A stretch of 60,676 nt of DNA, taken from positions 1 through 60,676 of the IMG/VR virus record IMGVR_UViG_3300044731_001504; one strand, written 5' to 3'. Below are positions 1-60,676 of this stretch, one piece after another; within the stretch, counting starts at the first letter, position 1; each line of letters starts with the position of its first letter. The position numbers and the translations under genes are program-made. The notes beneath the pieces are model-generated. The model had not been told where the DNA came from. It searched no databases and worked only from the letters and a program-made list of their open reading frames with translations. Source of the stretch: a virus.

Positions 1-122
1 AATTCGCTGATTTCTCCCTTCATTGTAGAAGCGAGTATTCCTTTTGCGTTTTCAGCAATTACATCTTCCAAATTTTTCATTTGGATAATTGCCTCTTCAA
101 CTAATGAATTTTTTTCACTCAT
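1..122 (-). CDS. Prohead scaffold/core protein, N-terminal fragment (gp22-like position)
   Basis: The first 40 codons of a minus-strand gene run off the left edge of the window, beginning MSEKNSLVEEAIIQMKNLED, acidic and predicted helical. It lies immediately downstream of the prohead protease and one small gene, which is where T4-like phages keep the scaffold gene 22 followed by the major capsid gene 23. The role is inferred from position only; the fragment is too short for a family assignment. Two TATTTAT late-type boxes (plus-strand 145-151 and 197-203) precede it, so it probably has its own strong late promoter. Confidence 0.45.
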   Translation of the reverse strand, partial: MSEKNSLVEEAIIQMKNLEDVIAENAKGILASTMKGEISE

Positions 123-144
123 TTTTTTTATTTGTTTTTTCTTA

Positions 145-151
145 ATAAATA
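145..151 (-). promoter_or_regulatory. Late-type promoter box before scaffold gene
   Basis: The coding strand reads TATTTAT about 23 nt before the ATG at 122. A second copy is at 197-203. The same box precedes most minus-strand genes of the window. Confidence 0.5.
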
Positions 152-217
152 TATTATATTTGACAAAAAATTAATTTTGCCAATATATTATCTCAAATAA
201 ATATATGAGGAAATAAA

Positions 218-240
218 AAAAGGGGACAAAAAGTCCCCAT
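218..240 (-). terminator. Rho-independent terminator
   Basis: A perfect 6-bp stem GGGGAC/GTCCCC with a five-base loop (222-238) is followed on the minus strand by a T run. It ends the 264-479 gene and separates it from the scaffold gene. Confidence 0.75.
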
Positions 241-263
241 TTATTTTTTTATGTAAAATTTAT

Positions 264-479
264 TTATTCAAAAATTTCATCAATTTTACTTTCAGCAACT
301 GAAGTAATTCTCCAATCATAACTAAATGATTCGTAAGCCTTTGTAACTTTAGCCTCAACATCAGTTACATTATAACCTTTAACAAGTTTTTCTTCTCTTA
401 CTTTTTTAATTTTACCTGAGTTTTCATCTGGCAAATCATATTGAATTTTTGCCACAAAATATTTTTCGTCCATTTCCAT
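264..479 (-). CDS. Small conserved-type phage protein, function unknown
   Basis: A 71-residue protein, MDEKYFVAKIQYDLP..., mixed beta/alpha in appearance. It has the sequence KVREEKLVKGYNVTDVEAKV, which resembles small phage proteins of unknown function that often sit near capsid genes. There is no signal peptide or membrane segment. The second methionine (MDEK, two codons in) is an equally good start. It lies between the prohead protease and the scaffold gene, and a terminator follows it directly. Confidence 0.6.
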   Translation of the reverse strand: MEMDEKYFVAKIQYDLPDENSGKIKKVREEKLVKGYNVTDVEAKVTKAYESFSYDWRITSVAESKIDEIFE

Positions 480-513
480 AATTTATTTTTTTAGAAATAT
501 ACGATAGGTAAGA

Positions 514-1248
514 TTATCTATCAAGATATGCCGACAATTTTTTCATTAAATCTAATGATTTGTTTGCCGATTCTTCTCCACCTGATAAAGTTCTCACAGC
601 TTTCATTTTGTTTTCCTCATCAAGATTCTCTTCAAAATTATTCCTGTCTTCAGGATTTGTGAATAGATATGCACCAGGAGTTGACGGAGATGAAACAAGG
701 TCAAAACAAATTAATTCAAAATCATCTTGAACTTCATTTTGTTCACCTACCTTTTTTAACGACCCAACACCACGAGAAGAAATACCAAGAGTAACACCTT
801 GTCTTAAATAGTTTGCCGCTAAATCTCCTTTAGTTGAGCAGATTCCTCTTTCGTGAAATCCTGGTGATGTTAATAATCTCAATTTACCCATTAGGATTTT
901 ACCATCCCACCAAATGTCAGTAATGATATGAGCAACTCTATCCAAGTCAATTAAAGATGATTCAGGGTGATTTAATTCAGATAGTGAAACACCTTTTTGA
1001 ATCATCTTTTTATAATTCTCAGCCTCTCTTTTTAATATCTTTTCAGGATAAATTCTCCCGTTTCTATTTGGGGTATTATATTTTTGTAATACCGCATAGA
1101 ATTCAAATGGTTTTGAGTGGTCTAAAAAACTCTTTGATTCACGAATAATATCAGCATTCCCGTGTTCCTTTGGATTAATGTATCCCGCATCATACTCAAT
1201 CAAAATTCCTTTACCTACATGGCCGGGTTGTATAATAGAATAGTTCAT
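514..1248 (-). CDS. Prohead core protease (T4 gp21-like, peptidase S80)
   Basis: A 244-residue protein related to the T4 gp21 assembly protease, which digests the scaffold and trims capsid and internal proteins during head maturation. Visible family features are the start YAVLQKYNTPNRNGRIYP, the histidine block SELNHPESS (about 90-98), the serine block GISSRGVGS (about 155-163) and FDLVSSPSTPGA (about 182-193), consistent with a His/Ser/Asp-type centre. Length matches the family (about 210-250). It lies between portal/core genes and the scaffold gene as in T4. Late-type boxes are at plus 1262-1272, 14 nt before the start. Its known family specificity ([IL]-x-E) matters for the leader peptides seen across this window. 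Confidence 0.9.
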   Translation of the reverse strand: MNYSIIQPGHVGKGILIEYDAGYINPKEHGNADIIRESKSFLDHSKPFEFYAVLQKYNTPNRNGRIYPEKILKREAENYKKMIQKGVSLSELNHPESSLIDLDRVAHIITDIWWDGKILMGKLRLLTSPGFHERGICSTKGDLAANYLRQGVTLGISSRGVGSLKKVGEQNEVQDDFELICFDLVSSPSTPGAYLFTNPEDRNNFEENLDEENKMKAVRTLSGGEESANKSLDLMKKLSAYLDR

Positions 1249-1277
1249 AAACTTTTTATTTATAAATAAATATACAA

Positions 1278-1727
1278 CTAAACCATAACTTTATCGGATG
1301 TTTTCTTTGATATGTCAAAAAAGAAATATTTGTTGTTTATAAAGTTTTCTGAAATGATTGAGTTTGCAATTTTTTTCATTTCAGATTTAACATAATTTGA
1401 TTTGAAATCAAAATTTGATTTTGTGTAGAAAAAGCATTCTAAATTCATAAAAGATTTTTTTCCCATTGATATCCCACTTGACCTTAAATCCATATCACAT
1501 ATAAATTTTAGTTCAAATAATTCAGGAGAAATAATATCTGAAATGGTTAATTTAATTCTTTTAATTAAATAATTAATTACCCTTTCAGCGTTTTCAAAAA
1601 AATCTTTGGGTTCTACCCAACTTTGAATGTTTAAATAAATTGATTTTAAATTTTTGTAATCTACCGTCCCGTAACTCACTTTGAACGATTTAAATCCTGT
1701 GAGTTTTACACTCTTACCTTTTTTCAT
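1278..1727 (-). CDS. Hypothetical protein between portal block and protease
   Basis: A 149-residue protein of unknown function, Lys/Phe/Ser-rich, with KSVKLTGFKSFKVSYGTVDY at the N-terminus and no motif I recognise. Its position inside the head-assembly block suggests a head-related or packaged role, but nothing in the sequence proves it. The upstream region holds only a degenerate AT-rich box (CTTATATTTTTAAC on the coding strand), so it may also be read from upstream transcription. Confidence 0.6.
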   Translation of the reverse strand: MKKGKSVKLTGFKSFKVSYGTVDYKNLKSIYLNIQSWVEPKDFFENAERVINYLIKRIKLTISDIISPELFELKFICDMDLRSSGISMGKKSFMNLECFFYTKSNFDFKSNYVKSEMKKIANSIISENFINNKYFFFDISKKTSDKVMV

Positions 1728-1796
1728 TAATTAACATAATAACCGAAGTTTATTTTATGTTAAAAATATAAGATATAAAAGTTATAAAACCAAAAA

Positions 1797-2504
1797 TTAA
1801 AGAGTATTAAATAATTTCTTTAATCTAACAAGATTAAGTTGGTTTGGAGAATCGTTTTTAATTCTTTCAATTGTCTCATCAATTTTTGTTTTTGTATCAG
1901 AATCACTATTGTCTTTTAGTTCTTCCAATTTCTCAATAGTCATTTCAGAGATAACTGAATATTTGTTTTTAATTTCTCCCTCGGATAAAGTAAGATATTT
2001 GTTTAAAGTTTTCAACTCCTGTTCAGAAAGTTCCATTAGGAAATTTTTAGTAGTATTCTCAGCAACCTCATATACTTTATCAAGAGGTAGATTTGCAGTG
2101 TCTTTTACTTTTTCTGTGGAAGTTATTGATTTAATTAAATTTTTCTTTGATTCTAAAATAGTTTCAAATAAGATATTATCAGTATCTAAAACATTATCAA
2201 TTTGTTTGTATGAATTTTCAGATAGTTTTGTTTTTCCAACCCAAGAATTAAGTTTTGATAATTTCTTATCATTTAAATTTAATTTCTCAAATTGTCTGAT
2301 ACACTCATCAATCAATGAATTTGCGTCATCTTTAGACATCCCTCTTTTTCTATCTAACACATCATAGATATAGAAAGCCTTAGCAATGTCCTTATCTTCC
2401 AAAACTAAACTTTTGAAAGTTTTAATTTCAGATTTAAAAGTATTATTTGACATTGACTCAACTAAAAACTTTTCAACTTTTGATTTTAAGATACCTATTT
2501 TCAT
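1797..2504 (-). CDS. Helical head-assembly/core protein candidate
   Basis: A 235-residue, strongly charged and almost entirely helical protein. It sits directly downstream of the portal gene, where T4 has the small prohead core genes 67 and 68. It contains several [IL]-x-E sites near its start (FLVES, SLVLED), the cleavage pattern of gp21-type proteases. No sequence family is recognised; assignment as a core protein is by position and composition. A late-type box lies at plus 2511-2517, 6 nt before the ATG. Confidence 0.6.
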   Translation of the reverse strand: MKIGILKSKVEKFLVESMSNNTFKSEIKTFKSLVLEDKDIAKAFYIYDVLDRKRGMSKDDANSLIDECIRQFEKLNLNDKKLSKLNSWVGKTKLSENSYKQIDNVLDTDNILFETILESKKNLIKSITSTEKVKDTANLPLDKVYEVAENTTKNFLMELSEQELKTLNKYLTLSEGEIKNKYSVISEMTIEKLEELKDNSDSDTKTKIDETIERIKNDSPNQLNLVRLKKLFNTL

Positions 2505-2517
2505 ACTATAATAAATA

Positions 2518-4332
2518 TTAATCTTTTAGAAGATTACTTAACTTTTTTTCAATTTCTAAAAGAGAATCTGAACTTCTATCAAAATCAAAAAAATCATCAT
2601 CATTTTCTAATAAAATATTAAGTTCTCTTTCTTTTTTACTTTCAGGTGTTAATCCGGCAGGTTCAGGTTCGCCTCCTGGCGGGGGTGGTGGTCCACCAGC
2701 TTCAGGTCCCGCTTCAGGAGCTCCTCCAAGTCCTCCTGATGGTTCTCCACCTCCTTCAGGTGGTGTGGAGGTAGTACCTGAAGTGCTACCATATAATTTA
2801 TCAATATTATCAAACAAACCTGTGTGTTTAATAACTTCAGCGGTTGCTGCTAATTCACCCGCAACTGCTTTTTCAACACGTTGTTGCTGGATATCAAGTT
2901 TAATTTCCTCGTCAGAAAATCCAAGAATATTCTTTTTAGCCCAAGATATTGATGTTGGAGCAATTCCCTCAATCGCAGTAACCGCATCCTTATACAATGT
3001 GATTTTTTCTTTCCAAATATCAATTTTAAGAAGGTCTGCCTGTGTTGATGGATTAGTTAATGTTAAAGTGAAATTACTTAATTCATCTTCAAACCCTAAC
3101 AAAAATAAGTGGATAATCGCAATCTTATTTAATTCCGCTAATACACATTTTTGAATTCTGTTAATAGTTCTTGCAAAACGAATATCCAATAAAGATAAGT
3201 TTTTTCCGTCACCAACTACTTCTTCAAATCCTAAAAACGCTTTAGGGACACGAAGAGCCGTTAATAATTTCTTTTGGATATATTCAATATCCGCAATTTC
3301 TGATAGGTTTGTTGCACCAGGTAAAGTATCAATTGGGTTTGGTGCCGCTGGGTCTCTAACAGGAATAAAATAATCTTGGTCAACCGCCATTTGATTAAAT
3401 CTCATATCCACATTACCTGTCTTATTGTCGACAGTTTGAGACCTTTTAAATTTGTTTGCAACTCTTTGTACATATGGTTCAATATCTTTATCATCCATAT
3501 TACCGACAAATACTTTAAATACTCTTCTTTCAGGTGCTCTTGATGTTCTATAAATTAACATGGCATCTTCTGACAACAATAACTGTTTCCAAATACGACG
3601 AGCCTTTTCTAACATAGATGTTCCATATGGAAGTTTTCTATCGTCACCTAACAATCTAAAGTGAGCAATCTCCCAAGTATTGAATTCCATTTCTTTGTTC
3701 TTCCACGAAAATCTTAATCCTCTTGTTTCAACATCTGCATTTTCCAAATTAGATTTACCTTTCATTCCTCTTTCAACCCTTTCAATTTCAATATTCGGTA
3801 ATTGAGAACATCCAACAACTCCTTTTTCAGGGTCTAATCGTAGATAAACAAAATTATCACCATACTTGCAAACGTTTCTAATCCACATTTGTAAGTTAGT
3901 ATTAATGTCCATAGCATTATTGAACAAATCAGCCAATACACTTTTTATTCTTTTTGATTCAGAATAAATTTGTAAGGTATGTCCGTTTTGGTCAGGAGTA
4001 GTTGATTCCTCAGCATATATATCCAGAGCTGTTGATATTTCAGGAGTATACTCCATTGACTCATAGTCATAATACGATGCCAATCTTGTAGGTTCAAAAT
4101 AAACACCTTGTGTGTACAAGTTGTTCTCAATTTTCTGCCATTGATTGGCAAGATAAAAAGTTTGTTGAGCCTGTAATTTATTTAAATCATACTCACCTTT
4201 TGAGGTGGTTTTCAACAATTCGGTCTTATCAAACTTGTAAGTTGGGTAATCTTGTCCCAATAATGAATTAGGACCAAAGGTTTGTGATAACCTTTGCCAA
4301 ACTGTTAGTTTTTGATTTTGATTATTTTCCAT
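2518..4332 (-). CDS. Portal vertex protein (T4 gp20-like)
   Basis: A 604-residue portal protein, the dodecameric ring through which DNA is packaged. Family-typical parts are the N-terminal NSLLGQDYPTYKFDKTELLK, YESMEYTPEISTALDIYAEE (about 91-110), the central AHFRLLGDDRKLPYGTSMLE and VPKAFLGFEEVVGDGKNLS (about 365-385). The length agrees with T4-like portals (about 520-600), with an added flexible Gly/Pro tail (about 520-560) rich in GG and PP before a short acidic helix. That tail is unlike T4 and could be surface-exposed or cleaved. It is directly downstream of terminase; late-type box at plus 4361-4367. Confidence 0.92.
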   Translation of the reverse strand: MENNQNQKLTVWQRLSQTFGPNSLLGQDYPTYKFDKTELLKTTSKGEYDLNKLQAQQTFYLANQWQKIENNLYTQGVYFEPTRLASYYDYESMEYTPEISTALDIYAEESTTPDQNGHTLQIYSESKRIKSVLADLFNNAMDINTNLQMWIRNVCKYGDNFVYLRLDPEKGVVGCSQLPNIEIERVERGMKGKSNLENADVETRGLRFSWKNKEMEFNTWEIAHFRLLGDDRKLPYGTSMLEKARRIWKQLLLSEDAMLIYRTSRAPERRVFKVFVGNMDDKDIEPYVQRVANKFKRSQTVDNKTGNVDMRFNQMAVDQDYFIPVRDPAAPNPIDTLPGATNLSEIADIEYIQKKLLTALRVPKAFLGFEEVVGDGKNLSLLDIRFARTINRIQKCVLAELNKIAIIHLFLLGFEDELSNFTLTLTNPSTQADLLKIDIWKEKITLYKDAVTAIEGIAPTSISWAKKNILGFSDEEIKLDIQQQRVEKAVAGELAATAEVIKHTGLFDNIDKLYGSTSGTTSTPPEGGGEPSGGLGGAPEAGPEAGGPPPPPGGEPEPAGLTPESKKERELNILLENDDDFFDFDRSSDSLLEIEKKLSNLLKD

Positions 4333-4369
4333 ATTAAAATTTAATCACTTTCTTTCTTTTATAAATACA

Positions 4370-6127
4370 TCATCTTCTACTTCCAAACAACCATCCATAT
4401 TTAGCATAGTCTTCTCTTGTATGTTCCATAGGGTGTTGTTGATTTCCAACAATATATGATGGGACATAAGTGTTTTGACTTACTGATTTTGAAACATTAT
4501 CATTTTCAGCTACTGCCCAAGAATCCAACATTGTTTTGGCTTGTTCTGTAACTTTTGTTAATGATGAGAATGAATTTTCACCAACATAACAAGCCATTGC
4601 GATTGACATAATCAAGTCATCGTGTTGTCCTTTTTGGTGGTCAGGTCTTCCGTTAACGTAAACAAATGTGTTCATTTCATTCAGCAACCTTGAAGAATAC
4701 ACCTTAAACCCGTGTCTTAGATATTCTTCGTATGCTGCAATAATTTGAACTCGTTTAGAGTTGAAGTTAATTCCCGGTATTTTTTCCATTGACTTTGGGT
4801 CATACTTCCATCTATTTGTTGCATCTAACCCATCAATATATAAACTCTTATAACCAAGTTCCTGTAGTTTTCTTGAGGTGGTGACTCCCATACCACCAGT
4901 GATATCAACAACAATAAATGCCGAATACATTAATCCCCATTTATAACAAAGTTCTGCCAAAGTATCAGGAGGAAGTTTACCAATATATTCCGCAACCTGT
5001 TCTCTTGTTTCAAAATCAATTATTTGGAATGTGGAATAGTCCTCACTATCCCCACGACTAACGTCAACCCCCATAATATATCTATGCCCTTCAATTGGGT
5101 CTTTCCATATCCATAATCCACCACTAACCATCTTTCCTTGTGGTTCTCGAACCATATTAGTCCTAATGTCTTCAGTTATTCTACTGTCAAATACGTTATC
5201 ACCTGAACCCAAAAATGCACATTCCAACTCCTGATTAACTTTACGTTTGTCATATTTGAGTTTTTTAACCATCTTCTCATACCAATTTGAAGTTGGTTTA
5301 TATCCTTTGGAAATTAATGAGTTAATCTCACTGTAATCTTTTTGTTTTCCACCAAAATCAATTACCTCATCATTTAAGTGTTCTTCTCTATTCAAGAAAT
5401 AATGGATGATATCATCACATTTAACAAGTTGTAAATCTTTATTATATCTTGGGTCTTTATACCAAACCATAGGAGAAATTTTGAAATCATTCATTCCCTT
5501 TTGAGCTTGGTCAAAAATTTCATAATAGATTGGGTCATATCCATTAGGGGTTGAAATAACGATTACCTTACCCCCTGTGGATAAGGACGCCATACAAGCC
5601 GCCCAAAAATCTCCGTCGGCCTCAATATATGCCGCTTCGTCAAATACTAATATTGTTGGTGTATAACCACGTAATGCGTCAGTAGAAGTAGCGACTGCCT
5701 TAACTTCACATCCATTTGTTAATTTAAAATGTCTTTGTGAGTTTTTTTCAGTTGAAAAAGTAACCCCAACCCATTTTGGCCATTGGTCCGTAAAACCACG
5801 AACTTTGTTCGCCATTTCAACCGCAGTATCTAATTTGTTAGCAATAATAAGAACCTTTTCAGGTTTATTCTTTTTTGCAAAAACTAATTTTTTGGATGCC
5901 CATGCCGCGGTTACGGTAGATACACCAGCCTGACGATATTTTAATGCAATATTTTCATTAAAATTTTCGTAATCTTCAATTAACGTAACTTGGTCTGGGA
6001 ATAGTTCTAATGGGACATACTGAGAAACAGTATTATCATATGTTTGTAAATAAGTTTTCAAGGCGTATGGAGTGTCCTTCATACACCTTGTATACTCAAT
6101 AATTAGGTCTTCTTTAGTCATTGCCAT
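4370..6127 (-). CDS. Terminase large subunit (T4 gp17-like)
   Basis: The ATP-driven DNA packaging motor and nuclease. With the start at 6127 the ATPase motif RQAGVST is at 65-71 and the Walker B/catalytic block VFDEAA at 161-166, followed by the coupling motif STPNGYD. The RNase H-like nuclease has its acidic residues in GVDVSRGDSEDYS (about 350) and QHDDLIMSIAMA near the C-terminus. An in-frame TTG lies upstream, but the late-type box at plus 6133-6139 overlaps it, so ATG at 6127 (or 6121) is preferred. No small terminase subunit is recognisable beside it. Confidence 0.95.
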   Translation of the reverse strand: MAMTKEDLIIEYTRCMKDTPYALKTYLQTYDNTVSQYVPLELFPDQVTLIEDYENFNENIALKYRQAGVSTVTAAWASKKLVFAKKNKPEKVLIIANKLDTAVEMANKVRGFTDQWPKWVGVTFSTEKNSQRHFKLTNGCEVKAVATSTDALRGYTPTILVFDEAAYIEADGDFWAACMASLSTGGKVIVISTPNGYDPIYYEIFDQAQKGMNDFKISPMVWYKDPRYNKDLQLVKCDDIIHYFLNREEHLNDEVIDFGGKQKDYSEINSLISKGYKPTSNWYEKMVKKLKYDKRKVNQELECAFLGSGDNVFDSRITEDIRTNMVREPQGKMVSGGLWIWKDPIEGHRYIMGVDVSRGDSEDYSTFQIIDFETREQVAEYIGKLPPDTLAELCYKWGLMYSAFIVVDITGGMGVTTSRKLQELGYKSLYIDGLDATNRWKYDPKSMEKIPGINFNSKRVQIIAAYEEYLRHGFKVYSSRLLNEMNTFVYVNGRPDHQKGQHDDLIMSIAMACYVGENSFSSLTKVTEQAKTMLDSWAVAENDNVSKSVSQNTYVPSYIVGNQQHPMEHTREDYAKYGWLFGSRR

Positions 6128-6163
6128 ATCCAATAAATATAATCAGATATGGCAATAACTTTT

Positions 6164-7477
6164 TTAATCTTCTAAATCAATTCCGAGACTATCTAAAAAT
6201 CCAGAGATATCATCATCACCTGAATCCATATCTTTTGACTGTTTGTATTCTTCATACTGTTGTAATAAATCCATTGCGTCTCTAACAATTTCCTTCATTT
6301 CCAATTTTGCCCTATTGTTGTCCTTTGGGTCATCTGAAATCACCATTGACATCAAGTTAAGGAATTCTTTTGGTTTTTTAGAGTACAATAATTTCTTGAA
6401 CCAAGGATTAACCTTTGGATTTTCAAGTGCCTCAGCTGGTAAGACATTTCTTAAAGCCTCAACCACTTCAGGACCTATACGGATTTGCATAATCTCATTT
6501 TCAAAAGTATCGGTTTGACCATAAACTTCTTTGGAATATCCTGGTTCAGTGTTTCTAAACTGTTCTCTTGTTGGGGCTTCTTCAATCCCCTTAATAATTT
6601 CGTGAACTAAAATTGGGAAGATAATACCTTGAGCCACAATTTTTGTATCAGGAGCATCATCATCCTCTTGACCCATTTCACCATTTTCATCCTCTTCTTC
6701 ATCAGCATCTTCCAAATTAACACTACCCGCAACTCCTTGACCTGTTTGTGTCGCCATTTCAATGAAATCCTCCATAGTGAAATATGAAATGTCCAACATT
6801 GCCATTAATTTAACATACAATTCAGATAGTCTAGCATCTTTTCTATCAATTTGTGATTTAATAGATGGTTCTTGGAAATAGTAATGACCTTTTTTTGCCT
6901 CACCTTGAGTAATAGCATTTGTTAAATTTCTCATCTGAACGTGTTGTTGGAACTCCTCTTCCTCTGTTGGGAAATCGGGGTCAAACGCTTGCTCACCGTA
7001 TTTTTCAAAATCAGGAACATTCTTCCTTTCTTTTCTTTTATCAGGTTTTAGTTTAAAATTTGGGACTGAAAAATCCGTCTCTTCTTGACCTAAACTCAAC
7101 TCATATTGAAACCAATCTTTATCAATACCTGTTTTTTCAGCCGCGACTCTTAATGCCAAATCTTTAAGATATTTTTTATGTGGTGATTCTAACCTCATAA
7201 TTTCACGCACTGTTGAATACATTTGCATGAATAGAGCTCTGATTTCTGAAGTACCTCCTAAAGTTTCTCTCCCTGTTGATTGTCTCGCTTTTCTAACAAT
7301 ATCTGCAAATCTTTTAGATGCCATTCTTTCAACATCAGACACACCTCTTTTAAAGGCGGGATTTTTTGCATATAAACTTTCAGGAGAACCTAACTTTCTT
7401 TCAGTGTTTGGGTCCATCCTTTCAGGAAATCCTTCAGGATAATTAATCGGTGCTTCTTTAATATTTCTCTTCGCCAT
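6164..7477 (-). CDS. Large acidic virion-block protein, unknown function
   Basis: A 437-residue protein located directly upstream of terminase in the same leftward transcription unit. The N-terminal third is basic (RKARQSTGRETLGG, KRFADIVRK), while the middle carries a long acidic stretch (EDADEEEDENGEMGQEDDD, about 256-275), and the C-terminus is again acidic. No homologue is recognised. The gene neighbourhood argues for a structural or packaging-accessory role. Its start follows the stop of the upstream gene by 2 nt, so it is probably translationally coupled. Confidence 0.65.
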   Translation of the reverse strand: MAKRNIKEAPINYPEGFPERMDPNTERKLGSPESLYAKNPAFKRGVSDVERMASKRFADIVRKARQSTGRETLGGTSEIRALFMQMYSTVREIMRLESPHKKYLKDLALRVAAEKTGIDKDWFQYELSLGQEETDFSVPNFKLKPDKRKERKNVPDFEKYGEQAFDPDFPTEEEEFQQHVQMRNLTNAITQGEAKKGHYYFQEPSIKSQIDRKDARLSELYVKLMAMLDISYFTMEDFIEMATQTGQGVAGSVNLEDADEEEDENGEMGQEDDDAPDTKIVAQGIIFPILVHEIIKGIEEAPTREQFRNTEPGYSKEVYGQTDTFENEIMQIRIGPEVVEALRNVLPAEALENPKVNPWFKKLLYSKKPKEFLNLMSMVISDDPKDNNRAKLEMKEIVRDAMDLLQQYEEYKQSKDMDSGDDDISGFLDSLGIDLED

Positions 7478-7479
7478 TT

Positions 7480-8289
7480 TTACTTATTTAAAATTTTGTT
7501 AATTGCTGACATAAATTCGTCTTTCTTTCTTTTCATATCAGACGCTTTAGCGGGTGCGGGTCCTTCACCTGGTTTAGGATTTCTTCCTGGGTGAGAAGGT
7601 CTTGGTCTTGTTTCAGTTCCGGGTTTAACTTTTGGTTTTGCCGGAGCAACTTCCGTTTCAGACATTTCACCTTTACCAAAAACCAATTTACCAATTGGTT
7701 TATTCATTTTTGTTTTTCCGATTAATGGAGCACTTGTCATCATATCTTTTGGTTTTGATTCAAGCAAAGATATAAAATCTTTTTTAGATATTCTCGCATT
7801 TAATCCGTTTGTTAACAATTTTTCAAATTTGGATTCTAATATTACCTCGTATGGATTCTTACCTTCTTTAACTGATTTTTTAACATCCATCACACATCTT
7901 TCATACTTATCCATATTTTTTCTTCCAACTGATGAAGTACAAATAGCCCAAGGGTTGTATTTTGATTTTTTCTTATTTTTACCTTCAGACATTTCACCAT
8001 CCTTGATTACTTTGTTTTTTGGAGCCGCTGATTTACCTGATTTTTGCAAAACTCTAATTCCACCACCTTGTGTTGGACTTACTTCACCATTTGCAACATT
8101 TACACCTTCTCCCTTTTTCATCATATCTGCAACTTCAGATGCTGTATAATCAGTAGTTTTTACAGTTTGTGTTTTAGTAGTCGCTTCACCTAAAAGCAAA
8201 GATAGTAACTGGTCAATTTGTGACTCAGTTAAACTATTAATTGTTTCTTCAGAAAATCCTATTTCTGATAATTTTTCATTAATTTTCAT
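7480..8289 (-). CDS. Virion-block protein with WAICTSSVG motif and LTES-type N-terminus
   Basis: A 269-residue protein. The start carries clustered [IL]-x-E sites (KLSEIGFSEETINSLTES, then LLGEATT), resembling the leader peptides found on many genes here. The centre has KYNPWAICTSSVGRKNMDKY followed by a Cys-containing helix (about 130-155), a motif I associate with small phage structural proteins of unknown role. The C-terminal third is Pro/Lys-rich and probably disordered. The start overlaps the stop of the upstream gene by 11 nt, so the genes are coupled. Confidence 0.65.
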   Translation of the reverse strand: MKINEKLSEIGFSEETINSLTESQIDQLLSLLLGEATTKTQTVKTTDYTASEVADMMKKGEGVNVANGEVSPTQGGGIRVLQKSGKSAAPKNKVIKDGEMSEGKNKKKSKYNPWAICTSSVGRKNMDKYERCVMDVKKSVKEGKNPYEVILESKFEKLLTNGLNARISKKDFISLLESKPKDMMTSAPLIGKTKMNKPIGKLVFGKGEMSETEVAPAKPKVKPGTETRPRPSHPGRNPKPGEGPAPAKASDMKRKKDEFMSAINKILNK

Positions 8290-8683
8290 AAACTATATTT
8301 TTTTCAAACTCAAGAATTAAATCTCTTTCGTAAAGTTTATCTTTAACTTCTTTTTCGGACATTCCATAATGAAACACTAATCTTGTTGTATGGTCAAAAT
8401 CTATTTCATCATCAACTTCCCATCCTAATGCAATTACTTTATCAACTGCATCAAAAAAACAAAAAAAGTCAGAGTTTTGAACTAACTCCATTTTTAATTT
8501 AGAGTTCTTCAAAATCCCAACCTTTTCAACATATTCTATTCTCGGAGGTTTGGGATACCCATTTGCCGGTTTTGCATCCCAATCATCTCCGTCGCAATTT
8601 TTTTCATCGCCAAAAATGAACTCATACATAAAGTTCCCTTTATAGTCTGAACCAAGTTGGTTTATGAAAATTAAATTACCCAT
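8279..8683 (-). CDS. Hypothetical protein in virion operon
   Basis: A 134-residue acidic protein, Asp/Glu/aromatic-rich (FGDEKNCDGDDWDAKPANGY, about 25-44), of unknown function. It overlaps both neighbours (8 nt with the upstream gene, 11 nt with the downstream one), a strong sign of a real, co-translated gene. No leader peptide, signal or membrane segment is seen. Confidence 0.65.
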   Translation of the reverse strand: MGNLIFINQLGSDYKGNFMYEFIFGDEKNCDGDDWDAKPANGYPKPPRIEYVEKVGILKNSKLKMELVQNSDFFCFFDAVDKVIALGWEVDDEIDFDHTTRLVFHYGMSEKEVKDKLYERDLILEFEKNIVYEN

Positions 8684-9962
8684 TTATTTTACCGTCAGTT
8701 GATACTTTAAATTGTCTGTTATTTTTTTCAAAAACTAAATTTTGTTTGTTTGTTTTACCAACAAATTTTAATCCTTTAACATTTTCAGTCAATCTCTTAC
8801 TAACTTCAAATTGTTTTTTAGATTCGGATAATCTTTCTAATTCAGAAATTAATTCTTTTTCCTTTCTTAAATTTTGTTCATTTAAAAAAGTATTTTCACT
8901 TCCTTTCTTTTTGAAGTACTTTGTAAGAAGTTTGTCTACTTTAGACTCGGAGAATATTCCATCCATAATATCTTGTGGATTGTAACCCATACCTTTCTTC
9001 ATCATTTGTCCAACTGAATTTGTTGCAGTTCTTGATGCTAATTCAGGCCAACTACCTTCACCCATCTCACTTGTAGGTTCTTCAATTGGTTCCTCATCCG
9101 ACATAATATCGTCTTCAGTATTTGTTGGTTCATTATCACCCATATCCATATCTTCAATATCCTCCTCTTCAAATTTTGCCATAATATCATCCTTATCTTC
9201 TTGAGATAACTTGTTTAAATCAACCGCCGATAATATTGTATTAATAACATACTTAATATTTTTGTCAGTTAACTTGTCTTCATCAGCCAAGTCTCTCATT
9301 TTTTGTGTAACTTTACCTAATAATTTTTGGACTAATCTAAATGAACCTGGTGCGTGTTCTTCGTCGTCTCCATCAGGTTCCATTCCCGCATCAACAGGTT
9401 CATCACCCATTGGCATTTCATCACCCATTGGCATGTCGTCGGCTGGCATAGGTTCATCCCCCATAGCCATAGGGTCTCCCATAGGAGGTTCATTCCCCAT
9501 AGGTGGCGCGGGTGGGGTTGGAGCCATTGGCTCAGGAGCCGGAGGTGGAACATTTTCCACTTCAGGAAGTGCGTCTACGGGATTAGAATTTTTTTTTTGC
9601 TTCAGAAAGAATTTCTTATCTTCTGAAAACAATGAAATACCATCTTCGTTACCGTAGTTTTCATTCAATTCCTTTGCAATAATATTTAATCTCTTTAATG
9701 CTTGTGAGTATGAATCAAAATACTTTCTTTCTTGAATTGGTTCTCTATAATCTACAGAATTTTCATTAACTGATGACTTAATAATATAACCATTTCTCTC
9801 TTTTACGATATGGTACATATTACCATCGGCTAATACTTTACTATATTCTGACGTATGTTCATTAACATTTGGATTATTGCTATAGTTAGCAATTTCAATG
9901 ATTCTTTTAATCTTGTCTAATCCTTGAAGTTTCTCACTTCCTAATGGTCTTAAATTTGACAT
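8676..9962 (-). CDS. Pro/Met-rich repeat virion protein
   Basis: A 428-residue protein with three parts: an N-terminal alpha/beta domain (1-125), a low-complexity middle (about 135-200) built of PPAP and MGDEPM repeats, and an acidic helical C-terminal part with a lysine-rich end containing EKLISELERLSESKKQF-type coils. The repeats are encoded by near-repetitive DNA at about 9,380-9,540. Its neighbours are structural, so it is probably a head or internal virion component. The exact role is unknown. It sits upstream of three overlapping genes in one leftward operon. Confidence 0.65.
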   Translation of the reverse strand: MSNLRPLGSEKLQGLDKIKRIIEIANYSNNPNVNEHTSEYSKVLADGNMYHIVKERNGYIIKSSVNENSVDYREPIQERKYFDSYSQALKRLNIIAKELNENYGNEDGISLFSEDKKFFLKQKKNSNPVDALPEVENVPPPAPEPMAPTPPAPPMGNEPPMGDPMAMGDEPMPADDMPMGDEMPMGDEPVDAGMEPDGDDEEHAPGSFRLVQKLLGKVTQKMRDLADEDKLTDKNIKYVINTILSAVDLNKLSQEDKDDIMAKFEEEDIEDMDMGDNEPTNTEDDIMSDEEPIEEPTSEMGEGSWPELASRTATNSVGQMMKKGMGYNPQDIMDGIFSESKVDKLLTKYFKKKGSENTFLNEQNLRKEKELISELERLSESKKQFEVSKRLTENVKGLKFVGKTNKQNLVFEKNNRQFKVSTDGKING

Positions 9963-9979
9963 ATTGTTTGTTTGTTTTT

Positions 9980-10390
9980 TTACGAGTTTAATCCGTTAAA
10001 TCCACCTAATGTTACGGAATTCATTTGTATTACATCAACATTTGCTCCGTTTGACCACACTGCGTGATTAACACTTGTTGCGGATACGGAAACATTTTGA
10101 TTGGCGTCATTACATACTATTTGGCAATAAACATAATTAGTACCTGCGGATACAGTTGTTCTTGAGTTATTACACAAAACACAACTATCGTATGGTCCTG
10201 ATGCAAAATTAATTGAGGCGGTTGGTGTTGTACCTGTTGTTATTCTGAAACACTCGGCTGCAACCCCTCCTGTTGATAATTGTAGTTGTCCATAATAGAA
10301 CTTTGCGTCTGTCAAACTTCCATCTACCGCTTGGTTAGATACGAATACTTGACCTGAACTACAACCTGAAAATGCGTAATATGTTGCCAT
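9980..10390 (-). CDS. Small beta-rich surface/structural protein
   Basis: A 136-residue Ser/Thr/Val/Asn-rich, lysine-poor protein (MATYYAFSGCSSGQVFVSNQ) with seven cysteines. The composition contrasts sharply with its Lys/Glu-rich neighbours and looks like a beta-sandwich decoration or fibre-tip protein. A short hydrophilic repeat feel (GTTPTASINFASG, SAGTNYVYCQIVC) supports beta structure. Function is unproven. It has a late-type box at plus 10404-10410 and heads the virion operon read leftwards. Confidence 0.7.
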   Translation of the reverse strand: MATYYAFSGCSSGQVFVSNQAVDGSLTDAKFYYGQLQLSTGGVAAECFRITTGTTPTASINFASGPYDSCVLCNNSRTTVSAGTNYVYCQIVCNDANQNVSVSATSVNHAVWSNGANVDVIQMNSVTLGGFNGLNS

Positions 10391-10412
10391 TTATTTTTTC
10401 TTTATAAATATA

Positions 10413-11165
10413 TCAAATGTCACGATTTTCAATGGATAATTTTTTATCCATTAATTTATCTCTCATTTCTAATAACTTTTGAATATATCCGTTTCTTCGG
10501 AGATATTTGAAAACTAAATTACCTATTGAAAACTCACCCCCTTTTTCTAATCCTGACTGCCTATATCGTTTAATTTTTTTATAACATTTTTTCAATATTT
10601 CTTGTGAATTTTCCAAGTCCTCATTTTCAGCGTCAGCGATACACTCATCAACGATTTCCATCCACTGCTCTGCCTTTCTTTTTATAAGTGGCTTGTTGAT
10701 ATTCGCAGACCCTTTTTTTGGTTTAGATATGAATTCATTAGTCATTACTGAATATACCCCATCACTAAACGCTTCCGAATTTTCGTCCTGTAGATACAAT
10801 TCAACATCAAATCCTTTTATTTTAATGTCGTGTTTAAGATTAAAAAGTGTTTTTTTTAAATCAAATAGTTCTTCATATAATTCTATTTGATTATCTGGAA
10901 ATTGATTAAAATCCGCAATTAGATGTAAATCAAAATCAGAATATTCTGACCAATTATAATTAACTAAAGACCCCATTAAATAAATGTCAGACAATACGAC
11001 ATCCACTTTAACAAAATCTAAAAATTCTTTTGATATCTCCAATAACCTTTCTCTAATATCAGGTTTTAAGATTGCAGAATTTATATCTTCGTAGTTATCC
11101 CAAACTTTAGGATTTAAAGTATCTCTTAGCGTAAAACTATTTATGACTTTGCTTAAATTTGACAT
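10413..11165 (-). CDS. Nucleotidyltransferase (DNA polymerase beta superfamily)
   Basis: A 250-residue protein with the Pol-beta-type signature YLMGSLVNYNWSEYSDFDLH (about 62-81): the GS motif followed by D-x-D metal ligands. A third acidic residue in GFDVELYLQD (about 119-128) completes the probable metal site. These folds transfer nucleotides to RNA, protein or small molecules; the substrate cannot be told here. The C-terminal half is basic and helical (KKCYKKIKRYRQ). It has a late-type box at plus 11171-11177. Confidence 0.75.
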   Translation of the reverse strand: MSNLSKVINSFTLRDTLNPKVWDNYEDINSAILKPDIRERLLEISKEFLDFVKVDVVLSDIYLMGSLVNYNWSEYSDFDLHLIADFNQFPDNQIELYEELFDLKKTLFNLKHDIKIKGFDVELYLQDENSEAFSDGVYSVMTNEFISKPKKGSANINKPLIKRKAEQWMEIVDECIADAENEDLENSQEILKKCYKKIKRYRQSGLEKGGEFSIGNLVFKYLRRNGYIQKLLEMRDKLMDKKLSIENRDI

Positions 11166-11185
11166 CTATAATAAATACTCAGTTT

Positions 11186-11428
11186 TTACAACTTTTTGTA
11201 TTTAAAAACTTTCGCAATATTTTTACTAAAAAAACTTCCTTGTGATTGAGCAGTTCTGAATGAAGTATATAATTGGTGAGGAACATCTTCATATTCATAG
11301 TTCATACCATTTTTAAATTCCACAACTAATTTTTTTGTTTCGGTATCATAATCAGTTTTTACTATATTTGTAGACTCAATCTCACAAATGATGTGAGTAC
11401 CTTTAATTTCTTCTTTTAGTATCGCCAT
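11186..11428 (-). CDS. KTSC-domain protein
   Basis: An 80-residue protein matching the small KTSC domain in outline: DYDTETKKLVVEFKNGMNYE, then YEDVPHQLYTSFRTAQSQGS and FFSKNIAKVFKYKKL. The domain occurs alone or at the ends of larger phage and bacterial proteins, and its role is not settled (RNA or protein binding has been suggested). No clear promoter box was seen immediately upstream; it faces the divergent clp gene across 99 nt. Confidence 0.75.
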   Translation of the reverse strand: MAILKEEIKGTHIICEIESTNIVKTDYDTETKKLVVEFKNGMNYEYEDVPHQLYTSFRTAQSQGSFFSKNIAKVFKYKKL

Positions 11429-11481
11429 AACTTTTTTTTTCTAACATAGAATGATTTAACAATGTTGTGAATATTATTTAG

Positions 11482-11512
11482 TTGAATTTTGAAAATATTT
11501 GAATTAAGTTTG
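11482..11512 (+). promoter_or_regulatory. Host-type promoter for the Clp gene
   Basis: TTG at 11482-11484, 20 nt spacer, TAAGTTTG at 11505-11512, fitting the Bacteroidetes form TTG-N19/20-TAnnTTTG. It lies 15 nt before the ATG. Confidence 0.6.
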
Positions 11513-11527
11513 TAAAAAATATAAGTT

Positions 11528-13576
11528 ATGACAGAACCATTGGATAATGACAAAAACAACAGTAACAAGGGTAAATCCGAATCTTCAACCACTCCAGCGT
11601 TGGACAATTTTAGTAAGGATTTAATTAAACTTGCAGAACAAGGTAAGTTAGACCCCGTTATTGGTAGAGAAAAAGAGATTTTGAGAATTGCTCAAATCCT
11701 ATCTCGTAGAAAGAAAAACAACCCGATTATCATTGGGGAACCTGGATGTGGTAAAACCGCATTGGCTGAGGGATTGGCTATGAAAATCCACCAAGGTGAG
11801 TGTCCTCGTAATTTGATGGACAAACGAATTCTGTCTTTGGATATGACATCAATTGTTGCAGGAACAAAGTATCGTGGTCAGTTTGAAGAACGTATGAAGG
11901 TAGTGATTGAAGAATTACAAGCAAACCCTGACATCATTGTGTTTATTGATGAAATCCACACAATTGTCGGAGCAGGTAATTCATCAGGTTCATTGGACGC
12001 ATCGAACATCTTCAAACCAGCACTTGCTCGTGGTGAGATTCAATGTATTGGAGCAACCACATTGGATGAATATCGTAAAAACTTTGAGAAGGACGGAGCG
12101 TTGGAGCGTCGTTTCCAAAAAGTAATTGTTGACCCATCTTCAGCTGATGAGACATTGGAAATTCTTAAAAACATTAAGGATAGATATGAGACATTCCATA
12201 AAGTTCATTTCACTGAAGAAATTTTGACCACTTGTGTTCGTTTGGCGGAACGATACATCACAGACCGAGAATTTCCTGATAAAGCAATTGATATCTTGGA
12301 TGAGGTAGGTGCTCGTAGTCAAGTTGAGATTAAAATGCCTGATGTTATTGAAGATTTAAAAGCTCAAGCATCTGAAATTAAACTACAAAAAATTCAAGTA
12401 GTTAAAAGTCAGAAATATGAAGAGGCGGCCGAGTTGAGAGATAAAGAAAGAAAAATCTTAACAAAACTTGAAGGTGAAAAGGAGAAGTTTGAATTAGAAC
12501 TTTTGGAGAAGAAGAAACAAATTCCAATTGAATTGGTTTATGAAGTTGTTTCAAATATGACTAAAATTCCATTGTCCAAACTTTCTTTAGATGATTCAAA
12601 GTCATTGGTTAATCTTGAAGAAACTTTATCAGGTAAAGTAATTGGACAGGATGATGCGGTTAAACGAATTTCAAAAGCAATTCGTAGAAATCGTTTGGGA
12701 ATTAAAGACCCAAATAAACCAATTGGTTCATTCATCTTCTTGGGTTCAACAGGTGTAGGTAAGACATACTTGGCAAAACAATTGGCCAAAGAAATTTTTG
12801 GAAGTGATGAAAGTCTAATCCGAGTTGATATGTCTGAATACCAAGAGAAACATTCCATTTCAAAATTGATTGGAGCACCTCCCGGATATGTTGGATATGA
12901 CCAAGGTGGACAATTGACCGAACAAATTAAAAACAAACCTTATTGTGTTATTTTGTTTGATGAGATTGAAAAGGCCAACAAAGATGTATTTTCATCGTTA
13001 CTTCAAGTATTGGACGATGGTCATTTGACAGACGGATTGGGTAGAAAAATCAACTTCAAAAATTGCTTAATCATTATGACTTCAAACTTGGGTATCAAAA
13101 AACTACAAGAGTTTGGTGCAGGTGTTGGATTTAGTACATCTCAAAACACATTTGCAATTGAGGAGAACAGAAAGAACCTTTTACAGAAAGAAATGAAGAA
13201 TTTCTTCAGTCCTGAGTTCTTAAATCGTATTGACGATATTGTAATCTTCAATTCATTGAAAGAGGATGAGATTGAAAAAATTGCAAACATTGAATTGGTT
13301 AAACTTAAAAATCGTTTGTCTGAAATGAAATACGATATCTCATTTGATGAGAATGTTATCAAGTATATTTCTAAAAACGGGTTTGATGAATTGTATGGGG
13401 CACGTCCACTAAAAAGAGCAATCCAAGACAAACTTGAGGACTTCATTTCAGATGAAGTGTTGAAGGGAACCATTGTTGAGGGAGGTCAATACACAATATC
13501 AATTAAAGATGATAATGTGACTCTTGAACAGAAAGAACAAGAAGTGAAAAAGACAAGAAAGAAAAAGGGAGAATAA
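11528..13576 (+). CDS. ClpC-like AAA+ unfoldase lacking the N-terminal Clp-N domain
   Basis: A 682-residue Hsp100 unfoldase with two AAA+ modules. Module 1 has Walker A GEPGCGKT (70-77), Walker B VFIDE (138-142) and arginine finger block GALERRF. A short middle segment carries EEAAELRDKE, the UVR-like pattern of ClpC. Module 2 has Walker A GSTGVGKT, Walker B VILFDEIEKA and the GYVGYDQGG pore loop. After TSNLG it carries GAGVGFSTSQ, and VGF at this place is the ClpP-docking tripeptide of ClpC, so it may feed host ClpP. The usual 140-150 residue Clp-N adaptor domain is replaced by about 28 polar residues. It is read from a host-type promoter, opposite to its neighbours. Confidence 0.93.
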   Translation: MTEPLDNDKNNSNKGKSESSTTPALDNFSKDLIKLAEQGKLDPVIGREKEILRIAQILSRRKKNNPIIIGEPGCGKTALAEGLAMKIHQGECPRNLMDKRILSLDMTSIVAGTKYRGQFEERMKVVIEELQANPDIIVFIDEIHTIVGAGNSSGSLDASNIFKPALARGEIQCIGATTLDEYRKNFEKDGALERRFQKVIVDPSSADETLEILKNIKDRYETFHKVHFTEEILTTCVRLAERYITDREFPDKAIDILDEVGARSQVEIKMPDVIEDLKAQASEIKLQKIQVVKSQKYEEAAELRDKERKILTKLEGEKEKFELELLEKKKQIPIELVYEVVSNMTKIPLSKLSLDDSKSLVNLEETLSGKVIGQDDAVKRISKAIRRNRLGIKDPNKPIGSFIFLGSTGVGKTYLAKQLAKEIFGSDESLIRVDMSEYQEKHSISKLIGAPPGYVGYDQGGQLTEQIKNKPYCVILFDEIEKANKDVFSSLLQVLDDGHLTDGLGRKINFKNCLIIMTSNLGIKKLQEFGAGVGFSTSQNTFAIEENRKNLLQKEMKNFFSPEFLNRIDDIVIFNSLKEDEIEKIANIELVKLKNRLSEMKYDISFDENVIKYISKNGFDELYGARPLKRAIQDKLEDFISDEVLKGTIVEGGQYTISIKDDNVTLEQKEQEVKKTRKKKGE

Positions 13577-13590
13577 TCTCCCTTTTTTTT
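13564..13590 (+). terminator. Bidirectional terminator between clp and peptidase genes
   Basis: Stem GGGAGA/TCTCCC (13567-13572 and 13577-13582) with loop ATAA, preceded by A5 and followed by T8. It serves the Clp gene and, read the other way, the leftward peptidase gene. Confidence 0.8.
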
Positions 13591-13592
13591 TA

Positions 13593-14417
13593 TTACCAAT
13601 ATCTAAAAGATGAACTTTGTTGTGGGTCTAATTTATATTTCTTATTACCCAACTCCTGAATCATTTTCTTACCCATATCAATTCCATTAAAGACATCCTC
13701 AACAACCACATATTCATTTTTGGTGTGGTATTGATAGTATCCGATTGATATGTTTATACAAGAGAAGTCAAACTTTCTTTTCAAGGCATATACATCAGTA
13801 TAAGGATGAACCATATACTTCTTCCTGTCATTCATTCCTTCAGATAAGATTTTATCACAGGTGTTAAAGAAATCACTTTCTCTTTCAAATAACTTAGCCC
13901 CAAAACAAGTTTCAGTAATCATCCAATTCTCAGGTCCATCAAATTGAATTGCGTATCCCACATTTGAAAAGAATGATGGGTCAGCATATCTTGAGCCATG
14001 ACATCCAGTTTCTTCTGAAACAAAGAACGCGGCTTTAACCACATCCATCTCTTCCAAAATCTCCATACAGGCAAATACACCACATTTATCGTCACCCCCA
14101 ATACCTGTTGGTTCTCCACTATCATTATACGCCTTTAACGATAATTTTAACTCTCTGTGTGAGTTAGGTAACATTTCTTCAACAACATTGATTGTGTCAA
14201 TCTTGTGAACCGTATCGGTGTGACAAACAACACAAGGGTACATCTGACCTTCAGACACTTCACCTTTAACAGCATAAATGTTTAAATGTTCATCAACTGT
14301 AAATTCAATATTCTTTTCTTTGAGCCAATCAGCGATGTATTGAACCATCATTTCCTCCTGATATGTGTGAGTAGGAACTGCTAAAACTGACTTTAATAAC
14401 GACAAATCTCTGTTCAT
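13593..14417 (-). CDS. Zinc peptidase of the M20/M42-like (peptidase T-like) group
   Basis: A 274-residue aminopeptidase-like protein. The metal-binding pattern is seen in order: CHTDTV (about 65-70, His/Asp), GGDDKCG (about 107-113, bridging Asp), SEETGCHGS (about 134-142, catalytic Glu-Glu), FDGPE and a late His in YQYHTKNEY. Members are cytosolic exopeptidases; here it may finish peptides released by Clp-type proteolysis, which is inference from its neighbour. It is short for M20 (usually about 400) because the lid domain is missing. A host-type promoter (14436-14465) is inside the 3' end of the upstream gene. Confidence 0.8.
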   Translation of the reverse strand: MNRDLSLLKSVLAVPTHTYQEEMMVQYIADWLKEKNIEFTVDEHLNIYAVKGEVSEGQMYPCVVCHTDTVHKIDTINVVEEMLPNSHRELKLSLKAYNDSGEPTGIGGDDKCGVFACMEILEEMDVVKAAFFVSEETGCHGSRYADPSFFSNVGYAIQFDGPENWMITETCFGAKLFERESDFFNTCDKILSEGMNDRKKYMVHPYTDVYALKRKFDFSCINISIGYYQYHTKNEYVVVEDVFNGIDMGKKMIQELGNKKYKLDPQQSSSFRYW

Positions 14418-14435
14418 AATTTTTTATATATTCAA

Positions 14436-14465
14436 CAAAGATAGGAAAAAAAATTAATCAAACAA
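14436..14465 (-). promoter_or_regulatory. Host-type promoter for the peptidase gene
   Basis: The minus strand reads TTG-N19-TATCTTTG. The -33 end overlaps the stop codon region of the 14454-15518 gene. Confidence 0.55.
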
Positions 14466-15518
14466 TTCTGGATGGTATAAAAAATTAATGAAATCTTCAA
14501 ATCCCATTTTAAAATGTTGAATGCTTTTATACATTTCATTGTAAGCAACCACAATCTTACCATCTTCAAGCTTTTCAATCATAAAATTCGCCCTTGAATC
14601 TTTTTTTCCTTTTTCTTCAGGAAAATGATACCATCTATTAAACGTATAATTTAATTTTTCCATTAAATCATATAATTTATTTTCCTTTTCCATAGATTCA
14701 GGGTCAAAATCTTCTTCTATTTTATCAATCATCTTATCTAATTGCCTGCCAGTCCAACTATTAAACCCTTCACTATCAAAATTTCTATCTTCATAATATG
14801 CGTAATAATCATCACCATAATCATCTCCATCTTCTAATCCTTCTTCGTTGATGATTTCATGTAATAACGTTAAAATGTCTTCATTTTCATGCCCGTATTT
14901 TTCATATAATCTAATAATGTTACCAGCAGTTGTTACATATTTTCTTTGACACTGCATCTCCATTATTTTAAATTTATTCAAAATACCACATCCTTTTTGT
15001 AACAAATATTCTTTCATACCTTCAACTAAAGCTTGGTCGTGGTAATCGGAATACTCGTGAGCAATACTTTCACATTCATTTGGAAATTTAAGAAGTAAGT
15101 ATTGGGAAACTATTTCATCATTATCTCCTTGAATAAACTGAGTAAGTAATTTTTTATTAATTAACTTTAATATTTTTTTTAGTTTTTCAATATTTTCTTC
15201 TGAGAAATGTCTAATTATATACCCTTCCGCAAAATCTTGTTCTGCAGAATAATTGTCAAGGAAAACTCTGCCAGGATACCCTCCACCAACAGCAACATTA
15301 ATATAGTATTCATTATTATCGTAACTATAAGAATTACTGTCCTGTATCATTTTCAAGAACTCTTGTCTATCCATCATCAAATACATTATTGATTTAGATA
15401 AATCGTTCTCATTAATTTTTGAGAACTTTAAATTGTCATAAGAATAGTTAAAATCTCTAGCAAAATTGCTCTCATATTCACCATCAACAAACTTTTTTAA
15501 AGCTTCATATAACGTCAT
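14454..15518 (-). CDS. Hypothetical 354-residue acidic protein
   Basis: A large acidic protein rich in Asp, Glu, Tyr and Asn, for example EEGLEDGDDYGDDYYAYYED (about 225-244). No catalytic motif, membrane segment or leader peptide was recognised. It has a helical appearance with an N-terminal LYEALKKFVDGEYESNFARD. It ends just before the peptidase gene. The late-type box at plus 15531-15537 lies only about 25 nt from the tmRNA promoter, so the two are divergently transcribed. Confidence 0.65.
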   Translation of the reverse strand: MTLYEALKKFVDGEYESNFARDFNYSYDNLKFSKINENDLSKSIMYLMMDRQEFLKMIQDSNSYSYDNNEYYINVAVGGGYPGRVFLDNYSAEQDFAEGYIIRHFSEENIEKLKKILKLINKKLLTQFIQGDNDEIVSQYLLLKFPNECESIAHEYSDYHDQALVEGMKEYLLQKGCGILNKFKIMEMQCQRKYVTTAGNIIRLYEKYGHENEDILTLLHEIINEEGLEDGDDYGDDYYAYYEDRNFDSEGFNSWTGRQLDKMIDKIEEDFDPESMEKENKLYDLMEKLNYTFNRWYHFPEEKGKKDSRANFMIEKLEDGKIVVAYNEMYKSIQHFKMGFEDFINFLYHPELFD

Positions 15519-15538
15519 AATTTTTTATTTATAAATAC

Positions 15539-15569
15539 TTGTATATTCAAGAAGATATTTATATCTTTG
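15539..15569 (+). promoter_or_regulatory. Host-type promoter for tmRNA
   Basis: TTG at 15539-15541, 20 nt spacer, TATCTTTG at 15562-15569. The mature tmRNA 5' end is 22 nt further on, leaving a short leader for RNase P to remove. Confidence 0.6.
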
Positions 15570-15591
15570 TACCATAGTTCTTTGATTTAAT

Positions 15592-15974
15592 GGGGATGTT
15601 TTTGGCTTTGACAGGAATGAATTTGTCATAAAACGCACGTCGGGGCTAAGCTAACCCTGTAGAACTGGCTTAAACTGTAAACGGCAACGTTATCAACAAA
15701 CTTTCAGTAGCTGGATTAATCCGTACTGAAGAAGTAGCAGTAGCTTAATCTGAGATTAACCTACGAAGGGGTCGGCAGACATACAACCTTGCAACAGAAG
15801 TCGTAGCTGTGGTGTGGTTTCTACCCGAAAAGAAACAAAACCCTTGTTTGTCAGGTATGGAAGGGTAATCTAATCTGACTATTTTGGGATATTGAGAACC
15901 AATATCAACCTAAGCGTGTAGTGTTTTATGGTAGACATTTTTGGACCCGGGTTCGACCCCCGGCATCTCCACCA
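15592..15974 (+). ncRNA. ssrA: tmRNA (transfer-messenger RNA)
   Basis: A one-piece tmRNA of about 383 nt. The 5' end GGGGATGTTTTTGGCTTTGA has the usual tmRNA acceptor and D-like arm and pairs with CATCTCC at the 3' end; CCA is encoded (15972-15974). The T arm is CCGGG-TTCGACC-CCCGG. The message part follows GTAAAC: a frame opens with GGC at 15683 and stops at TAA 15746-15748, giving a 21-residue tag GNVINKLSVAG...EEVAVA. tmRNA frees stalled ribosomes and tags the peptide for Clp-type proteolysis, so the ClpC-like gene nearby is a natural partner. A hairpin terminator follows. Confidence 0.93.
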
Positions 15975-15980
15975 TTATAA

Positions 15981-16003
15981 AAGGGACTTTTTAGTCCCTT
16001 TTT
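15981..16003 (+). terminator. tmRNA terminator
   Basis: Perfect stem AAGGGACT/AGTCCCTT (15981-15988, 15993-16000) with a T4 loop and T run after it. Confidence 0.85.
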
Positions 16004-16004
16004 A

Positions 16005-16011
16005 TATTTAT
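16005..16011 (+). promoter_or_regulatory. Late-type promoter box, plus strand
   Basis: TATTTAT ends 5 nt before the ATG at 16017 and starts just after the tmRNA terminator, so the downstream gene has separate late expression. Confidence 0.5.
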
Positions 16012-16016
16012 ACAAT

Positions 16017-16925
16017 ATGAATAAAAACACATTATTTACACTTGCGGGACATTTATCCAGATTCTGGAAAGAGGGGGATAATCCAATATCTTTTACTAAA
16101 GAACTTTTAAGTAATAAAAAATACAAAATATTTTTTGGTAAATTAAACGTTTCTGATTTGTTAATTGTTTCCATAATAATTAACGCTAAGAAAAAAGGAT
16201 TAAATCCTGAAGAAGAATATGAAAAATATGAGTTAAACGCATTTTCATTTTCTACAGTTTTGGTAACTGAGCACGAACCTGATATTCCGTGTGAAAGATG
16301 TGATGAGTCAGGTGAAATAACATGCACGAGCTGTAATGGTAGAGGAACTGAAGAGTGTCCTTATTGTTTTGGAAGTGGAACTCAAGATTGTAGCATTTGC
16401 GACGGAAATGGGCAAGAAGAATGTTCGGTTTGTGATGGGACAGGTTATGAAGACGAGGATGAACAATGCGGAACGTGTGATGGAGATGGTACTATCGACT
16501 GTGATACGTGTGATGGAAGTGGAAGGGAAGATTGTGGAACGTGTGATGGTGGAGAAATTAATTGTGAGACATGTACAGGTTCAGGGAATGAAAGCTGTGA
16601 TGAATGTGATGGAACTGGTTATATTGCCGGATATGATAAATTAGCAATTACACAAAGTTACTACGTTAGTTATGATTTAGAAATTAAAGATTTACTTGAA
16701 AGAAAACATCATCTATCTGAAATATCCCAAAAACTATATGATAAAATCATGGAGTCTCCTAGAACTTTTTTAGTTAATGATTATAATGGGATTATGGATA
16801 AATTTGAAGATAGTGCCGATAATACTATGTTTTTTGGTGAATTAGAAGAAGGTAATCCTTCTATAATGGCTAGAAGTAATGGTAAAGTACTTGACGTATT
16901 TAGTCTTACAGACCTTTTTGATTAA
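16017..16925 (+). CDS. Cysteine-rich CxxCxGxG repeat protein (DnaJ zinc-finger-like)
   Basis: A 302-residue protein. Residues about 88-205 hold around ten copies of C-x2-C-[DN]-G-x-G-[x]-type repeats (CERCDESGEI, CTSCNGRGTE, CPYCFGSGTQ, CSICDGNG and so on), the pattern of the DnaJ cysteine-rich domain, which has only four. No J domain (HPD) is present. Zinc binding is expected, and a role in binding unfolded protein is possible by analogy with DnaJ. The flanking N- and C-terminal domains are unrecognised. It converges on the next gene, sharing the stop overlap TTAA. Confidence 0.75.
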   Translation: MNKNTLFTLAGHLSRFWKEGDNPISFTKELLSNKKYKIFFGKLNVSDLLIVSIIINAKKKGLNPEEEYEKYELNAFSFSTVLVTEHEPDIPCERCDESGEITCTSCNGRGTEECPYCFGSGTQDCSICDGNGQEECSVCDGTGYEDEDEQCGTCDGDGTIDCDTCDGSGREDCGTCDGGEINCETCTGSGNESCDECDGTGYIAGYDKLAITQSYYVSYDLEIKDLLERKHHLSEISQKLYDKIMESPRTFLVNDYNGIMDKFEDSADNTMFFGELEEGNPSIMARSNGKVLDVFSLTDLFD

Positions 16926-17542
16926 ATCTGAGTATTCAAAGAGTTGGACTCTCTTAAAACTTCTCTTTTAAAATCTTCACTAAACTCATCATTAACGATG
17001 ATTTCTGAAGGGGGCTCACTGAATACCCAATCCATACCTAACATTCCTATTAGATGATTGTCTCTATCGTAGATTGGACAGGCAACGTGTGATTGAGTAC
17101 CATAGGATGTTAAGAAAGCTCTTGTAGATATATCTTCAATTTTATTCAAATCTGTATAAAACATTTTTGAATCGACCATATGTCTAATATACCAATTGAA
17201 ATGAGACACCAATACATTTTGATATTTTTCAGATAATCTTTCAAGTCCATCTGAACATCTTTCGTAAGTCATTGTTGATTTTTGCATCGGTGACTCTGTA
17301 TAGAAATTTCCACCATTATGATATTGGATGATGAAAATCCTATCACAGTTATAAAGTCGTCTTAATTCTCTTAATGCAAAATGAACAATTTCATCTTTCT
17401 TTATACGGGCAATCAAACCTTCACGAGATTTCTTCTCTTTTTTCTTGTCTTGCCAACTCTTTAAAAAGCCGGAAGCAATTAAAGCCACAATGATAGATGT
17501 TATTGAGGTTATCCCCAATTCAATTAATTTCTGATAGTCCAT
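16922..17542 (-). CDS. Membrane-anchored GAF-like domain protein
   Basis: A 206-residue protein with one N-terminal membrane segment (about 10-28, ITSITSIIVALIASGFL) and a basic stretch QDKKKEKKSREG after it. A soluble domain follows with LRRLYNCDRIFIIQYHNGGN, SYGTQSHVACPIYDRDNHLI and GMLGMDW, the look of a GAF sensor fold. Such proteins could sense a ligand or the membrane state; a holin/lysis-timing role is only speculation. It has a late-type box at plus 17563-17569, inside the upstream gene. Confidence 0.65.
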   Translation of the reverse strand: MDYQKLIELGITSITSIIVALIASGFLKSWQDKKKEKKSREGLIARIKKDEIVHFALRELRRLYNCDRIFIIQYHNGGNFYTESPMQKSTMTYERCSDGLERLSEKYQNVLVSHFNWYIRHMVDSKMFYTDLNKIEDISTRAFLTSYGTQSHVACPIYDRDNHLIGMLGMDWVFSEPPSEIIVNDEFSEDFKREVLRESNSLNTQI

Positions 17543-17550
17543 TCAGTATA

Positions 17551-17844
17551 CTATAACAAATTATAAATATAAGAATTTTCATTAATAGTTGTGGTAGAAA
17601 TACTTAAATCCAAAAATACAGGGTTTTGTTCCCCAAAATAACCACCTATAATGTTGTAGTCAAAAAATTCTTCAGCCTCATCCCAAGTCATTCCATCACG
17701 TTCTTGTAGTATCTGAATAATCTTGTCTTTTGAATACAGGATGCGTCTACCAACACCAAATTCATCGGTCACCCCAACTATTGCCGGTTCCAATCCGTCA
17801 AGTAAGATTGCGCCTTCAGCATATTCATTAATGTCCACTTCCAT
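17551..17844 (-). CDS. Small protein linked to the RmlB-like gene
   Basis: A 97-residue protein of unknown family: MEVDINEYAEGAILLDGLEP, then RRILYSKDKIIQILQERDGM and TWDEAEEFFDYNIIGGYFGE. The last part resembles a recurring phage pattern of a short helix with W-D-E-A-x-E-F-x-[DE]-x-N. Its start overlaps the end of the dehydratase gene by 17 nt, so they are co-translated. Confidence 0.65.
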   Translation of the reverse strand: MEVDINEYAEGAILLDGLEPAIVGVTDEFGVGRRILYSKDKIIQILQERDGMTWDEAEEFFDYNIIGGYFGEQNPVFLDLSISTTTINENSYIYNLL

Positions 17845-18763
17845 AAATGTTCTTCAAATAATCTTTAATATGTAAAAAACTTTTTGCAATATCAAACCCT
17901 GCAAAATAATGTTTCAATTTGGTCAAATCTAATCTATATACTCTATCGTGACCCAATCTATCAGGAACAAACTCAATGGTTGCTTGGTTGCCAGGTAAAA
18001 TTTCCTGAATCATTTGAATGATTTCAATGTTCCTAAATTCAATGTTAGAACCAATGTTGTAAGTATCATTTATAATATGCTCGTTGAACATAAATTCAGC
18101 GATTATTCTAACATTATCATAAACATAAATCCATTCTCTTGATTGTTTTCCATCTCCATATACTGGAATTTTTTTACCATCCTTAATTGAGTTATAAATG
18201 ACAGGTAAAAACTTTTCTTTGAATTGGTGTTCCCCAAAATTGTTACAGGTTCTTGTAATCAAATAAGGCAGACCATATGTTCTATGACAAGCTTTAACTA
18301 ATAAATCTGCGGCGGCTTTTGACGCTGAATAATAAGAACTTGGATTTAATGTATGTTCCTCGTTAGATGATTTATTTTTGAATACAACTGATTCCATATC
18401 ACCATAAACCTCATCAGTTGATATTTGTATAAACTTCTTCAATGTCTTGTTCTGTCTCGCACATTCAAGAAGATTAAATGTCCCCTCCACGTTTGACTTA
18501 ATGAATGGTTTTCCATTCTTAATTGAATTGTCAACGTGAGATTCTGCAGCAAAATTTACAAGATAATCGTAGTCACCCAAATCCTCAGGTACCACATCGC
18601 ATATGTCTTTTTGTAAGAAGTCAATGTCGTGTTTTATATTGTTTATATCGGAACAATATGTTAATGAATCAATACATAAAATTTCACAATGGAAATTTTC
18701 TTTTAAATAATTAATAAACGCTGACCCAATAAATCCAGCACCTCCTGTAACAATAACTCTCAT
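17828..18763 (-). CDS. dTDP-glucose 4,6-dehydratase-like NAD-dependent sugar dehydratase
   Basis: A 311-residue extended SDR enzyme. The Rossmann motif VTGGAGFIGS is at 5-14, and the catalytic pair is YYSASKAAAD (Tyr-x3-Lys, about 144-148) after STDEVYGD, with NNFGEHQFKEKF and GDGKQSREWIYV as in RmlB. It converts a nucleotide glucose to a 4-keto-6-deoxy sugar, the first step toward rhamnose and other deoxy sugars. It is slightly shorter than RmlB (about 350). Next to a large glycosyltransferase and a methyltransferase, it probably supplies a sugar for glycan decoration of virion, DNA or cell surface. Confidence 0.88.
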   Translation of the reverse strand: MRVIVTGGAGFIGSAFINYLKENFHCEILCIDSLTYCSDINNIKHDIDFLQKDICDVVPEDLGDYDYLVNFAAESHVDNSIKNGKPFIKSNVEGTFNLLECARQNKTLKKFIQISTDEVYGDMESVVFKNKSSNEEHTLNPSSYYSASKAAADLLVKACHRTYGLPYLITRTCNNFGEHQFKEKFLPVIYNSIKDGKKIPVYGDGKQSREWIYVYDNVRIIAEFMFNEHIINDTYNIGSNIEFRNIEIIQMIQEILPGNQATIEFVPDRLGHDRVYRLDLTKLKHYFAGFDIAKSFLHIKDYLKNIYGSGH

Positions 18764-18936
18764 ATTTTTTTAATTGTGTATTTATAACCTGAATCAGAAT
18801 TTAATTCAAAAATTTCTTTCATAGTATTCGCTTCTCCCTCATTTGAAAATTCTAATACTTCCCCGTGAGAATCTAATATAATGACGGGTAGAACTACCCC
18901 ATTCTTATTTTTAATATGTTTAACAATAACCCACAT
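18760..18936 (-). CDS. Small 58-residue protein upstream of the dehydratase
   Basis: An ATG at 18936 opens a 58-codon frame, MWVIVKHIKNKNGVVLPVII, with LDSHGEVLEFSNEGEA and an end in TIKKI. Its stop overlaps the dehydratase start as ATGA, a strong sign of translational coupling. A promoter-like TTG-N20-TATCTTTA lies on the minus strand at 18948-18978. It resembles small phage proteins of unknown role. Confidence 0.65.
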   Translation of the reverse strand: MWVIVKHIKNKNGVVLPVIILDSHGEVLEFSNEGEANTMKEIFELNSDSGYKYTIKKI

Positions 18937-18947
18937 AACTTTTTATT

Positions 18948-18978
18948 TAAAGATAGAAATTCTCTTTAAATAAATCAA
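18948..18978 (-). promoter_or_regulatory. Host-type promoter before the dehydratase unit
   Basis: The minus strand reads TTG-N20-TATCTTTA, one base from the TAnnTTTG consensus, at the 3' end of the glycosyltransferase gene. Confidence 0.4.
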
Positions 18979-21848
18979 ATACCAATCCCTATATTTTTTG
19001 GGTGTACCTCTTTAATTTGTTTTTTACCTTTTGGAGTGTATAAAAGTATGTTTTCAAACTCTTTTCTTTTTTTATCGATTTCAACTTTATTTTGTGGTTT
19101 AACAATTAAAGTTTCAAAATTAATCTTTGGTGTGTTTTTAGTTTGCGTATTTGTGGTAACTTCAGTTTTTGGTTTGTTGTTAACTTTTACTTCAGGATTT
19201 GGATTAGTGTCTTTTTTTGTACCTGTTAAAATTTGAGCCGTAATTTTTCTAATATTACTATTGTTAGCAATTTTTGGAACTTTATTTACCACTTTTTGAG
19301 GTTCCTGTGGTTCAGTTATAGTTTTGTCGATTGTTTTAGGTTTTTGAGTTCCAGGTACTAAATTTTTAATTTTATTTATTTTTTCAGTGTTTGCAACATT
19401 TGTTACTTTAGGTATTACAATATTATTTTGTTTAAAACTAACTGTTTCATTAATTTTTAATTTATTATACCTTGGTAATGAGTATATGTACTTTTCAGTT
19501 CGTTTTTGTAATCCCGTGTCTCTAACTGAAGATGTTTTAGTGTGAGTATTTTTATCGTGCCAATTATACAAATAAGTAATATCATTAAAACTTTTGAAAT
19601 GTTCCTTTCCAGACATCTCAAGCATTGGCATTCCGTATGCAACATCATTAGCTGCCCTAATAAAATTACCCTCAAACATTAAATCACTTTGTTTAATATT
19701 CCTAAACAAAAACGCTTTGAACACTCTCATCGCAGAATATGCCCAAGTCATACTTCTAGGATTATCTGCGTTTGGACCGTGTTTAAAAGGAGATTTTTGG
19801 CCTCTATTATCTATCCATCTATATCCGGCAATCCATAAATTTGGGTCTTTAAAATGATTACTAACTTTTTCAACCACATTATTCCCATAGAAAGCATCAT
19901 CACCATCCAATTCAATTATAATATCGTCGTTATTAATCAAATTTTGATTATGTATTACTTCATAAAAATTTTGTGTTTTAAATTTTTGTACATCATTCCT
20001 AATGATTGTGAATCTATTATCTCCTGATGTTAATTTTTTTAGCATTAATAAACTACCATCTGTTGAGTTATCATCAACAACAATGACTTTAAAATTTTTA
20101 TATGTTTGGGATTTAATTGATGATATAAATTGTGGAATTTGCTTTGATGCATCCCACAAAGTTGACAAAATAACTATTTTTGGGATGTTTAAATAAATGG
20201 CGTTATTACTAAAATCATTTGTTTTAATTTTTATTTTGTTGATTAATACATCTGTTAAAATTAAACTTCCATTTTTGTCGTTAGTATATACCAATCCTTT
20301 TTTACCTTCAGACCAGTTTTGTAAATGTTCCGATAATTTATATTTATCAATATTTTTTTTATCAATAAGAGATATTTTAGAATTTAACTTATTTTCAAAC
20401 GAACTTTTCATATAAGTTAAATGGTGCATATAATGTTTTGATTTAAGGACTTTATTTTCTTCCATTTTTCTAGCAGGGTCACACAGTAAAGATGTCCTTA
20501 ATCCTCGTTTGAAAATCCTATCATTAATTCTATATACTGAAGGTACAAAATATGTGTCAATAAAAAAATTATTCTCATTATAATAATACGCAGCAATACC
20601 GTGATAACAGGTGTCCAAATTATTGGATATCATTTTATTAATATCTGACATTAATTCACGTTCATTATAATGCTCATCAGTGTCTAAAGGTAATACAAAA
20701 TCAAAATTTAATTCTTTCAATACACTTAACCCATAATTTCGTTTTTCAATCATCCCATCCAGTTTATCAACATCGTATTTTTCATAATTTAATACTTTAT
20801 TAATATAACCATTAGTCTTTAATTTATTTATTATTTCATCATTATTACTATGTTCTATTTCACCTGAAAAACTTTTTCTTTGATGTACAATTATAACATA
20901 GTCCACTACGTTTTTTATTGACTCTATTGATTTTTCCAAAAATTCAAGACCATAGAACGTGTTATATACCGCACCTACTTTAAATTTTCTAAAATTTTTA
21001 TTTTTGAATTTATCTGAGTTGTCAATCCTCCATTCACCAGTCTTAATCAATTTTTTTACTAATTCTTTCAAATTTTCTAAATTTTCAAATTCATAAATTA
21101 AATCACCAAAATAATTTCTTTTAGTCTTTTCACTTATAACACATTTCCCATTTATTAATGGATAAAAAATTCTAACTTGTTCTTGTATTTTTGAGTCATA
21201 ATAATTTAGATTAAGGACTATTTTAGATTGGGAAATGTAATCGTCTAATTTATCGTTAAAGACAGGATTTAATAATTTAAATTTACACTGACTAATTTGT
21301 TGTTGAGTCATAAGTGAAAATTCACCTATAACTAATAAATTAAAATGTTGGGATAAGTAATTTAAAATTTTACCCCTTCTTTCATTAATTGACCCATAAA
21401 AAATAATATCATAATTAGTATTTTTTGTTGGGATTTTCTTCAAAGATTCACAATACCCAAAATTTATTAATTTAACTTTTTTGAATCCAATTTTTTCTAA
21501 AAACCACTTATTATCAATATCATATTCCCAAATTTCATCACATTCATTTAACCATTTTAAAATTGTTTCAGTTCTTTTTTTTACATTAATGTTTTTTGTA
21601 GTTCTATTAAACCATAAACTTTTTTCATCGTATAATTGCTCTAATTGTAGTATTGCAATTTTTTTATTGGGATATTCTTTCCGATAATAAGTTATATCAT
21701 TTTCGGGTATGTTATATCCTATTATTACAAGATAGTTAGAATAGTTTTCATTACTCCCATATATCTCATCAATCATTTTCTTCGCATGAGAAAATGGATG
21801 ATTTACACCAACAGAATTCCTATTAATTACTGTTATGAGTTTATCCAT
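18975..21848 (-). CDS. Three-domain glycosyltransferase
   Basis: A 957-residue protein. Residues about 1-270 resemble a GT-B/CgeB-like domain (YDIIFYGSINERRGKIL, SKIVLNLNYY, GKCVISEK). Residues about 285-500 look like a GT-A fold (KVGAVYNTFYGLEFLEKSIE, FVLPLDTDEHYNE). Residues about 555-790 are a clear family 2 glycosyltransferase (YKNFKVIVVDDNSTDGSLLM, then IIELDGDDAFYGN, the D-x-D site). The last 150 residues are Thr/Lys/Pro-rich linker. It overlaps the methyltransferase gene by 8 nt. The acceptor is unknown. Confidence 0.85.
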   Translation of the reverse strand: MDKLITVINRNSVGVNHPFSHAKKMIDEIYGSNENYSNYLVIIGYNIPENDITYYRKEYPNKKIAILQLEQLYDEKSLWFNRTTKNINVKKRTETILKWLNECDEIWEYDIDNKWFLEKIGFKKVKLINFGYCESLKKIPTKNTNYDIIFYGSINERRGKILNYLSQHFNLLVIGEFSLMTQQQISQCKFKLLNPVFNDKLDDYISQSKIVLNLNYYDSKIQEQVRIFYPLINGKCVISEKTKRNYFGDLIYEFENLENLKELVKKLIKTGEWRIDNSDKFKNKNFRKFKVGAVYNTFYGLEFLEKSIESIKNVVDYVIIVHQRKSFSGEIEHSNNDEIINKLKTNGYINKVLNYEKYDVDKLDGMIEKRNYGLSVLKELNFDFVLPLDTDEHYNERELMSDINKMISNNLDTCYHGIAAYYYNENNFFIDTYFVPSVYRINDRIFKRGLRTSLLCDPARKMEENKVLKSKHYMHHLTYMKSSFENKLNSKISLIDKKNIDKYKLSEHLQNWSEGKKGLVYTNDKNGSLILTDVLINKIKIKTNDFSNNAIYLNIPKIVILSTLWDASKQIPQFISSIKSQTYKNFKVIVVDDNSTDGSLLMLKKLTSGDNRFTIIRNDVQKFKTQNFYEVIHNQNLINNDDIIIELDGDDAFYGNNVVEKVSNHFKDPNLWIAGYRWIDNRGQKSPFKHGPNADNPRSMTWAYSAMRVFKAFLFRNIKQSDLMFEGNFIRAANDVAYGMPMLEMSGKEHFKSFNDITYLYNWHDKNTHTKTSSVRDTGLQKRTEKYIYSLPRYNKLKINETVSFKQNNIVIPKVTNVANTEKINKIKNLVPGTQKPKTIDKTITEPQEPQKVVNKVPKIANNSNIRKITAQILTGTKKDTNPNPEVKVNNKPKTEVTTNTQTKNTPKINFETLIVKPQNKVEIDKKRKEFENILLYTPKGKKQIKEVHPKNIGIGI

Positions 21849-22377
21849 TAAATTTAAAACAAATCATTAATCTACCTGAATTTATTGATTTACGATAAGG
21901 TTTATAACCAAGAGTCCATTTTGAAATTATATCATCGGTTATCATATGGTGTTCAATATCATTTGGGCAATCCCACATATAAGGGACTGTTAGAATACAG
22001 TATTTTGAAATCCTCTCAATCTCTTTAAATATCTCTGATTGATTTGGGGATAAATGCTCAAAAACTTGTAATCCAACAAAAACATCGTATTTTTTGTTTT
22101 CAATATTCCAAGGGACGTTTCTCGCATCCATTATATAGTTATTATTATTAATATTGTCCGGGTCAACAGTTTCAATCTCAAGAGCAATACTATCACTTCC
22201 ATCCATTAATGAAATCATATTAGTGCCTATTTCAATACCACTATTTGGTCTAATATTATTTAATTCATTTATTACATCTTTCATATAATTCCACCTTACT
22301 TCAGTAGAATTATTCCAATATCTAATATTTAATTTTTTAACTTTAGATAAATAATTTTTCTTTGATAATATTTCCAT
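21841..22377 (-). CDS. SAM-dependent methyltransferase-like protein
   Basis: About 178 residues from the ATG at 22377, which I prefer to an upstream in-frame ATG at 22425 because the latter runs into the divergent HNH promoter. Class I methyltransferase signs are GIEIGTNM (SAM loop), IVD-type acid in ALEIETVDPDN, NYIMDARNVPW and YDVFVGLQVFEHLSP (motif IV). This is the pattern of small O-/C-methyltransferases in polysaccharide clusters. Its end overlaps the glycosyltransferase, so sugar methylation is likely. Confidence 0.7.
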   Translation of the reverse strand: MEILSKKNYLSKVKKLNIRYWNNSTEVRWNYMKDVINELNNIRPNSGIEIGTNMISLMDGSDSIALEIETVDPDNINNNNYIMDARNVPWNIENKKYDVFVGLQVFEHLSPNQSEIFKEIERISKYCILTVPYMWDCPNDIEHHMITDDIISKWTLGYKPYRKSINSGRLMICFKFNG

Positions 22378-22389
22378 ATTTATAACTAT

Positions 22390-22420
22390 TTGTTTTTTTA
22401 GAAAATATATGTTAGATTTG
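22390..22420 (+). promoter_or_regulatory. Host-type, apparently leaderless promoter of the HNH gene
   Basis: TTG (22390-22392), 20 nt spacer, TAGATTTG (22413-22420), then only CTCA before the ATG at 22425. Transcription would be expected to start at or within a base or two of the start codon. Confidence 0.6.
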
Positions 22421-22424
22421 CTCA

Positions 22425-22913
22425 ATGGACAGAGTATTAGTATTAAACGCAGACTTTTCTCCTTTAAATGTTACATCATTACAGAGGGGATTCAACTTGG
22501 TCTTCAAAGGGAAGGCTGAGGTGGTTAAAGCTGCGGATACTTTTATTGTTACTGACAAAAAAATATATGAACGTCCCATTATCATACGTCTTTTAAATTA
22601 CGTTAAATACGTTTACCGTAGGATACGTGTCAATAGACATAGAATATACAAAAGAGACGGACATAGATGTGTTTATTGTGAACATACCAAACAATTAACC
22701 ATTGACCACGTAATACCAAAATCAAAGGGTGGTAAAAACACTTGGGAAAACTTGGTTACCTGCTGCACAAAATGTAATTTAAAGAAGGGTGATAAAACTC
22801 CCGAACAAGCGGGAATGAAGTTATCAATCAATCCAAAAGAACCAAACATATTTGTGGAAGCAATGAATTCAGGTCTTGAAAAGGTATGGAAGGAATATCA
22901 AAATTCATTCTAA
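22425..22913 (+). CDS. HNH endonuclease
   Basis: A 162-residue protein. A C-terminal HNH domain carries the zinc ribbon cysteines CVYC (about 83-86) and CTKC (about 117-120) around IDHVIPKSKGGKNTWENLVT, with the catalytic His in the IDHV strand. The N-terminal half (VLNADFSPLNVTSLQRGFNL) is that of a stand-alone HNH family common in Bacteroidetes genomes rather than an intron homing enzyme. It has its own promoter and terminator on the opposite strand to neighbours, as a mobile or independently acquired gene would. Confidence 0.88.
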   Translation: MDRVLVLNADFSPLNVTSLQRGFNLVFKGKAEVVKAADTFIVTDKKIYERPIIIRLLNYVKYVYRRIRVNRHRIYKRDGHRCVYCEHTKQLTIDHVIPKSKGGKNTWENLVTCCTKCNLKKGDKTPEQAGMKLSINPKEPNIFVEAMNSGLEKVWKEYQNSF

Positions 22914-22917
22914 AAGA

Positions 22918-22941
22918 AAAGGGAGTCAATGACTCCCTTTC
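22918..22941 (+). terminator. Terminator of HNH gene
   Basis: Perfect stem GGGAGTC/GACTCCC (22921-22927, 22931-22937) with loop AAT, flanked by A and T runs. Confidence 0.8.
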
Positions 22942-23003
22942 TACAGGACTAGAATAAAACCCCCTATGAATTTTAATCGTTTATATTAATGGATTTCACT
23001 CCA

Positions 23004-24989
23004 TTAATCTTTTTGAAAAAGGTTTTGTTTAAACCCTTTTATTTTTTCGTCCATTTTTGATTGTATTCCATTAAGTGTCTCACAAACGGGTCCACTTAAC
23101 ATACTAATCAATTTTTTTGATGTGTCTGAATCTTGTAATTTTCCAGTTATAACTTCTTGAAAAGTTGATAAAAATCCATTATTTGAATCTGATGTTAATT
23201 TATTAGCATATGCCGTAGGAATTGCTTCGGCAATTTGAACCGCCAAATAATGACAATCAGTTATCATATCAGGGATATTATCCGCATCAATTTTATTTGA
23301 CACCTCATCTATAATGTGGATTGTCATTGGGTCAGTGGAATCCATTCCCAATTTCTTAACCAATATTTCATCAAGAGTTTTCTTAACAAACATCTCTTTA
23401 ATATCATCTTCATCACCAACCATCGCAGTTATAAACTTATAAACATTTCCTAAATTTTCTTGAATAATTTCTTTGTCATATTTCTTTGACATATATCTTT
23501 TGGTTTCAGATAATATTTGTTTTACTGATTCATTAATATTTTTTCTTGTTGGTTTTTCAATTGATTCGAGAATTCCAACAAATTTTGTTTCAATAATATC
23601 ATTTTCCAAAATTTCTTTTTTCTTTCTTTCCTTTGCTTCGGTCAATAACTTGTGAACATTGTTTTTGAAACTATAAGACTCTTGTTGTCTTTCTCTTTCT
23701 TCTCTATCTTTAGTACTTTCAGTAAAACAATATTTAACACTTTGTTGTTGATTTGGGTTATCAACATTAATAAACGCACATGGGATTGATGGGTTTTTAA
23801 ACACCCCACCAGGTGCAAAGAAATCATTTTCAATCATTCTAAATAATTTTCTTTTTTCACCTGACTCTTTAACGTTAGCACGATTACTTTCATAAACACC
23901 ACTCTTCCAACATCCTGCAACACCATCTTTAGCGGCACGTAATTGATTTGCATTAATGTCAGCACTTATTCTACCTTGTGAAGCTCCACATCCATTTCTT
24001 GCTCTTTTATCTCCATATCTTCCTGCAATAAAACAAGAAAATTCTCGGAACCATTTAATACATTCCTCATGTTTAACGGTATTATCAACATTAGATTGCT
24101 CAACTCCAGCAGCACCTTTTCTTGCAGCTTCGGCTCCCTGTACTTTAGGAGTATACACAACAAATGGGACACCTTCTTGAGGAGTCATCAATGGTTTACC
24201 ATCTTGTGTGGTAAATGGGAAGAAATTAAATGCTCTAGTGTCCCATTGAGAATTAAATTCATCTAAATCAGAATACGTTGGATTTGTTGTAACAGTTTCA
24301 GGTATTTCTTTAACTATTTTTTCAAAATTTTTATATAAATCCATCTCATCAGTGGCCAATTGACCACCTTGGGTTTTAATTTTTCTATTCATTTTGGCCA
24401 TTTCAGCATTCAATGCACTTTTCAAATATCCAAAATAAATAGACCTACCACCTATAGAAACATAATATTTAATGTTTGTAATTGCTTGGTTAACCATATT
24501 TGGGTCTTTAATCAAAAACTGACCAAGCATTTTAGTATAATATTGTAAATTTGCAGTTTCTTCAGTATCTAATAAGGTTCCAAGTTCTTGTTGTTGTTTT
24601 TTATTAGCCGAACTAAATTCTCTCATCTCTGTTTGGAAATCGGACCTATTCTTATTATAAAAATAATATACATCCTGTGTGTCATCTATATTACAAATCA
24701 TTCCATTTGATTGTGACATTCCCCCTGTTCTTGCAGGAGAAAAACTTGCTAAATTTTCACCTCCTCTTGATGACCCATATAATGTCTCCCCATTTCTAAA
24801 ATGAACAGAACATCGTGAACCACTTGGTTTTAAAAAAACTCCAATAACCGCATTTTGTTCAGTTTGTTCATCTCCCACTTTAAATCCTCCAGCAATTCTG
24901 TTTCCTGCAGAATCTTTAGTCATTAAGTTGGTAAATGATTCATTTCGATTAAAACCTGGATTACTTTGTTCAAAAATTTTTGTCTTCAT
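23004..24989 (-). CDS. Large putative internal/ejected virion protein A
   Basis: A 661-residue protein. It starts MKTKIFEQSNPGFNRNES; IFEQS is the [IL]-x-E-Q-S cleavage-like site seen in other leaders here. Residues about 40-130 contain SSRGGENLASFSPARTGG and further Gly-rich loops; residues 310-380 have several cysteines (CIKWFREFSCF, GCGASQGR). The C-terminal 230 residues are charged helices. No known family is recognised. It is the last gene of a four-gene leftward cassette of large proteins. Late-type box at plus 24995-25001. Confidence 0.65.
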   Translation of the reverse strand: MKTKIFEQSNPGFNRNESFTNLMTKDSAGNRIAGGFKVGDEQTEQNAVIGVFLKPSGSRCSVHFRNGETLYGSSRGGENLASFSPARTGGMSQSNGMICNIDDTQDVYYFYNKNRSDFQTEMREFSSANKKQQQELGTLLDTEETANLQYYTKMLGQFLIKDPNMVNQAITNIKYYVSIGGRSIYFGYLKSALNAEMAKMNRKIKTQGGQLATDEMDLYKNFEKIVKEIPETVTTNPTYSDLDEFNSQWDTRAFNFFPFTTQDGKPLMTPQEGVPFVVYTPKVQGAEAARKGAAGVEQSNVDNTVKHEECIKWFREFSCFIAGRYGDKRARNGCGASQGRISADINANQLRAAKDGVAGCWKSGVYESNRANVKESGEKRKLFRMIENDFFAPGGVFKNPSIPCAFINVDNPNQQQSVKYCFTESTKDREERERQQESYSFKNNVHKLLTEAKERKKKEILENDIIETKFVGILESIEKPTRKNINESVKQILSETKRYMSKKYDKEIIQENLGNVYKFITAMVGDEDDIKEMFVKKTLDEILVKKLGMDSTDPMTIHIIDEVSNKIDADNIPDMITDCHYLAVQIAEAIPTAYANKLTSDSNNGFLSTFQEVITGKLQDSDTSKKLISMLSGPVCETLNGIQSKMDEKIKGFKQNLFQKD

Positions 24990-25001
24990 AAATAATAAAT
25001 A

Positions 25002-25721
25002 TTAGGGTTTGTTAATAACACCAGTTTTTGGGTCCCATTTATACCAAACTTTTGGTCTTCCTGATTCTTTGAATGACCCGTCAGTTTCACTTTCATAATA
25101 AGGTTTAAATGACACTGAACCATTACAGAAATATTCATAAACACCCGCATCTGATAAATCATCAAAAAATTCTTCAACATAAGATTTTTTGGATGGGTCG
25201 TATTTTCCTGATGTTAAATTTTTAAAACAGGGAGGAGTTGTATCTTTGTTTTCACAATCCCAAGCCTTTCCTAAAAATATAATCTTACCATTTTTATCTG
25301 TTAATTTATAATAGTCAAGAATATCATCATTTTCTTTAGCTTTTTTAGCAGAATCCTCATCTGAAAATGGGACTTTATAACAATCCTCAATTGCTCTTTC
25401 ATAATCAGATTTTGTAAAAGTATCCTTCATCCAATTACCACTATCATCAACTTTATCTCCAAACCAAGAAATAATTTTACCAACCGAATTGGTTATTATT
25501 TGTTCTATTTTAGAAACGCTAGGTATTTGTGTTTGTGTTTGTGTTTGTTGTGGGGTCTTTTTGAAATAACAGGTATCTCCTAAAGTAGGGTCAGCATATA
25601 TTTGACAATCTTTATCGGACATAAACTGAGTATCTGCAGTGAGTGAACACGCACTTATGGTCCAAGTAGAGTCTGGTTGTGTTTGAGTATTGGTAACAGT
25701 CCCTTCAATAATTAATTTCAT
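25002..25721 (-). CDS. Cassette protein B, unknown
   Basis: A 239-residue Asp/Thr/Lys-rich protein with paired cysteines (CSLTADTQFMSDKDC, CYFKK, CENKDTTPPC). A QTQTQTQ run (about 78-84) separates an N-terminal small domain from a helical region IEQIITNSVGKIISWFGDKV that looks amphipathic. No leader peptide is evident. The gene is tightly packed (12 nt) between two large cassette members, so a shared function is likely. Confidence 0.6.
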   Translation of the reverse strand: MKLIIEGTVTNTQTQPDSTWTISACSLTADTQFMSDKDCQIYADPTLGDTCYFKKTPQQTQTQTQIPSVSKIEQIITNSVGKIISWFGDKVDDSGNWMKDTFTKSDYERAIEDCYKVPFSDEDSAKKAKENDDILDYYKLTDKNGKIIFLGKAWDCENKDTTPPCFKNLTSGKYDPSKKSYVEEFFDDLSDAGVYEYFCNGSVSFKPYYESETDGSFKESGRPKVWYKWDPKTGVINKP

Positions 25722-25733
25722 ATTCTTATAGTA

Positions 25734-27905
25734 TTACTGCGCTTTATATCCATCAAATCTCTTTCTTACGGAGTTATCATCACTAATAAATATCATTTCG
25801 TTATTACCATTTAATGATATTGTTCCTTCTTTACCTTTATAGATTGCTTTTTTATTTGTTTGGTCATATTCACTTATTTTATCATTTGTATTCGCATTAT
25901 TCCAAGCATTAATTAGCGTTCCATAACTATAGTTAGGACTTGTTGGGTTATCTGAACCTTCGACAGGACCCTCCTGTTGTCTTAGTAAAGTACTGTCGAT
26001 TTCAGGAGTTTCAATTTGCATTGAGTCTAGTGGAGGGATTCCCATTCTACGTAGTAGTGTATCACCTTCCATTTGAATTTCTTGAGAGGTGTTTTGAAAA
26101 GCCTCAGTGGCCTCACGTTGCGTTTCCTCCACCCAATCTTTAATCATTTTTTGGTAAGTCCCTCTCCAAAAATTAATAAACAAATCATAAAAAGTTCCAA
26201 ATGCGTAGGCAACCGGCCATGCCGTCTTTAAAATACTAAATTGATAATCCATTTCTTTTATCATTTTTGTAGAGTCATTAGGGTCAGGTACATTAATTTC
26301 AACCCAATTTCCAAATCCTTCACCCAATTCTTTTAAAATATTCGGCCCTAATCTTTCAAAAATGGGTTTAAAATCCCCATCATTTTCATCATAATATTTA
26401 TAATCTTTAGCCCACGGGTTTAAAGTTTTAAGAGTTCCAATAATTACTCCAAATAATGGTGCAATTACTAATTTTGTATATGTCCACCATACTACGTATC
26501 TATTAAATTTTAAAACTGGAAACCCTCGTTTTTTATAAAGATTTTTTAAATAAGGTCTTCCCTCCATCATTTTCTTCCAATCATCTATTTTTTTCACAGT
26601 TCCAGTAAAAAAATGACTTTCCATTATCTCTAAACAAATACCTATAGCTCTCAAAGAAGATTTAGTCGCTTCAACGATTACATTAGCAGATTTTTGTTTT
26701 TTAACACCTGTCCCCATTTTTTCCAACACCTCCTCATCAAAATTTTTAACCCATTTCAAACCTGAAGTTCTCATTAAGTCAAAAATTGCTGGAAAAAATG
26801 CAGGAAAATCAGGATGTTGTGGGTTACAGTGTTCTATCATTTCTTGAAAAGATGCAATAAATCTTTGTTGAGTTTCTAGGGGTAACGCTTCTAATTCAGG
26901 ATTACGTCTATAAATCCCAACTAACTCTTCAACAATTCCATTAAAATTTCTATCGTGAGGGGTTAAAGCGTCAAGTCTAGTAATAGTAGAAGTCAATTCT
27001 TGCCCTAATTCACTCATAATGTCTTCAATGTTTGTTTGGGTATTCATTCTATCAAAAAAAGCTTTACAAATACCTTCCCACTCATCTAACACTATATTTA
27101 ATTCACTATTAGAATCTTTACGTAGTAATAATGCGGTCTCAAATAATCTTGGAATGTCATACCATCTTTGAGACTTAGTCAATGGAGAATATTTCCAAGT
27201 AATTAAATATCTATACCACTCTAAGTCAGTAAAAGAAGAGGCTGGACCTGGAATTCTATTTCGTATCCTATTTATAATGTCACCTTCCTCTCTACCCATT
27301 AGACGAGCCAATTCATTTTGTTGTGTTTGTGCTAATTGTTCGGCCCTTCTCGCATTTTCCGCAGCTGCTAAATCAACCTGTCTGTTATATCTAGCAATCA
27401 AATCTTCCTCAAAAATTCTTCTTAATAAAGGATTATTACCTGTGATTCCATTTATTGCCTCATCTAATGTTTCAGCACCATCCGCAACTCTTCTTTGTGC
27501 GTTTTGCGCCCACACATCAAAATTGAAATTTGGGTCATTTTTTTGCATCTGTGTTGTAAACTCATCCATCGTCTTTTGTAAATAAGAAACCCCTTCATCA
27601 TCTTTAAGAGTTTTAATGAGTAATGCCATTTCATCTAAAATTTCACCAGAAATTTGACCGTATCTCCCGTTATTTAAATCATCTAATAATTTTGTAAATT
27701 CTTCCTGATACAATGTTTTCTTACCAATTTTCATTAACACTTTACCTGCTTCATCAGTTAACTCTGATTGTTTTGCAATTTTTTTTACAACATTTGCAAA
27801 ATATTCTCCAATAGACGAGATACCTGTATCTTCTTTTAATAAGATAGTAGGTAACCCCATAATTTGTCTTTGTCTATTTATTTCATTTAATATTTTTTTG
27901 TTCAT
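25734..27905 (-). CDS. Large putative internal/ejected virion protein C
   Basis: A 723-residue mostly helical protein. The N-terminus, LNEINRQRQIMGLP followed by ILLKED, parallels the next gene's SEILQRQLLLMG, and both hold [IL]-x-E sites. Residues about 460-485 (YTKLVIAPLFGVIIGTLKTL) are the only membrane-like stretch. The central part is long helices rich in Glu, Arg and Gln. No known family is recognised. A pore- or channel-forming ejection protein is a possibility based on size, helices and one hydrophobic segment. Late-type box at plus 27910-27916. Confidence 0.65.
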   Translation of the reverse strand: MNKKILNEINRQRQIMGLPTILLKEDTGISSIGEYFANVVKKIAKQSELTDEAGKVLMKIGKKTLYQEEFTKLLDDLNNGRYGQISGEILDEMALLIKTLKDDEGVSYLQKTMDEFTTQMQKNDPNFNFDVWAQNAQRRVADGAETLDEAINGITGNNPLLRRIFEEDLIARYNRQVDLAAAENARRAEQLAQTQQNELARLMGREEGDIINRIRNRIPGPASSFTDLEWYRYLITWKYSPLTKSQRWYDIPRLFETALLLRKDSNSELNIVLDEWEGICKAFFDRMNTQTNIEDIMSELGQELTSTITRLDALTPHDRNFNGIVEELVGIYRRNPELEALPLETQQRFIASFQEMIEHCNPQHPDFPAFFPAIFDLMRTSGLKWVKNFDEEVLEKMGTGVKKQKSANVIVEATKSSLRAIGICLEIMESHFFTGTVKKIDDWKKMMEGRPYLKNLYKKRGFPVLKFNRYVVWWTYTKLVIAPLFGVIIGTLKTLNPWAKDYKYYDENDGDFKPIFERLGPNILKELGEGFGNWVEINVPDPNDSTKMIKEMDYQFSILKTAWPVAYAFGTFYDLFINFWRGTYQKMIKDWVEETQREATEAFQNTSQEIQMEGDTLLRRMGIPPLDSMQIETPEIDSTLLRQQEGPVEGSDNPTSPNYSYGTLINAWNNANTNDKISEYDQTNKKAIYKGKEGTISLNGNNEMIFISDDNSVRKRFDGYKAQ

Positions 27906-27922
27906 ACATATAAATATATTAA

Positions 27923-29878
27923 TTATTTAACTTTTAACCAATGATGGGTAACCCAAGTATTATCCCCAGATTTACTCTGTATTAATCTACCAGGTTCTTT
28001 TGGTTCAACATTTGAGTATTTTTTAAGATATTCAGGGAATGTAACCCATCCATCTTTTCTTAATTTTTGTATTTTTTTATCATCTAATTGTTCAAGACTA
28101 TCACTTAAAACCCAACTTTGTTCATCATATAATTGAGTACTATCAATTACAATTGGTTTAATACCAAGATTACTTAATGTGTCTTGAGTTGCTTTTTTCC
28201 AATAATCATAACTATTTTTTACCGCTTCAGGAATAATTTTAGTCTCCAATCCTTCATATAGTTCATTAACAATTTCAGGGGATTTTTCACGGTTCATTGC
28301 GATATTGATTGCAATCATTTCTTTAAGTGAATCTGGTATAATAGAACTTAATTCAGTTAATTTTGCCCTTTCATTATCATTTAATATTTCCGAACAACAC
28401 AAATCAACAATAAATCCAAGTCCCACTCCGGCACCCAACTGAAGTGTCACCTCTTTAGCCCATAATTTTTGTAAAAATTTAATATCCTTTAATAATTCAG
28501 GATGAGCTTTTGCCATTTCTTTCAGTCCTCCCTCTATTATTCCTTCCGCCTCCATAAACGCAACCATCTCATCAACTCCTTTATTTTTAAGTTGTTCACT
28601 AAATTCTTTAATCATTTGTTGTTTTGTAATATCATCATATTCCATAAACATTGTGAATAACTTTTGTTCGTCATCAGTTAGGTTACCACTTCGATACCAT
28701 GCAACATAGTCACCTATGCTTGAACTTGATGATAATCCACTATCACCCAATTTTTTTCCAAGAGACTTAAATACTTCATTATCAATCCCTCTAAAATATT
28801 TTGTTAATTTTAACCAAGGACAAAGTGCAAAAAATATGTTAAAAGCAACACCAATATTATTACCTTTTTGAAAGTCTCTATAAGCCATTACACCTCCAAT
28901 AATACCCTCAACTAATATTTCCAAAAGTACTGCCTCAGTTGCCCCGAAAAATGAACCTACAATTGCTGCCGTTACAGATGCACCAATAGCAATCCAAATT
29001 CCCCATTCATCAACAAAAATTTGCCAATCTTCTCTAAGTTCTACTAATTTTGGTGGTTCATAATATTTTTTTAAATCCCAAGAATAATACCCAAGAAATT
29101 TATAATAAAGTTCACGATTCATTGTTCCACCTAAATCACTAACTCCTTGACCAACTCCCATACCTTGAAATGAACCTGTTGATATTTTTTTACTACTTCC
29201 TTCCGTACTTCCCTCAGTAGGATTAACTCTTTGTCTCATTGATGAGAACCTATTACGATTAATTGTAAAGTGTAATACCGTTCCTTTTGGATATGTTTCA
29301 GTCACATATTTTATATAAGCGTTTTTTGTTTGCTCAGTTACCGGGTCCGGGTTTTTGTTAACATTTTCAACTTTATTGTCCAATCCCAAACCTAATTTAC
29401 CTGTTTTAAATTCAAAACTAGGTCGCATTGCATGTTTTAATAACCGGTCATATTCATCAAAGGTTCCATTAATAAAGGTTATATCTTCAACAAATGTTGG
29501 TAAATATAATAACGTGTTTCCAGCCCCTCTATAAGCACAATATGTTTCACCACTGATACCTTTTGGTATAGCATCAACTCCAACAACTTTTGAAGTTCCT
29601 TTTTCACCTCTAATTTCAACTTCTCCAGGTAAAACTGTGTATTCTTTAAATGGACAATAATTAGGATAAGTTTTGGCAATTTTATTTGCTTGGTCAATGT
29701 CGTGTTGTTTTAAACCCTGTTCACTATTTAGATAATCAGTATATCTATCAGCAGCACCTTGCTCAATAATAAATGGTTTATTTTTAATTTGCTCAAGATT
29801 TTCAGATAATGTGTTATTGGACTTATACCCCATTAACAATAATTGTCTTTGTAATATTTCAGATATATTTTGCTTCAT
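27923..29878 (-). CDS. Large putative internal/ejected virion protein D with hydrophobic core
   Basis: A 651-residue protein. The leader has ISE, LSE and then PFIIEQGAADRY, matching the [IL]-x-E-Q-G site. Residues about 295-360 are a long hydrophobic glycine/alanine-rich block (WIAIGASVTAAIVGSFFGAT, LVEGIIGGVMAY) resembling helical hairpins of pore-forming proteins, with a second one at about 485-500 (LGAGVGLGFIVDLCC). The N-terminal domain is soluble and beta-rich. No homologue is recognised. It shares its N-terminal helix pattern with the 25734-27905 protein. Late-type box at plus 29892-29898. Confidence 0.65.
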   Translation of the reverse strand: MKQNISEILQRQLLLMGYKSNNTLSENLEQIKNKPFIIEQGAADRYTDYLNSEQGLKQHDIDQANKIAKTYPNYCPFKEYTVLPGEVEIRGEKGTSKVVGVDAIPKGISGETYCAYRGAGNTLLYLPTFVEDITFINGTFDEYDRLLKHAMRPSFEFKTGKLGLGLDNKVENVNKNPDPVTEQTKNAYIKYVTETYPKGTVLHFTINRNRFSSMRQRVNPTEGSTEGSSKKISTGSFQGMGVGQGVSDLGGTMNRELYYKFLGYYSWDLKKYYEPPKLVELREDWQIFVDEWGIWIAIGASVTAAIVGSFFGATEAVLLEILVEGIIGGVMAYRDFQKGNNIGVAFNIFFALCPWLKLTKYFRGIDNEVFKSLGKKLGDSGLSSSSSIGDYVAWYRSGNLTDDEQKLFTMFMEYDDITKQQMIKEFSEQLKNKGVDEMVAFMEAEGIIEGGLKEMAKAHPELLKDIKFLQKLWAKEVTLQLGAGVGLGFIVDLCCSEILNDNERAKLTELSSIIPDSLKEMIAINIAMNREKSPEIVNELYEGLETKIIPEAVKNSYDYWKKATQDTLSNLGIKPIVIDSTQLYDEQSWVLSDSLEQLDDKKIQKLRKDGWVTFPEYLKKYSNVEPKEPGRLIQSKSGDNTWVTHHWLKVK

Positions 29879-29900
29879 TAAGACTTTTTTTATAAATACT

Positions 29901-29931
29901 TTGCCAGTATTAAAAAAAAATAGTATATTTG
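29901..29931 (+). promoter_or_regulatory. Host-type promoter
   Basis: TTG (29901-29903), 20 nt, TATATTTG (29924-29931), 16 nt before the ATG at 29948. Confidence 0.6.
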
Positions 29932-29947
29932 TGGAAAATTAAAAGAA

Positions 29948-30241
29948 ATGATTTACGAAATATCTGACATTATTGTTGTTACAGGACAGAAAGTTAAGAG
30001 AATTGAGTCCAGTGAGATTATTTACGACAAAAGAATTTATTATATGTCTGATAAGACATCTTATGCCGAACATCAAATATTAAGATGTGCAAATGAAAAT
30101 GAAATTCAAAAATTTTGTGAGAGGGAATTATGTCAAGCTGTGGTAGATTCTATCGGTGGTTGGTTTGACAATAATAGAGAATATTATGAAAATTATTTAA
30201 AAGAATTTAATGAAAGCTGTAAAAAATATGGAATTAGATAA
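29948..30241 (+). CDS. Small early-type protein, unknown
   Basis: A 97-residue protein, MIYEISDIIVVTGQKVKRIE, with three cysteines in CANENEIQKFCERELCQAVV and an aromatic C-terminus. No family is recognised. It runs against the surrounding leftward genes under a host-type promoter and its stop overlaps the convergent gene's stop by 8 nt. Early expression is inferred from the promoter. Confidence 0.65.
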   Translation: MIYEISDIIVVTGQKVKRIESSEIIYDKRIYYMSDKTSYAEHQILRCANENEIQKFCERELCQAVVDSIGGWFDNNREYYENYLKEFNESCKKYGIR

Positions 30242-30545
30242 GAGTATTACTCTTACCTCTTTTAACCCCACTTTCCCATTTTGATTTGGTATCAATTGGA
30301 TTAGCCTTTCCACGATTTACTTTAACGATATCACTCCATTTTGTGTTTCCTATTTGATTTGCAGGTCCTCTTGCAACTCCAGTTTCCCATTTGGTAACTG
30401 TTGGGTATTTTGAACCTCCCCCTGATGAACCACCTGTATCTCCTCCGCCTGCAGATGATGGAGCGGCGTCACCTTCCTGTTCCGAAATTGATTTCGGTGT
30501 GTCAGTATATTTTTTGAAAATCCCTATTAATGATTGTATATCCAT
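30234..30545 (-). CDS. Gly/Ser linker protein with KWE-x-GV repeats
   Basis: A 103-residue protein: an N-terminal helix MDIQSLIGIFKKYTDTPKSI, the cleavage-like site ISEQEG (about 20-25), a Gly/Ser/Ala linker (27-45) and then repeats KWETGVARGPANQIGN, KWSDIVKVNRGKANPI, KWESGVKRGKSNTLI. The three W-containing units of about 16-19 residues are basic and look like nucleic-acid or peptidoglycan-binding repeats. Cleavage at ISE would release the basic repeat part. The function is unknown. Confidence 0.6.
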   Translation of the reverse strand: MDIQSLIGIFKKYTDTPKSISEQEGDAAPSSAGGGDTGGSSGGGSKYPTVTKWETGVARGPANQIGNTKWSDIVKVNRGKANPIDTKSKWESGVKRGKSNTLI

Positions 30546-30850
30546 TAAAAAAATTCTGAACTTGGTAATCTATTTGGGTGAACCAAATAATATTCGTTTA
30601 AGAAATTTGTAAGCTCGTCTTCATCAACATCTAAAAAATCTTCATCATCATAATCTTGGTTATCCTCATCTTCGTCTGAAAAAAAATCAAAAGACTCGGT
30701 TATTAAGTTATAACCAAAGTCTTTTGCTTCTTTTAATGATATTGTATCAACTCTTGCTTCATTTTCAGAATCATCTGTGGTTCTAAAAGTAACCTCCAAT
30801 GTGTCAGAGTCTTGGTTGATAAAGTAACTTACAATCTCTGTAATTTCCAT
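30545..30850 (-). CDS. Acidic small protein, unknown
   Basis: A 101-residue protein from the ATG at 30850, which follows the preceding gene's TAA by one base (TAATATGG); an earlier in-frame ATG at 30883 would overlap that gene. It is strongly acidic (DFFSDEDEDNQDYDDEDFLD). The N-terminal part is beta-like (MEITEIVSYFINQDSDTLEV). Co-translated with the upstream gene; no family recognised. Confidence 0.6.
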   Translation of the reverse strand: MEITEIVSYFINQDSDTLEVTFRTTDDSENEARVDTISLKEAKDFGYNLITESFDFFSDEDEDNQDYDDEDFLDVDEDELTNFLNEYYLVHPNRLPSSEFF

Positions 30851-30851
30851 A

Positions 30852-31652
30852 TTAGTATTTTTGGAATCGTTTAAACATATCAAGTGTTTTATCTACTTGA
30901 GAATTTAATTTTGGTTTCCCTAAATCAATTTCTCTATCAAATTCGGGGTCTTCGTCGTCATTAAAAATCATTAATAAGTCAATATCTCCCTCATTGTCTA
31001 CAAATGGTTCTGATATCTCATCTTCACTATTAATTCCGTAATCGATTTCTCCGTATTTACCTGATGAGATAAAGTTATCAGGGTCTTCAACATTTGTAAA
31101 GAATTCCTCATCATATGATTCTTCCATATAACCTCTACCACATTCACAAATTTCTTCATACATTCCACATTCATTACATACACTTGATTCTTCGTACATT
31201 TCTTCAGGTTCATTAAGATACTTTTCAATATCGTACTTTCCAATTAAATGTCCTTTATCTTTTTTCCCACCAAATGAGTACATTTTTTCACCACTTGGGA
31301 AATCAACCTCATCTTCAAATTCAAGTTCATCATCAAGATTAGGTTTTTGGTATTTATATTTTTTACCTTTAGTTAATTTCTCTAAAGCAATTTCATCCAT
31401 TTCCTCTTTGTAATCACCACATTCATTACACTCTCCTGATGATTCTCTCATATAAATTTTATTATTATATTCAGAAACTTCACCATTTGATTTAACTGTG
31501 ATTCCACCTTTATCGTTTGCGAAATCTTGAACCATTAATGGTTGTGTGTTTGATGTCTCTTGTCTAACCACATATCCATCATATGGTTGTTTGTGCAAAT
31601 CAAGAATGTTTTGTCTTTCTGATTTGTCCACGTTTAAAAAATACGGTCTCAT
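30852..31652 (-). CDS. Leader-class protein with two Cys-pair motifs
   Basis: A 266-residue acidic protein. The start YFLNVDKSERQNILDLHKQP is clearly related to the start of the 42459-43067 protein (LFNVDENEKQRILESHIKSS), one of the shared leader classes. Two short Cys motifs, GECNECGDYKEE (about 73-84) and SVCNECGMYEEICECGRG (about 155-172), could bind zinc. The rest is acidic and low complexity. Capsid packaging is an inference from the leader. Late-type box at plus 31668-31674. Confidence 0.65.
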   Translation of the reverse strand: MRPYFLNVDKSERQNILDLHKQPYDGYVVRQETSNTQPLMVQDFANDKGGITVKSNGEVSEYNNKIYMRESSGECNECGDYKEEMDEIALEKLTKGKKYKYQKPNLDDELEFEDEVDFPSGEKMYSFGGKKDKGHLIGKYDIEKYLNEPEEMYEESSVCNECGMYEEICECGRGYMEESYDEEFFTNVEDPDNFISSGKYGEIDYGINSEDEISEPFVDNEGDIDLLMIFNDDEDPEFDREIDLGKPKLNSQVDKTLDMFKRFQKY

Positions 31653-31675
31653 AATTTAATTTTTAATATAAATAT

Positions 31676-32308
31676 TTAGTGTTTGTGCATAAACCACTTT
31701 AAAATGGTAAGTGATAATCTCCTAATTTGACTATTAACATTTTCAATGGAAACCTCTTTTCCAATATTTTCCATATACTTAATTGTCCCACTAATCATTT
31801 CATTTTTCGCTTCATCGGCCAAATCTAACATTGTTGAACACATTTCACTTTCATCATTGAAAGGATGCATCTTTTTAATGTTCTCTTTTCCAGCGTATAA
31901 ATAAACCGAAGCTTGGAACATATTAACCCAACTACATTGTCTTAACGCTTCCAAAAATGAAGTTAACATTTCGGTATCAAATGATTTTAAAACATCTTTG
32001 TGTTTTTTTATGAATTCTCTTTGAGCTTTAAATTTGGATAAATCAGATTCATTGATTGAACTTTCCTCAGTCTTTTCCTCATCACAGTTATTATCACCTC
32101 TCTCAATTAAAATCCAAGCATCAGCATCTGATAACAAATCTAATGTTCTTCCATTTTTCCATTTAATTTCGTATTGAATAGTACCATCTGAAAAGTTTGT
32201 GAGACGAGTTACTATCCCTTCTAAACCGGGTGGCATTCCTCTTTCACCCTCCATATGCCATAGTTTAATTTTATCTCCTACGCAAAGTTTTTGATTAATT
32301 TTTTTCAT
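31676..32308 (-). CDS. Protein with N-terminal SH3-like (DUF4314-type) domain
   Basis: A 210-residue protein. Residues 1-75 read VGDKIKLWHMEGERGMPPGL, EGIVTRLTNFSDGTIQYEIK, WKNGRTLDLL, the small beta-barrel typical of DUF4314-like proteins often attached to phage replication or regulatory proteins. Residues 100-210 are helical and unrecognised. The start is divergent from the membrane protein at 32351, each with its own late-type box (plus 32321-32327 here). Confidence 0.65.
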   Translation of the reverse strand: MKKINQKLCVGDKIKLWHMEGERGMPPGLEGIVTRLTNFSDGTIQYEIKWKNGRTLDLLSDADAWILIERGDNNCDEEKTEESSINESDLSKFKAQREFIKKHKDVLKSFDTEMLTSFLEALRQCSWVNMFQASVYLYAGKENIKKMHPFNDESEMCSTMLDLADEAKNEMISGTIKYMENIGKEVSIENVNSQIRRLSLTILKWFMHKH

Positions 32309-32336
32309 AACAATATAATTATAAATACTTCAATAA

Positions 32337-32343
32337 TATTTAT
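32337..32343 (+). promoter_or_regulatory. Late-type box, plus strand, of a divergent pair
   Basis: TATTTAT 7 nt before ATG 32351; the opposite-strand box at 32321-32327 serves the leftward gene. Confidence 0.5.
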
Positions 32344-32350
32344 AATCATA

Positions 32351-32974
32351 ATGGAAATATTAATTAGTGAAAAACAAAAAGAAGAATTAATTATTGTTGA
32401 GTCAATTTCAAAAATTGGGTCTGTGATTAAGGATATGTCTAAAATTGGAAAGGATTCAATTAAAACTGCAAATGAAAACTTCAAATTTGACCTTAAAATA
32501 TTGGTAACATTTAGTGCCGGTATCGGGGGTATGATAGTTCCATTAAATGAATTTGTTAGAGGTGAATTCCCAACCTTAACTGAAACCAATTATTTATTAA
32601 TTACAGTGGCAGTTGCTATGATTTTAGTAACTGAACACACTGAAAATACAAAAAAGTTATTATCTGAAATTACCAAACAAGGTTTAACAAAAGAGTTCAA
32701 AAAAACTTTTGAGGTTGGTTCAGAATTGAAAGAATCCTTTTTAGGATTTATGGATAGTTTGAATTTGACTTTTTCAAAGGTTACCCAAATTATGGGTTAC
32801 GCATTTTTAATTCCAATTATTGATATATTGTTAAATCTATCTCAAGATAATTCTGTAACTAGTGTTAATGAAATCGTCTATAGATTACTACTTTCTTTGG
32901 GGTCTCATTATTCGGCAATTTTATTACGAGAAGTAATAACCAAAATCATCAATAAGTTCAGAGGAAATAATTAA
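32351..32974 (+). CDS. Three-segment membrane protein with short leader
   Basis: About 207 residues from the ATG at 32351 (an upstream in-frame ATG would precede the promoter). It begins MEILISEKQKEELIIVES, again with ISE/VES sites. Hydrophobic segments lie at about 48-67 (LVTFSAGIGGMIVPLNEF), 80-97 (TNYLLITVAVAMILV) and 140-160 (MGYAFLIPIIDILL), with a further weak one near the C-terminus. No family is recognised; a holin-like or inner-membrane role is possible. It ends in a 4-nt TTAA stop overlap with the convergent peptidase. Confidence 0.65.
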   Translation: MEILISEKQKEELIIVESISKIGSVIKDMSKIGKDSIKTANENFKFDLKILVTFSAGIGGMIVPLNEFVRGEFPTLTETNYLLITVAVAMILVTEHTENTKKLLSEITKQGLTKEFKKTFEVGSELKESFLGFMDSLNLTFSKVTQIMGYAFLIPIIDILLNLSQDNSVTSVNEIVYRLLLSLGSHYSAILLREVITKIINKFRGNN

Positions 32975-33891
32975 TAGCTGGATAATATATTACTCTTAAC
33001 TTTTTCAATCTCATCATCAGAAAGTCCGTGTCTTTCTTTATATTTTATAAACCATTTGTCCATAACATCAGACATTGGTTCTTTTTTTAGTTTTGATTTT
33101 CTCTTAAATCCTTTGAATTGAGCTTCAAGTTCGTGAGGTTGTGTGTAATAATCATAAGGTAATTCAGGTTCTTTATCTCTATCACTAAAATCACCTCTTG
33201 CAGATTGTCTCATATGAGTAAACTCGTGAGCAATTACATCATTTAATTCACCTATTAATTCTGAAAGATATGCCATCTTATTATCAGGATTATATCTAAT
33301 ATTAATAACCAATACTTCTTCATCAGGATAATATGAGCCGTCAATATAAATCTCATTAGAGTCAACATCCTCAACCATGTCTAATTCAACCGAATAATAA
33401 ACATCTATATTTGGGTGGTAATATTCTAAACTGTCTCCAAAATATTCAGGTAAGAAATAAACTCCCGTTTCGTTTTCTTTAAACACTTTAACTATATCTT
33501 TAACCGCATTTCTAACAGGTAATCTATCTTTTTTAGATTCTGTAATATTTTGTGGAATGTCTGAACAATTCAAAGATTTAACATTTATGGAATAATCCCC
33601 AAATTGACTAAATTGTTCTTTGATTACTGATATAATTCCTGCAATCATTTGCAAGTATTCCCTGTCATTAATTGCGTCTTTACCTGAATTACAAAAAGAA
33701 TTAATGTGAGTATAATATCCTTCATTTTTTGCCGCAATTTTATCAACCTCAACAAAAATATTATATTTCTCATTAAAATATTCTGAATTGATAACTTTAA
33801 AATAAACTCTAACTTTGGAGTTATCGTCTTCTTCCAAATTACCTTCCCATTTAAAATTTTTTCCAACAACTATGTCTTTTAAATCTTCCAT
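32971..33891 (-). CDS. HExxH zinc metalloprotease-like protein
   Basis: A 306-residue protein with the zinc-protease helix NDVIAHEFTHMRQSARGD (about 216-233) within a long acidic N-terminal region. The middle has NITESKKDRLPVRNAVKDIV, where ITES repeats the leader motif inside the chain, about residue 115, possibly the cut between a pro-region and the catalytic part. The third zinc ligand is not identified with certainty. The substrate is unknown. Late-type box at plus 33897-33903. Confidence 0.7.
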   Translation of the reverse strand: MEDLKDIVVGKNFKWEGNLEEDDNSKVRVYFKVINSEYFNEKYNIFVEVDKIAAKNEGYYTHINSFCNSGKDAINDREYLQMIAGIISVIKEQFSQFGDYSINVKSLNCSDIPQNITESKKDRLPVRNAVKDIVKVFKENETGVYFLPEYFGDSLEYYHPNIDVYYSVELDMVEDVDSNEIYIDGSYYPDEEVLVINIRYNPDNKMAYLSELIGELNDVIAHEFTHMRQSARGDFSDRDKEPELPYDYYTQPHELEAQFKGFKRKSKLKKEPMSDVMDKWFIKYKERHGLSDDEIEKVKSNILSSY

Positions 33892-33915
33892 ATCCTATAA
33901 ATACTTGAAAAAAAT

Positions 33916-33941
33916 AAAAGACCTAATTTCTTAGGTCTTTT
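33916..33941 (-). terminator. Terminator of GH19 endolysin gene
   Basis: An 11-bp perfect stem AAAAGACCTAA/TTAGGTCTTTT with loop TTTC; the symmetrical A/T flanks make it usable in both directions. Confidence 0.75.
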
Positions 33942-33959
33942 GGTGTTATATATGAAGAT

Positions 33960-33975
33960 ACCCTACAAGTAGGGT
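33960..33975. other. Short perfect inverted repeat
   Basis: ACCCTAC-AA-GTAGGGT, a 7-bp stem with a minimal 2-nt spacer, followed by G5 and TATAATATAAATATAC. It lies between the endolysin stop and the peptidase promoter. It could be a protein-binding operator or RNA hairpin; nothing decides between them. Confidence 0.4.
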
Positions 33976-34043
33976 GGGGGTATAATATAAATATACCCAA
34001 TATTAAAAAAATCTACTCTGAAAGTCCAATAAACTGAACTTTT

Positions 34044-34880
34044 TTATTTTAGTAAATTATAATACTCTTTAAAATGCTTAATTCTATCGGCCAATCCAAT
34101 AGTTCCTCCATTAACTCTTTTAGTTACTGCGGTTACAGTAGCGTCGTCAGCTCCTTTGTCACAAATAGACCAAAGTTTATTTGAATCAAAGAAAAATGCT
34201 GCAGATGCTAATGGGTATTTTGTCGCAACTAAATCAGGATTAGATACTGTATCTTCACCGATGAATTTTGCAAAGTTTGTATAGTTTTGTTTTCCGGTTA
34301 ATTGGATGTATCCTCTGCCACGGAATTTATAACCTTCTTTTGTTGACTCATCACCATTACCCATTCTTCCACCATAAACTTTTGATGCGATTTTTTCAGG
34401 ATTTCTAGCATACCCTTCAGCTAAGTTACCAGGAAAATATTTTGGGAATATCTTCTTTAACCCATCAGCTGAGTAATTCAAATTCTCTTGAACTGCCTTA
34501 AATCCACCTGACTCGTGACCACACTGAGCCAAGAAATGAGCTAATCTTAAAGGATTAGTAATATTGAATTTTTTAGCGGTGTCAGGAATTTGAGCAATCA
34601 CTGCATCAGGGACATGACCTTTTAAATTTTGTAATTTAAATTCTGAATTTGCCGGAATAACAACATCTTCTTTAACTACTTGAGTAGTTTGAGTTGCCTC
34701 GCCAAACATCTTTGACCAAGTTCCATTACCAACAATTCCGTCAGCAGTTAAACCATTTGCCGCTTGCCATTCTTTAACTTTAGCAGCAGTGCCATTACCG
34801 AATATGCCATCGGCAGTTAAACCTAATTTTGCTTGGAGTTTCTTAACATCATCTCCTGTTGAGCCTACTTTTAATAACAT
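34044..34880 (-). CDS. GH19 endolysin with N-terminal peptidoglycan-binding domain
   Basis: A 278-residue lysin. Residues 1-60 form a PG_binding_1 domain with two repeats of GLTADGIxGNGT. Residues 75-278 are a GH19 (chitinase-like) lysozyme with the catalytic block CGHESGGFKAVQENLNYSAD (about 115-134), the second-Glu region GDESTKEGYKFRGRGYIQLT (about 175-195) and GKQNYTNF. It degrades peptidoglycan glycan strands for lysis, or acts as a virion lysin. There is no signal peptide, so export would need a holin. Late-type box at plus 34898-34904; terminator at 33916-33941. Confidence 0.93.
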   Translation of the reverse strand: MLLKVGSTGDDVKKLQAKLGLTADGIFGNGTAAKVKEWQAANGLTADGIVGNGTWSKMFGEATQTTQVVKEDVVIPANSEFKLQNLKGHVPDAVIAQIPDTAKKFNITNPLRLAHFLAQCGHESGGFKAVQENLNYSADGLKKIFPKYFPGNLAEGYARNPEKIASKVYGGRMGNGDESTKEGYKFRGRGYIQLTGKQNYTNFAKFIGEDTVSNPDLVATKYPLASAAFFFDSNKLWSICDKGADDATVTAVTKRVNGGTIGLADRIKHFKEYYNLLK

Positions 34881-34932
34881 AATTTTTTGTTTTTATCATA
34901 AATATCATTAAAAACAAACAAATTATTTTGTA

Positions 34933-34939
34933 TATTTAT
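34933..34939 (+). promoter_or_regulatory. Late-type box of the PPK2 gene
   Basis: TATTTAT 4 nt before ATG 34944, opposite the endolysin box at 34898-34904. Confidence 0.45.
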
Positions 34940-34943
34940 TATT

Positions 34944-36020
34944 ATGAATAAATCTTTTGTGTTATTAGAAGAAGTTGACCATATGATTCAGTCATTAACT
35001 GAGTCTAAATTATCAAGAGAGGAACATTTATTGAATATTGTTAATCTTTTAAAATATAATAAAATTAAATCAAAAAAAATTTCATTTTTATTACAGGATA
35101 TAAAATCTCAATCAGATGATATGACTGTAGATTTTGAATTACTTGAAAGAGGATTAAGAAAGACTTTAACTAAAAAGGGTAATAAAAAAGAAAATTGCGA
35201 ATTTTATTTTGACAGCGTTTGGAAATCTTTAAACAAAAGAAAATTTCAAGATGATGACGACGATTCAGAACAAGATGAGCCATCTATTCTCCCAAAGAAA
35301 GTTTTTAAAAGAGAATTATTTTCATTGCAGGTTGAGTTATTAAAATTACAGGAATGGTTATCTAAAACAAACAAAACTGTAATTGTTGTATTTGAAGGTC
35401 GTGATTCTGCGGGTAAGGGTTCAACAATCAAAAAGTTTACAGAGAATATGAATCCAAGATACTATAAAATTATTGCTCTTGGAATTCCAACACCTGATGA
35501 AAGAGCAAATTGGTGGAAAAGATATGAAGACCAGATTGAAAAGGGAAAAGTAAATTTATTTGATAGGAGTTGGTATAATAGAGGTTTAGTAGAACCTGTT
35601 ATGGGTTATGGAACTCCTGAAGAATACGAAGATTTTATGGAAAATGTTCAGGGGTTTGAGGAGTCATTAGTTAAGGATGGTGATTATCTATTTAAACTAT
35701 GGTTTTCGATTGATAAGGAGACTCAAGCTCAAAGATTTGAATTTAGACAAAAGTCCCCATTGAAGTATTGGAAATATTCTAAAAATGACGAGAAAATGCA
35801 AGAAGTATGGGATACATTTACTGAATATAAAGAAAAGTTATTTGATAAAACTTCAACGGTAAATCATCCTTGGGTTGTTTTGGATTCAAACGATAAGAAA
35901 ATTTCGGGATTAAATGCTATTAGATATATCTTACAAAATATACCATATGAAGGTAAAAATGAAGAATTATTAGATAAAGAGTTTCCTGAAGCTATGTCAG
36001 TGTTAAGACCAAAAATTTAA
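34944..36020 (+). CDS. Polyphosphate kinase 2 family protein with unique N-terminal extension
   Basis: A 358-residue protein. The C-terminal 235 residues are a PPK2 domain: Walker A EGRDSAGKGS (151-160), lid region MNPRYYKIIALGIPTPDER, WWKRYEDQIEKGK and Walker B LFDRSWYNRGLVEPVMGYG. PPK2 enzymes move phosphate between polyphosphate and (d)NDP/NMP, so it may make NTPs from host polyphosphate. The first 120 residues are not PPK2; they contain LTESKLSREEH (18-28) and an acidic run DDDDDSEQDE (103-112), similar to packaged leader-class proteins. It ends in a TTAA stop overlap with the next gene. Confidence 0.88.
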   Translation: MNKSFVLLEEVDHMIQSLTESKLSREEHLLNIVNLLKYNKIKSKKISFLLQDIKSQSDDMTVDFELLERGLRKTLTKKGNKKENCEFYFDSVWKSLNKRKFQDDDDDSEQDEPSILPKKVFKRELFSLQVELLKLQEWLSKTNKTVIVVFEGRDSAGKGSTIKKFTENMNPRYYKIIALGIPTPDERANWWKRYEDQIEKGKVNLFDRSWYNRGLVEPVMGYGTPEEYEDFMENVQGFEESLVKDGDYLFKLWFSIDKETQAQRFEFRQKSPLKYWKYSKNDEKMQEVWDTFTEYKEKLFDKTSTVNHPWVVLDSNDKKISGLNAIRYILQNIPYEGKNEELLDKEFPEAMSVLRPKI

Positions 36021-36772
36021 GAAATATTTTCAGAGTTTAACTCCCCCATTATTTTTTCAATTTTATTTGTTGAACCTAATACTGTTTTATCTCTTGAGTC
36101 AATTGCAATTTTTTGTAATTCTTTTGGGTCAGTTTCTCCTTCCTTAACCGCTTCGTTTATATCATTTGCAAATCTTTGGAAAAATCCTGAACCATTCCAA
36201 GATGCATATATAAAATTAAACGTTAGTCCCTTATCTGAATTTACAATTTCTTTAGATTCTTGACTCAAATATTTATCAGATAATTCTTTATAATGAGGTT
36301 CCATTATTCTTACAACTAAATCCATTAATTTGTTTTCCAACTCTCCACCCCTATACCCGTGTTTCCAAACTTTAGGGTTTTTATTCTTGTCAATGATTGA
36401 CCAAAATTCAACACCCGGTTCTGAAGTATTTAAACGACCTCCGTGTATTCTATCAATACCAAACATTGTTTCACCTGACCTACCCATCTGTGGTTTATAA
36501 TGCCATTTAGGATTATAATACCCGCCCTCAAGTTTATCAATTACCATTTTTGTCATCTCTTTAAAATCAACATCAACCTTGGATAATGATTTTTTTTCTT
36601 TGACTTTTTTAAAAAATCTGTCAAGGATTTCCTCCCATGATAAATCTTTATCACCAAATAAAATCGCTTTCAATATGTCACCAAGTACTCCTTCATTAAC
36701 TAATTCTTTATTATCTATTTTAGATATTTCTCTAAATCTTGCAATTTCTTCTAATATTTTTTTTTCTTTCAT
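36017..36772 (-). CDS. Lysozyme/transglycosylase-like (GH108-type) protein with leader
   Basis: About 251 residues from the ATG at 36772 (MKEKKILEEIARFREISK). The upstream in-frame ATG at 36850 would put the start inside the divergent gene, so 36772 is preferred. The leader has ILEE and LVNEG. The core LEGGYYNPKWHYK, MGRSGETMFGIDRIHGGRLN resembles the GH108-type catalytic start where the Glu of E-G-G is catalytic. A second murein hydrolase fits a virion-borne enzyme for entry. The family call is by motif memory and is moderate. Bidirectional late-type palindrome at 36790-36801. Confidence 0.5.
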   Translation of the reverse strand: MKEKKILEEIARFREISKIDNKELVNEGVLGDILKAILFGDKDLSWEEILDRFFKKVKEKKSLSKVDVDFKEMTKMVIDKLEGGYYNPKWHYKPQMGRSGETMFGIDRIHGGRLNTSEPGVEFWSIIDKNKNPKVWKHGYRGGELENKLMDLVVRIMEPHYKELSDKYLSQESKEIVNSDKGLTFNFIYASWNGSGFFQRFANDINEAVKEGETDPKELQKIAIDSRDKTVLGSTNKIEKIMGELNSENIS

Positions 36773-36789
36773 CGTCAAAGTGATATATG

Positions 36790-36801
36790 ATAAATATTTA
36801 T
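36790..36801. promoter_or_regulatory. Palindromic bidirectional late-type promoter
   Basis: ATAAATATTTAT is a perfect palindrome, so TATTTAT can be read on both strands; it lies 17 nt from the leftward ATG (36772) and 14 nt from the rightward ATG (36816). Confidence 0.55.
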
Positions 36802-36815
36802 AAAAAAAGTAATTT

Positions 36816-37433
36816 ATGAATTTACGAGAAATATTAAGAGAAGAACTCAAAAAAGAGTTAAAACCAATGAAGTTAATGACAGAAACTTATGTTTCGGATA
36901 ACTTAAAATATCATTTAGAAAATAACTTACCATTAAGTGAAACTATTTTTAGAAGTGGTTCTAACTCACACATAAATTTAGTGAAAGAAGTTAGAGAATT
37001 ACACAGCGCAGGATTTATTAAATTAAATGATGAAGATAAATGGATAGTTGAAAGTAATTTAGGTGAAAAAGTAATTTTAAAAAATGGTAAGGAAATATTT
37101 TTAGATTTACCATTTGTAGAGGAATCTCTTAATGAAGCTGAATATCAGGGTAGAAAAGTTCAAGTTGGAAAACCTATGAGGAATTCAGGTGGTGGAAAAA
37201 AATATGTCGTATATGTAAAAAACCCATCAACTGGTAAAATTAAGAAAATTTCTTTTGGGGATGCTCATGGAGGATTAACTGCAAAAGTATCTAACCCTAA
37301 GGCTCGTAAAGCATTTGCATCAAGACACCAATGTGATAAAAAGAAAGATAGAATGACCGCTGGTTATTGGGCTTGTAGAATCAATCGTTATGGACATTTG
37401 TGGGGCGGTAAAACTTATCCAGGTTATTGGTAA
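36816..37433 (+). CDS. Virion protein candidate with RKAFxxRHxC domain
   Basis: A 205-residue protein. The start LREILREELKKELKP has the leader-class pattern with LRE sites. Residues about 112-155 are a beta domain (KKYVVYVKNPSTGKIKKISF, GDAHGGLTAKVSNP). The end holds KARKAFASRHQCDKKKDRMT, AGYWACRINRYGHLW, a Cys/His-containing conserved domain that I associate with structural proteins of T4-like cyanophages. Packaging is inferred from both features. It is translationally coupled (TAATG) to the cupin gene. Confidence 0.65.
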   Translation: MNLREILREELKKELKPMKLMTETYVSDNLKYHLENNLPLSETIFRSGSNSHINLVKEVRELHSAGFIKLNDEDKWIVESNLGEKVILKNGKEIFLDLPFVEESLNEAEYQGRKVQVGKPMRNSGGGKKYVVYVKNPSTGKIKKISFGDAHGGLTAKVSNPKARKAFASRHQCDKKKDRMTAGYWACRINRYGHLWGGKTYPGYW

Positions 37434-37705
37434 TGGATACTCTACCATTCATACAAGAAAATTTAAGTGACAATATTAAAATTAGAACATTCAAATCTGA
37501 TGTTGAGTCAGGAGAACTGATGTGGCATAGAGACCGAGAAGATAGATTGGTTGAGATTTTAGAATGTAATAATTGGAAGTATCAGTCAGATAATACTTTA
37601 CCTTTAGAAATGAAAAAAGGGGATAAAATCTTTATCCCCAAAGGTGAATACCATCGTGTAATCAAAGGTGATGGTGATTTAGTTATTAGAGTTACTATGT
37701 TCTAA
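37433..37705 (+). CDS. Small cupin-fold protein
   Basis: A 90-residue protein starting at the ATG that overlaps the upstream stop (TAATG). The metal/cofactor-type cupin signature is seen as MWHRDREDRLVEIL (about 26-39), then KGDKIFIPKGEYHRVIKGDG. It is a single domain. Phages of T4-like marine groups carry similar small cupins of unknown role. The C-terminus overlaps the convergent gene by 11 nt. Confidence 0.7.
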   Translation: MDTLPFIQENLSDNIKIRTFKSDVESGELMWHRDREDRLVEILECNNWKYQSDNTLPLEMKKGDKIFIPKGEYHRVIKGDGDLVIRVTMF

Positions 37706-38657
37706 TCTGTGTAATACCTGGTATTTCATAAACAGATGGTTCTTGTTCTGTTACCACATCATCCATTTGTTGTTCCATCATTGGTTCATCCATCGGGTAG
37801 TCTCTACCAATTGTTGGTTGCTCTAATGATACTAATTTCTTTTCACCATATTCAAATCTTAATAGATATATTGCTTCTTTATTTGCCATATCTTCAGACA
37901 TACACTCACGATTAGTTTTATTCTTATCAACCTCTCCTTTAATCAAAACCAAAATTTCATATGGTAATCCCGATTCAATTGAGTCAATTCTATGGTCTTC
38001 CATATTCCAAAAAGACATAACCCTTTCATCGTAATTTTTGTAAGCCGCAACTTTTAATCCTGTGTTTTTATTGATACAATAAATCAATGCCCCTTCTCTT
38101 GTATATCTTGTGAAATAATTTGGTTCATACTGTGAAGTCGTACACCATTTTGTTGAACTTCCGTATTTCATTGATGATAGGTGGGTTAAAGGTCGTAGAA
38201 CTAACCATTCATCATTTTCAAGTAACTTGACAATTTCCTTTTCAAGCTCATTACCCATTTTCTTAATCTCGCATAATGAGTTCAATTTATTTAAATCTTC
38301 ATATCGTTTAATCGCAGTTAAATCAACTCCATTTAATAATTTCTGATTACTATTTGAAATAAACTCATTAATGGTTCTATATTCTTCTTCATTAAATAAA
38401 AATTCAAATCCTAGTATTGAATACATAAAACTTTCTCTATTATCAGAATATTTGTCAATTAAGTTTTGACCTCTATCTTTCAAATATGTTACTATCTCTT
38501 TAGAACTATGAGTAACTTTTTTATCCAATCTTTCTTTTTTAATTAGATTTACAATCATTTCCAAGTATTTTGGTTCAGGAAATAATGTTGTTAAAATATC
38601 GTACAATGTGATATCTAAAAAAGGGTTGTGTTGTTTAACTTGTTCTTTCTTTGTCAT
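37695..38657 (-). CDS. Phage protein with GSSTKWCT motif
   Basis: A 320-residue protein (ATG at 38657; a TTG two codons earlier is less likely). The central signature LSSMKYGSSTKWCTTSQYEP and ALIYCINKNTGLKVAAY, SFWNMEDHRID is a recurring motif in hypothetical proteins of large phages, with no known function. The C-terminal 30 residues are Met/Glu-rich (MDEPMMEQQMDDVVTEQEPS) and contain VTEQ, resembling a cut site at the wrong end. The membrane gene 38660-38791 ends 2 nt before its start. Confidence 0.65.
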   Translation of the reverse strand: MTKKEQVKQHNPFLDITLYDILTTLFPEPKYLEMIVNLIKKERLDKKVTHSSKEIVTYLKDRGQNLIDKYSDNRESFMYSILGFEFLFNEEEYRTINEFISNSNQKLLNGVDLTAIKRYEDLNKLNSLCEIKKMGNELEKEIVKLLENDEWLVLRPLTHLSSMKYGSSTKWCTTSQYEPNYFTRYTREGALIYCINKNTGLKVAAYKNYDERVMSFWNMEDHRIDSIESGLPYEILVLIKGEVDKNKTNRECMSEDMANKEAIYLLRFEYGEKKLVSLEQPTIGRDYPMDEPMMEQQMDDVVTEQEPSVYEIPGITQIRT

Positions 38658-38659
38658 AT

Positions 38660-38791
38660 TCAAAATATATTAGTAAAAAATCTTATAATCAAACTTATTA
38701 TAAACAAAAAAATAATGGACATCACTGCGACAAATAATGATATTCCTATCGTAGTTGCGATTGATGCCCATTTATTAAATTTCCATTTCAT
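38660..38791 (-). CDS. 43-residue single-span membrane protein
   Basis: An ATG at 38791 opens MKWKFNKWASIATTIG followed by a strongly hydrophobic stretch (ISLFVAVMSIIFLFIISLII, about 17-36) and a short basic tail. The basic N-terminus and single span are typical of small phage membrane proteins. Function is unknown. The stop TGA is 2 nt before the next start, so the two are likely coupled. Not listed in larger ORF scans because of its size. Confidence 0.55.
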   Translation of the reverse strand: MKWKFNKWASIATTIGISLFVAVMSIIFLFIISLIIRFFTNIF

Positions 38792-38827
38792 AAACCAATG
38801 GTATGAATGAAATTCTATATTGTCAAA

Positions 38828-39637
38828 TTACTGTTGAGATAATTGAATTGCTCTTACTAATCTTGTAATGCCAATTCCACCTCCAAATCTTGGGATAAAT
38901 GAATGAGATAAGAATTCATCTAATTCTTTGTTAACTCTTTCTTTACCAAATAGTTCATACAACTTATTTGCATATCCACCTTCAGAAATTGTATTGAAGA
39001 AGTTTCTCATTTCAACAGGATTTGTTGAGCGTTCTGCGGAACCTATTGTTTCCTGTCCCATTAAGATAATATCAATCTTACTGAATAATTTATCCCCGGC
39101 GTATTTCATATTCCAAAATGGTGAAGTTCTTTCAGGGAACATTGTAATAGCAACTGATTTACCTAATCCTGTAACCATCTTTTCCTCGTGTTCCGCAGTC
39201 AATATTTCAACATTATATTTTCTACATAAGTCATCATAAGTTAAAACGATTGGGGCAGGTAATCCCATAAATTGAACCAATTCAATTTCAAGGTTTAACA
39301 AATCTTGGATAGTTCCTTTCGCCTCAAATTCAAACATAGGGAAAATCTTTTCGTGTCTACCCTCAATTGGGTTAGGTTCATTTCTGTAGGATGTTGAAAT
39401 ACAGAATACACCTGGCCAAGATGGGTTTTTAAGTAATTCATACTCCAACCACATTTGTCCTGTTTGAGGTAATGGCCAAACAACATTGTCATAAGTGAAT
39501 GTTGATACTGTGTGAGGGTCTTCACACGCCGCTAAGATTGATAATCTTGATTGTACTGGAACTTCAATGAATCCCTTCTTCAAGAAAAATGCTCGTAGTT
39601 TCTGGACTACGTTGTGATAATTAATTGTGTCTTTCAT
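38828..39637 (-). CDS. Stand-alone class II Asx-tRNA-synthetase-like catalytic domain
   Basis: A 269-residue protein equivalent to the catalytic domain of class IIb AspRS/AsnRS. It has motif 2, FCISTSYRNEPNP then EGRHEKIFPMFEFE (about 92-118), and motif 3, GGGIGITRLVRAI (about 252-264). The N-terminal OB-fold anticodon-binding domain is absent. Similar stand-alone proteins include archaeal asparagine synthetases derived from AspRS and EpmA-like modification enzymes, so it probably makes an amino-acyl product rather than aminoacylating tRNA. Terminator at 39681-39700 marks its upstream boundary. Confidence 0.75.
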   Translation of the reverse strand: MKDTINYHNVVQKLRAFFLKKGFIEVPVQSRLSILAACEDPHTVSTFTYDNVVWPLPQTGQMWLEYELLKNPSWPGVFCISTSYRNEPNPIEGRHEKIFPMFEFEAKGTIQDLLNLEIELVQFMGLPAPIVLTYDDLCRKYNVEILTAEHEEKMVTGLGKSVAITMFPERTSPFWNMKYAGDKLFSKIDIILMGQETIGSAERSTNPVEMRNFFNTISEGGYANKLYELFGKERVNKELDEFLSHSFIPRFGGGIGITRLVRAIQLSQQ

Positions 39638-39680
39638 TTTTTGTTTTTATTTGTTTATTTAATTTTTTCGGACAAAAAAA

Positions 39681-39700
39681 AATCACCTAAAAGGTGATTT
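39681..39700 (-). terminator. Terminator
   Basis: Stem ATCACCT/AGGTGAT with an A3 loop, A8 upstream and T run downstream; it ends the 39727-40056 gene. Confidence 0.7.
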
Positions 39701-39726
39701 CTTTATAAACTTTAGTTATTAAGTGA

Positions 39727-40056
39727 TTATTTTTCTTCATTTATATTTGTTTCTTCAAGTGGTTCTTCAACACTTGATTTATTTAGTTCAGCTTCCGCCA
39801 ATTGGTTTTTAGCTGAAGTAAAATTTTTAACACCCAAAAGACCTGCGCCAATTCCTGTAAATATAACAGACTGACTTATAATGTCAACACTTTTATCTAT
39901 GAACATTGCATTTATTACCCCCATAATAAATGCTAATCCACCAATAAAAACAATATAAATTCCCGAACTTGAAGTTGCGGAAGTTTTCCCATTAGAATTG
40001 GATGTCATTTCACCAAAGGAAAACTTTTTGATGTTACCAAGTAATTTCATAAACAT
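39727..40056 (-). CDS. Two-span membrane protein
   Basis: A 109-residue protein from ATG 40056 (MFMKLLGNIKKFSFGEM); the upstream in-frame extension would cross the neighbouring small gene. Two hydrophobic helices are seen at about 31-48 (GIYIVFIGGLAFIMGVIN) and 55-75 (IISQSVIFTGIGAGLLGV), with a charged tail rich in Glu. Topology resembles small holin/antiholin-type phage membrane proteins, but no family is certain. It sits close to the small basic gene at 40070. Confidence 0.55.
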   Translation of the reverse strand: MFMKLLGNIKKFSFGEMTSNSNGKTSATSSSGIYIVFIGGLAFIMGVINAMFIDKSVDIISQSVIFTGIGAGLLGVKNFTSAKNQLAEAELNKSSVEEPLEETNINEEK

Positions 40057-40069
40057 CAGATTTAAAAGT

Positions 40070-40195
40070 TTATCTACCCTGACCTCTGTAAGCTTTGGGT
40101 TTCTCTTCTTTAGGACCGTATTTCTTTTTAATTTTACCTGTTTTTTTAGTCCCAAATGTTACTTTACCTTGTTTTGCGTTAACTGCTTTTGCCAT
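40070..40195 (-). CDS. 41-residue basic protein
   Basis: An ATG at 40195 opens MAKAVNAKQGKVTFGTKKTG, then KIKKKYGPKEEKPKAYRGQG, ending GR. Very basic, glycine- and lysine-rich, with no hydrophobic core, like small ribosome- or nucleic-acid-associated peptides. It lies 13 nt upstream of the start of the 39727-40056 gene and 2 nt after the 40198 gene, so it belongs to a coupled run. Confidence 0.55.
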   Translation of the reverse strand: MAKAVNAKQGKVTFGTKKTGKIKKKYGPKEEKPKAYRGQGR

Positions 40196-40197
40196 AA

Positions 40198-41196
40198 TTA
40201 CTCAAATTTAATGTGAACATAGTTCCCTTTATGTCCTGAACCTTTAATGATATAAGGTGCAGATTTTAATTGTGGTAAAGTATCCATTAAACAATTATAT
40301 GTTTCTTTAGCTCTTGCTTTGGATAATTGTAAGTTACCAGTTCTATCATCATTATTACCAAACACATCATCGTATTCAGTAATTTCTTTCCATTTACCTT
40401 GATTACAATCGTTGTTTTTACATCCTGCAGGAATTCTTGATGTTGATGCTTCAACAGTTACTCTATTGATTTCACCACCATCCTGTAAAAACTTTTTAAT
40501 TGACTCCACAAAACTTGCTCTATGTAAATTTTTTGGTTTACTTTCGTTATCTTGGAAAAACTCCGCAATGTTATAAGACTTAGGTAATTTTAGATTATTT
40601 TTAGATATCCCAAAATCCTCTAAATTTAATTCCATTCCTGTTTCGTGAATTTTCAATCTGATACCATATTTCTTTTTACCTTCAAAATAAGATTGTTCGT
40701 AAAAAATCTCATTTCCTCTAACAGTTTTAACTGGATGTAAATCCTCATCAGCCGAGTCGTTAAAATCAGTTGATACGGTCATTCCAGCAATTACAGGTCT
40801 TCTTTTTTTCAACGAATAAAATATAATAGGAATTTGTTCATTTCCGATATTAACATTATCCTTAACCATATCGGCATAAGTAACTGAATTTTGCATATCG
40901 GAAGTTAAACCAAAATTTTTAAGGTCTTGGACTTTAGATTCAGGATTTTCAACTTCTTGGGTATTTTCAGTCCACTTAATTCCAATTTCATCCGATGATG
41001 GGAATTTAACTGACATATCAGGTTTAAGTTCTTGACCATCTTCCTTTTTTGCCAAATACATATTTTCACCATCAAAGTAAAAAATTTTACCAAAAAGAGA
41101 AAAATATCTCCCATTTTGTTTTTTTTCCTCACTTTCTTTTATTACTCTTCTTACAATTTTATGTAAATCAGAGTATGTTAATTTAACTATTCCCAT
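40198..41196 (-). CDS. Leader-class protein with OmpA-like C-terminal domain
   Basis: A 332-residue protein. The start MGIVKLTYSDLHKIVRRVIK, followed by ESEE, is an allele of the MKKVVRLTES leader with IKE. Residues about 235-332 resemble an OmpA-like peptidoglycan-binding domain: VTVEASTSRIP, then GNLQLSKARAKETYNCLMDT and IIKGSGHKGNYVHIKF. The centre is unknown. If cut after IKE, a peptidoglycan-binding protein would be delivered with the DNA. An in-phase AT-rich box (TATAAATA) is next to the start. Confidence 0.6.
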   Translation of the reverse strand: MGIVKLTYSDLHKIVRRVIKESEEKKQNGRYFSLFGKIFYFDGENMYLAKKEDGQELKPDMSVKFPSSDEIGIKWTENTQEVENPESKVQDLKNFGLTSDMQNSVTYADMVKDNVNIGNEQIPIIFYSLKKRRPVIAGMTVSTDFNDSADEDLHPVKTVRGNEIFYEQSYFEGKKKYGIRLKIHETGMELNLEDFGISKNNLKLPKSYNIAEFFQDNESKPKNLHRASFVESIKKFLQDGGEINRVTVEASTSRIPAGCKNNDCNQGKWKEITEYDDVFGNNDDRTGNLQLSKARAKETYNCLMDTLPQLKSAPYIIKGSGHKGNYVHIKFE

Positions 41197-41209
41197 TATT
41201 TATATTTTT

Positions 41210-42109
41210 TTAAAACCCAAAAAATGTGTTATACAATGTATCTGCATTAATTTTAGATGGGTCACTTAAATTTAGAGAAAAATCTCTAGTTACGTCTTTA
41301 TCTTTAATATCTTTACCAGCAACAACTTTATTTGATGGTGGATTTGCATTAGTATTTTCATTACCATCATTTATATCGGCCTCAGATGGATTTTTAAGCA
41401 TTTCCACCGCTTTGGTAACTCCTCCTTTACCATAATCAATTAACATTTGTCCGGAGGCTTCGGCAACATTTAAGAAATTAGAGTTTGATTTTATTTGTTT
41501 GGCAAAATCCGCCACAAAATCTGTAATTGTTTTTTGGTCTAATCCAAAATCCGTAATTTTTGAAGGTTTGTTATTTGCCAAATTATAAAAATACTTAACT
41601 AATTTACCGTATTTTTGAGAATTGATTGTATCTGCTTGTTGCTGTGATATAAATTGCATATAATAGGCGTATCCATATAACGCAACTGCACTATATCCAT
41701 AATCAGGTATCTCTTGGTCTGTCCCATCTTTAGTTGCATTTTGAGTGTTACCTGATGAGGTTGCCACCGCAGCTGATGATGGTTTACTTTTATATGTGTC
41801 GGTCTGATATTGTTCCGGTACAGCATTACCTGGTCTCCATTTTCCGTCAACCCAAGCATTATATAGTTTTATGTTATCAGTTTCAGTTCCATTTGAACCA
41901 AATTCTTGTTTTATCTCAACCCAAGTTTTATTAATGTTTTCTTTTTTTGCAGAATCTTCAATTTCTTTTCTAACATATGAACCTTGTGGTACAGTTGCCT
42001 CATTTAGCATATTATTCCACTTTTGCTCCATTTCATATATAGTCTTTCCTCTATCAAATGACATTAATTCATATATTCTTGAGAATTCTTTTTTATCAAA
42101 ATTTTTCAT
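41210..42109 (-). CDS. Leader-class helical protein, unknown function
   Basis: A 299-residue protein from ATG 42109 (MKNFDKKEFSRIYELMSFDR). The upstream in-frame ATG at 42163 is rejected because it reads through the late-type box at plus 42127-42133. LNEATVPQGS (about 35-44) is an [IL]-x-E site. The rest is Thr/Ser/Asn-rich with short helices, without a recognisable fold. It is divergent from the 42190 gene. Confidence 0.6.
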   Translation of the reverse strand: MKNFDKKEFSRIYELMSFDRGKTIYEMEQKWNNMLNEATVPQGSYVRKEIEDSAKKENINKTWVEIKQEFGSNGTETDNIKLYNAWVDGKWRPGNAVPEQYQTDTYKSKPSSAAVATSSGNTQNATKDGTDQEIPDYGYSAVALYGYAYYMQFISQQQADTINSQKYGKLVKYFYNLANNKPSKITDFGLDQKTITDFVADFAKQIKSNSNFLNVAEASGQMLIDYGKGGVTKAVEMLKNPSEADINDGNENTNANPPSNKVVAGKDIKDKDVTRDFSLNLSDPSKINADTLYNTFFGF

Positions 42110-42166
42110 TAGGATATTATTTATTGATAAATATTTGCCAAAATGGAAAATATACTTAATCACAAA

Positions 42167-42173
42167 TATTTAT
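42167..42173 (+). promoter_or_regulatory. Late-type box, plus strand, of a divergent pair
   Basis: TATTTAT 16 nt before the ATG at 42190; the partner box on the minus strand is at 42127-42133. Confidence 0.5.
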
Positions 42174-42189
42174 TAATAAAAACAAATAT

Positions 42190-42456
42190 ATGGAAAAGTT
42201 AATTAAGAAGTTGTTAAGAGAGATGTCTGAGGATAATCAACCCTCACCAATACATAGGTCAGGTAGATTAGATAAAGAATTAGTTGATGATGTAATCAAT
42301 AGATTACTTGATTCTGACTTTGGTAATGAATATGAAATGAAATTAAGACAACTTAACTCTGAATTTGAACCTACCAAACATAAAAGACCTAAAAGAGTAT
42401 ATTCACCTCTTCCTCCCAATATAAAAGTTATGCGCTCAATTTACCCTGAAGACTAA
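42190..42456 (+). CDS. Small leader-class protein, basic/proline C-terminus
   Basis: An 88-residue protein, MEKLIKKLLREMSEDNQPSP, with LRE near the start as in other leaders. The remainder is helical and charged, ending in YSPLPPNIKVMRSIYPED. It has no known family. Its stop is 2 nt from the convergent neighbour's stop. Confidence 0.6.
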   Translation: MEKLIKKLLREMSEDNQPSPIHRSGRLDKELVDDVINRLLDSDFGNEYEMKLRQLNSEFEPTKHKRPKRVYSPLPPNIKVMRSIYPED

Positions 42457-42458
42457 AA

Positions 42459-43067
42459 TTAAGATTTAGCAGGGGTTTGAGCCCCATAAGATTTACCAGG
42501 GGTTTGAGCTGGAGTTTGATTAGGGTCTTTAAATTTTGGTTTATTTCCAATACGTGTAGTTTTGTTTCTTCCTGCGTAACAAAAATTACTGTTTCTAATA
42601 ACTTTCTTAAATTCTTTATCGTCGGATGTTGCCTTCCATCCTTTCATCCCTCGTTGTAGATACGTTTCATAGGTGATTTCAACTTCAATAGATTTTCCGC
42701 TACTTTCGGGTCTAAACCATCTAAGAACATTACTTTCATTACAATCAATAATTACCATAACTTCACTATCTATTTCTCCGACTATTTCACCAGTTATTGT
42801 TAGTTTATTTACGTTATCAAATTCAATCCAAGCCGCGGCTTTGTCTCTTTGAAACTGTATAGTTTTATTCCCTTTTACATATTTAAAATATATAGTTTCT
42901 GGCAAATTTTCATCTAAATATTCATCAACCTTTTCTTCTTCAGATTTATCTTCTTCAGATTCTGATTGTTCCTTAATTAAATTCAAATATTGATTTTTAG
43001 ACGATTTAATATGACTCTCTAAAATTCTTTGTTTTTCATTCTCGTCTACATTAAAAAGATTTTTCAT
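42459..43067 (-). CDS. Leader-class protein with NVDExEKQ start
   Basis: A 202-residue protein. The start LFNVDENEKQRILESHIKSS is followed by LIKEQSESEEDKSEEE, combining the leader helix with the site IKEQS and a poly-acidic linker. Residues 50-170 form a small beta-rich domain (ETIYFKYVKGNKTIQFQRDK, CYAGRNKT). The end is Pro/Gly/Thr repeat TPAQTPGKSYGAQTPAKS. Late-type box at plus 43080-43086. Confidence 0.65.
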   Translation of the reverse strand: MKNLFNVDENEKQRILESHIKSSKNQYLNLIKEQSESEEDKSEEEKVDEYLDENLPETIYFKYVKGNKTIQFQRDKAAAWIEFDNVNKLTITGEIVGEIDSEVMVIIDCNESNVLRWFRPESSGKSIEVEITYETYLQRGMKGWKATSDDKEFKKVIRNSNFCYAGRNKTTRIGNKPKFKDPNQTPAQTPGKSYGAQTPAKS

Positions 43068-43088
43068 AGCTTTTTTATTATAAATAGT

Positions 43089-43119
43089 TTGATGATTTAA
43101 AAAAAATACATTATACTTT
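43089..43119 (+). promoter_or_regulatory. Possible host-type promoter of FKBP gene
   Basis: TTG (43089-43091), 20 nt, TATACTTT (43112-43119), about 20 nt before the ATG at 43139. The -7 is one base off consensus. Confidence 0.35.
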
Positions 43120-43138
43120 TACCAAAATAACTAAAAAT

Positions 43139-43564
43139 ATGAGTACAATTAAAAACGGTGATACTGTGACCGTAAATTACACAGGAAAATTAGAAGATGG
43201 AACTGTATTTGACACATCTTTACAAGAGGGTAGAACTCCTTTAACTGCAACTTTAGGTCAAGGTCAACTTATCCCCGGTTTTGAAAACGGATTAATCGGT
43301 ATGGAAATCGGTGAAAACAAGACGGTTGAAATTGAATCAAAGGACGCTTATGGTGATTATAACCCAATGATGGTAAACGAAGTTGAAAAAGATAAGTTTC
43401 CTGAAGGAGTTAAAGAAGGAGATATGTTACAGGGTATGAGCCCTCAAGGACCTGTTAACGTTAAAGTATTGGAAGTTAACGAGTCAACAGTTAAGATTGA
43501 CGCTAACCATCCATTAGCAGGTAAGAAATTATTCTTTGAACTGGAAGTAATTTCAGTTAACTAA
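43139..43564 (+). CDS. FKBP-type peptidyl-prolyl isomerase (SlyD-like)
   Basis: A 141-residue protein: a full FKBP domain with the inserted-flap arrangement of SlyD. Signatures are GKLEDGTVFDTS (about 16-27), LGQGQLIPGFENGLIGMEIG (about 40-59), the flap SKDAYGDYNPMMVNEVEKDK and NHPLAGKKLFFELEV. It speeds proline isomerisation and acts as a folding chaperone, possibly for virion proteins. It lacks the SlyD histidine-rich tail. Single-gene unit on the plus strand with a clear terminator. Confidence 0.93.
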   Translation: MSTIKNGDTVTVNYTGKLEDGTVFDTSLQEGRTPLTATLGQGQLIPGFENGLIGMEIGENKTVEIESKDAYGDYNPMMVNEVEKDKFPEGVKEGDMLQGMSPQGPVNVKVLEVNESTVKIDANHPLAGKKLFFELEVISVN

Positions 43565-43569
43565 AAAAC

Positions 43570-43597
43570 AAAAAACCCCTCTTTTGAGGGGTTTTTT
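43570..43597 (+). terminator. Strong terminator of FKBP gene
   Basis: Stem AAAAAACCCCTC/GAGGGGTTTTTT with loop TTTT, a 12-bp perfect stem usable in both directions. Confidence 0.85.
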
Positions 43598-43608
43598 GTT
43601 TATCCGTG

Positions 43609-44019
43609 TTACGCAATAAAAAAAGATGAGAAACTAAATTCTAATTCATTACCAAAAAAATTATATTTTTTCAGATTTTTTGGTAAATTCCTATAAAGTA
43701 AATCAATTTCTTTTTTTAGACTTTTATCAAATTTTGAAAGGTTTTCTTGGGCGTTTTTTTTCTTTTCACTTTCTCCGTAAGTATAATAGACAACTTCTAA
43801 ATAAACGTATCGGTTTCCTAATTCTGAAGCTCTATCGGCAATTTTTAATCCCCCTTCTTTTTCAATCAATTCTTTTGTTAAATACAAATCACAAAAAATT
43901 AAATACTCGGTGACATTAATTACCTTAACATCAACAATTCCTGGATTTTTTTTAATAAAATTTTTGATTACAAGTTCAATCCCGTATTCCTGTTCTTTTG
44001 TTAATGTAATGCTTTCCAT
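43609..44019 (-). CDS. Hypothetical protein
   Basis: A 136-residue protein of mixed structure (TLTKEQEYGIELVIKNFIKK, VYLEVVYYTYGESEKKK). The first residues, TLTKEQE, contain the site-like LTKEQ. No family is recognised. Its start follows the stop of the upstream gene by 2 nt. Confidence 0.55.
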   Translation of the reverse strand: MESITLTKEQEYGIELVIKNFIKKNPGIVDVKVINVTEYLIFCDLYLTKELIEKEGGLKIADRASELGNRYVYLEVVYYTYGESEKKKNAQENLSKFDKSLKKEIDLLYRNLPKNLKKYNFFGNELEFSFSSFFIA

Positions 44020-44021
44020 AA

Positions 44022-44918
44022 TTAATCTACAAATTTAACATTAATTTTAACGTCATCAGGATTTAAAATTTTAGTTTTAACAAAAACTTCGCTAGCAAAC
44101 ATATTTTCAACTTCTTTCTTATTTGTATCACTAAAATTATAATGTTTATACATCCTTTTTGGTGATACTTCAGCGTCTATAACTAGTTTATCACCAACTA
44201 ATTCAACATTAGTTATTTTACAGTCAAAAGAAATCTTTGTATAGTCATTATCAATTACAAGAGACATAAAACTATAAAACGAAGAATTTAAAAAATTGTC
44301 TTTATAGTCCTCCATAAATTCGTTAATTCTACTGTTTTTGATTTTTTCTTCGTCAGACCCAGCAACCAAACTTTTCAAATCTTTACTCCTTAAAGTGGTA
44401 GTGTTATATATACCATCTCTTGTAACATTACTATATTGTTTTGCAGTTGCTCTGGAATATCTTTCAGATACAGAATACCATTTTCCATTTTTAAATACCA
44501 AAATAGGATACCATCCATAAGATGTGATTACATATTGTTCAACACCATTCCTGTCTTTTTGCCAATAACCTCTAACATTACTACCTTCAAACGGTATTTT
44601 AGCGTACGCATATTTTCCCGCACTTACATTTGTAACCTTTAATGCTGGAAAATTCTTTTCATTAACAAATTCTTCAGGTTTTATATTTTCATAATCACCA
44701 TTCTCACGATAATTTAATGTATATAAATAATAATATCTTTGAGCTTCCTTTGAATCCTTTCCAATCATTTTTAATCTTTTTTCCAAAAATTCAATAACAC
44801 TTTTTTTGGATTTCAATTCCTTTTTCTTTGACTGAATAAGTTTAAAGAGTAAAATAACTTCGGGAGATAACCTGTTGGTTAATTCCTCATTAAGTATTTT
44901 CTTAATTAAGTCCTTCAT
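44022..44918 (-). CDS. Leader-class protein with LIKKILNEE start
   Basis: A 298-residue protein starting at ATG 44918 (MKDLIKKILNEELTNRLSPE); a longer in-frame ORF to 44984 would cross both the late-type box (44924-44930) and the divergent promoter. LNEE at 10-13 is an [IL]-x-E site, resembling the first residues of several proteins here. The middle contains beta strands (KWYSVSERYSRATAKQYSNV) without a recognised family. Confidence 0.6.
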   Translation of the reverse strand: MKDLIKKILNEELTNRLSPEVILLFKLIQSKKKELKSKKSVIEFLEKRLKMIGKDSKEAQRYYYLYTLNYRENGDYENIKPEEFVNEKNFPALKVTNVSAGKYAYAKIPFEGSNVRGYWQKDRNGVEQYVITSYGWYPILVFKNGKWYSVSERYSRATAKQYSNVTRDGIYNTTTLRSKDLKSLVAGSDEEKIKNSRINEFMEDYKDNFLNSSFYSFMSLVIDNDYTKISFDCKITNVELVGDKLVIDAEVSPKRMYKHYNFSDTNKKEVENMFASEVFVKTKILNPDDVKINVKFVD

Positions 44919-44943
44919 ATGATATAAATATGACCAATTGTCG

Positions 44944-44951
44944 TATATTTG
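44944..44951 (+). promoter_or_regulatory. Leaderless host-type -7 element
   Basis: TATATTTG ends exactly 4 nt before the ATG at 44956. No TTG is found at the expected -33 distance. Confidence 0.45.
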
Positions 44952-44955
44952 CAAT

Positions 44956-45474
44956 ATGAATATATTCTTTTTGGATTGGGACACAGAAAAATGTGCAAAA
45001 TATCATTGTGATAAACACGTGGTTAAGATGATACTTGAAACGGCTCAACTATTGTGTGGTGCTCATCATATGACCCACCAAGTACCCACCAAGTACCCAC
45101 CAAGTACCGACCAAGTAAACGACCAAGTACCGTACAAGTTATCACACAAAAATCACCCTTGTGCTATTTGGACTCGTGAGAGTTTAAGTAATTATCTTTA
45201 CCTATGTGAATTGGGTCTTGAGTTATGTAAGGAATATACATACCGATATGGTAAAAGACATAAATCCCAAGATGTTATTGAGTGGTGTATAACAAATAAG
45301 TTAAACATCGTAGATAAAGGTTTTACTGAACCACCCAAAGCAATGCCTGATGAATACAAAGTCGTTGACGTGGTTGAGTCATATAGAAACTACTATCGTG
45401 GAGCAAAGTCAGGTTTTGCAGTTTGGAAAAATAGAGAAGTTCCTAATTGGTATAGTCTTGAAAAAGTCAGTTAA
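44956..45474 (+). CDS. Conserved phage protein of the CDKHVVKM type
   Basis: A 172-residue protein with MNIFFLDWDTEKCAKYHCDK, HVVKMILETAQLLCGAHH (about 21-38), HKNHPCAIWTRESLSNYLYL and VESYRNYYRGAKSGFAVWKN. This family is frequent in large phages; a link to pyrimidine-dimer glycosylase folds has been suggested, but I cannot confirm it. An 11-bp tandem repeat (45078-45140) is inserted between HH and HKNHPC, adding about 20 residues (QVPTKYPPSTDQVNDQVPYK). The start at 44956 is set by the -7 element 4 nt upstream. Confidence 0.7.
   Translation: MNIFFLDWDTEKCAKYHCDKHVVKMILETAQLLCGAHHMTHQVPTKYPPSTDQVNDQVPYKLSHKNHPCAIWTRESLSNYLYLCELGLELCKEYTYRYGKRHKSQDVIEWCITNKLNIVDKGFTEPPKAMPDEYKVVDVVESYRNYYRGAKSGFAVWKNREVPNWYSLEKVS
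45078..45140 (+). repeat. 11-bp tandem repeat inside a coding gene
   Basis: Three perfect or near-perfect units of CCAAGTACC[CG]A, then two 12-bp variants and a partial unit. Unit length is not a multiple of three, so copy-number change would shift the reading frame. Confidence 0.85.
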
Positions 45475-45494
45475 GTTATTATTATTTCAAAGTT

Positions 45495-45863
45495 ATGAAA
45501 TCAATAATTGCTGTTAATAATTTAGGGTATATTGGACTGAACAATAAACTCTTATGGAAATCCTCTCAGGATATGTCACACTTCATTAAGATGACAATAA
45601 ACCAACGATTGTTGGTTGGGTATAATACGGCTCAGGATTTACCAAAACTTATAAATAGAACCATTATAATTGATGATAGGGATGAGGTAGTTACAGATGC
45701 TGACTGGTGTATAGGGGGTAAAAAAACATATGAGAAATATGCACCTCATTTTACCGAGTTACACATTTCTCATATAGATAATGATGATATTGGAGATATA
45801 ATGTTTCCTGATTTCAAAAATTTAAATCCAAACTGCAAAATTTTTAATTATTACTTTAAATAA
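45495..45863 (+). CDS. Short dihydrofolate reductase-like protein
   Basis: A 122-residue DHFR relative: IIAVNNLGYIGLNNKLLW (about 4-21, the first loop and active-site region), QDMSHFIKMT, LLVGYNTAQDLPKL (about 38-51) and GGKKTYEKYAP (about 75-85), with LHISHIDNDDIGDIMFPDF as in the C-terminal strands. It is 35-40 residues shorter than typical DHFR (about 160). The active-site Asp/Glu after W is replaced: WKSSQDM has the acidic residue shifted. Catalysis is thus uncertain. If active, it makes tetrahydrofolate for thymidylate synthesis. Confidence 0.75.
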   Translation: MKSIIAVNNLGYIGLNNKLLWKSSQDMSHFIKMTINQRLLVGYNTAQDLPKLINRTIIIDDRDEVVTDADWCIGGKKTYEKYAPHFTELHISHIDNDDIGDIMFPDFKNLNPNCKIFNYYFK

Positions 45864-46427
45864 TTAAACTCCACCTGCCTTGATTCTATCTCTCAATTGG
45901 GTATTACGTTTTCCTGTTCTACCACATTTTGCTCTTTTCTTACGTCTACGTTGTTTGCGACTTCTTTTACGATAGTTAATTCCTTGTTCAGTAATTTCTT
46001 CACCTTCACTCTCATTTTCATCAGCAGCTAAAAGACCCGCTCCAATTACCGCAGCATCGTTTTTAAGTTCGTCAGGAATTTGTATTCCTCCAACAGATTG
46101 ACCCTGTAAAACATCACTTATTGCACTTTCTAATTCAGTAGTGGTACCCAAATTATTAAAAAAATCAAATACTTTATCTAATATACCTGAAGTATCGTTA
46201 TCAGGAACACACATAGGATTGTCGCCAGTGTTTACATAATCGCCAATATTAAATTGGGCTCCGTTTTGCTTTAATATGTCTTGGGTTAATGATATCATAT
46301 CTGAAATTTCAACTTTTGGTTGTACCTCAGGAGCCTCATTAATCATTTTTTTAGACTCTAAAAATCTTTTTTCCAATCTCTCATTTGCCTCTGAAAGATG
46401 TCTTCTTTTACTAAAACTTGTATTCAT
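45864..46427 (-). CDS. Leader-class protein with basic C-terminal tail
   Basis: A 187-residue protein. The N-terminus contains HLSEANERLEKRFLESKKMI, with LSE, LES and INEAPE sites. The middle is acidic and soluble (ESEGEEITEQGINYRK, containing ITEQG). The last 45 residues are extremely basic (RKQRRRKKRAKCGRTGKRNT), suited to nucleic-acid binding. Cutting at ITEQG would release the basic tail, a pattern like T4 internal proteins. The function is otherwise unknown. Confidence 0.65.
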   Translation of the reverse strand: MNTSFSKRRHLSEANERLEKRFLESKKMINEAPEVQPKVEISDMISLTQDILKQNGAQFNIGDYVNTGDNPMCVPDNDTSGILDKVFDFFNNLGTTTELESAISDVLQGQSVGGIQIPDELKNDAAVIGAGLLAADENESEGEEITEQGINYRKRSRKQRRRKKRAKCGRTGKRNTQLRDRIKAGGV

Positions 46428-46448
46428 TGTTTTTTTTATTTATTTTTA

Positions 46449-46697
46449 TTAATATCTACCTGTTATAAATATCTCAACTACTTCAGGAATTCTTGTACAA
46501 ATGTGTTTTTCTCCATTTGATTTTGTACAATCAATGTATGGAAGTTCTTTAATATACTTTTTAATCTCTTTGGGACCCTTCTTTAGCATATGGACAACAT
46601 AATCCCTACTATAAAGTTTATCAGGGTCGTACGACTCTTTAATCACTCTTTTAATTAGTGAAATTAATTGTGTTTCTATTAATTTTATTTTATTCAT
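46449..46697 (-). CDS. Small leader-class protein
   Basis: An 82-residue protein, MNKIKLIETQLISLIKRVIK then ESYDPDKLYSRDYVVHM, a divergent copy of the MKKVVRLTES leader with IKE at 19-21. The remaining 60 residues have two cysteines (YIDCTKSNGEKHICTRIPEV). Cutting after IKE would leave a 61-residue effector-sized protein. It is 3 nt downstream of the upstream gene's stop. Confidence 0.6.
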   Translation of the reverse strand: MNKIKLIETQLISLIKRVIKESYDPDKLYSRDYVVHMLKKGPKEIKKYIKELPYIDCTKSNGEKHICTRIPEVVEIFITGRY

Positions 46698-46700
46698 ATC

Positions 46701-47249
46701 TTAGTTTATTCTTATTCTAACAGTATATGATTTCAATGTCAGACCTTCTTTATTAAGATGAGACTCTATTTCATCAGTTTTAGTTTTAAATTCATCATTT
46801 TCCCCATATCCGACATTTGCAACTAACATTTCAATCAATGGGTCATCGCTATCCGCACCAAATTCACAAGTTGACCCTTCATACTCATTCTGTATAATTT
46901 TCTTTATTTTTTCACCAACCTCTTCCAAATATTCGTAATTTTTTTGTTGGAAACAAAACCAATAATTTTCTTTTATCCCTATGAATTTTTTAGCATCGTC
47001 TATTAAATTCTCAAATTTTTTAGTTCTTGGTGTGGGGAAAAAAAATCCTTGTCTTGGTCGGTCTATTTTAGGTGCAATACCGTTTCTATAATTTTCATCA
47101 TAAGATGGTGAATTCTTATCCATCTTAGCGCTATCAACATATAATGCCACATATTTACGCCCATCATGCTCAAGAAATCTAAAATCATATTCAGGATTTT
47201 TTGACCTCAATTGCATAAAATGTAATAAAGCTCTTTGTTGATTGTCCAT
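46701..47249 (-). CDS. Hypothetical protein
   Basis: A 182-residue protein, LRSKNPEYDFRFLEHDGRKY near the start, mixed alpha/beta with acidic patches. No leader, motif or membrane segment is recognised. Late-type box at plus 47255-47261, 5 nt before the ATG. Confidence 0.6.
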   Translation of the reverse strand: MDNQQRALLHFMQLRSKNPEYDFRFLEHDGRKYVALYVDSAKMDKNSPSYDENYRNGIAPKIDRPRQGFFFPTPRTKKFENLIDDAKKFIGIKENYWFCFQQKNYEYLEEVGEKIKKIIQNEYEGSTCEFGADSDDPLIEMLVANVGYGENDEFKTKTDEIESHLNKEGLTLKSYTVRIRIN

Positions 47250-47294
47250 ATCAAATAAATATGTAAATAATTAAAACCCTTAGTTTTTGTTAAA

Positions 47295-47777
47295 TCAATC
47301 CATTCTTCTTATACCGGTCACATCACTATCTCTAGTTTCAGCATCCAAAACTTCAGTATTTACTAACTTACCGTCATATGGGCTTATAGTCCCTTCTTGT
47401 TCTTCAAAAGTATATTTATTAGCGGCAATCCCACTATTATCGGCATAAGATTCCATTTTAACTTTCCAAGTTTGTACCTGATAGACATCTTCTCTAATTT
47501 CCACCTCAACTTCATATAATGAAAATTCAGGTCTAATTAATTTAATCTCACTTTCACTATTTTGTAATTCATTAATATTTAATCTTATGACATTATAGAT
47601 AAAATCAATATCAATCAATGAACTGAATCCAATTTTTTTTAGAACCGACTTATACTCATCATACGTACTTTCCCAATCATACACCTCATTCCACGAGTCC
47701 TCTGTTTTTTTCAATATTTTCATGCATATTGCATATAATAATTTGTTTGGGGCAGTTTCTAATTTAGATTTTTCCAT
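47295..47777 (-). CDS. Hypothetical protein
   Basis: A 160-residue acidic protein: helical N-terminal half (LLYAICMKILKKTEDSWNEV) and beta-rich C-terminal half (SLYEVEVEIREDVYQVQTWK). No family recognised. It has no clear promoter box, so it is probably co-transcribed with the 47799 gene. Confidence 0.6.
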   Translation of the reverse strand: MEKSKLETAPNKLLYAICMKILKKTEDSWNEVYDWESTYDEYKSVLKKIGFSSLIDIDFIYNVIRLNINELQNSESEIKLIRPEFSLYEVEVEIREDVYQVQTWKVKMESYADNSGIAANKYTFEEQEGTISPYDGKLVNTEVLDAETRDSDVTGIRRMD

Positions 47778-47798
47778 TGTATTTTGTTTTCAATTTTT

Positions 47799-48152
47799 TT
47801 ATTCTTCAGTAAAATATATTCCAATTAATTGGTCCATAGATAATCCAAGTCGCCTAAGACCTACTATTATCATAAATTCCTTTTCAGTTATTTCATTACC
47901 CAAAAAATCCATAAAGAAATAACGTTCTTTATGTTGTCTTTGATATAACCATTTGAAATTCCCAATGGTGATTAAATACATTGGTCCATAATTATTCAAA
48001 TATAAATTAAGTTGCCAACTTGTGATATAATCATCAAATCTCATTGGGACATCATACTTAGTTTGAACTAACTCTATTTTACCTGTAAGGTCAACATTGT
48101 ATTTATCCTTGATAAAACTTTTTAACGATGACTCTGTAATAATATATTTCAT
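47799..48152 (-). CDS. Leader-class protein, MKYIITESS type
   Basis: A 117-residue protein starting MKYIITESSLKSFIKDKYNV, one of the MKYLITES leaders with ITE at 5-7. The body has aromatic strands (YLNNYGPMYLITIGNFKWLY). No family recognised. Late-type box at plus 48158-48164. Confidence 0.65.
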   Translation of the reverse strand: MKYIITESSLKSFIKDKYNVDLTGKIELVQTKYDVPMRFDDYITSWQLNLYLNNYGPMYLITIGNFKWLYQRQHKERYFFMDFLGNEITEKEFMIIVGLRRLGLSMDQLIGIYFTEE

Positions 48153-48177
48153 TATTAATAAATACCTATTCTAATAA

Positions 48178-48202
48178 AAAAACCCCAATTAAGGGGTTTT
48201 TA
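48178..48202 (-). terminator. Terminator
   Basis: Stem AACCCC/GGGGTT (CCCC 48183-48186, GGGG 48193-48196) with an AT-rich loop and T run on the minus strand; located after the 48204-48404 gene's end. Confidence 0.75.
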
Positions 48203-48203
48203 A

Positions 48204-48404
48204 TTAGTTAATACCTTCGTTGAATTTTGTTCTAATCTCCTCTAATTCCTCTTCAGTAAAATCGTCCTCATACTCAATATCTTCAATCCAAGTATCGTAA
48301 TCATCACTACGAGCAATTACAGAGAATTCTCTTCCATCTTCAGTTGTGCCGTCATACTTCTTTAGACAGAACATCAACATTTCATTTTCAAAATCTATAT
48401 TCAT
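48204..48404 (-). CDS. Acidic small protein
   Basis: A 66-residue protein, strongly acidic at its end (EDIEYEDDFTEEELEEIRTK). Size and charge resemble DNA-mimic or inhibitor proteins, but that is only a possibility. The stop lies next to the terminator; the gene follows its neighbour by 2 nt. Confidence 0.55.
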   Translation of the reverse strand: MNIDFENEMLMFCLKKYDGTTEDGREFSVIARSDDYDTWIEDIEYEDDFTEEELEEIRTKFNEGIN

Positions 48405-48406
48405 AA

Positions 48407-48685
48407 TTAGTCAAATCTACATTCGTTTTCTTCGCCTGTAATTTTTTCTCTGATTACACCAGAGTCGCGACAATCTTCCGCCAAACTATCATAAACATCA
48501 TCGTTCACGGCTTTCATATCCCACCAATTTTCTGAAATGTAATTTTGCATTTCTTCTTCGGTCATTCCATTAAGTTCGGGGTAGTCCTCAACATTAATTT
48601 CAACAGGTTCTCTAACAACCATCGTGTTGTAATACTCAACCATTCTAACTGAAATGGTCTTGGGTGTTTCGTTTGTATTTTCCAT
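48407..48685 (-). CDS. Small acidic protein with conserved WWDMKAV motif
   Basis: A 92-residue protein with ELNGMTEEEMQNYISENWWD (about 33-52) followed by MKAVNDDVYDSLAEDC, a short helix-strand pattern I have seen in other phage proteins of unknown role. Coupled to the 48204 gene. No promoter box recognised. Confidence 0.55.
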   Translation of the reverse strand: MENTNETPKTISVRMVEYYNTMVVREPVEINVEDYPELNGMTEEEMQNYISENWWDMKAVNDDVYDSLAEDCRDSGVIREKITGEENECRFD

Positions 48686-48722
48686 AATATTAATTTTAAA
48701 TAATAATATGAAAAATAATTCA

Positions 48723-49490
48723 TTATCTCAAACTAAATTTAACGGGAATTGTCATTTTTAACGAAACAGGATTACCATTCATTTTTGCCGGAACAAATTT
48801 ACCTAACATTTTAACAGCATTCACCGCACACTCCCCAAATTTTTGACTTTCTTCACAGGGTCTAACTATTTCAATGTTTGAAACATCTCCATCCTTATTA
48901 ACCACAAATGAAACATATAACATACACTCCAATCCAAAATTCTTTTCTTGTTGTGGATATACAATATATTTTGCTAAATCTTCATATAAATCCCCATTAT
49001 ATTTTGGCATTTCTTGAGCATAAGTGAAAATCTGTTCAGTTTGTTTTTTAACCTCAACAACGGCATCATCAAATGGTTCATATACATTTGAGCTGTCATC
49101 AGAGTTATCATATCCGATTTTTTGTCTCCACATTTCATCAACACTTTTTAAATTATCAAAAATTTCATCGTCAGTAACTTCGATATCAGTAAATTTAACA
49201 TTAGAACGAAATGAAGATTTATTTTGAACCTCCTCAACTTTTTTTGGTTCAACAACTTTTTTTGGTTTTTCTTCAATAGGTTTTATGAAATATTCAGTGG
49301 TGGTTATTATCACTTCAGGTTTTATTAGTTCATTTGACCTCATTATCATTGGCAATGCAAAAATTAATGTGATAAAAGAACATGCCACAAATGTTGATAA
49401 CATTAATCGTTTTGGATAGTTCATCCGAAGTTTGTACGCCCCGTAATCCTTTACGCGACCATCAAAAATTAAATCAAGATACTTTTTCAT
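48723..49490 (-). CDS. TonB-like energy transducer
   Basis: A 255-residue protein with the Bacteroidetes TonB plan. The N-terminus DLIFDGRVKDYGAYKLRMNY is the start typical of Bacteroidetes energy transducers, followed by one membrane helix (about 31-50, MLSTFVACSFITLIFALPMI), a Lys/Pro/Glu/Val linker (KPIEEKPKKVVEPKKVEEVQ) and the TonB C-terminal domain (about 180-255: YVSFVVNKDGDVSNIEIVRP, GNPVSLKMTIPVKFSL). TonB couples the inner-membrane proton-motive force to outer-membrane transporters. A phage copy could energise receptor-dependent entry, alter nutrient uptake, or block superinfection. A hairpin (49491-49530) abuts its start codon. Confidence 0.88.
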   Translation of the reverse strand: MKKYLDLIFDGRVKDYGAYKLRMNYPKRLMLSTFVACSFITLIFALPMIMRSNELIKPEVIITTTEYFIKPIEEKPKKVVEPKKVEEVQNKSSFRSNVKFTDIEVTDDEIFDNLKSVDEMWRQKIGYDNSDDSSNVYEPFDDAVVEVKKQTEQIFTYAQEMPKYNGDLYEDLAKYIVYPQQEKNFGLECMLYVSFVVNKDGDVSNIEIVRPCEESQKFGECAVNAVKMLGKFVPAKMNGNPVSLKMTIPVKFSLR

Positions 49491-49530
49491 AACCTTTTTT
49501 TCCTCTGTACATCTAAGAAGAAAAAAGGTT
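49491..49530 (-). promoter_or_regulatory. Hairpin touching the tonB start codon
   Basis: A 10-bp perfect stem AACCTTTTTT/AAAAAAGGTT with a loop of about 20 nt ends at the base immediately before the ATG (49490). It lacks a downstream T run, so it is more likely a translation-controlling structure than a terminator. Confidence 0.45.
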
Positions 49531-49536
49531 CATATT

Positions 49537-49887
49537 TTACCAATCAATTCCAGGACCAAATTTCCTTTCATCTTTTATTTCATTTTCAATAAGTTCAATA
49601 TTTGGTCCAAATACTGGACTTATTCTGGCTTCAATTTCAGATATTAAATCATCAAAATAGTAGTATGGGTAACTAATGTATATATCAATATAAACTTTTA
49701 ATTTTTTAGATATCTCAATACCTGAGACTTTAATTTTATCTACGGAATCCACCTGTTTAATTTCACCCATCATATCCATACTCCAATCTTCACTTTCTTC
49801 CTTAATATTTTTAAGTGCAATATCAATTGCTCGTTGAATTGGGGTATGTAATTTTGTTAATTGAGATTCGGTTATAAGATATTTCAT
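49537..49887 (-). CDS. Leader-class protein, MKYLITESQ type
   Basis: A 116-residue protein from ATG 49887 (MKYLITESQLTKLHTPIQRA). The longer in-frame start at 49959 lies inside the upstream metalloprotease gene. Leader ITE at 5-7, then NIKEESED as second site. Body contains VYIDIYISYPYYYFDDLISE. No family recognised. Start is 4 nt after the preceding stop, so it is coupled with the metalloprotease. Confidence 0.65.
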   Translation of the reverse strand: MKYLITESQLTKLHTPIQRAIDIALKNIKEESEDWSMDMMGEIKQVDSVDKIKVSGIEISKKLKVYIDIYISYPYYYFDDLISEIEARISPVFGPNIELIENEIKDERKFGPGIDW

Positions 49888-49891
49888 AGAA

Positions 49892-51043
49892 TTAAGCTGT
49901 TGGATAATTTGGTGAACTTGTGGCAGAATTGATTTTTTTAGAGTTCTGAACATACTCATTTTTCCAATCGTTGTACATTGCGTCTAAATTAACCGTATAA
50001 TCTACTTTTTCTTCCTCATATTTACTACCATCAAAAACATCATCAACCATCGTGTAATTTGAAAATAGATAAACTAAATCATCATTAATTTTTCCATTTG
50101 ATAGGACATACATCACCCTATCTTTTAATGATTCACAATTTTCATCCAATTTTATAACATTAGATTCTATACTATATGGGCACCCCTCAAAAGAAATGGT
50201 TTTGTCTTCCATCGCTTTTTTAATTGAGGTAACAAAAGTATTTAAATCGGACGATATGGTTAAACCGTATTTGCTTAATATGTTAAATAATGTTTTAAAC
50301 CTAACAAACTGCTCATCAGTATCTCTTTGGTATTCTCCCCACATCAGATAGTTGTCGTTTGCCATTGATTGGTGTGGGAATGGGACTATACCACTATCAA
50401 TACGAACACCTTTATGTAAAATAATTCCGTTATTTGCAAACCAATTGTCAATTAAATGACCCAACTCGTGTTGGATTGTGTTTTTCCAATCTTCTGAATC
50501 TCCAATTTTATAATTGTCAACAAATAAAACTGAACTTAATCCACATATGAATATTTTTGGGCCATATGCACTGTCAGTTAACATTAATGTATCTGGCGAT
50601 TTTTCATTATAAGTGAAATCTAACTCAAAATTAACTTTATTAAATAAATCACTTTTCATTGATTCAATAACTTTAATTATATTTTCCTTACTTGTTTTTT
50701 TTCCATTTTTTTCTGATATCATAATAATTTTATCCAAAATTTCAGGATTTTTATTATAATCAAAATAATCAATATAGAATTGTTTCGCATCAGGTAAAAG
50801 TGATTGAGCATATTCAATTGGTTTTAAATCCCGAATTCTTTTTTCAACATACTCTTGTAAATCAAACTTGCATTTTCCTCTTTTATATACGTCAGTATAA
50901 GGGATTTTGTCAGACCAATTTTGTTCAATCCACTCTTGACAGGTTTGGGAAGGTTTTCCTTCTTCAACTTCTTTTAATATATGTGAATATAGACCTCTAA
51001 TATAATTTTTTTCAGACTCTGTTATAATAAATTTTTGTCCCAT
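49892..51043 (-). CDS. Leader-class HELGH zinc metalloprotease
   Basis: A 383-residue protein. The start MGQKFIITESEKNYIRGLYS followed by HILKEVEEGK joins the ITES leader to the helix-plus-IKE type, with ITE and LKE sites. The zinc helix NTIQHELGHLIDNWF is at about 186-200; a plausible third ligand lies further on. Cysteines CQEWIEQNW and KCKFDLQ occur near the start. The substrate could be host envelope or cytosolic protein after ejection (inferred). Late-type box at plus 51049-51055. Confidence 0.72.
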   Translation of the reverse strand: MGQKFIITESEKNYIRGLYSHILKEVEEGKPSQTCQEWIEQNWSDKIPYTDVYKRGKCKFDLQEYVEKRIRDLKPIEYAQSLLPDAKQFYIDYFDYNKNPEILDKIIMISEKNGKKTSKENIIKVIESMKSDLFNKVNFELDFTYNEKSPDTLMLTDSAYGPKIFICGLSSVLFVDNYKIGDSEDWKNTIQHELGHLIDNWFANNGIILHKGVRIDSGIVPFPHQSMANDNYLMWGEYQRDTDEQFVRFKTLFNILSKYGLTISSDLNTFVTSIKKAMEDKTISFEGCPYSIESNVIKLDENCESLKDRVMYVLSNGKINDDLVYLFSNYTMVDDVFDGSKYEEEKVDYTVNLDAMYNDWKNEYVQNSKKINSATSSPNYPTA

Positions 51044-51055
51044 ACTTTATAAATA

Positions 51056-51373
51056 TTAGTCACAACCATCAGTTCTATCTTCAAAAACAAATTCTATTCT
51101 ATCACTAAATGTTTCAGAACAATAATTGTGGATTACTTTATATATCGGAGAGGTGTTATCAAAATCAAAATAATCAAATAACTCATCTTGATGATATGAA
51201 GACCATATGCGAAAAGTTGTCCCCTCCAAAATCATTTCGTTCCATTCTTCAGGATTCTCCAAATAATTGCAAGGGTCACTATCATCCATTTCATCCTCCA
51301 ATAAATCCGCCATATGTTCAATCATAAGAGGGTCATTCAATCTTCGTCTAAATCTAATAACATTAACATCCAT
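51056..51373 (-). CDS. Acidic hypothetical protein
   Basis: A 105-residue protein, MDVNVIRFRRRLNDPLMIEH, very acidic in the middle (LEDEMDDSDPCNYLENPEEW). No motif was recognised. Coupled to its neighbours; no promoter box. Confidence 0.55.
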   Translation of the reverse strand: MDVNVIRFRRRLNDPLMIEHMADLLEDEMDDSDPCNYLENPEEWNEMILEGTTFRIWSSYHQDELFDYFDFDNTSPIYKVIHNYCSETFSDRIEFVFEDRTDGCD

Positions 51374-51380
51374 AGTACTA

Positions 51381-52319
51381 TTATAATAAAACTAACATAA
51401 CGTAAAATCTTCCATCGCTCAAAGGACCTACCAAAATTTTGGATTTATTTCCGTTTAACTTATCATTGTCTGGTTTTATATTGTTATCCCATCTATTCAT
51501 TAAATCATGATAATCAGGGTCAACAATAATTGAAAGATTTTGTGGGACTGATGTTTCACCAGGTTCTAATGTTAATGTAAGACTTTTTAAATTAAAATTT
51601 ATTTTATCGGTATTAATTGAAATTCCTTTTGTTTGATTTTTTACATTTTCTCTTAATTGCTCATAATTATTACCAGTAATTATTATTTTGTCCTCATCAT
51701 TAACTGTATTATTAATTTTGGGATTAACATCAATTTTATCGTTAGCATTATCAAAATCATAATTATATCTGTCTGATTTGTATCTATAAAAAATTTGTTT
51801 AAACTCTTTTTTAGGGTTTCCTCCACCATCGTAATAGTAAGAATTTATCTCCTCAATCTCTGTAATGTTAAATGACGGGTTTTTACTAGCAGCACTTTGT
51901 ATAATACTATCGGAACCATTATTTATAGAAGGGTCATTATTACCTGCCCTATATTTAACATTATCACCACATCCCGCACCTCTACTTGATAATCCATCCC
52001 AATTCTCATCACTTTCCTCTAAAGTTACACTCCATTTTACCGTCCACCCTTGAACTGAAACATCCACTTTTGTAGGTTTTATTTTTATACCCTGTTCATT
52101 TAATTCTTTTATTCTATTTTGAACTATTTCATTCATATTACCTTTTTTACTGAACGCATGTAAAGAATCACAATTATTATCAGTTATTGTATATGATGAA
52201 AAAACTATCATATCATTTGTATTTTCAGATTGTTCAACAATTAATGGTTTAACATCTCCCATTGTTGATTCCATCAATTTGTAAAATCTTTTTTTATAAT
52301 TTTCAATATTTTTAGACAT
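51381..52319 (-). CDS. Leader-class protein with FYKLMESTMGDVKPLIVEQS
   Basis: A 312-residue protein. The leader reads RFYKLMESTMGDVKPLIVEQ followed by SENT (about 11-34), with LME and IVEQS sites. The body is Asn/Asp/Ser-rich and beta-like (GWTVKWSVTLEESDENWDG), ending in a hydrophobic strand (GRFYVMLVLL). No family known. Late-type box at plus 52336-52342. Confidence 0.65.
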   Translation of the reverse strand: MSKNIENYKKRFYKLMESTMGDVKPLIVEQSENTNDMIVFSSYTITDNNCDSLHAFSKKGNMNEIVQNRIKELNEQGIKIKPTKVDVSVQGWTVKWSVTLEESDENWDGLSSRGAGCGDNVKYRAGNNDPSINNGSDSIIQSAASKNPSFNITEIEEINSYYYDGGGNPKKEFKQIFYRYKSDRYNYDFDNANDKIDVNPKINNTVNDEDKIIITGNNYEQLRENVKNQTKGISINTDKINFNLKSLTLTLEPGETSVPQNLSIIVDPDYHDLMNRWDNNIKPDNDKLNGNKSKILVGPLSDGRFYVMLVLL

Positions 52320-52396
52320 AATAATATTTTTTTATATAAATACTTCTGTAAAATAAAAAACCCCCTCAATTGATAGATAGGTTTGTTTTTCACTAA

Positions 52397-53080
52397 CTAA
52401 TCAAAATTTTTTAACACTTCAATAACTTTATTAGTCAATTCATCATAATCCGCAAATATTACGGAATCAATAACATCGTGACTAGTTTCACTCACAACAG
52501 TGTGACCGACGGACATAAATGGAAAGCACCTAATTTGTTCAAAACAAAACATTTTATCTGAATAGTGAATATTTAATAAAATTTTTGATTTTCTAATTAT
52601 TTTATCTCTCTCTTCTCCAAATAACCCATTGTGATAACCAATAACTTTAACATTAATTCCTTTAGATGAAATTTGATTTACAATGTTTTCCCTTCTTCTA
52701 CTCATCCATCCAACAACACAAACATCATAATCATATATATTGTCAATATTATATGATATTAATTTTTCCTTGTACTCATCCCAAGCCTCCATTTTTATAT
52801 ATTTTGTCTTGAATATATTATGCCTATTTAATAATTCAATATTATACGTACTAAATGTCCATATTTCATAGATATGGTTTTGGGATAAACTATTATAATA
52901 CAAATAAGAATCACTAGTTTCTTCATCTGTTAATTGTTCGGTCATAAATAAAATATGTTTCTCATTACTCATTGAGTGCTTAACATGTATCGGATATTCG
53001 GCTTTAGGGCACAAGTCAGATTTTAAAAAATTATTTAACTCAATGAAATGAGGGTACTCCTGACTATAAACAATATTCAT
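52397..53080 (-). CDS. Glycosyltransferase-like protein (CgeB/GT-B type)
   Basis: A 227-residue protein from ATG 53080. The in-frame region up to 53134 overlaps a terminator hairpin (53107-53126), so the shorter start is used. It shares the pattern YDVCVVGWMSRRRENIVNQI, NVKVIGYHNGLFGEERDKII, RKSKILLNIHYSDKMFCFEQ with the first domain of the 18975-21848 protein, pointing to a common CgeB-like origin. The catalytic Glu region is FEQIRCFPFMS. Late-type box at plus 53087-53093. Confidence 0.72.
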   Translation of the reverse strand: MNIVYSQEYPHFIELNNFLKSDLCPKAEYPIHVKHSMSNEKHILFMTEQLTDEETSDSYLYYNSLSQNHIYEIWTFSTYNIELLNRHNIFKTKYIKMEAWDEYKEKLISYNIDNIYDYDVCVVGWMSRRRENIVNQISSKGINVKVIGYHNGLFGEERDKIIRKSKILLNIHYSDKMFCFEQIRCFPFMSVGHTVVSETSHDVIDSVIFADYDELTNKVIEVLKNFD

Positions 53081-53105
53081 ATAATGATAAATACCCTTGT
53101 GAAAT

Positions 53106-53130
53106 AAAAAACCCCTCATTGAGGGGATTT
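53106..53130 (-). terminator. Terminator of the 53154-53456 gene
   Basis: Stem CCCCTC/GAGGGG (53112-53117, 53121-53126) with ATT loop, flanked by A and T runs. Confidence 0.75.
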
Positions 53131-53153
53131 TCAAAATATTTTTAAATTAATTA

Positions 53154-53456
53154 TTAATATTTAATACTCAAATGTCCAGGTATCATAGAATGATTACCTA
53201 TTTTTCGGTTCCCAACTATCTTATCTAGTTTTAGATATTCATTAATACTTAATGATTGAACTCTTTTTGGAAATACAATGTATTTTTCACTTTCATCTTT
53301 TTTAACTTCATATCTAAGTTCGTTATTAATCGCCTTAACCATTTGGTCAATACTTGAATTAACTTCAGATGACTTATCATCTTTTTTAGATTCATTTACA
53401 ATTTTTCCAATTAATCTAGTTAATTCGGATTCTGTTAATTTAACAACTTTTTTCAT
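53154..53456 (-). CDS. Leader-class protein, MKKVVKLTES type
   Basis: A 100-residue protein starting MKKVVKLTESELTRLIGKIV followed by NESKKDDKSS, with LTES at 7-10 and VNES at 20-23. The body is a charged helix and short strands ending HLSIKY. Late-type box at plus 53471-53477. It is the first of the tandem series of this leader class. Confidence 0.65.
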   Translation of the reverse strand: MKKVVKLTESELTRLIGKIVNESKKDDKSSEVNSSIDQMVKAINNELRYEVKKDESEKYIVFPKRVQSLSINEYLKLDKIVGNRKIGNHSMIPGHLSIKY

Positions 53457-53496
53457 AATGGTGTTTTATAATAAATATATCACCAAACAAAAAATT

Positions 53497-53997
53497 CTAT
53501 ACCTCATCTTCAGAATGTTTCATAATACTTACAGGTTCCACAAATGTCCCCTTCAAATCAGACATTTCTTTTTTATACTGCTCAATGGTTTCAGCAGAAT
53601 AGATTGGAGCGAATAATGGACGATGACTAAACGGAACATTATCTCGGTTTTCCCAATCCACCAATTCTTTTTCCCATCCAGGAATGTGGGTTTCTATAAA
53701 CCTATAATTTTTCCATTTCTCCAAATCTTCTTTTGTTGGGACAAATTTAACATCTCCATAGTTTTCAATATCCAAATCAGGATTGTTTGTGTAAACATCA
53801 ACAACACCTTCGTCACCGAAATAACGATAACATAACTCCTGAACCGTATGCGGGTTTATATGTTTTTCTTTCCAGTTCCTTCCATAAGAACGAACATCAC
53901 AGATATAGAAATACCCATCCTCAAAAGAATTAATTTTGGAGTCAACTTCATTCTTTAATTTAATGAGCTCATCAAAAGTGTAGTTATCTAAATTCAT
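53497..53997 (-). CDS. Hypothetical protein with leaderless host-type promoter
   Basis: A 166-residue protein from ATG 53997 (MNLDNYTFDELIKLKNEVDS). The upstream in-frame ATG at 54015 is excluded because it lies inside the promoter (54002-54032). Aromatic- and acid-rich (PDLDIENYGDVKF, WKNYRFIETHIPGWEKELVD). No family recognised. Its early-type promoter contrasts with the late-type promoters all around it. Confidence 0.6.
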   Translation of the reverse strand: MNLDNYTFDELIKLKNEVDSKINSFEDGYFYICDVRSYGRNWKEKHINPHTVQELCYRYFGDEGVVDVYTNNPDLDIENYGDVKFVPTKEDLEKWKNYRFIETHIPGWEKELVDWENRDNVPFSHRPLFAPIYSAETIEQYKKEMSDLKGTFVEPVSIMKHSEDEV

Positions 53998-54001
53998 AGA
54001 G

Positions 54002-54032
54002 CAAATATAAAACAAAAAACCCCATCAAACAA
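54002..54032 (-). promoter_or_regulatory. Leaderless host-type promoter, overlaps a terminator loop
   Basis: The minus strand reads TTG-N20-TATATTTG, then exactly 4 nt to the ATG at 53997. The -33 TTG is inside the loop of the terminator at 54018-54044. Confidence 0.6.
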
Positions 54033-54044
54033 ATGAATGGGGTT
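54018..54044 (-). terminator. Terminator of the 54070-54441 gene
   Basis: Stem AACCCCAT/ATGGGGTT (54018-54025, 54037-54044) with an 11-nt loop. Confidence 0.6.
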
Positions 54045-54069
54045 TAAATTATTTTCTATACAATACTTG

Positions 54070-54441
54070 TTAAACCGGTAAAGGACAATATTTTGACCTT
54101 ATTTCATTCTCAACATTCGGCTCAAGTGTTGAATATCCAGAATAACCGCATTTACACGGGTCTTGGTCTGCACGTTTTACATATGCATAACCTGTCTCAC
54201 AATCAAAATACAAAACTTTCCCTTTCCATTCTTCACTATCTATAATTTCAAATTTAACAAGTTCTGTTCCTTCGTAATCAACTTTTTCCAAATATTCTAT
54301 AGTTAATACTCCCCAATCTTTTCTTTCTTGTTTGTACGGATTATAAAGTTTTGTTTTATAAATTCCTTCAGATTGTTCTTTTATAACTCTTTTAACAAGT
54401 TTAATCAAATCTGATTCTGTTAATCTTACAACTTTTTTCAT
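54070..54441 (-). CDS. Leader-class paralogue 1 of tandem array
   Basis: A 123-residue protein: leader MKKVVRLTESDLIKLVKRVI then KEQSEGIYKTK (LTES and IKEQS), body with WGVLTIEYLEKVDYEGTELV, KVLYFDCETGYAYVKR and CKCGYSGYSTLEPNVENEIR. Two other genes (54454, 55295) share the same body; the body has several cysteines. It is the downstream-most copy of the array and has no late-type box of its own; it probably shares transcripts with 54454. Confidence 0.7.
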   Translation of the reverse strand: MKKVVRLTESDLIKLVKRVIKEQSEGIYKTKLYNPYKQERKDWGVLTIEYLEKVDYEGTELVKFEIIDSEEWKGKVLYFDCETGYAYVKRADQDPCKCGYSGYSTLEPNVENEIRSKYCPLPV

Positions 54442-54453
54442 AATTAATTTATT

Positions 54454-54825
54454 TTAACTTTGCAAAGGACAATATTTTGACCTTATTTCATTTTCAACAT
54501 TCGGCTCAAGTGTTGTGTACCCACCAATACCCAGACCACATCTGCATACTTCCTCGTCTGGTCTTTTTATATATGCATACCCTGTTTCACAATCAAAATA
54601 CAAAACCGCAGACGCCCAATTGGGATTTTTAATTTCAAATTTAACAAGTTCTGTTCCTTCGTAATCAACTTTTTCCAAATATTCTATAGTTAATACCCCC
54701 CAATTTGTTTCCTTTCTGTCTCGACTATAAATTTTTGTTTTATAAATCCCTTCAGATTGTTCTTTTATAACTCTTTTAACAAGTCTAATCAAATCTGATT
54801 CTGTTAATCTTACGACTTTTTTCAT
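54454..54825 (-). CDS. Leader-class paralogue 2 of tandem array
   Basis: A 123-residue protein closely similar to the 54070 and 55295 copies (leader MKKVVRLTESDLIRLVKRVI then KEQSEGIYKTKIYS), differing in the Cys loop (EEVCRCGLGIGGYTTLEPNV). Shares WGVLTIEYLEKVDYEGTELV exactly with paralogue 1 over 20 residues. The upstream leader DNA has a decayed late-type box (TATTGT), so the copy may be expressed from further upstream. Confidence 0.7.
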   Translation of the reverse strand: MKKVVRLTESDLIRLVKRVIKEQSEGIYKTKIYSRDRKETNWGVLTIEYLEKVDYEGTELVKFEIKNPNWASAVLYFDCETGYAYIKRPDEEVCRCGLGIGGYTTLEPNVENEIRSKYCPLQS

Positions 54826-54849
54826 ATTAATATTTTACAATAGTTAAGA

Positions 54850-55260
54850 TTACATTTCATCATCCCCATTAATATTGGGAGAATTAAAAAATTCATCAAT
54901 TAATGCAATTTCTTCTTTAGCTAGTCTATAAATTGTTTTCAGATTAGGACATCCATAGGTTTTAGATAATTTAAACATCTTCATAATGTTTTCTTTAGCG
55001 GCGTTATTCATTATATCTCCAATCTGAGAAATTTCCTCAGGTTTCACATTAAATTCTATTAAATCTTTTCTTACCTGAAGTATTTCGTATTCCATTTCGT
55101 TACAAAATCTTCTCGTACCTTCACCATGACGTGTAAAGATATGACCCGTTTTACTTGACGGAAAAGAATCATCAGGATAAGGTATTTCACCACCCTCTTT
55201 AATAACCTTTTTAATTAAACCTATCAAATCAGATTCGGTTAATCTTACAACTTTTTTCAT
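54850..55260 (-). CDS. Leader-class protein with the array leader but different body
   Basis: A 136-residue protein: leader MKKVVRLTESDLIGLIKKVI then KEGGEIPYPDD, but the body (SSKTGHIFTRHGEGTRRFCN, IGDIMNNAAKENIMKMFKLS) is unrelated to the flanking paralogues. It has one His/Arg/Cys patch and helices. The same promoter plus leader on a different body indicates cassette swapping. Late-type box at plus 55275-55281. Confidence 0.7.
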   Translation of the reverse strand: MKKVVRLTESDLIGLIKKVIKEGGEIPYPDDSFPSSKTGHIFTRHGEGTRRFCNEMEYEILQVRKDLIEFNVKPEEISQIGDIMNNAAKENIMKMFKLSKTYGCPNLKTIYRLAKEEIALIDEFFNSPNINGDDEM

Positions 55261-55294
55261 AATAATATTTTACAATAAATATATCAGATTTATT

Positions 55295-55660
55295 CTAAAT
55301 TGGTAACGGACAATATTTTGACCTTATTGCGTCTTCAACATCTTGTTCAAGTCTTGTTTGACCATAAGAGCTACACGTACAATCTATTTCAATTTTAGGT
55401 TTAACATATGAAAAACCTGTTTCACAATCAAAAAGCAAAAATTCATCTTCCCAATTTGTAATTTTAAATTTTACAAGTGTCGTATTTTTGTAATCAACAT
55501 TTTTTAAATATTCTAAAGTCATTTCCTCACCACTAAATTTTATTTTGGACCTGTCAGAATTATAAATTTTTGTTTTATATGTTGTATCAGATTGTTCTTT
55601 TATAACTCTTTTAACAAGTTTAATCAAATCTGATTCTGTTAATCTTACAACTTTTTTCAT
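55295..55660 (-). CDS. Leader-class paralogue 3 of tandem array
   Basis: A 121-residue protein with the same leader (MKKVVRLTESDLIKLVKRVI, then KEQSDTTYKTK) and a diverged body (EEMTLEYLKNVDYKNTTLVK, FLLFDCETGFSYVKPKIEID, CTCSSYG). It is the most distant of the three paralogues. Cut after IKE would leave about 98 residues. Late-type box at plus 55675-55681. Confidence 0.7.
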   Translation of the reverse strand: MKKVVRLTESDLIKLVKRVIKEQSDTTYKTKIYNSDRSKIKFSGEEMTLEYLKNVDYKNTTLVKFKITNWEDEFLLFDCETGFSYVKPKIEIDCTCSSYGQTRLEQDVEDAIRSKYCPLPI

Positions 55661-55674
55661 ATTAATATTTTACA

Positions 55675-55740
55675 ATAAATATATCTGAAAATAAAAAGGG
55701 GGTAGGGGGGATTGGAACAACGGGGAAAAAAATTTTTATT
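55675..55740 (-). repeat. Repeated G-rich intergenic element, copy 1
   Basis: Promoter box plus AAAAAGGGGGTAGGGGGGAT, then TGGAACAACGGGG and AAAAAAATTTTTAT. A second copy with 95% identity over about 65 nt is at 57333-57397. On the coding (minus) strand it is C-rich and follows a stop codon. Confidence 0.85.
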
Positions 55741-56017
55741 CCCTATCAGAATATTCAAGATACACCCCGATTTCATTTTTAATCCCAAGTTTTTTCAGGG
55801 TATCAAAAATTAGAGATTTAATATCTTGCCAAACTTCAATGTAGTTCATAATAAATGGTTCAAAGTCAATGAATAAAAAAACATTGTACCTAAAATTTTT
55901 TTCATCATCTCTATAATAGCTACGCATATCACGTTCAGTTGTCACCTCAACATTATTAAAACCAGGATATTTCTTATCCAAGATATGCGTAACAACAGTT
56001 TTAATATAATTCTCCAT
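55736..56017 (-). CDS. Hypothetical protein
   Basis: A 93-residue protein, MENYIKTVVTHILDKKYPGF, Arg/Tyr/Phe-rich (RSYYRDDEKNFRYNVFLFID). No family recognised. The end overlaps the G-rich element by a few nt. Confidence 0.55.
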   Translation of the reverse strand: MENYIKTVVTHILDKKYPGFNNVEVTTERDMRSYYRDDEKNFRYNVFLFIDFEPFIMNYIEVWQDIKSLIFDTLKKLGIKNEIGVYLEYSDRE

Positions 56018-56020
56018 ATC

Positions 56021-56434
56021 TTAACATTTTCCAGTATTATATACCTTAACATTGTGACCTCTAAACAATCCACCACCATATTTAAATAACATCTTAGAAA
56101 TAATCTCGTTATAGATATTCACGGTTCCTTCGTCAAACATATATCTCAATCTATTTTCGGGTGATGGTTCGGGAATAAACATAACCAAATCAAACGAATA
56201 CTGGGTGGGAATAATCTGATAATCACAATATCTTAATCCAGTCTTGGGAAAATCCTTTTCCATAAGAATCTTTGCCAAATATATCATATCTTTTTTAGAA
56301 CCAGTTATACCTGTTATGGAAATAATCTTCTCAGGAGTTATACCTAGTATATTGGATAATTTTTCCATTCCATATTTTTCCAATAATTGTCTAATGGTTT
56401 CACTAGCTTGGGATTCGGTTATAAGATATTTCAT
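56021..56434 (-). CDS. Leader-class protein, MKYLITESQ type
   Basis: A 137-residue protein starting MKYLITESQASETIRQLLEK, with ITE at 5-7. Body has LSNILGITPEKIISITGITG and a basic C-terminus (GGGLFRGHNVKVYNTGKC). No family recognised. Immediately precedes the 55736 gene (3 nt). Confidence 0.65.
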   Translation of the reverse strand: MKYLITESQASETIRQLLEKYGMEKLSNILGITPEKIISITGITGSKKDMIYLAKILMEKDFPKTGLRYCDYQIIPTQYSFDLVMFIPEPSPENRLRYMFDEGTVNIYNEIISKMLFKYGGGLFRGHNVKVYNTGKC

Positions 56435-56450
56435 ATATCAATAAAAAGGA

Positions 56451-57326
56451 TTATTTCTTACAGAATCTATTTATATTCCACTCACCGCTTTTTGATTTGT
56501 TATAGTCCGCCAAAAACTTTCCATCTTTTGTGGAATGAATTCTATCAAAAGTACCAGCTCCTTTTTTACCAACAAATGTCACACCACAATATTGCTCAAC
56601 AGCTCTTTCCGTATTCTTATCGTAGAATGGTTCAGGAATAATTGTTTTTTCGGGTTCAATTGCCGTTGTGGTTATTACAGGCGGAGTTGTGGTTGTTGTG
56701 GTAATAATTGGCTCAACAACGGGAGAGGTTGTTTTGGTTGTTACAACAACAGGTTCCTCATAAACAGGTTTGATTGGAGGTTTAACAACTGGTAACCAAA
56801 GGTTTGCGAAGCGTTTATCCCATCCCCCATAGTCATGTCTCCATGAAGTGATAATATCTTTTAATTTAAAATCACTAAATATTTTATAATAAACGTCAGC
56901 ATCATTTTTAGTAATAGTAAGCGTACTATATCGGATAAAATTACTTGATTTGTATAAATCTGAAACATGAGGTTCTCCAATTGATGTAGAATAAATGAAA
57001 TCCATCATATATGCCGGCCAATTAAGCCAGTTACTCAAACTTGTATTCCCCACTAATTTTTTTTGATAATCATATTCATTACCTTCTGTTGAATACTCCA
57101 CGTCAAACCTAATGTTTCCATTTTTAATACTCTTGCCTTTCATACTGAATGAGCCATCAGACGTATTTTCGTTTTTTTTGTTTCTGGTGAAATAATCATA
57201 AAACATTTTTTGAACATTATAAATGTCCATTGCGGCTTTATATTTCTTTTTATCTGTATAAACCTTTTGTTCAGATAAAACTTGCTTAAGAGAGCGATAT
57301 TGTGATTCTGTAATTAGATATTTCAT
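56451..57326 (-). CDS. Leader-class protein with Thr/Pro/Val linker
   Basis: A 291-residue protein. Leader MKYLITESQYRSLKQVLSEQ then KVYTDKKK; ITES and LSEQ sites. A Thr/Val/Pro-rich region (about 185-230: VTTKTTSPVVEPIITTTTTT) resembles a flexible stalk. The C-terminal 60 residues (AVEQYCGVTFVGKKGAGTFD, RIHSTKDG) look like a small folded domain with one Cys. Late-type box at plus 57333-57339. Confidence 0.65.
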   Translation of the reverse strand: MKYLITESQYRSLKQVLSEQKVYTDKKKYKAAMDIYNVQKMFYDYFTRNKKNENTSDGSFSMKGKSIKNGNIRFDVEYSTEGNEYDYQKKLVGNTSLSNWLNWPAYMMDFIYSTSIGEPHVSDLYKSSNFIRYSTLTITKNDADVYYKIFSDFKLKDIITSWRHDYGGWDKRFANLWLPVVKPPIKPVYEEPVVVTTKTTSPVVEPIITTTTTTPPVITTTAIEPEKTIIPEPFYDKNTERAVEQYCGVTFVGKKGAGTFDRIHSTKDGKFLADYNKSKSGEWNINRFCKK

Positions 57327-57332
57327 ATATTA

Positions 57333-57397
57333 ATAAATATATTCAGAAATAAAAAGGGGGGTAGGGGGGATTGGAACAACGGGAAAAAAATTTTTAT
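57333..57397 (-). repeat. Repeated G-rich intergenic element, copy 2
   Basis: Same element as at 55675-55740: late-type box, AAAAAGGGGGGTAGGGGGGA, TTGGAACAACGGG and AAAAAAATTTTTATA. It lies between two leader-class genes on the minus strand. Confidence 0.85.
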
Positions 57398-58350
57398 AAA
57401 TTATTCTTAATCAAGTTATAATAAAACTTGCTAATATCATCAGGTGAAGTTATATTACGCTCCCTCAATCGTGCTCTAATATTTTCAATAAAGGCAACAA
57501 GATGAGATTCAGGAACGGTTTTATACATTTCAACGGGAATATATTTTTTATCAATTAATCCCATAACTTGCAGTTCCCTGATTTTCCGTGATGCAAAATT
57601 ATCGGCAGTTGTTTCAATTTGCTTCATAAACTTGGCGGTATCAACAACGGAGATTTCATCGTTATAAAATTCATTCATTTTTTCAATACCATATTTCTTA
57701 TACTGATACTGATGGGCAATTTCGTGAAATATAACAAACAAAGCAAATCCCAATGGACGACCAAGAATAACATTATTAATTAATACCCCGTTATGCAATG
57801 CCGCCCCAAGGGCAGCATATTTAAATTCAGAAAATTCTATTTTCTGACAACCTGATTTCTCAATAAAATTTACAACAAAATCAACCAATTCATCTGACAT
57901 ATTAAATTTTGATTTCAAGGTTTCAATAAAATCCCCAAGACCAGATGTTTCCTCATTAATAATACGTTCAACCAAATTTGATTCTGACAATCTTGATTTA
58001 GGAAGGCTACTATACCCTTTATCAATATAATTCCTCAAATAAGATTCAACCTTATCTGAAAAGAATTTAATAACCATTTCGGATGGGATGGAATTAATTA
58101 TTTTTAACTTTTCAATGGATGGATAATGGTCGTCAGGTGTTAAACTATTAAATCTAGAATCATATTTAAAATGAAATTCATACCCATGATTATATCCAAA
58201 TATTTCCCCTTTTTTATAAAGATATACCGTGGCAGTTATTTTATCGAGCCCGTTATCATACCTATAAATAATATCAAATGTGATACCAAGTTGTTTAAAT
58301 AGGTTTGATAATAATTCAACAGATTTATTTTCAGTTATAAGATATTTCAT
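57394..58350 (-). CDS. Leader-class HEIAH zinc metalloprotease-like protein
   Basis: A 318-residue protein from ATG 58350 (MKYLITENKSVELLSNLFKQ); the upstream in-frame extension would cross the late-type box at plus 58357-58363. Leader ITE at 5-7. Zinc helix FVIFHEIAHQYQYKKYGIEK (about 207-226), followed by a candidate third ligand in the Asp/Glu-rich region FYNDEISVVDTAKFM. A second site-like region is INEETSGLGDF. Substrate unknown. Confidence 0.7.
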   Translation of the reverse strand: MKYLITENKSVELLSNLFKQLGITFDIIYRYDNGLDKITATVYLYKKGEIFGYNHGYEFHFKYDSRFNSLTPDDHYPSIEKLKIINSIPSEMVIKFFSDKVESYLRNYIDKGYSSLPKSRLSESNLVERIINEETSGLGDFIETLKSKFNMSDELVDFVVNFIEKSGCQKIEFSEFKYAALGAALHNGVLINNVILGRPLGFALFVIFHEIAHQYQYKKYGIEKMNEFYNDEISVVDTAKFMKQIETTADNFASRKIRELQVMGLIDKKYIPVEMYKTVPESHLVAFIENIRARLRERNITSPDDISKFYYNLIKNNL

Positions 58351-58426
58351 ATTCCAATAAATACAAAAAATTTCCAAAAATTTTTTTTCACATATGACCC
58401 TTCATTATCGTTGGGAGGTCATGTTC

Positions 58427-58687
58427 TCAAAATACAATATTTCCATATATCCTTTTATACTCATTAAGGTCATTCTTTAAATTGATAACATACTGACGAT
58501 AATCAATAACATCATCAAATCTAAACCTTTCATTCTCCTCCTCTCGTTGAAATAAGTTATCAATGGAATCATTAATCTCAGATAATATCTCCTGATATAT
58601 TCTTTCCCTATCAATACATTCCCTTAACTCTGACCTCAAGTCAAATACCTCACCTTCCAATTCCTGAATTCTTTCATTGTCTTCCAT
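58427..58687 (-). CDS. Coiled-coil acidic protein
   Basis: An 86-residue protein from ATG 58687 (MEDNERIQELEGEVFDLRSE); a longer in-frame ORF extends upstream but overlaps the next gene, so the 58687 start is preferred. Heptad-like Leu/Glu/Arg pattern over the first 60 residues predicts a coiled coil. Start is 7 nt after the neighbour's stop. Confidence 0.55.
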   Translation of the reverse strand: MEDNERIQELEGEVFDLRSELRECIDRERIYQEILSEINDSIDNLFQREEENERFRFDDVIDYRQYVINLKNDLNEYKRIYGNIVF

Positions 58688-58694
58688 CACCCAA

Positions 58695-58937
58695 TTATTT
58701 AGTGTCAGAGAATGAATCTGTATTAATAAACTCAGACTCCAAATGTTTAATAACAGACCTAAGGGTCTGACCCTGCAACTCAGGGGTTTCCCTACTACGA
58801 ATGGCCAACGCAATACCCCCACATAATACAGATATAATATCATCCATATTCATATCACTCTTAGCCCTTATGTTATAAAAAAATCTATTGTCCCTTAATT
58901 CAACATCCACAATAACTGATAATTTAATTTCTTCCAT
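58695..58937 (-). CDS. Small acidic protein
   Basis: An 80-residue protein, MEEIKLSVIVDVELRDNRFF, of mixed alpha/beta type. No family recognised. There is no clear promoter just upstream; it may be read from the minus-strand promoter at 59299-59329 if transcription passes the 59087-59107 terminator. Confidence 0.5.
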   Translation of the reverse strand: MEEIKLSVIVDVELRDNRFFYNIRAKSDMNMDDIISVLCGGIALAIRSRETPELQGQTLRSVIKHLESEFINTDSFSDTK

Positions 58938-59086
58938 ATATTAATCATAAAATAAAAAAACCAAATTCTCAAAATTTTTCCAAAAATTTATTTTTAATAT
59001 TTCCCCTCTTTATAAAAGAAGGGGTCATGTTTTAGAAAAAAATTTCCAAAAAATTTTATCGATGGGATTGTAGGGGTATTTTGACC

Positions 59087-59107
59087 AAAAAAACCCCTTA
59101 TATGGGG
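59087..59107 (-). terminator. Terminator-like hairpin, minus strand
   Basis: On the minus strand CCCC-ATATAA-GGGG is followed by T7. Confidence 0.55.
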
Positions 59108-59150
59108 GGGATACGGGGGGAGGGGGTACCCCATAGTACAGGGTGGGGGG
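59104..59150 (+). other. G-run cluster (possible G-quadruplex)
   Basis: G7, G6, G5, then GGG and G6 within about 47 nt on the plus strand, interrupted by GTACCCC. Enough tracts for an intramolecular quadruplex. Confidence 0.5.
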
Positions 59151-59298
59151 TGGTACCCCTACCTATAGGGGGGTATTAGTTATTCACAAGATACTAACAC
59201 CCCCATGTTCATAAGTTTATTTGTATTGTTTAATCTTACATTGCACACCACCCTTAACGGTGCTGTGGGGTAGAAAGTTTAGGTCCTTATTCATTTGA

Positions 59299-59329
59299 CA
59301 AATATACGGCAACATTATTCCCCCACCAA
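59299..59329 (-). promoter_or_regulatory. Host-type promoter, minus strand
   Basis: The minus strand reads TTG-N20-TATATTTG; back-to-back with the plus promoter that starts 17 nt away. Confidence 0.5.
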
Positions 59330-59345
59330 ATAAATGTTTACCTTA

Positions 59346-59376
59346 TTGATGAGGGAAACAATTGTTAATAACTTTG
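59346..59376 (+). promoter_or_regulatory. Host-type promoter, plus strand
   Basis: TTG (59346-59348), 20 nt, TAACTTTG (59369-59376). Part of a 20-bp sequence repeated with one mismatch at 60628-60647. Confidence 0.5.
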
Positions 59377-59582
59377 TTTGGGGGTTTCATATTTCTGCCG
59401 TAACTTAGCTTGGTGCCTTATATATTTTTTTTATTGGACAAATCTTAGTGCTAAGGTACGACAAAGAAATTTAACATACAACTTTTATTTCAATTATTTT
59501 TGCCATAACTTTGCCCCGTAACTGTATGATGATATGGGGACCGAGTATACTCCACCCTGCCTTATATTTTTATAAGAAATAT

Positions 59583-59613
59583 TTGTGGGGGTGAAATGAT
59601 TGCCGTATATTTG
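59583..59613 (+). promoter_or_regulatory. Leaderless host-type promoter of the 59618 gene
   Basis: TTG (59583-59585), 20 nt, TATATTTG (59606-59613), 4 nt (CCTC), ATG at 59618. Confidence 0.65.
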
Positions 59614-59617
59614 CCTC

Positions 59618-60004
59618 ATGAGTTACACCATTGACACCCAAAGAAGCAAAGCCATCAGAAAGATGATGAAGAACAAAACCATCACCATCCCCACAAGTGA
59701 GTTCTCAAGCTATACTCTATCACATCTTGCATCTGATATCCAAATTAGATTTGTTAATGTGGATAATGGAATATTCTATGTTGACTATGGGGTTGAGGTT
59801 TCATATACCTTCGACCATGGTGTTACTGACTACGTTAAAAAAAGATTACCCATACTTGTTAGGAATGAAGTTAGAGCCAACTCAAAGGTTAGAAAGTTTT
59901 TTAAGTTATACCTTATGAACTTTGGGGTTAAGACAAGTCATATCAAATCAATTAAAATCAAGTCCAATGAAATTAAAATCAAGTCCAATGAAGCTAAGTC
60001 ATAA
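59618..60004 (+). CDS. Early-type protein with C-terminal KIKSNE repeats
   Basis: A 128-residue protein, MSYTIDTQRSKAIRKMMKNK, basic, with a middle beta region (IQIRFVNVDNGIFYVDYGVE) and a C-terminal repeat IKIKSNEIKIKSNEAKS. The 21-bp repeat behind the tail also forms the start of the next gene. No family recognised. Confidence 0.6.
   Translation: MSYTIDTQRSKAIRKMMKNKTITIPTSEFSSYTLSHLASDIQIRFVNVDNGIFYVDYGVEVSYTFDHGVTDYVKKRLPILVRNEVRANSKVRKFFKLYLMNFGVKTSHIKSIKIKSNEIKIKSNEAKS
59950..59991 (+). repeat. 21-bp direct repeat bridging two genes
   Basis: Two perfect copies (59950-59970, 59971-59991). In the first gene each encodes IKIKSNE; in the next frame each offers an ATG. Confidence 0.9.
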
Positions 60005-60380
60005 ATGTGATAAATACTCAATCAAGGAACTACGTCGTGTGGGGAAGTTGGTGATTAAAGCATCAAGGGAAATCATTGGTCACGGAAACAAACCAATCCC
60101 CAAGCTTCATATTAGAAACACCCTCAAGGATATGTATGGATTATATTGTTATTCCCATAAGATATTCATTAACCCATCACAATGCAAAAAGATGTCAGTC
60201 TTCGTTGGGGTTATCATTCATGAATACACCCACCACATTCAGAAGGGTCTTAAACAAAACTATGATGGTTCAGTTAAGAAGTATGGTTATTACGACTGCC
60301 CCTTTGAAGTGGAAGCAAGAGGTAACGCAAAGAAGTATAAGAAGAAAGTATGGAAGAAGGTTAAACAAGAATTGTCCTGA
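59988..60380 (+). CDS. SprT-like/HEYTH zinc metalloprotease-like protein
   Basis: A 130-residue protein from ATG 59988 (MKLSHKCDKYSIKELRRVGK); upstream ATGs at 59967 and 59922 are possible but lie in the repeat and in the previous gene. Zinc motif VGVIIHEYTHHIQKGLKQNY (about 75-94) with DCPFEVEARGNAKKYKKKVW after it, giving the third ligand Glu and a basic tail, as in SprT/WSS1-type proteins. These act on DNA-bound proteins or as peptidases; substrate unknown here. The 3' end overlaps the next gene convergently. Confidence 0.72.
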   Translation: MKLSHKCDKYSIKELRRVGKLVIKASREIIGHGNKPIPKLHIRNTLKDMYGLYCYSHKIFINPSQCKKMSVFVGVIIHEYTHHIQKGLKQNYDGSVKKYGYYDCPFEVEARGNAKKYKKKVWKKVKQELS

Positions 60381-60606
60381 CATAATCTGACAACTTGGCA
60401 ATGGGTGCTTCGATATCCTTGAACAACTCTGTGAACTCAGGGGTAAATGTATAGTTTGTTAATATCTTTACATCCCCCTGATATCTTGTTCTCTCCACCC
60501 TATACTCCATCTTCCCCACCTTGATATCCTTATGGTACAAATAAACAAGGGTAAAATCACCCACCTTGTCAGACATTATTCTTAAATTGTTGATAATATT
60601 TTCCAT
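60361..60606 (-). CDS. Hypothetical protein
   Basis: An 81-residue protein, MENIINNLRIMSDKVGDFTL, mixed alpha/beta with aromatic strands (VYLYHKDIKVGKMEYRVERT). No family recognised. Its end overlaps the convergent SprT-like gene by 20 nt. No clear promoter was seen in the 70 nt upstream that remain in the window. Confidence 0.55.
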   Translation of the reverse strand: MENIINNLRIMSDKVGDFTLVYLYHKDIKVGKMEYRVERTRYQGDVKILTNYTFTPEFTELFKDIEAPIAKLSDYVRTILV

Positions 60607-60676
60607 CTGTTGATATGATTAGAGGGGATTGTTAATAACTTTATTTGTTAAATTTCTTGATTTTGTCAAAATGTCA

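Follow-up and report, generated by a model that had tools for sequence, protein, structure and literature searches.

We found that a phage of Bacteroidota bacteria carries the gene of a TonB, the energy transducer of outer-membrane import, with all its modules and the TonB fold. The gene has a host ancestry and is under purifying selection, and no ExbB gene was found in the phage. We propose, with a probability of about 0.6, that the protein is a working spare, which would act with the ExbB/ExbD of the host and keep outer-membrane import energised during infection.

In bacteria ExbB/ExbD drives TonB, which takes hold of the TonB box of receptors through its C-terminal domain (PMC10771500). TonB as such is well known, and SusC-like receptors have been reported in phages (PMC9723777); no description of a phage-encoded TonB was found in the open-access literature. 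The DNA studied here is a stretch of 60,676 nucleotides (IMG/VR record IMGVR_UViG_3300044731_001504), referred to below as the window.

The contig

The source record is a virus fragment; a T4-type portal, a large terminase and a head protease are encoded on it (Table 1). At least 598 relatives of the portal are present in IMG/VR, and the portal of Flavobacterium phage immuto is similar to it. An independent contig of 164 kb, G050, is syntenic over most of the window, with identities of 89% for the portal, 94% for the terminase and 71% for TonB. Contamination by host DNA or a chimaera as the source of tonB was rejected, because of the phage genes on the contig and its synteny with G050. The tonB-bearing contig comes from a genuine T4-like myovirus of Bacteroidota bacteria.

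Several other genes were observed in the window. A tmRNA gene (15592-15974, plus strand; Rfam RF00023, 130 bits) encodes, according to ARAGORN, the tag EKKQNPCLSGMEG, in which the usual LAA end is missing; no tmRNA was found when G050 was scanned with the same program. Further genes encode a polyphosphate kinase 2 family protein (34944-36020, plus strand; PF03976, E 3.7e-71), a ClpA/ClpB-type AAA protease ATPase (11528-13576, plus strand; phrog_4871, PF07724) and a class II aminoacyl-tRNA-synthetase-like protein of 269 residues (38828-39637, minus strand), 95.5% identical in G050. An N-terminal motif such as MKYLITESQ or MKKVVRLTESDL is common to at least 10 otherwise unlike ORFs, found at 47799-57326 of the window and 95278-163548 of G050; it occurs 10 times in the window (expectation from shuffles 0.02) and 5 times in G050. 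Our guess is that it might be a capsid-targeting or head-protease signal.

Table 1. Coordinates of tonB, its segments, its surroundings and the phage hallmark genes in the window; dN/dS ratios compare the window with G050 and are approximate.
Feature	Position	Strand	Evidence or remark
tonB	48723..49490	-	255-aa Bacteroidota-type TonB; PF03544 E 4.7e-14; 71% identical orthologue in G049 and G050; dN/dS 0.21
tonB residues 1-28, basic cytoplasmic N-terminal tail with the FxxRxKxYGAYxLRxxY motif	49407..49490	-	invariance in hosts; dN/dS 0.16
tonB residues 29-50, predicted membrane helix	49341..49406	-	hydropathy 2.15; AlphaFold helix 25-55; dN/dS about 0.9, on 22 codons only
tonB residues 51-153, periplasmic linker with KFTxIEVTDDE at 99-109	49032..49340	-	length and alignment with hosts; dN/dS 0.25
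tonB residues 154-255, TonB C-terminal, receptor-binding domain	48726..49031	-	pLDDT 87-96; Z 11.9; dN/dS 0.12
Inverted repeat AACCTTTTTT..AAAAAAAGGTT abutting the ATG	49491..49530	-	possible mRNA hairpin over the ribosome-binding region
92-aa ORF downstream of tonB, conserved	48407..48685	-	76% identical in G050
66-aa ORF, next after the 92-aa ORF	48204..48404	-	76% identical in G050
Terminator-like hairpin and T run, 3' of the 66-aa ORF	48176..48201	-	sequence AAAAACCCCTTAATTGGGGTTTTTTT; folds
TATTTAT promoter-like motif before gene 49892-51043	51049..51055	-	candidate start of transcription unit
Portal protein, phage hallmark	2518..4332	-	phrog_213 E 5e-68
Terminase large subunit, phage hallmark	4370..6133	-	phrog_2 E 5.6e-39
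Head maturation protease, phage hallmark	514..1248	-	phrog_207 E 1.8e-43

Layout and predicted structure of the protein

The tonB ORF has 255 codons, starts with ATG and contains no internal stop. The Pfam profile TonB_C matched residues 176-254 of the protein with 53 bits (cut-off 24.6), and the NCBIfam profile TIGR01352 (tonB_Cterm) passed its cut-off of 27.1 with a score of 41.7. In the motif of the N-terminal tail, five positions (the F, the first Y, and the G, A and R) do not vary among 52 full-length host TonBs, which had been picked by the presence of a looser form of this motif. The hydropathy profile shows one membrane segment (19-residue window from residue 31), and no other window exceeds 0.72 beyond residue 60. 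Since a net-basic tail (8 K/R versus 3 D/E) precedes this single hydrophobic segment, the N-terminus is predicted to lie inside. Hydropathy, charge and the AlphaFold helix together predict a membrane protein.

The linker is of host length, with a spacing from the tail motif to YP of 155 residues, compared with 147-178 in the 52 hosts. Many host linkers have a polyproline run, which this one lacks; its residues 51-153 include only 5 prolines, but some host TonBs (L187) are without such a run as well. In the phage protein a segment also follows the helix, at the place where HasB/TonB binds ExbD (PMC10771500).

The AlphaFold model, although built on a shallow alignment, gives a confident C-terminal domain. 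Its first match (Foldseek, VIA-align) is the FoxA-bound TonB 6i97_D, with 1.6 Å over 89 residues, and the top 13 rows of the PDB list are all TonB or FusB C-terminal domains; the domain thus has the predicted fold of a receptor-bound TonB. In a library of viral predicted structures no TonB fold was found, which is a mere absence. Two changes at near-invariant sites of the domain, G189C and V191L, are unusual. Cys189, which supplants a near-invariant glycine, Cys212 and Cys221 are common to both phage orthologues. The strands as paired in the model would bring Cys189 and Cys212 near each other, which makes a disulphide possible.

The initial annotation had described a complete Bacteroidetes-type TonB, with tail, helix, linker and C-terminal domain, in a phage, and the sequence, the model, the tree and the selection analysis given below confirm this description. 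Of the two results that would have spoken against it, a C-terminal domain without the TonB fold and a protein outside the membrane, neither was obtained, the membrane location being predicted.

Ancestry, selection and distribution

In a 56-row tree of TonBs, built without contig G770 (see below), those of the window and G050 grouped with 17 host rows, nearly all from the Flavobacteriales search, with a support of 99/99. The TonBs of a 735-kb phage and of contig G051 sat in a different host clade (support 98/93). The tree thus favours at least two acquisitions of TonB by phages and disfavours a single common origin, although the one-clade test was borderline (p-AU 0.062). Flavobacteriales host TonBs, such as L156, L157, L158 and L160, resemble the phage protein in their YGAYxLR-type tail, membrane helix and length, and Flavobacteriales relatives share with it the linker element KFTxIEVTDDE (F-T-x-I-E-V-T) and the C-terminal motif PAKMNGN. 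Overall identity to the Flavobacteriales host proteins is nevertheless only 30-37%, and the phage protein differs from them by the absence of a polyproline run and by C189/L191 in place of G/V. As judged from these sequences, the tonB of the window is derived from a Flavobacteriales-like host.

The dN/dS between the window and G050 was 0.21 for the gene and lowest, at 0.12, in the C-terminal domain; with a dS of about 0.9-1.2, which approaches saturation, these ratios are approximate. They indicate that tonB is selectively maintained in the phage. In the membrane segment, of 22 codons only, the individual residues are under little constraint, and hydrophobicity alone seems to be kept. The terminal strand NPV[SA]LKMTIPVKFSL is nearly unchanged between the phage orthologues. 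Purifying selection at both ends of the protein fits a working TonB, whereas a simple decoy would need one end.

Alignment scans of IMG/VR found tonB orthologues in G049 and G050 only, the tonB of G049 (35.6 kb) being the same as that of G050 at the nucleotide level; a single-sequence scan of viral contigs gave no match, so that alignment queries were needed. The 92-aa gene that neighbours tonB was found in 12 viral contigs; 10 of these, including contigs of 322, 208, 200 and 166 kb, have no TonB_C, which indicates that tonB is an accessory gene, rare and confined to one sub-lineage. No tonB was found in 48 portal relatives, but this is weak evidence because most of these records are fragments apparently short of the locus, a flanking marker gene being present in 0 of the 31 records searched for it. 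TonB matches in human-faecal entries named 'Bacteriophage sp.' (MT835586 and others) were not counted as phage TonBs. MT835586, the only one checked, is bacterial DNA, as read from translations of the MacB-like, LytTR-type regulator and glucose-6-phosphate dehydrogenase-like genes beside its tonB.

Neighbouring genes and expression signals

The hairpin before the ATG folds at -13.3 kcal/mol in the window and -10.9 kcal/mol in G050, with z about -2.2 in each; that it controls tonB translation is a guess. In G050 a gene of 105 codons sits between tonB and the 92-aa ORF. The motif TATTTAT lies on the sense strand at most 60 nt upstream of 28 of the 80 window genes, about tenfold more than the 2.8 expected, and also precedes 48 of 163 genes in G050, where its excess is again about tenfold. 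It is probably a phage promoter element. None occurs within 200 nt upstream of tonB, which probably belongs to a unit running 49892 > 49537 > tonB > 48407 > 48204 and closing at the terminator-like hairpin.

Other phage TonBs and their receptors

A full-length TonB (L002) is also encoded by the huge phage LR756501, of 735 kb. This protein and that of G051 (L089) are, like the window TonB, phage-borne, of the Bacteroidota type and under purifying selection (dN/dS 0.05). They differ from it by their separate clade in the tree, and their phages also encode a TonB-dependent receptor. The G051 protein (L089 898-1407) lacks 76 linker residues present in its 735-kb relative and is 96% identical elsewhere; the gap is either a real shortening or an assembly error.

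In both phages the receptor, of the plug-and-barrel type, lies in a NAD-salvage cluster (L215 3002-11475 of LR756501; L123), which is conserved in G051. The cluster comprises genes for a PnuC-type transporter, NadE (NAD synthase), PncB (nicotinate phosphoribosyltransferase), an isochorismatase-family nicotinamidase candidate and a NadR-like protein, so labelled from a profile match to its AAA domain only and from reading the remainder of the sequence by eye. These neighbours suggest NAD precursors as the cargo of the huge-phage receptor. It is known that phages can restore NAD in the face of NAD-depleting defences by means of other enzymes (PMC12846349). No NAD-salvage cluster was found in the window's phage, to which we extend NAD-precursor import by inference.

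G770 is a 46-kb myovirus contig that encodes baseplate proteins, thymidylate synthase and ribonucleotide reductase. Its TonB (L210) shares with that of the window a phage location, TonB_C and a membrane segment, and has a proline-rich linker; the YGAY tail is absent. A complete receptor gene (898 aa; carboxypeptidase-regulatory, plug and barrel domains) lies 3 kb downstream of tonB on the same strand. SusC-like receptors of the megaphages Mar_Mega_1 and LR745206 (PMC9723777) are likewise a phage-borne part of a TonB uptake system. They represent its receptor end, whereas the window TonB is the energy transducer.

ExbB was not found in 9 phage records, so the TonB would need a host partner. In the window's lineage, the genome of which is incomplete in the data, neither a TonB-dependent receptor gene nor an ExbB gene was found.

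Proposed role and alternatives

According to our proposal, the phage TonB would be made during infection and enter the inner membrane with the YGAY tail facing the cytoplasm; there it would join the host's own ExbB/ExbD motor. It would span the periplasm, and its C-terminal domain would bind host TonB-dependent transporters. Energy-driven uptake could then continue even as host synthesis is switched off by the phage, which would benefit through this uptake. In Escherichia coli, TonB function decays quickly once new synthesis stops. For this reason TonB may be the component that a phage gains most by replacing.

Among the roles put forward in the initial annotation, nutrient capture has gained indirect support, because the modules are kept, constraint is strongest in the receptor-binding domain, and TonB occurs together with a receptor in two unrelated lineages; for the entry of sibling phages and a block of superinfection we found no specific evidence. 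The two lineages suggest that some phages may keep host nutrient import running in infection. Against an import role count the receptor pairing, known only from other lineages, the many relatives without tonB, the unusual G189C and V191L, and the 76-residue gap of G051, which if real would make its linker unfit for ordinary TonB action.

A rather unlikely alternative is that surplus phage TonB excludes other phages, by competing for ExbB/ExbD or by locking receptors and so blocking their adsorption. TonB-dependent transporters serve as phage receptors and are targeted by exclusion lipoproteins, T5 Llp for example (PMC9586334), tail spikes of crAss-like phages have been docked onto TonB-dependent receptors (PMC10569736), and the window's lineage carries tonB only, without a receptor. 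The Llp/Cor proteins would share with the phage TonB a predicted action on these transporters from the periplasmic side; they are, however, small lipoproteins, whereas the window TonB has 255 residues and a membrane helix, and its only N-terminal cysteine (Cys37, in the helix) is not conserved in G050, so that it has no conserved lipobox cysteine of the Llp/Cor kind. One end would suffice for a decoy, yet the protein has kept its N-terminal tail, its linker length and its C-terminal domain; a pure decoy is harder to reconcile with a protein in which neither the ExbBD-side nor the receptor-side modules have been lost. Import is also the better fit to the two other lineages, in which TonB is paired with a receptor. 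The cysteines common to the phage orthologues, the two unusual substitutions and the linker deletion in G051 could instead indicate that the TonB scaffold now serves another purpose, periplasmic or in signalling, that has nothing to do with transport, but we regard this as improbable, given the almost constant terminal strand and the alignment of the model with receptor-bound TonB.

Some phages, such as T1 and phi80, require TonB for irreversible adsorption, and the phage protein might accordingly keep receptors energised for the phage itself or its siblings. This is very improbable, as a newly made protein comes too late for the first entry and energised receptors in an infected cell would invite competitors. 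The rarity of tonB among relatives would also fit a passenger gene without current function or an assembly artefact, an explanation hardly credible in view of the same gene at 71% identity in an independently assembled syntenic contig, and largely refuted already by the purifying selection.

A broader and tentative reading, less probable than the working spare itself, is that some Bacteroidota phages run their own outer-membrane import and borrow only ExbB/ExbD from the host. It takes jointly the TonB and receptor of G770 and the TonB, receptor, PnuC and NAD-salvage enzymes of the 735-kb phage; the window phage, with TonB alone, would be the minimal form. If true, such import would feed replication or refill NAD under NAD-depleting defences.

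TonB is the shared energy supply of nutrient import in Bacteroidota, and if a lytic phage brings its own TonB, phage production during infection would by implication be limited by uptake. If our proposal holds, it becomes testable whether TonB loses its function in infected cells and which nutrient phages need to import, and the TonB, receptor and NAD-precursor genes of other phages offer a concrete candidate for this nutrient.
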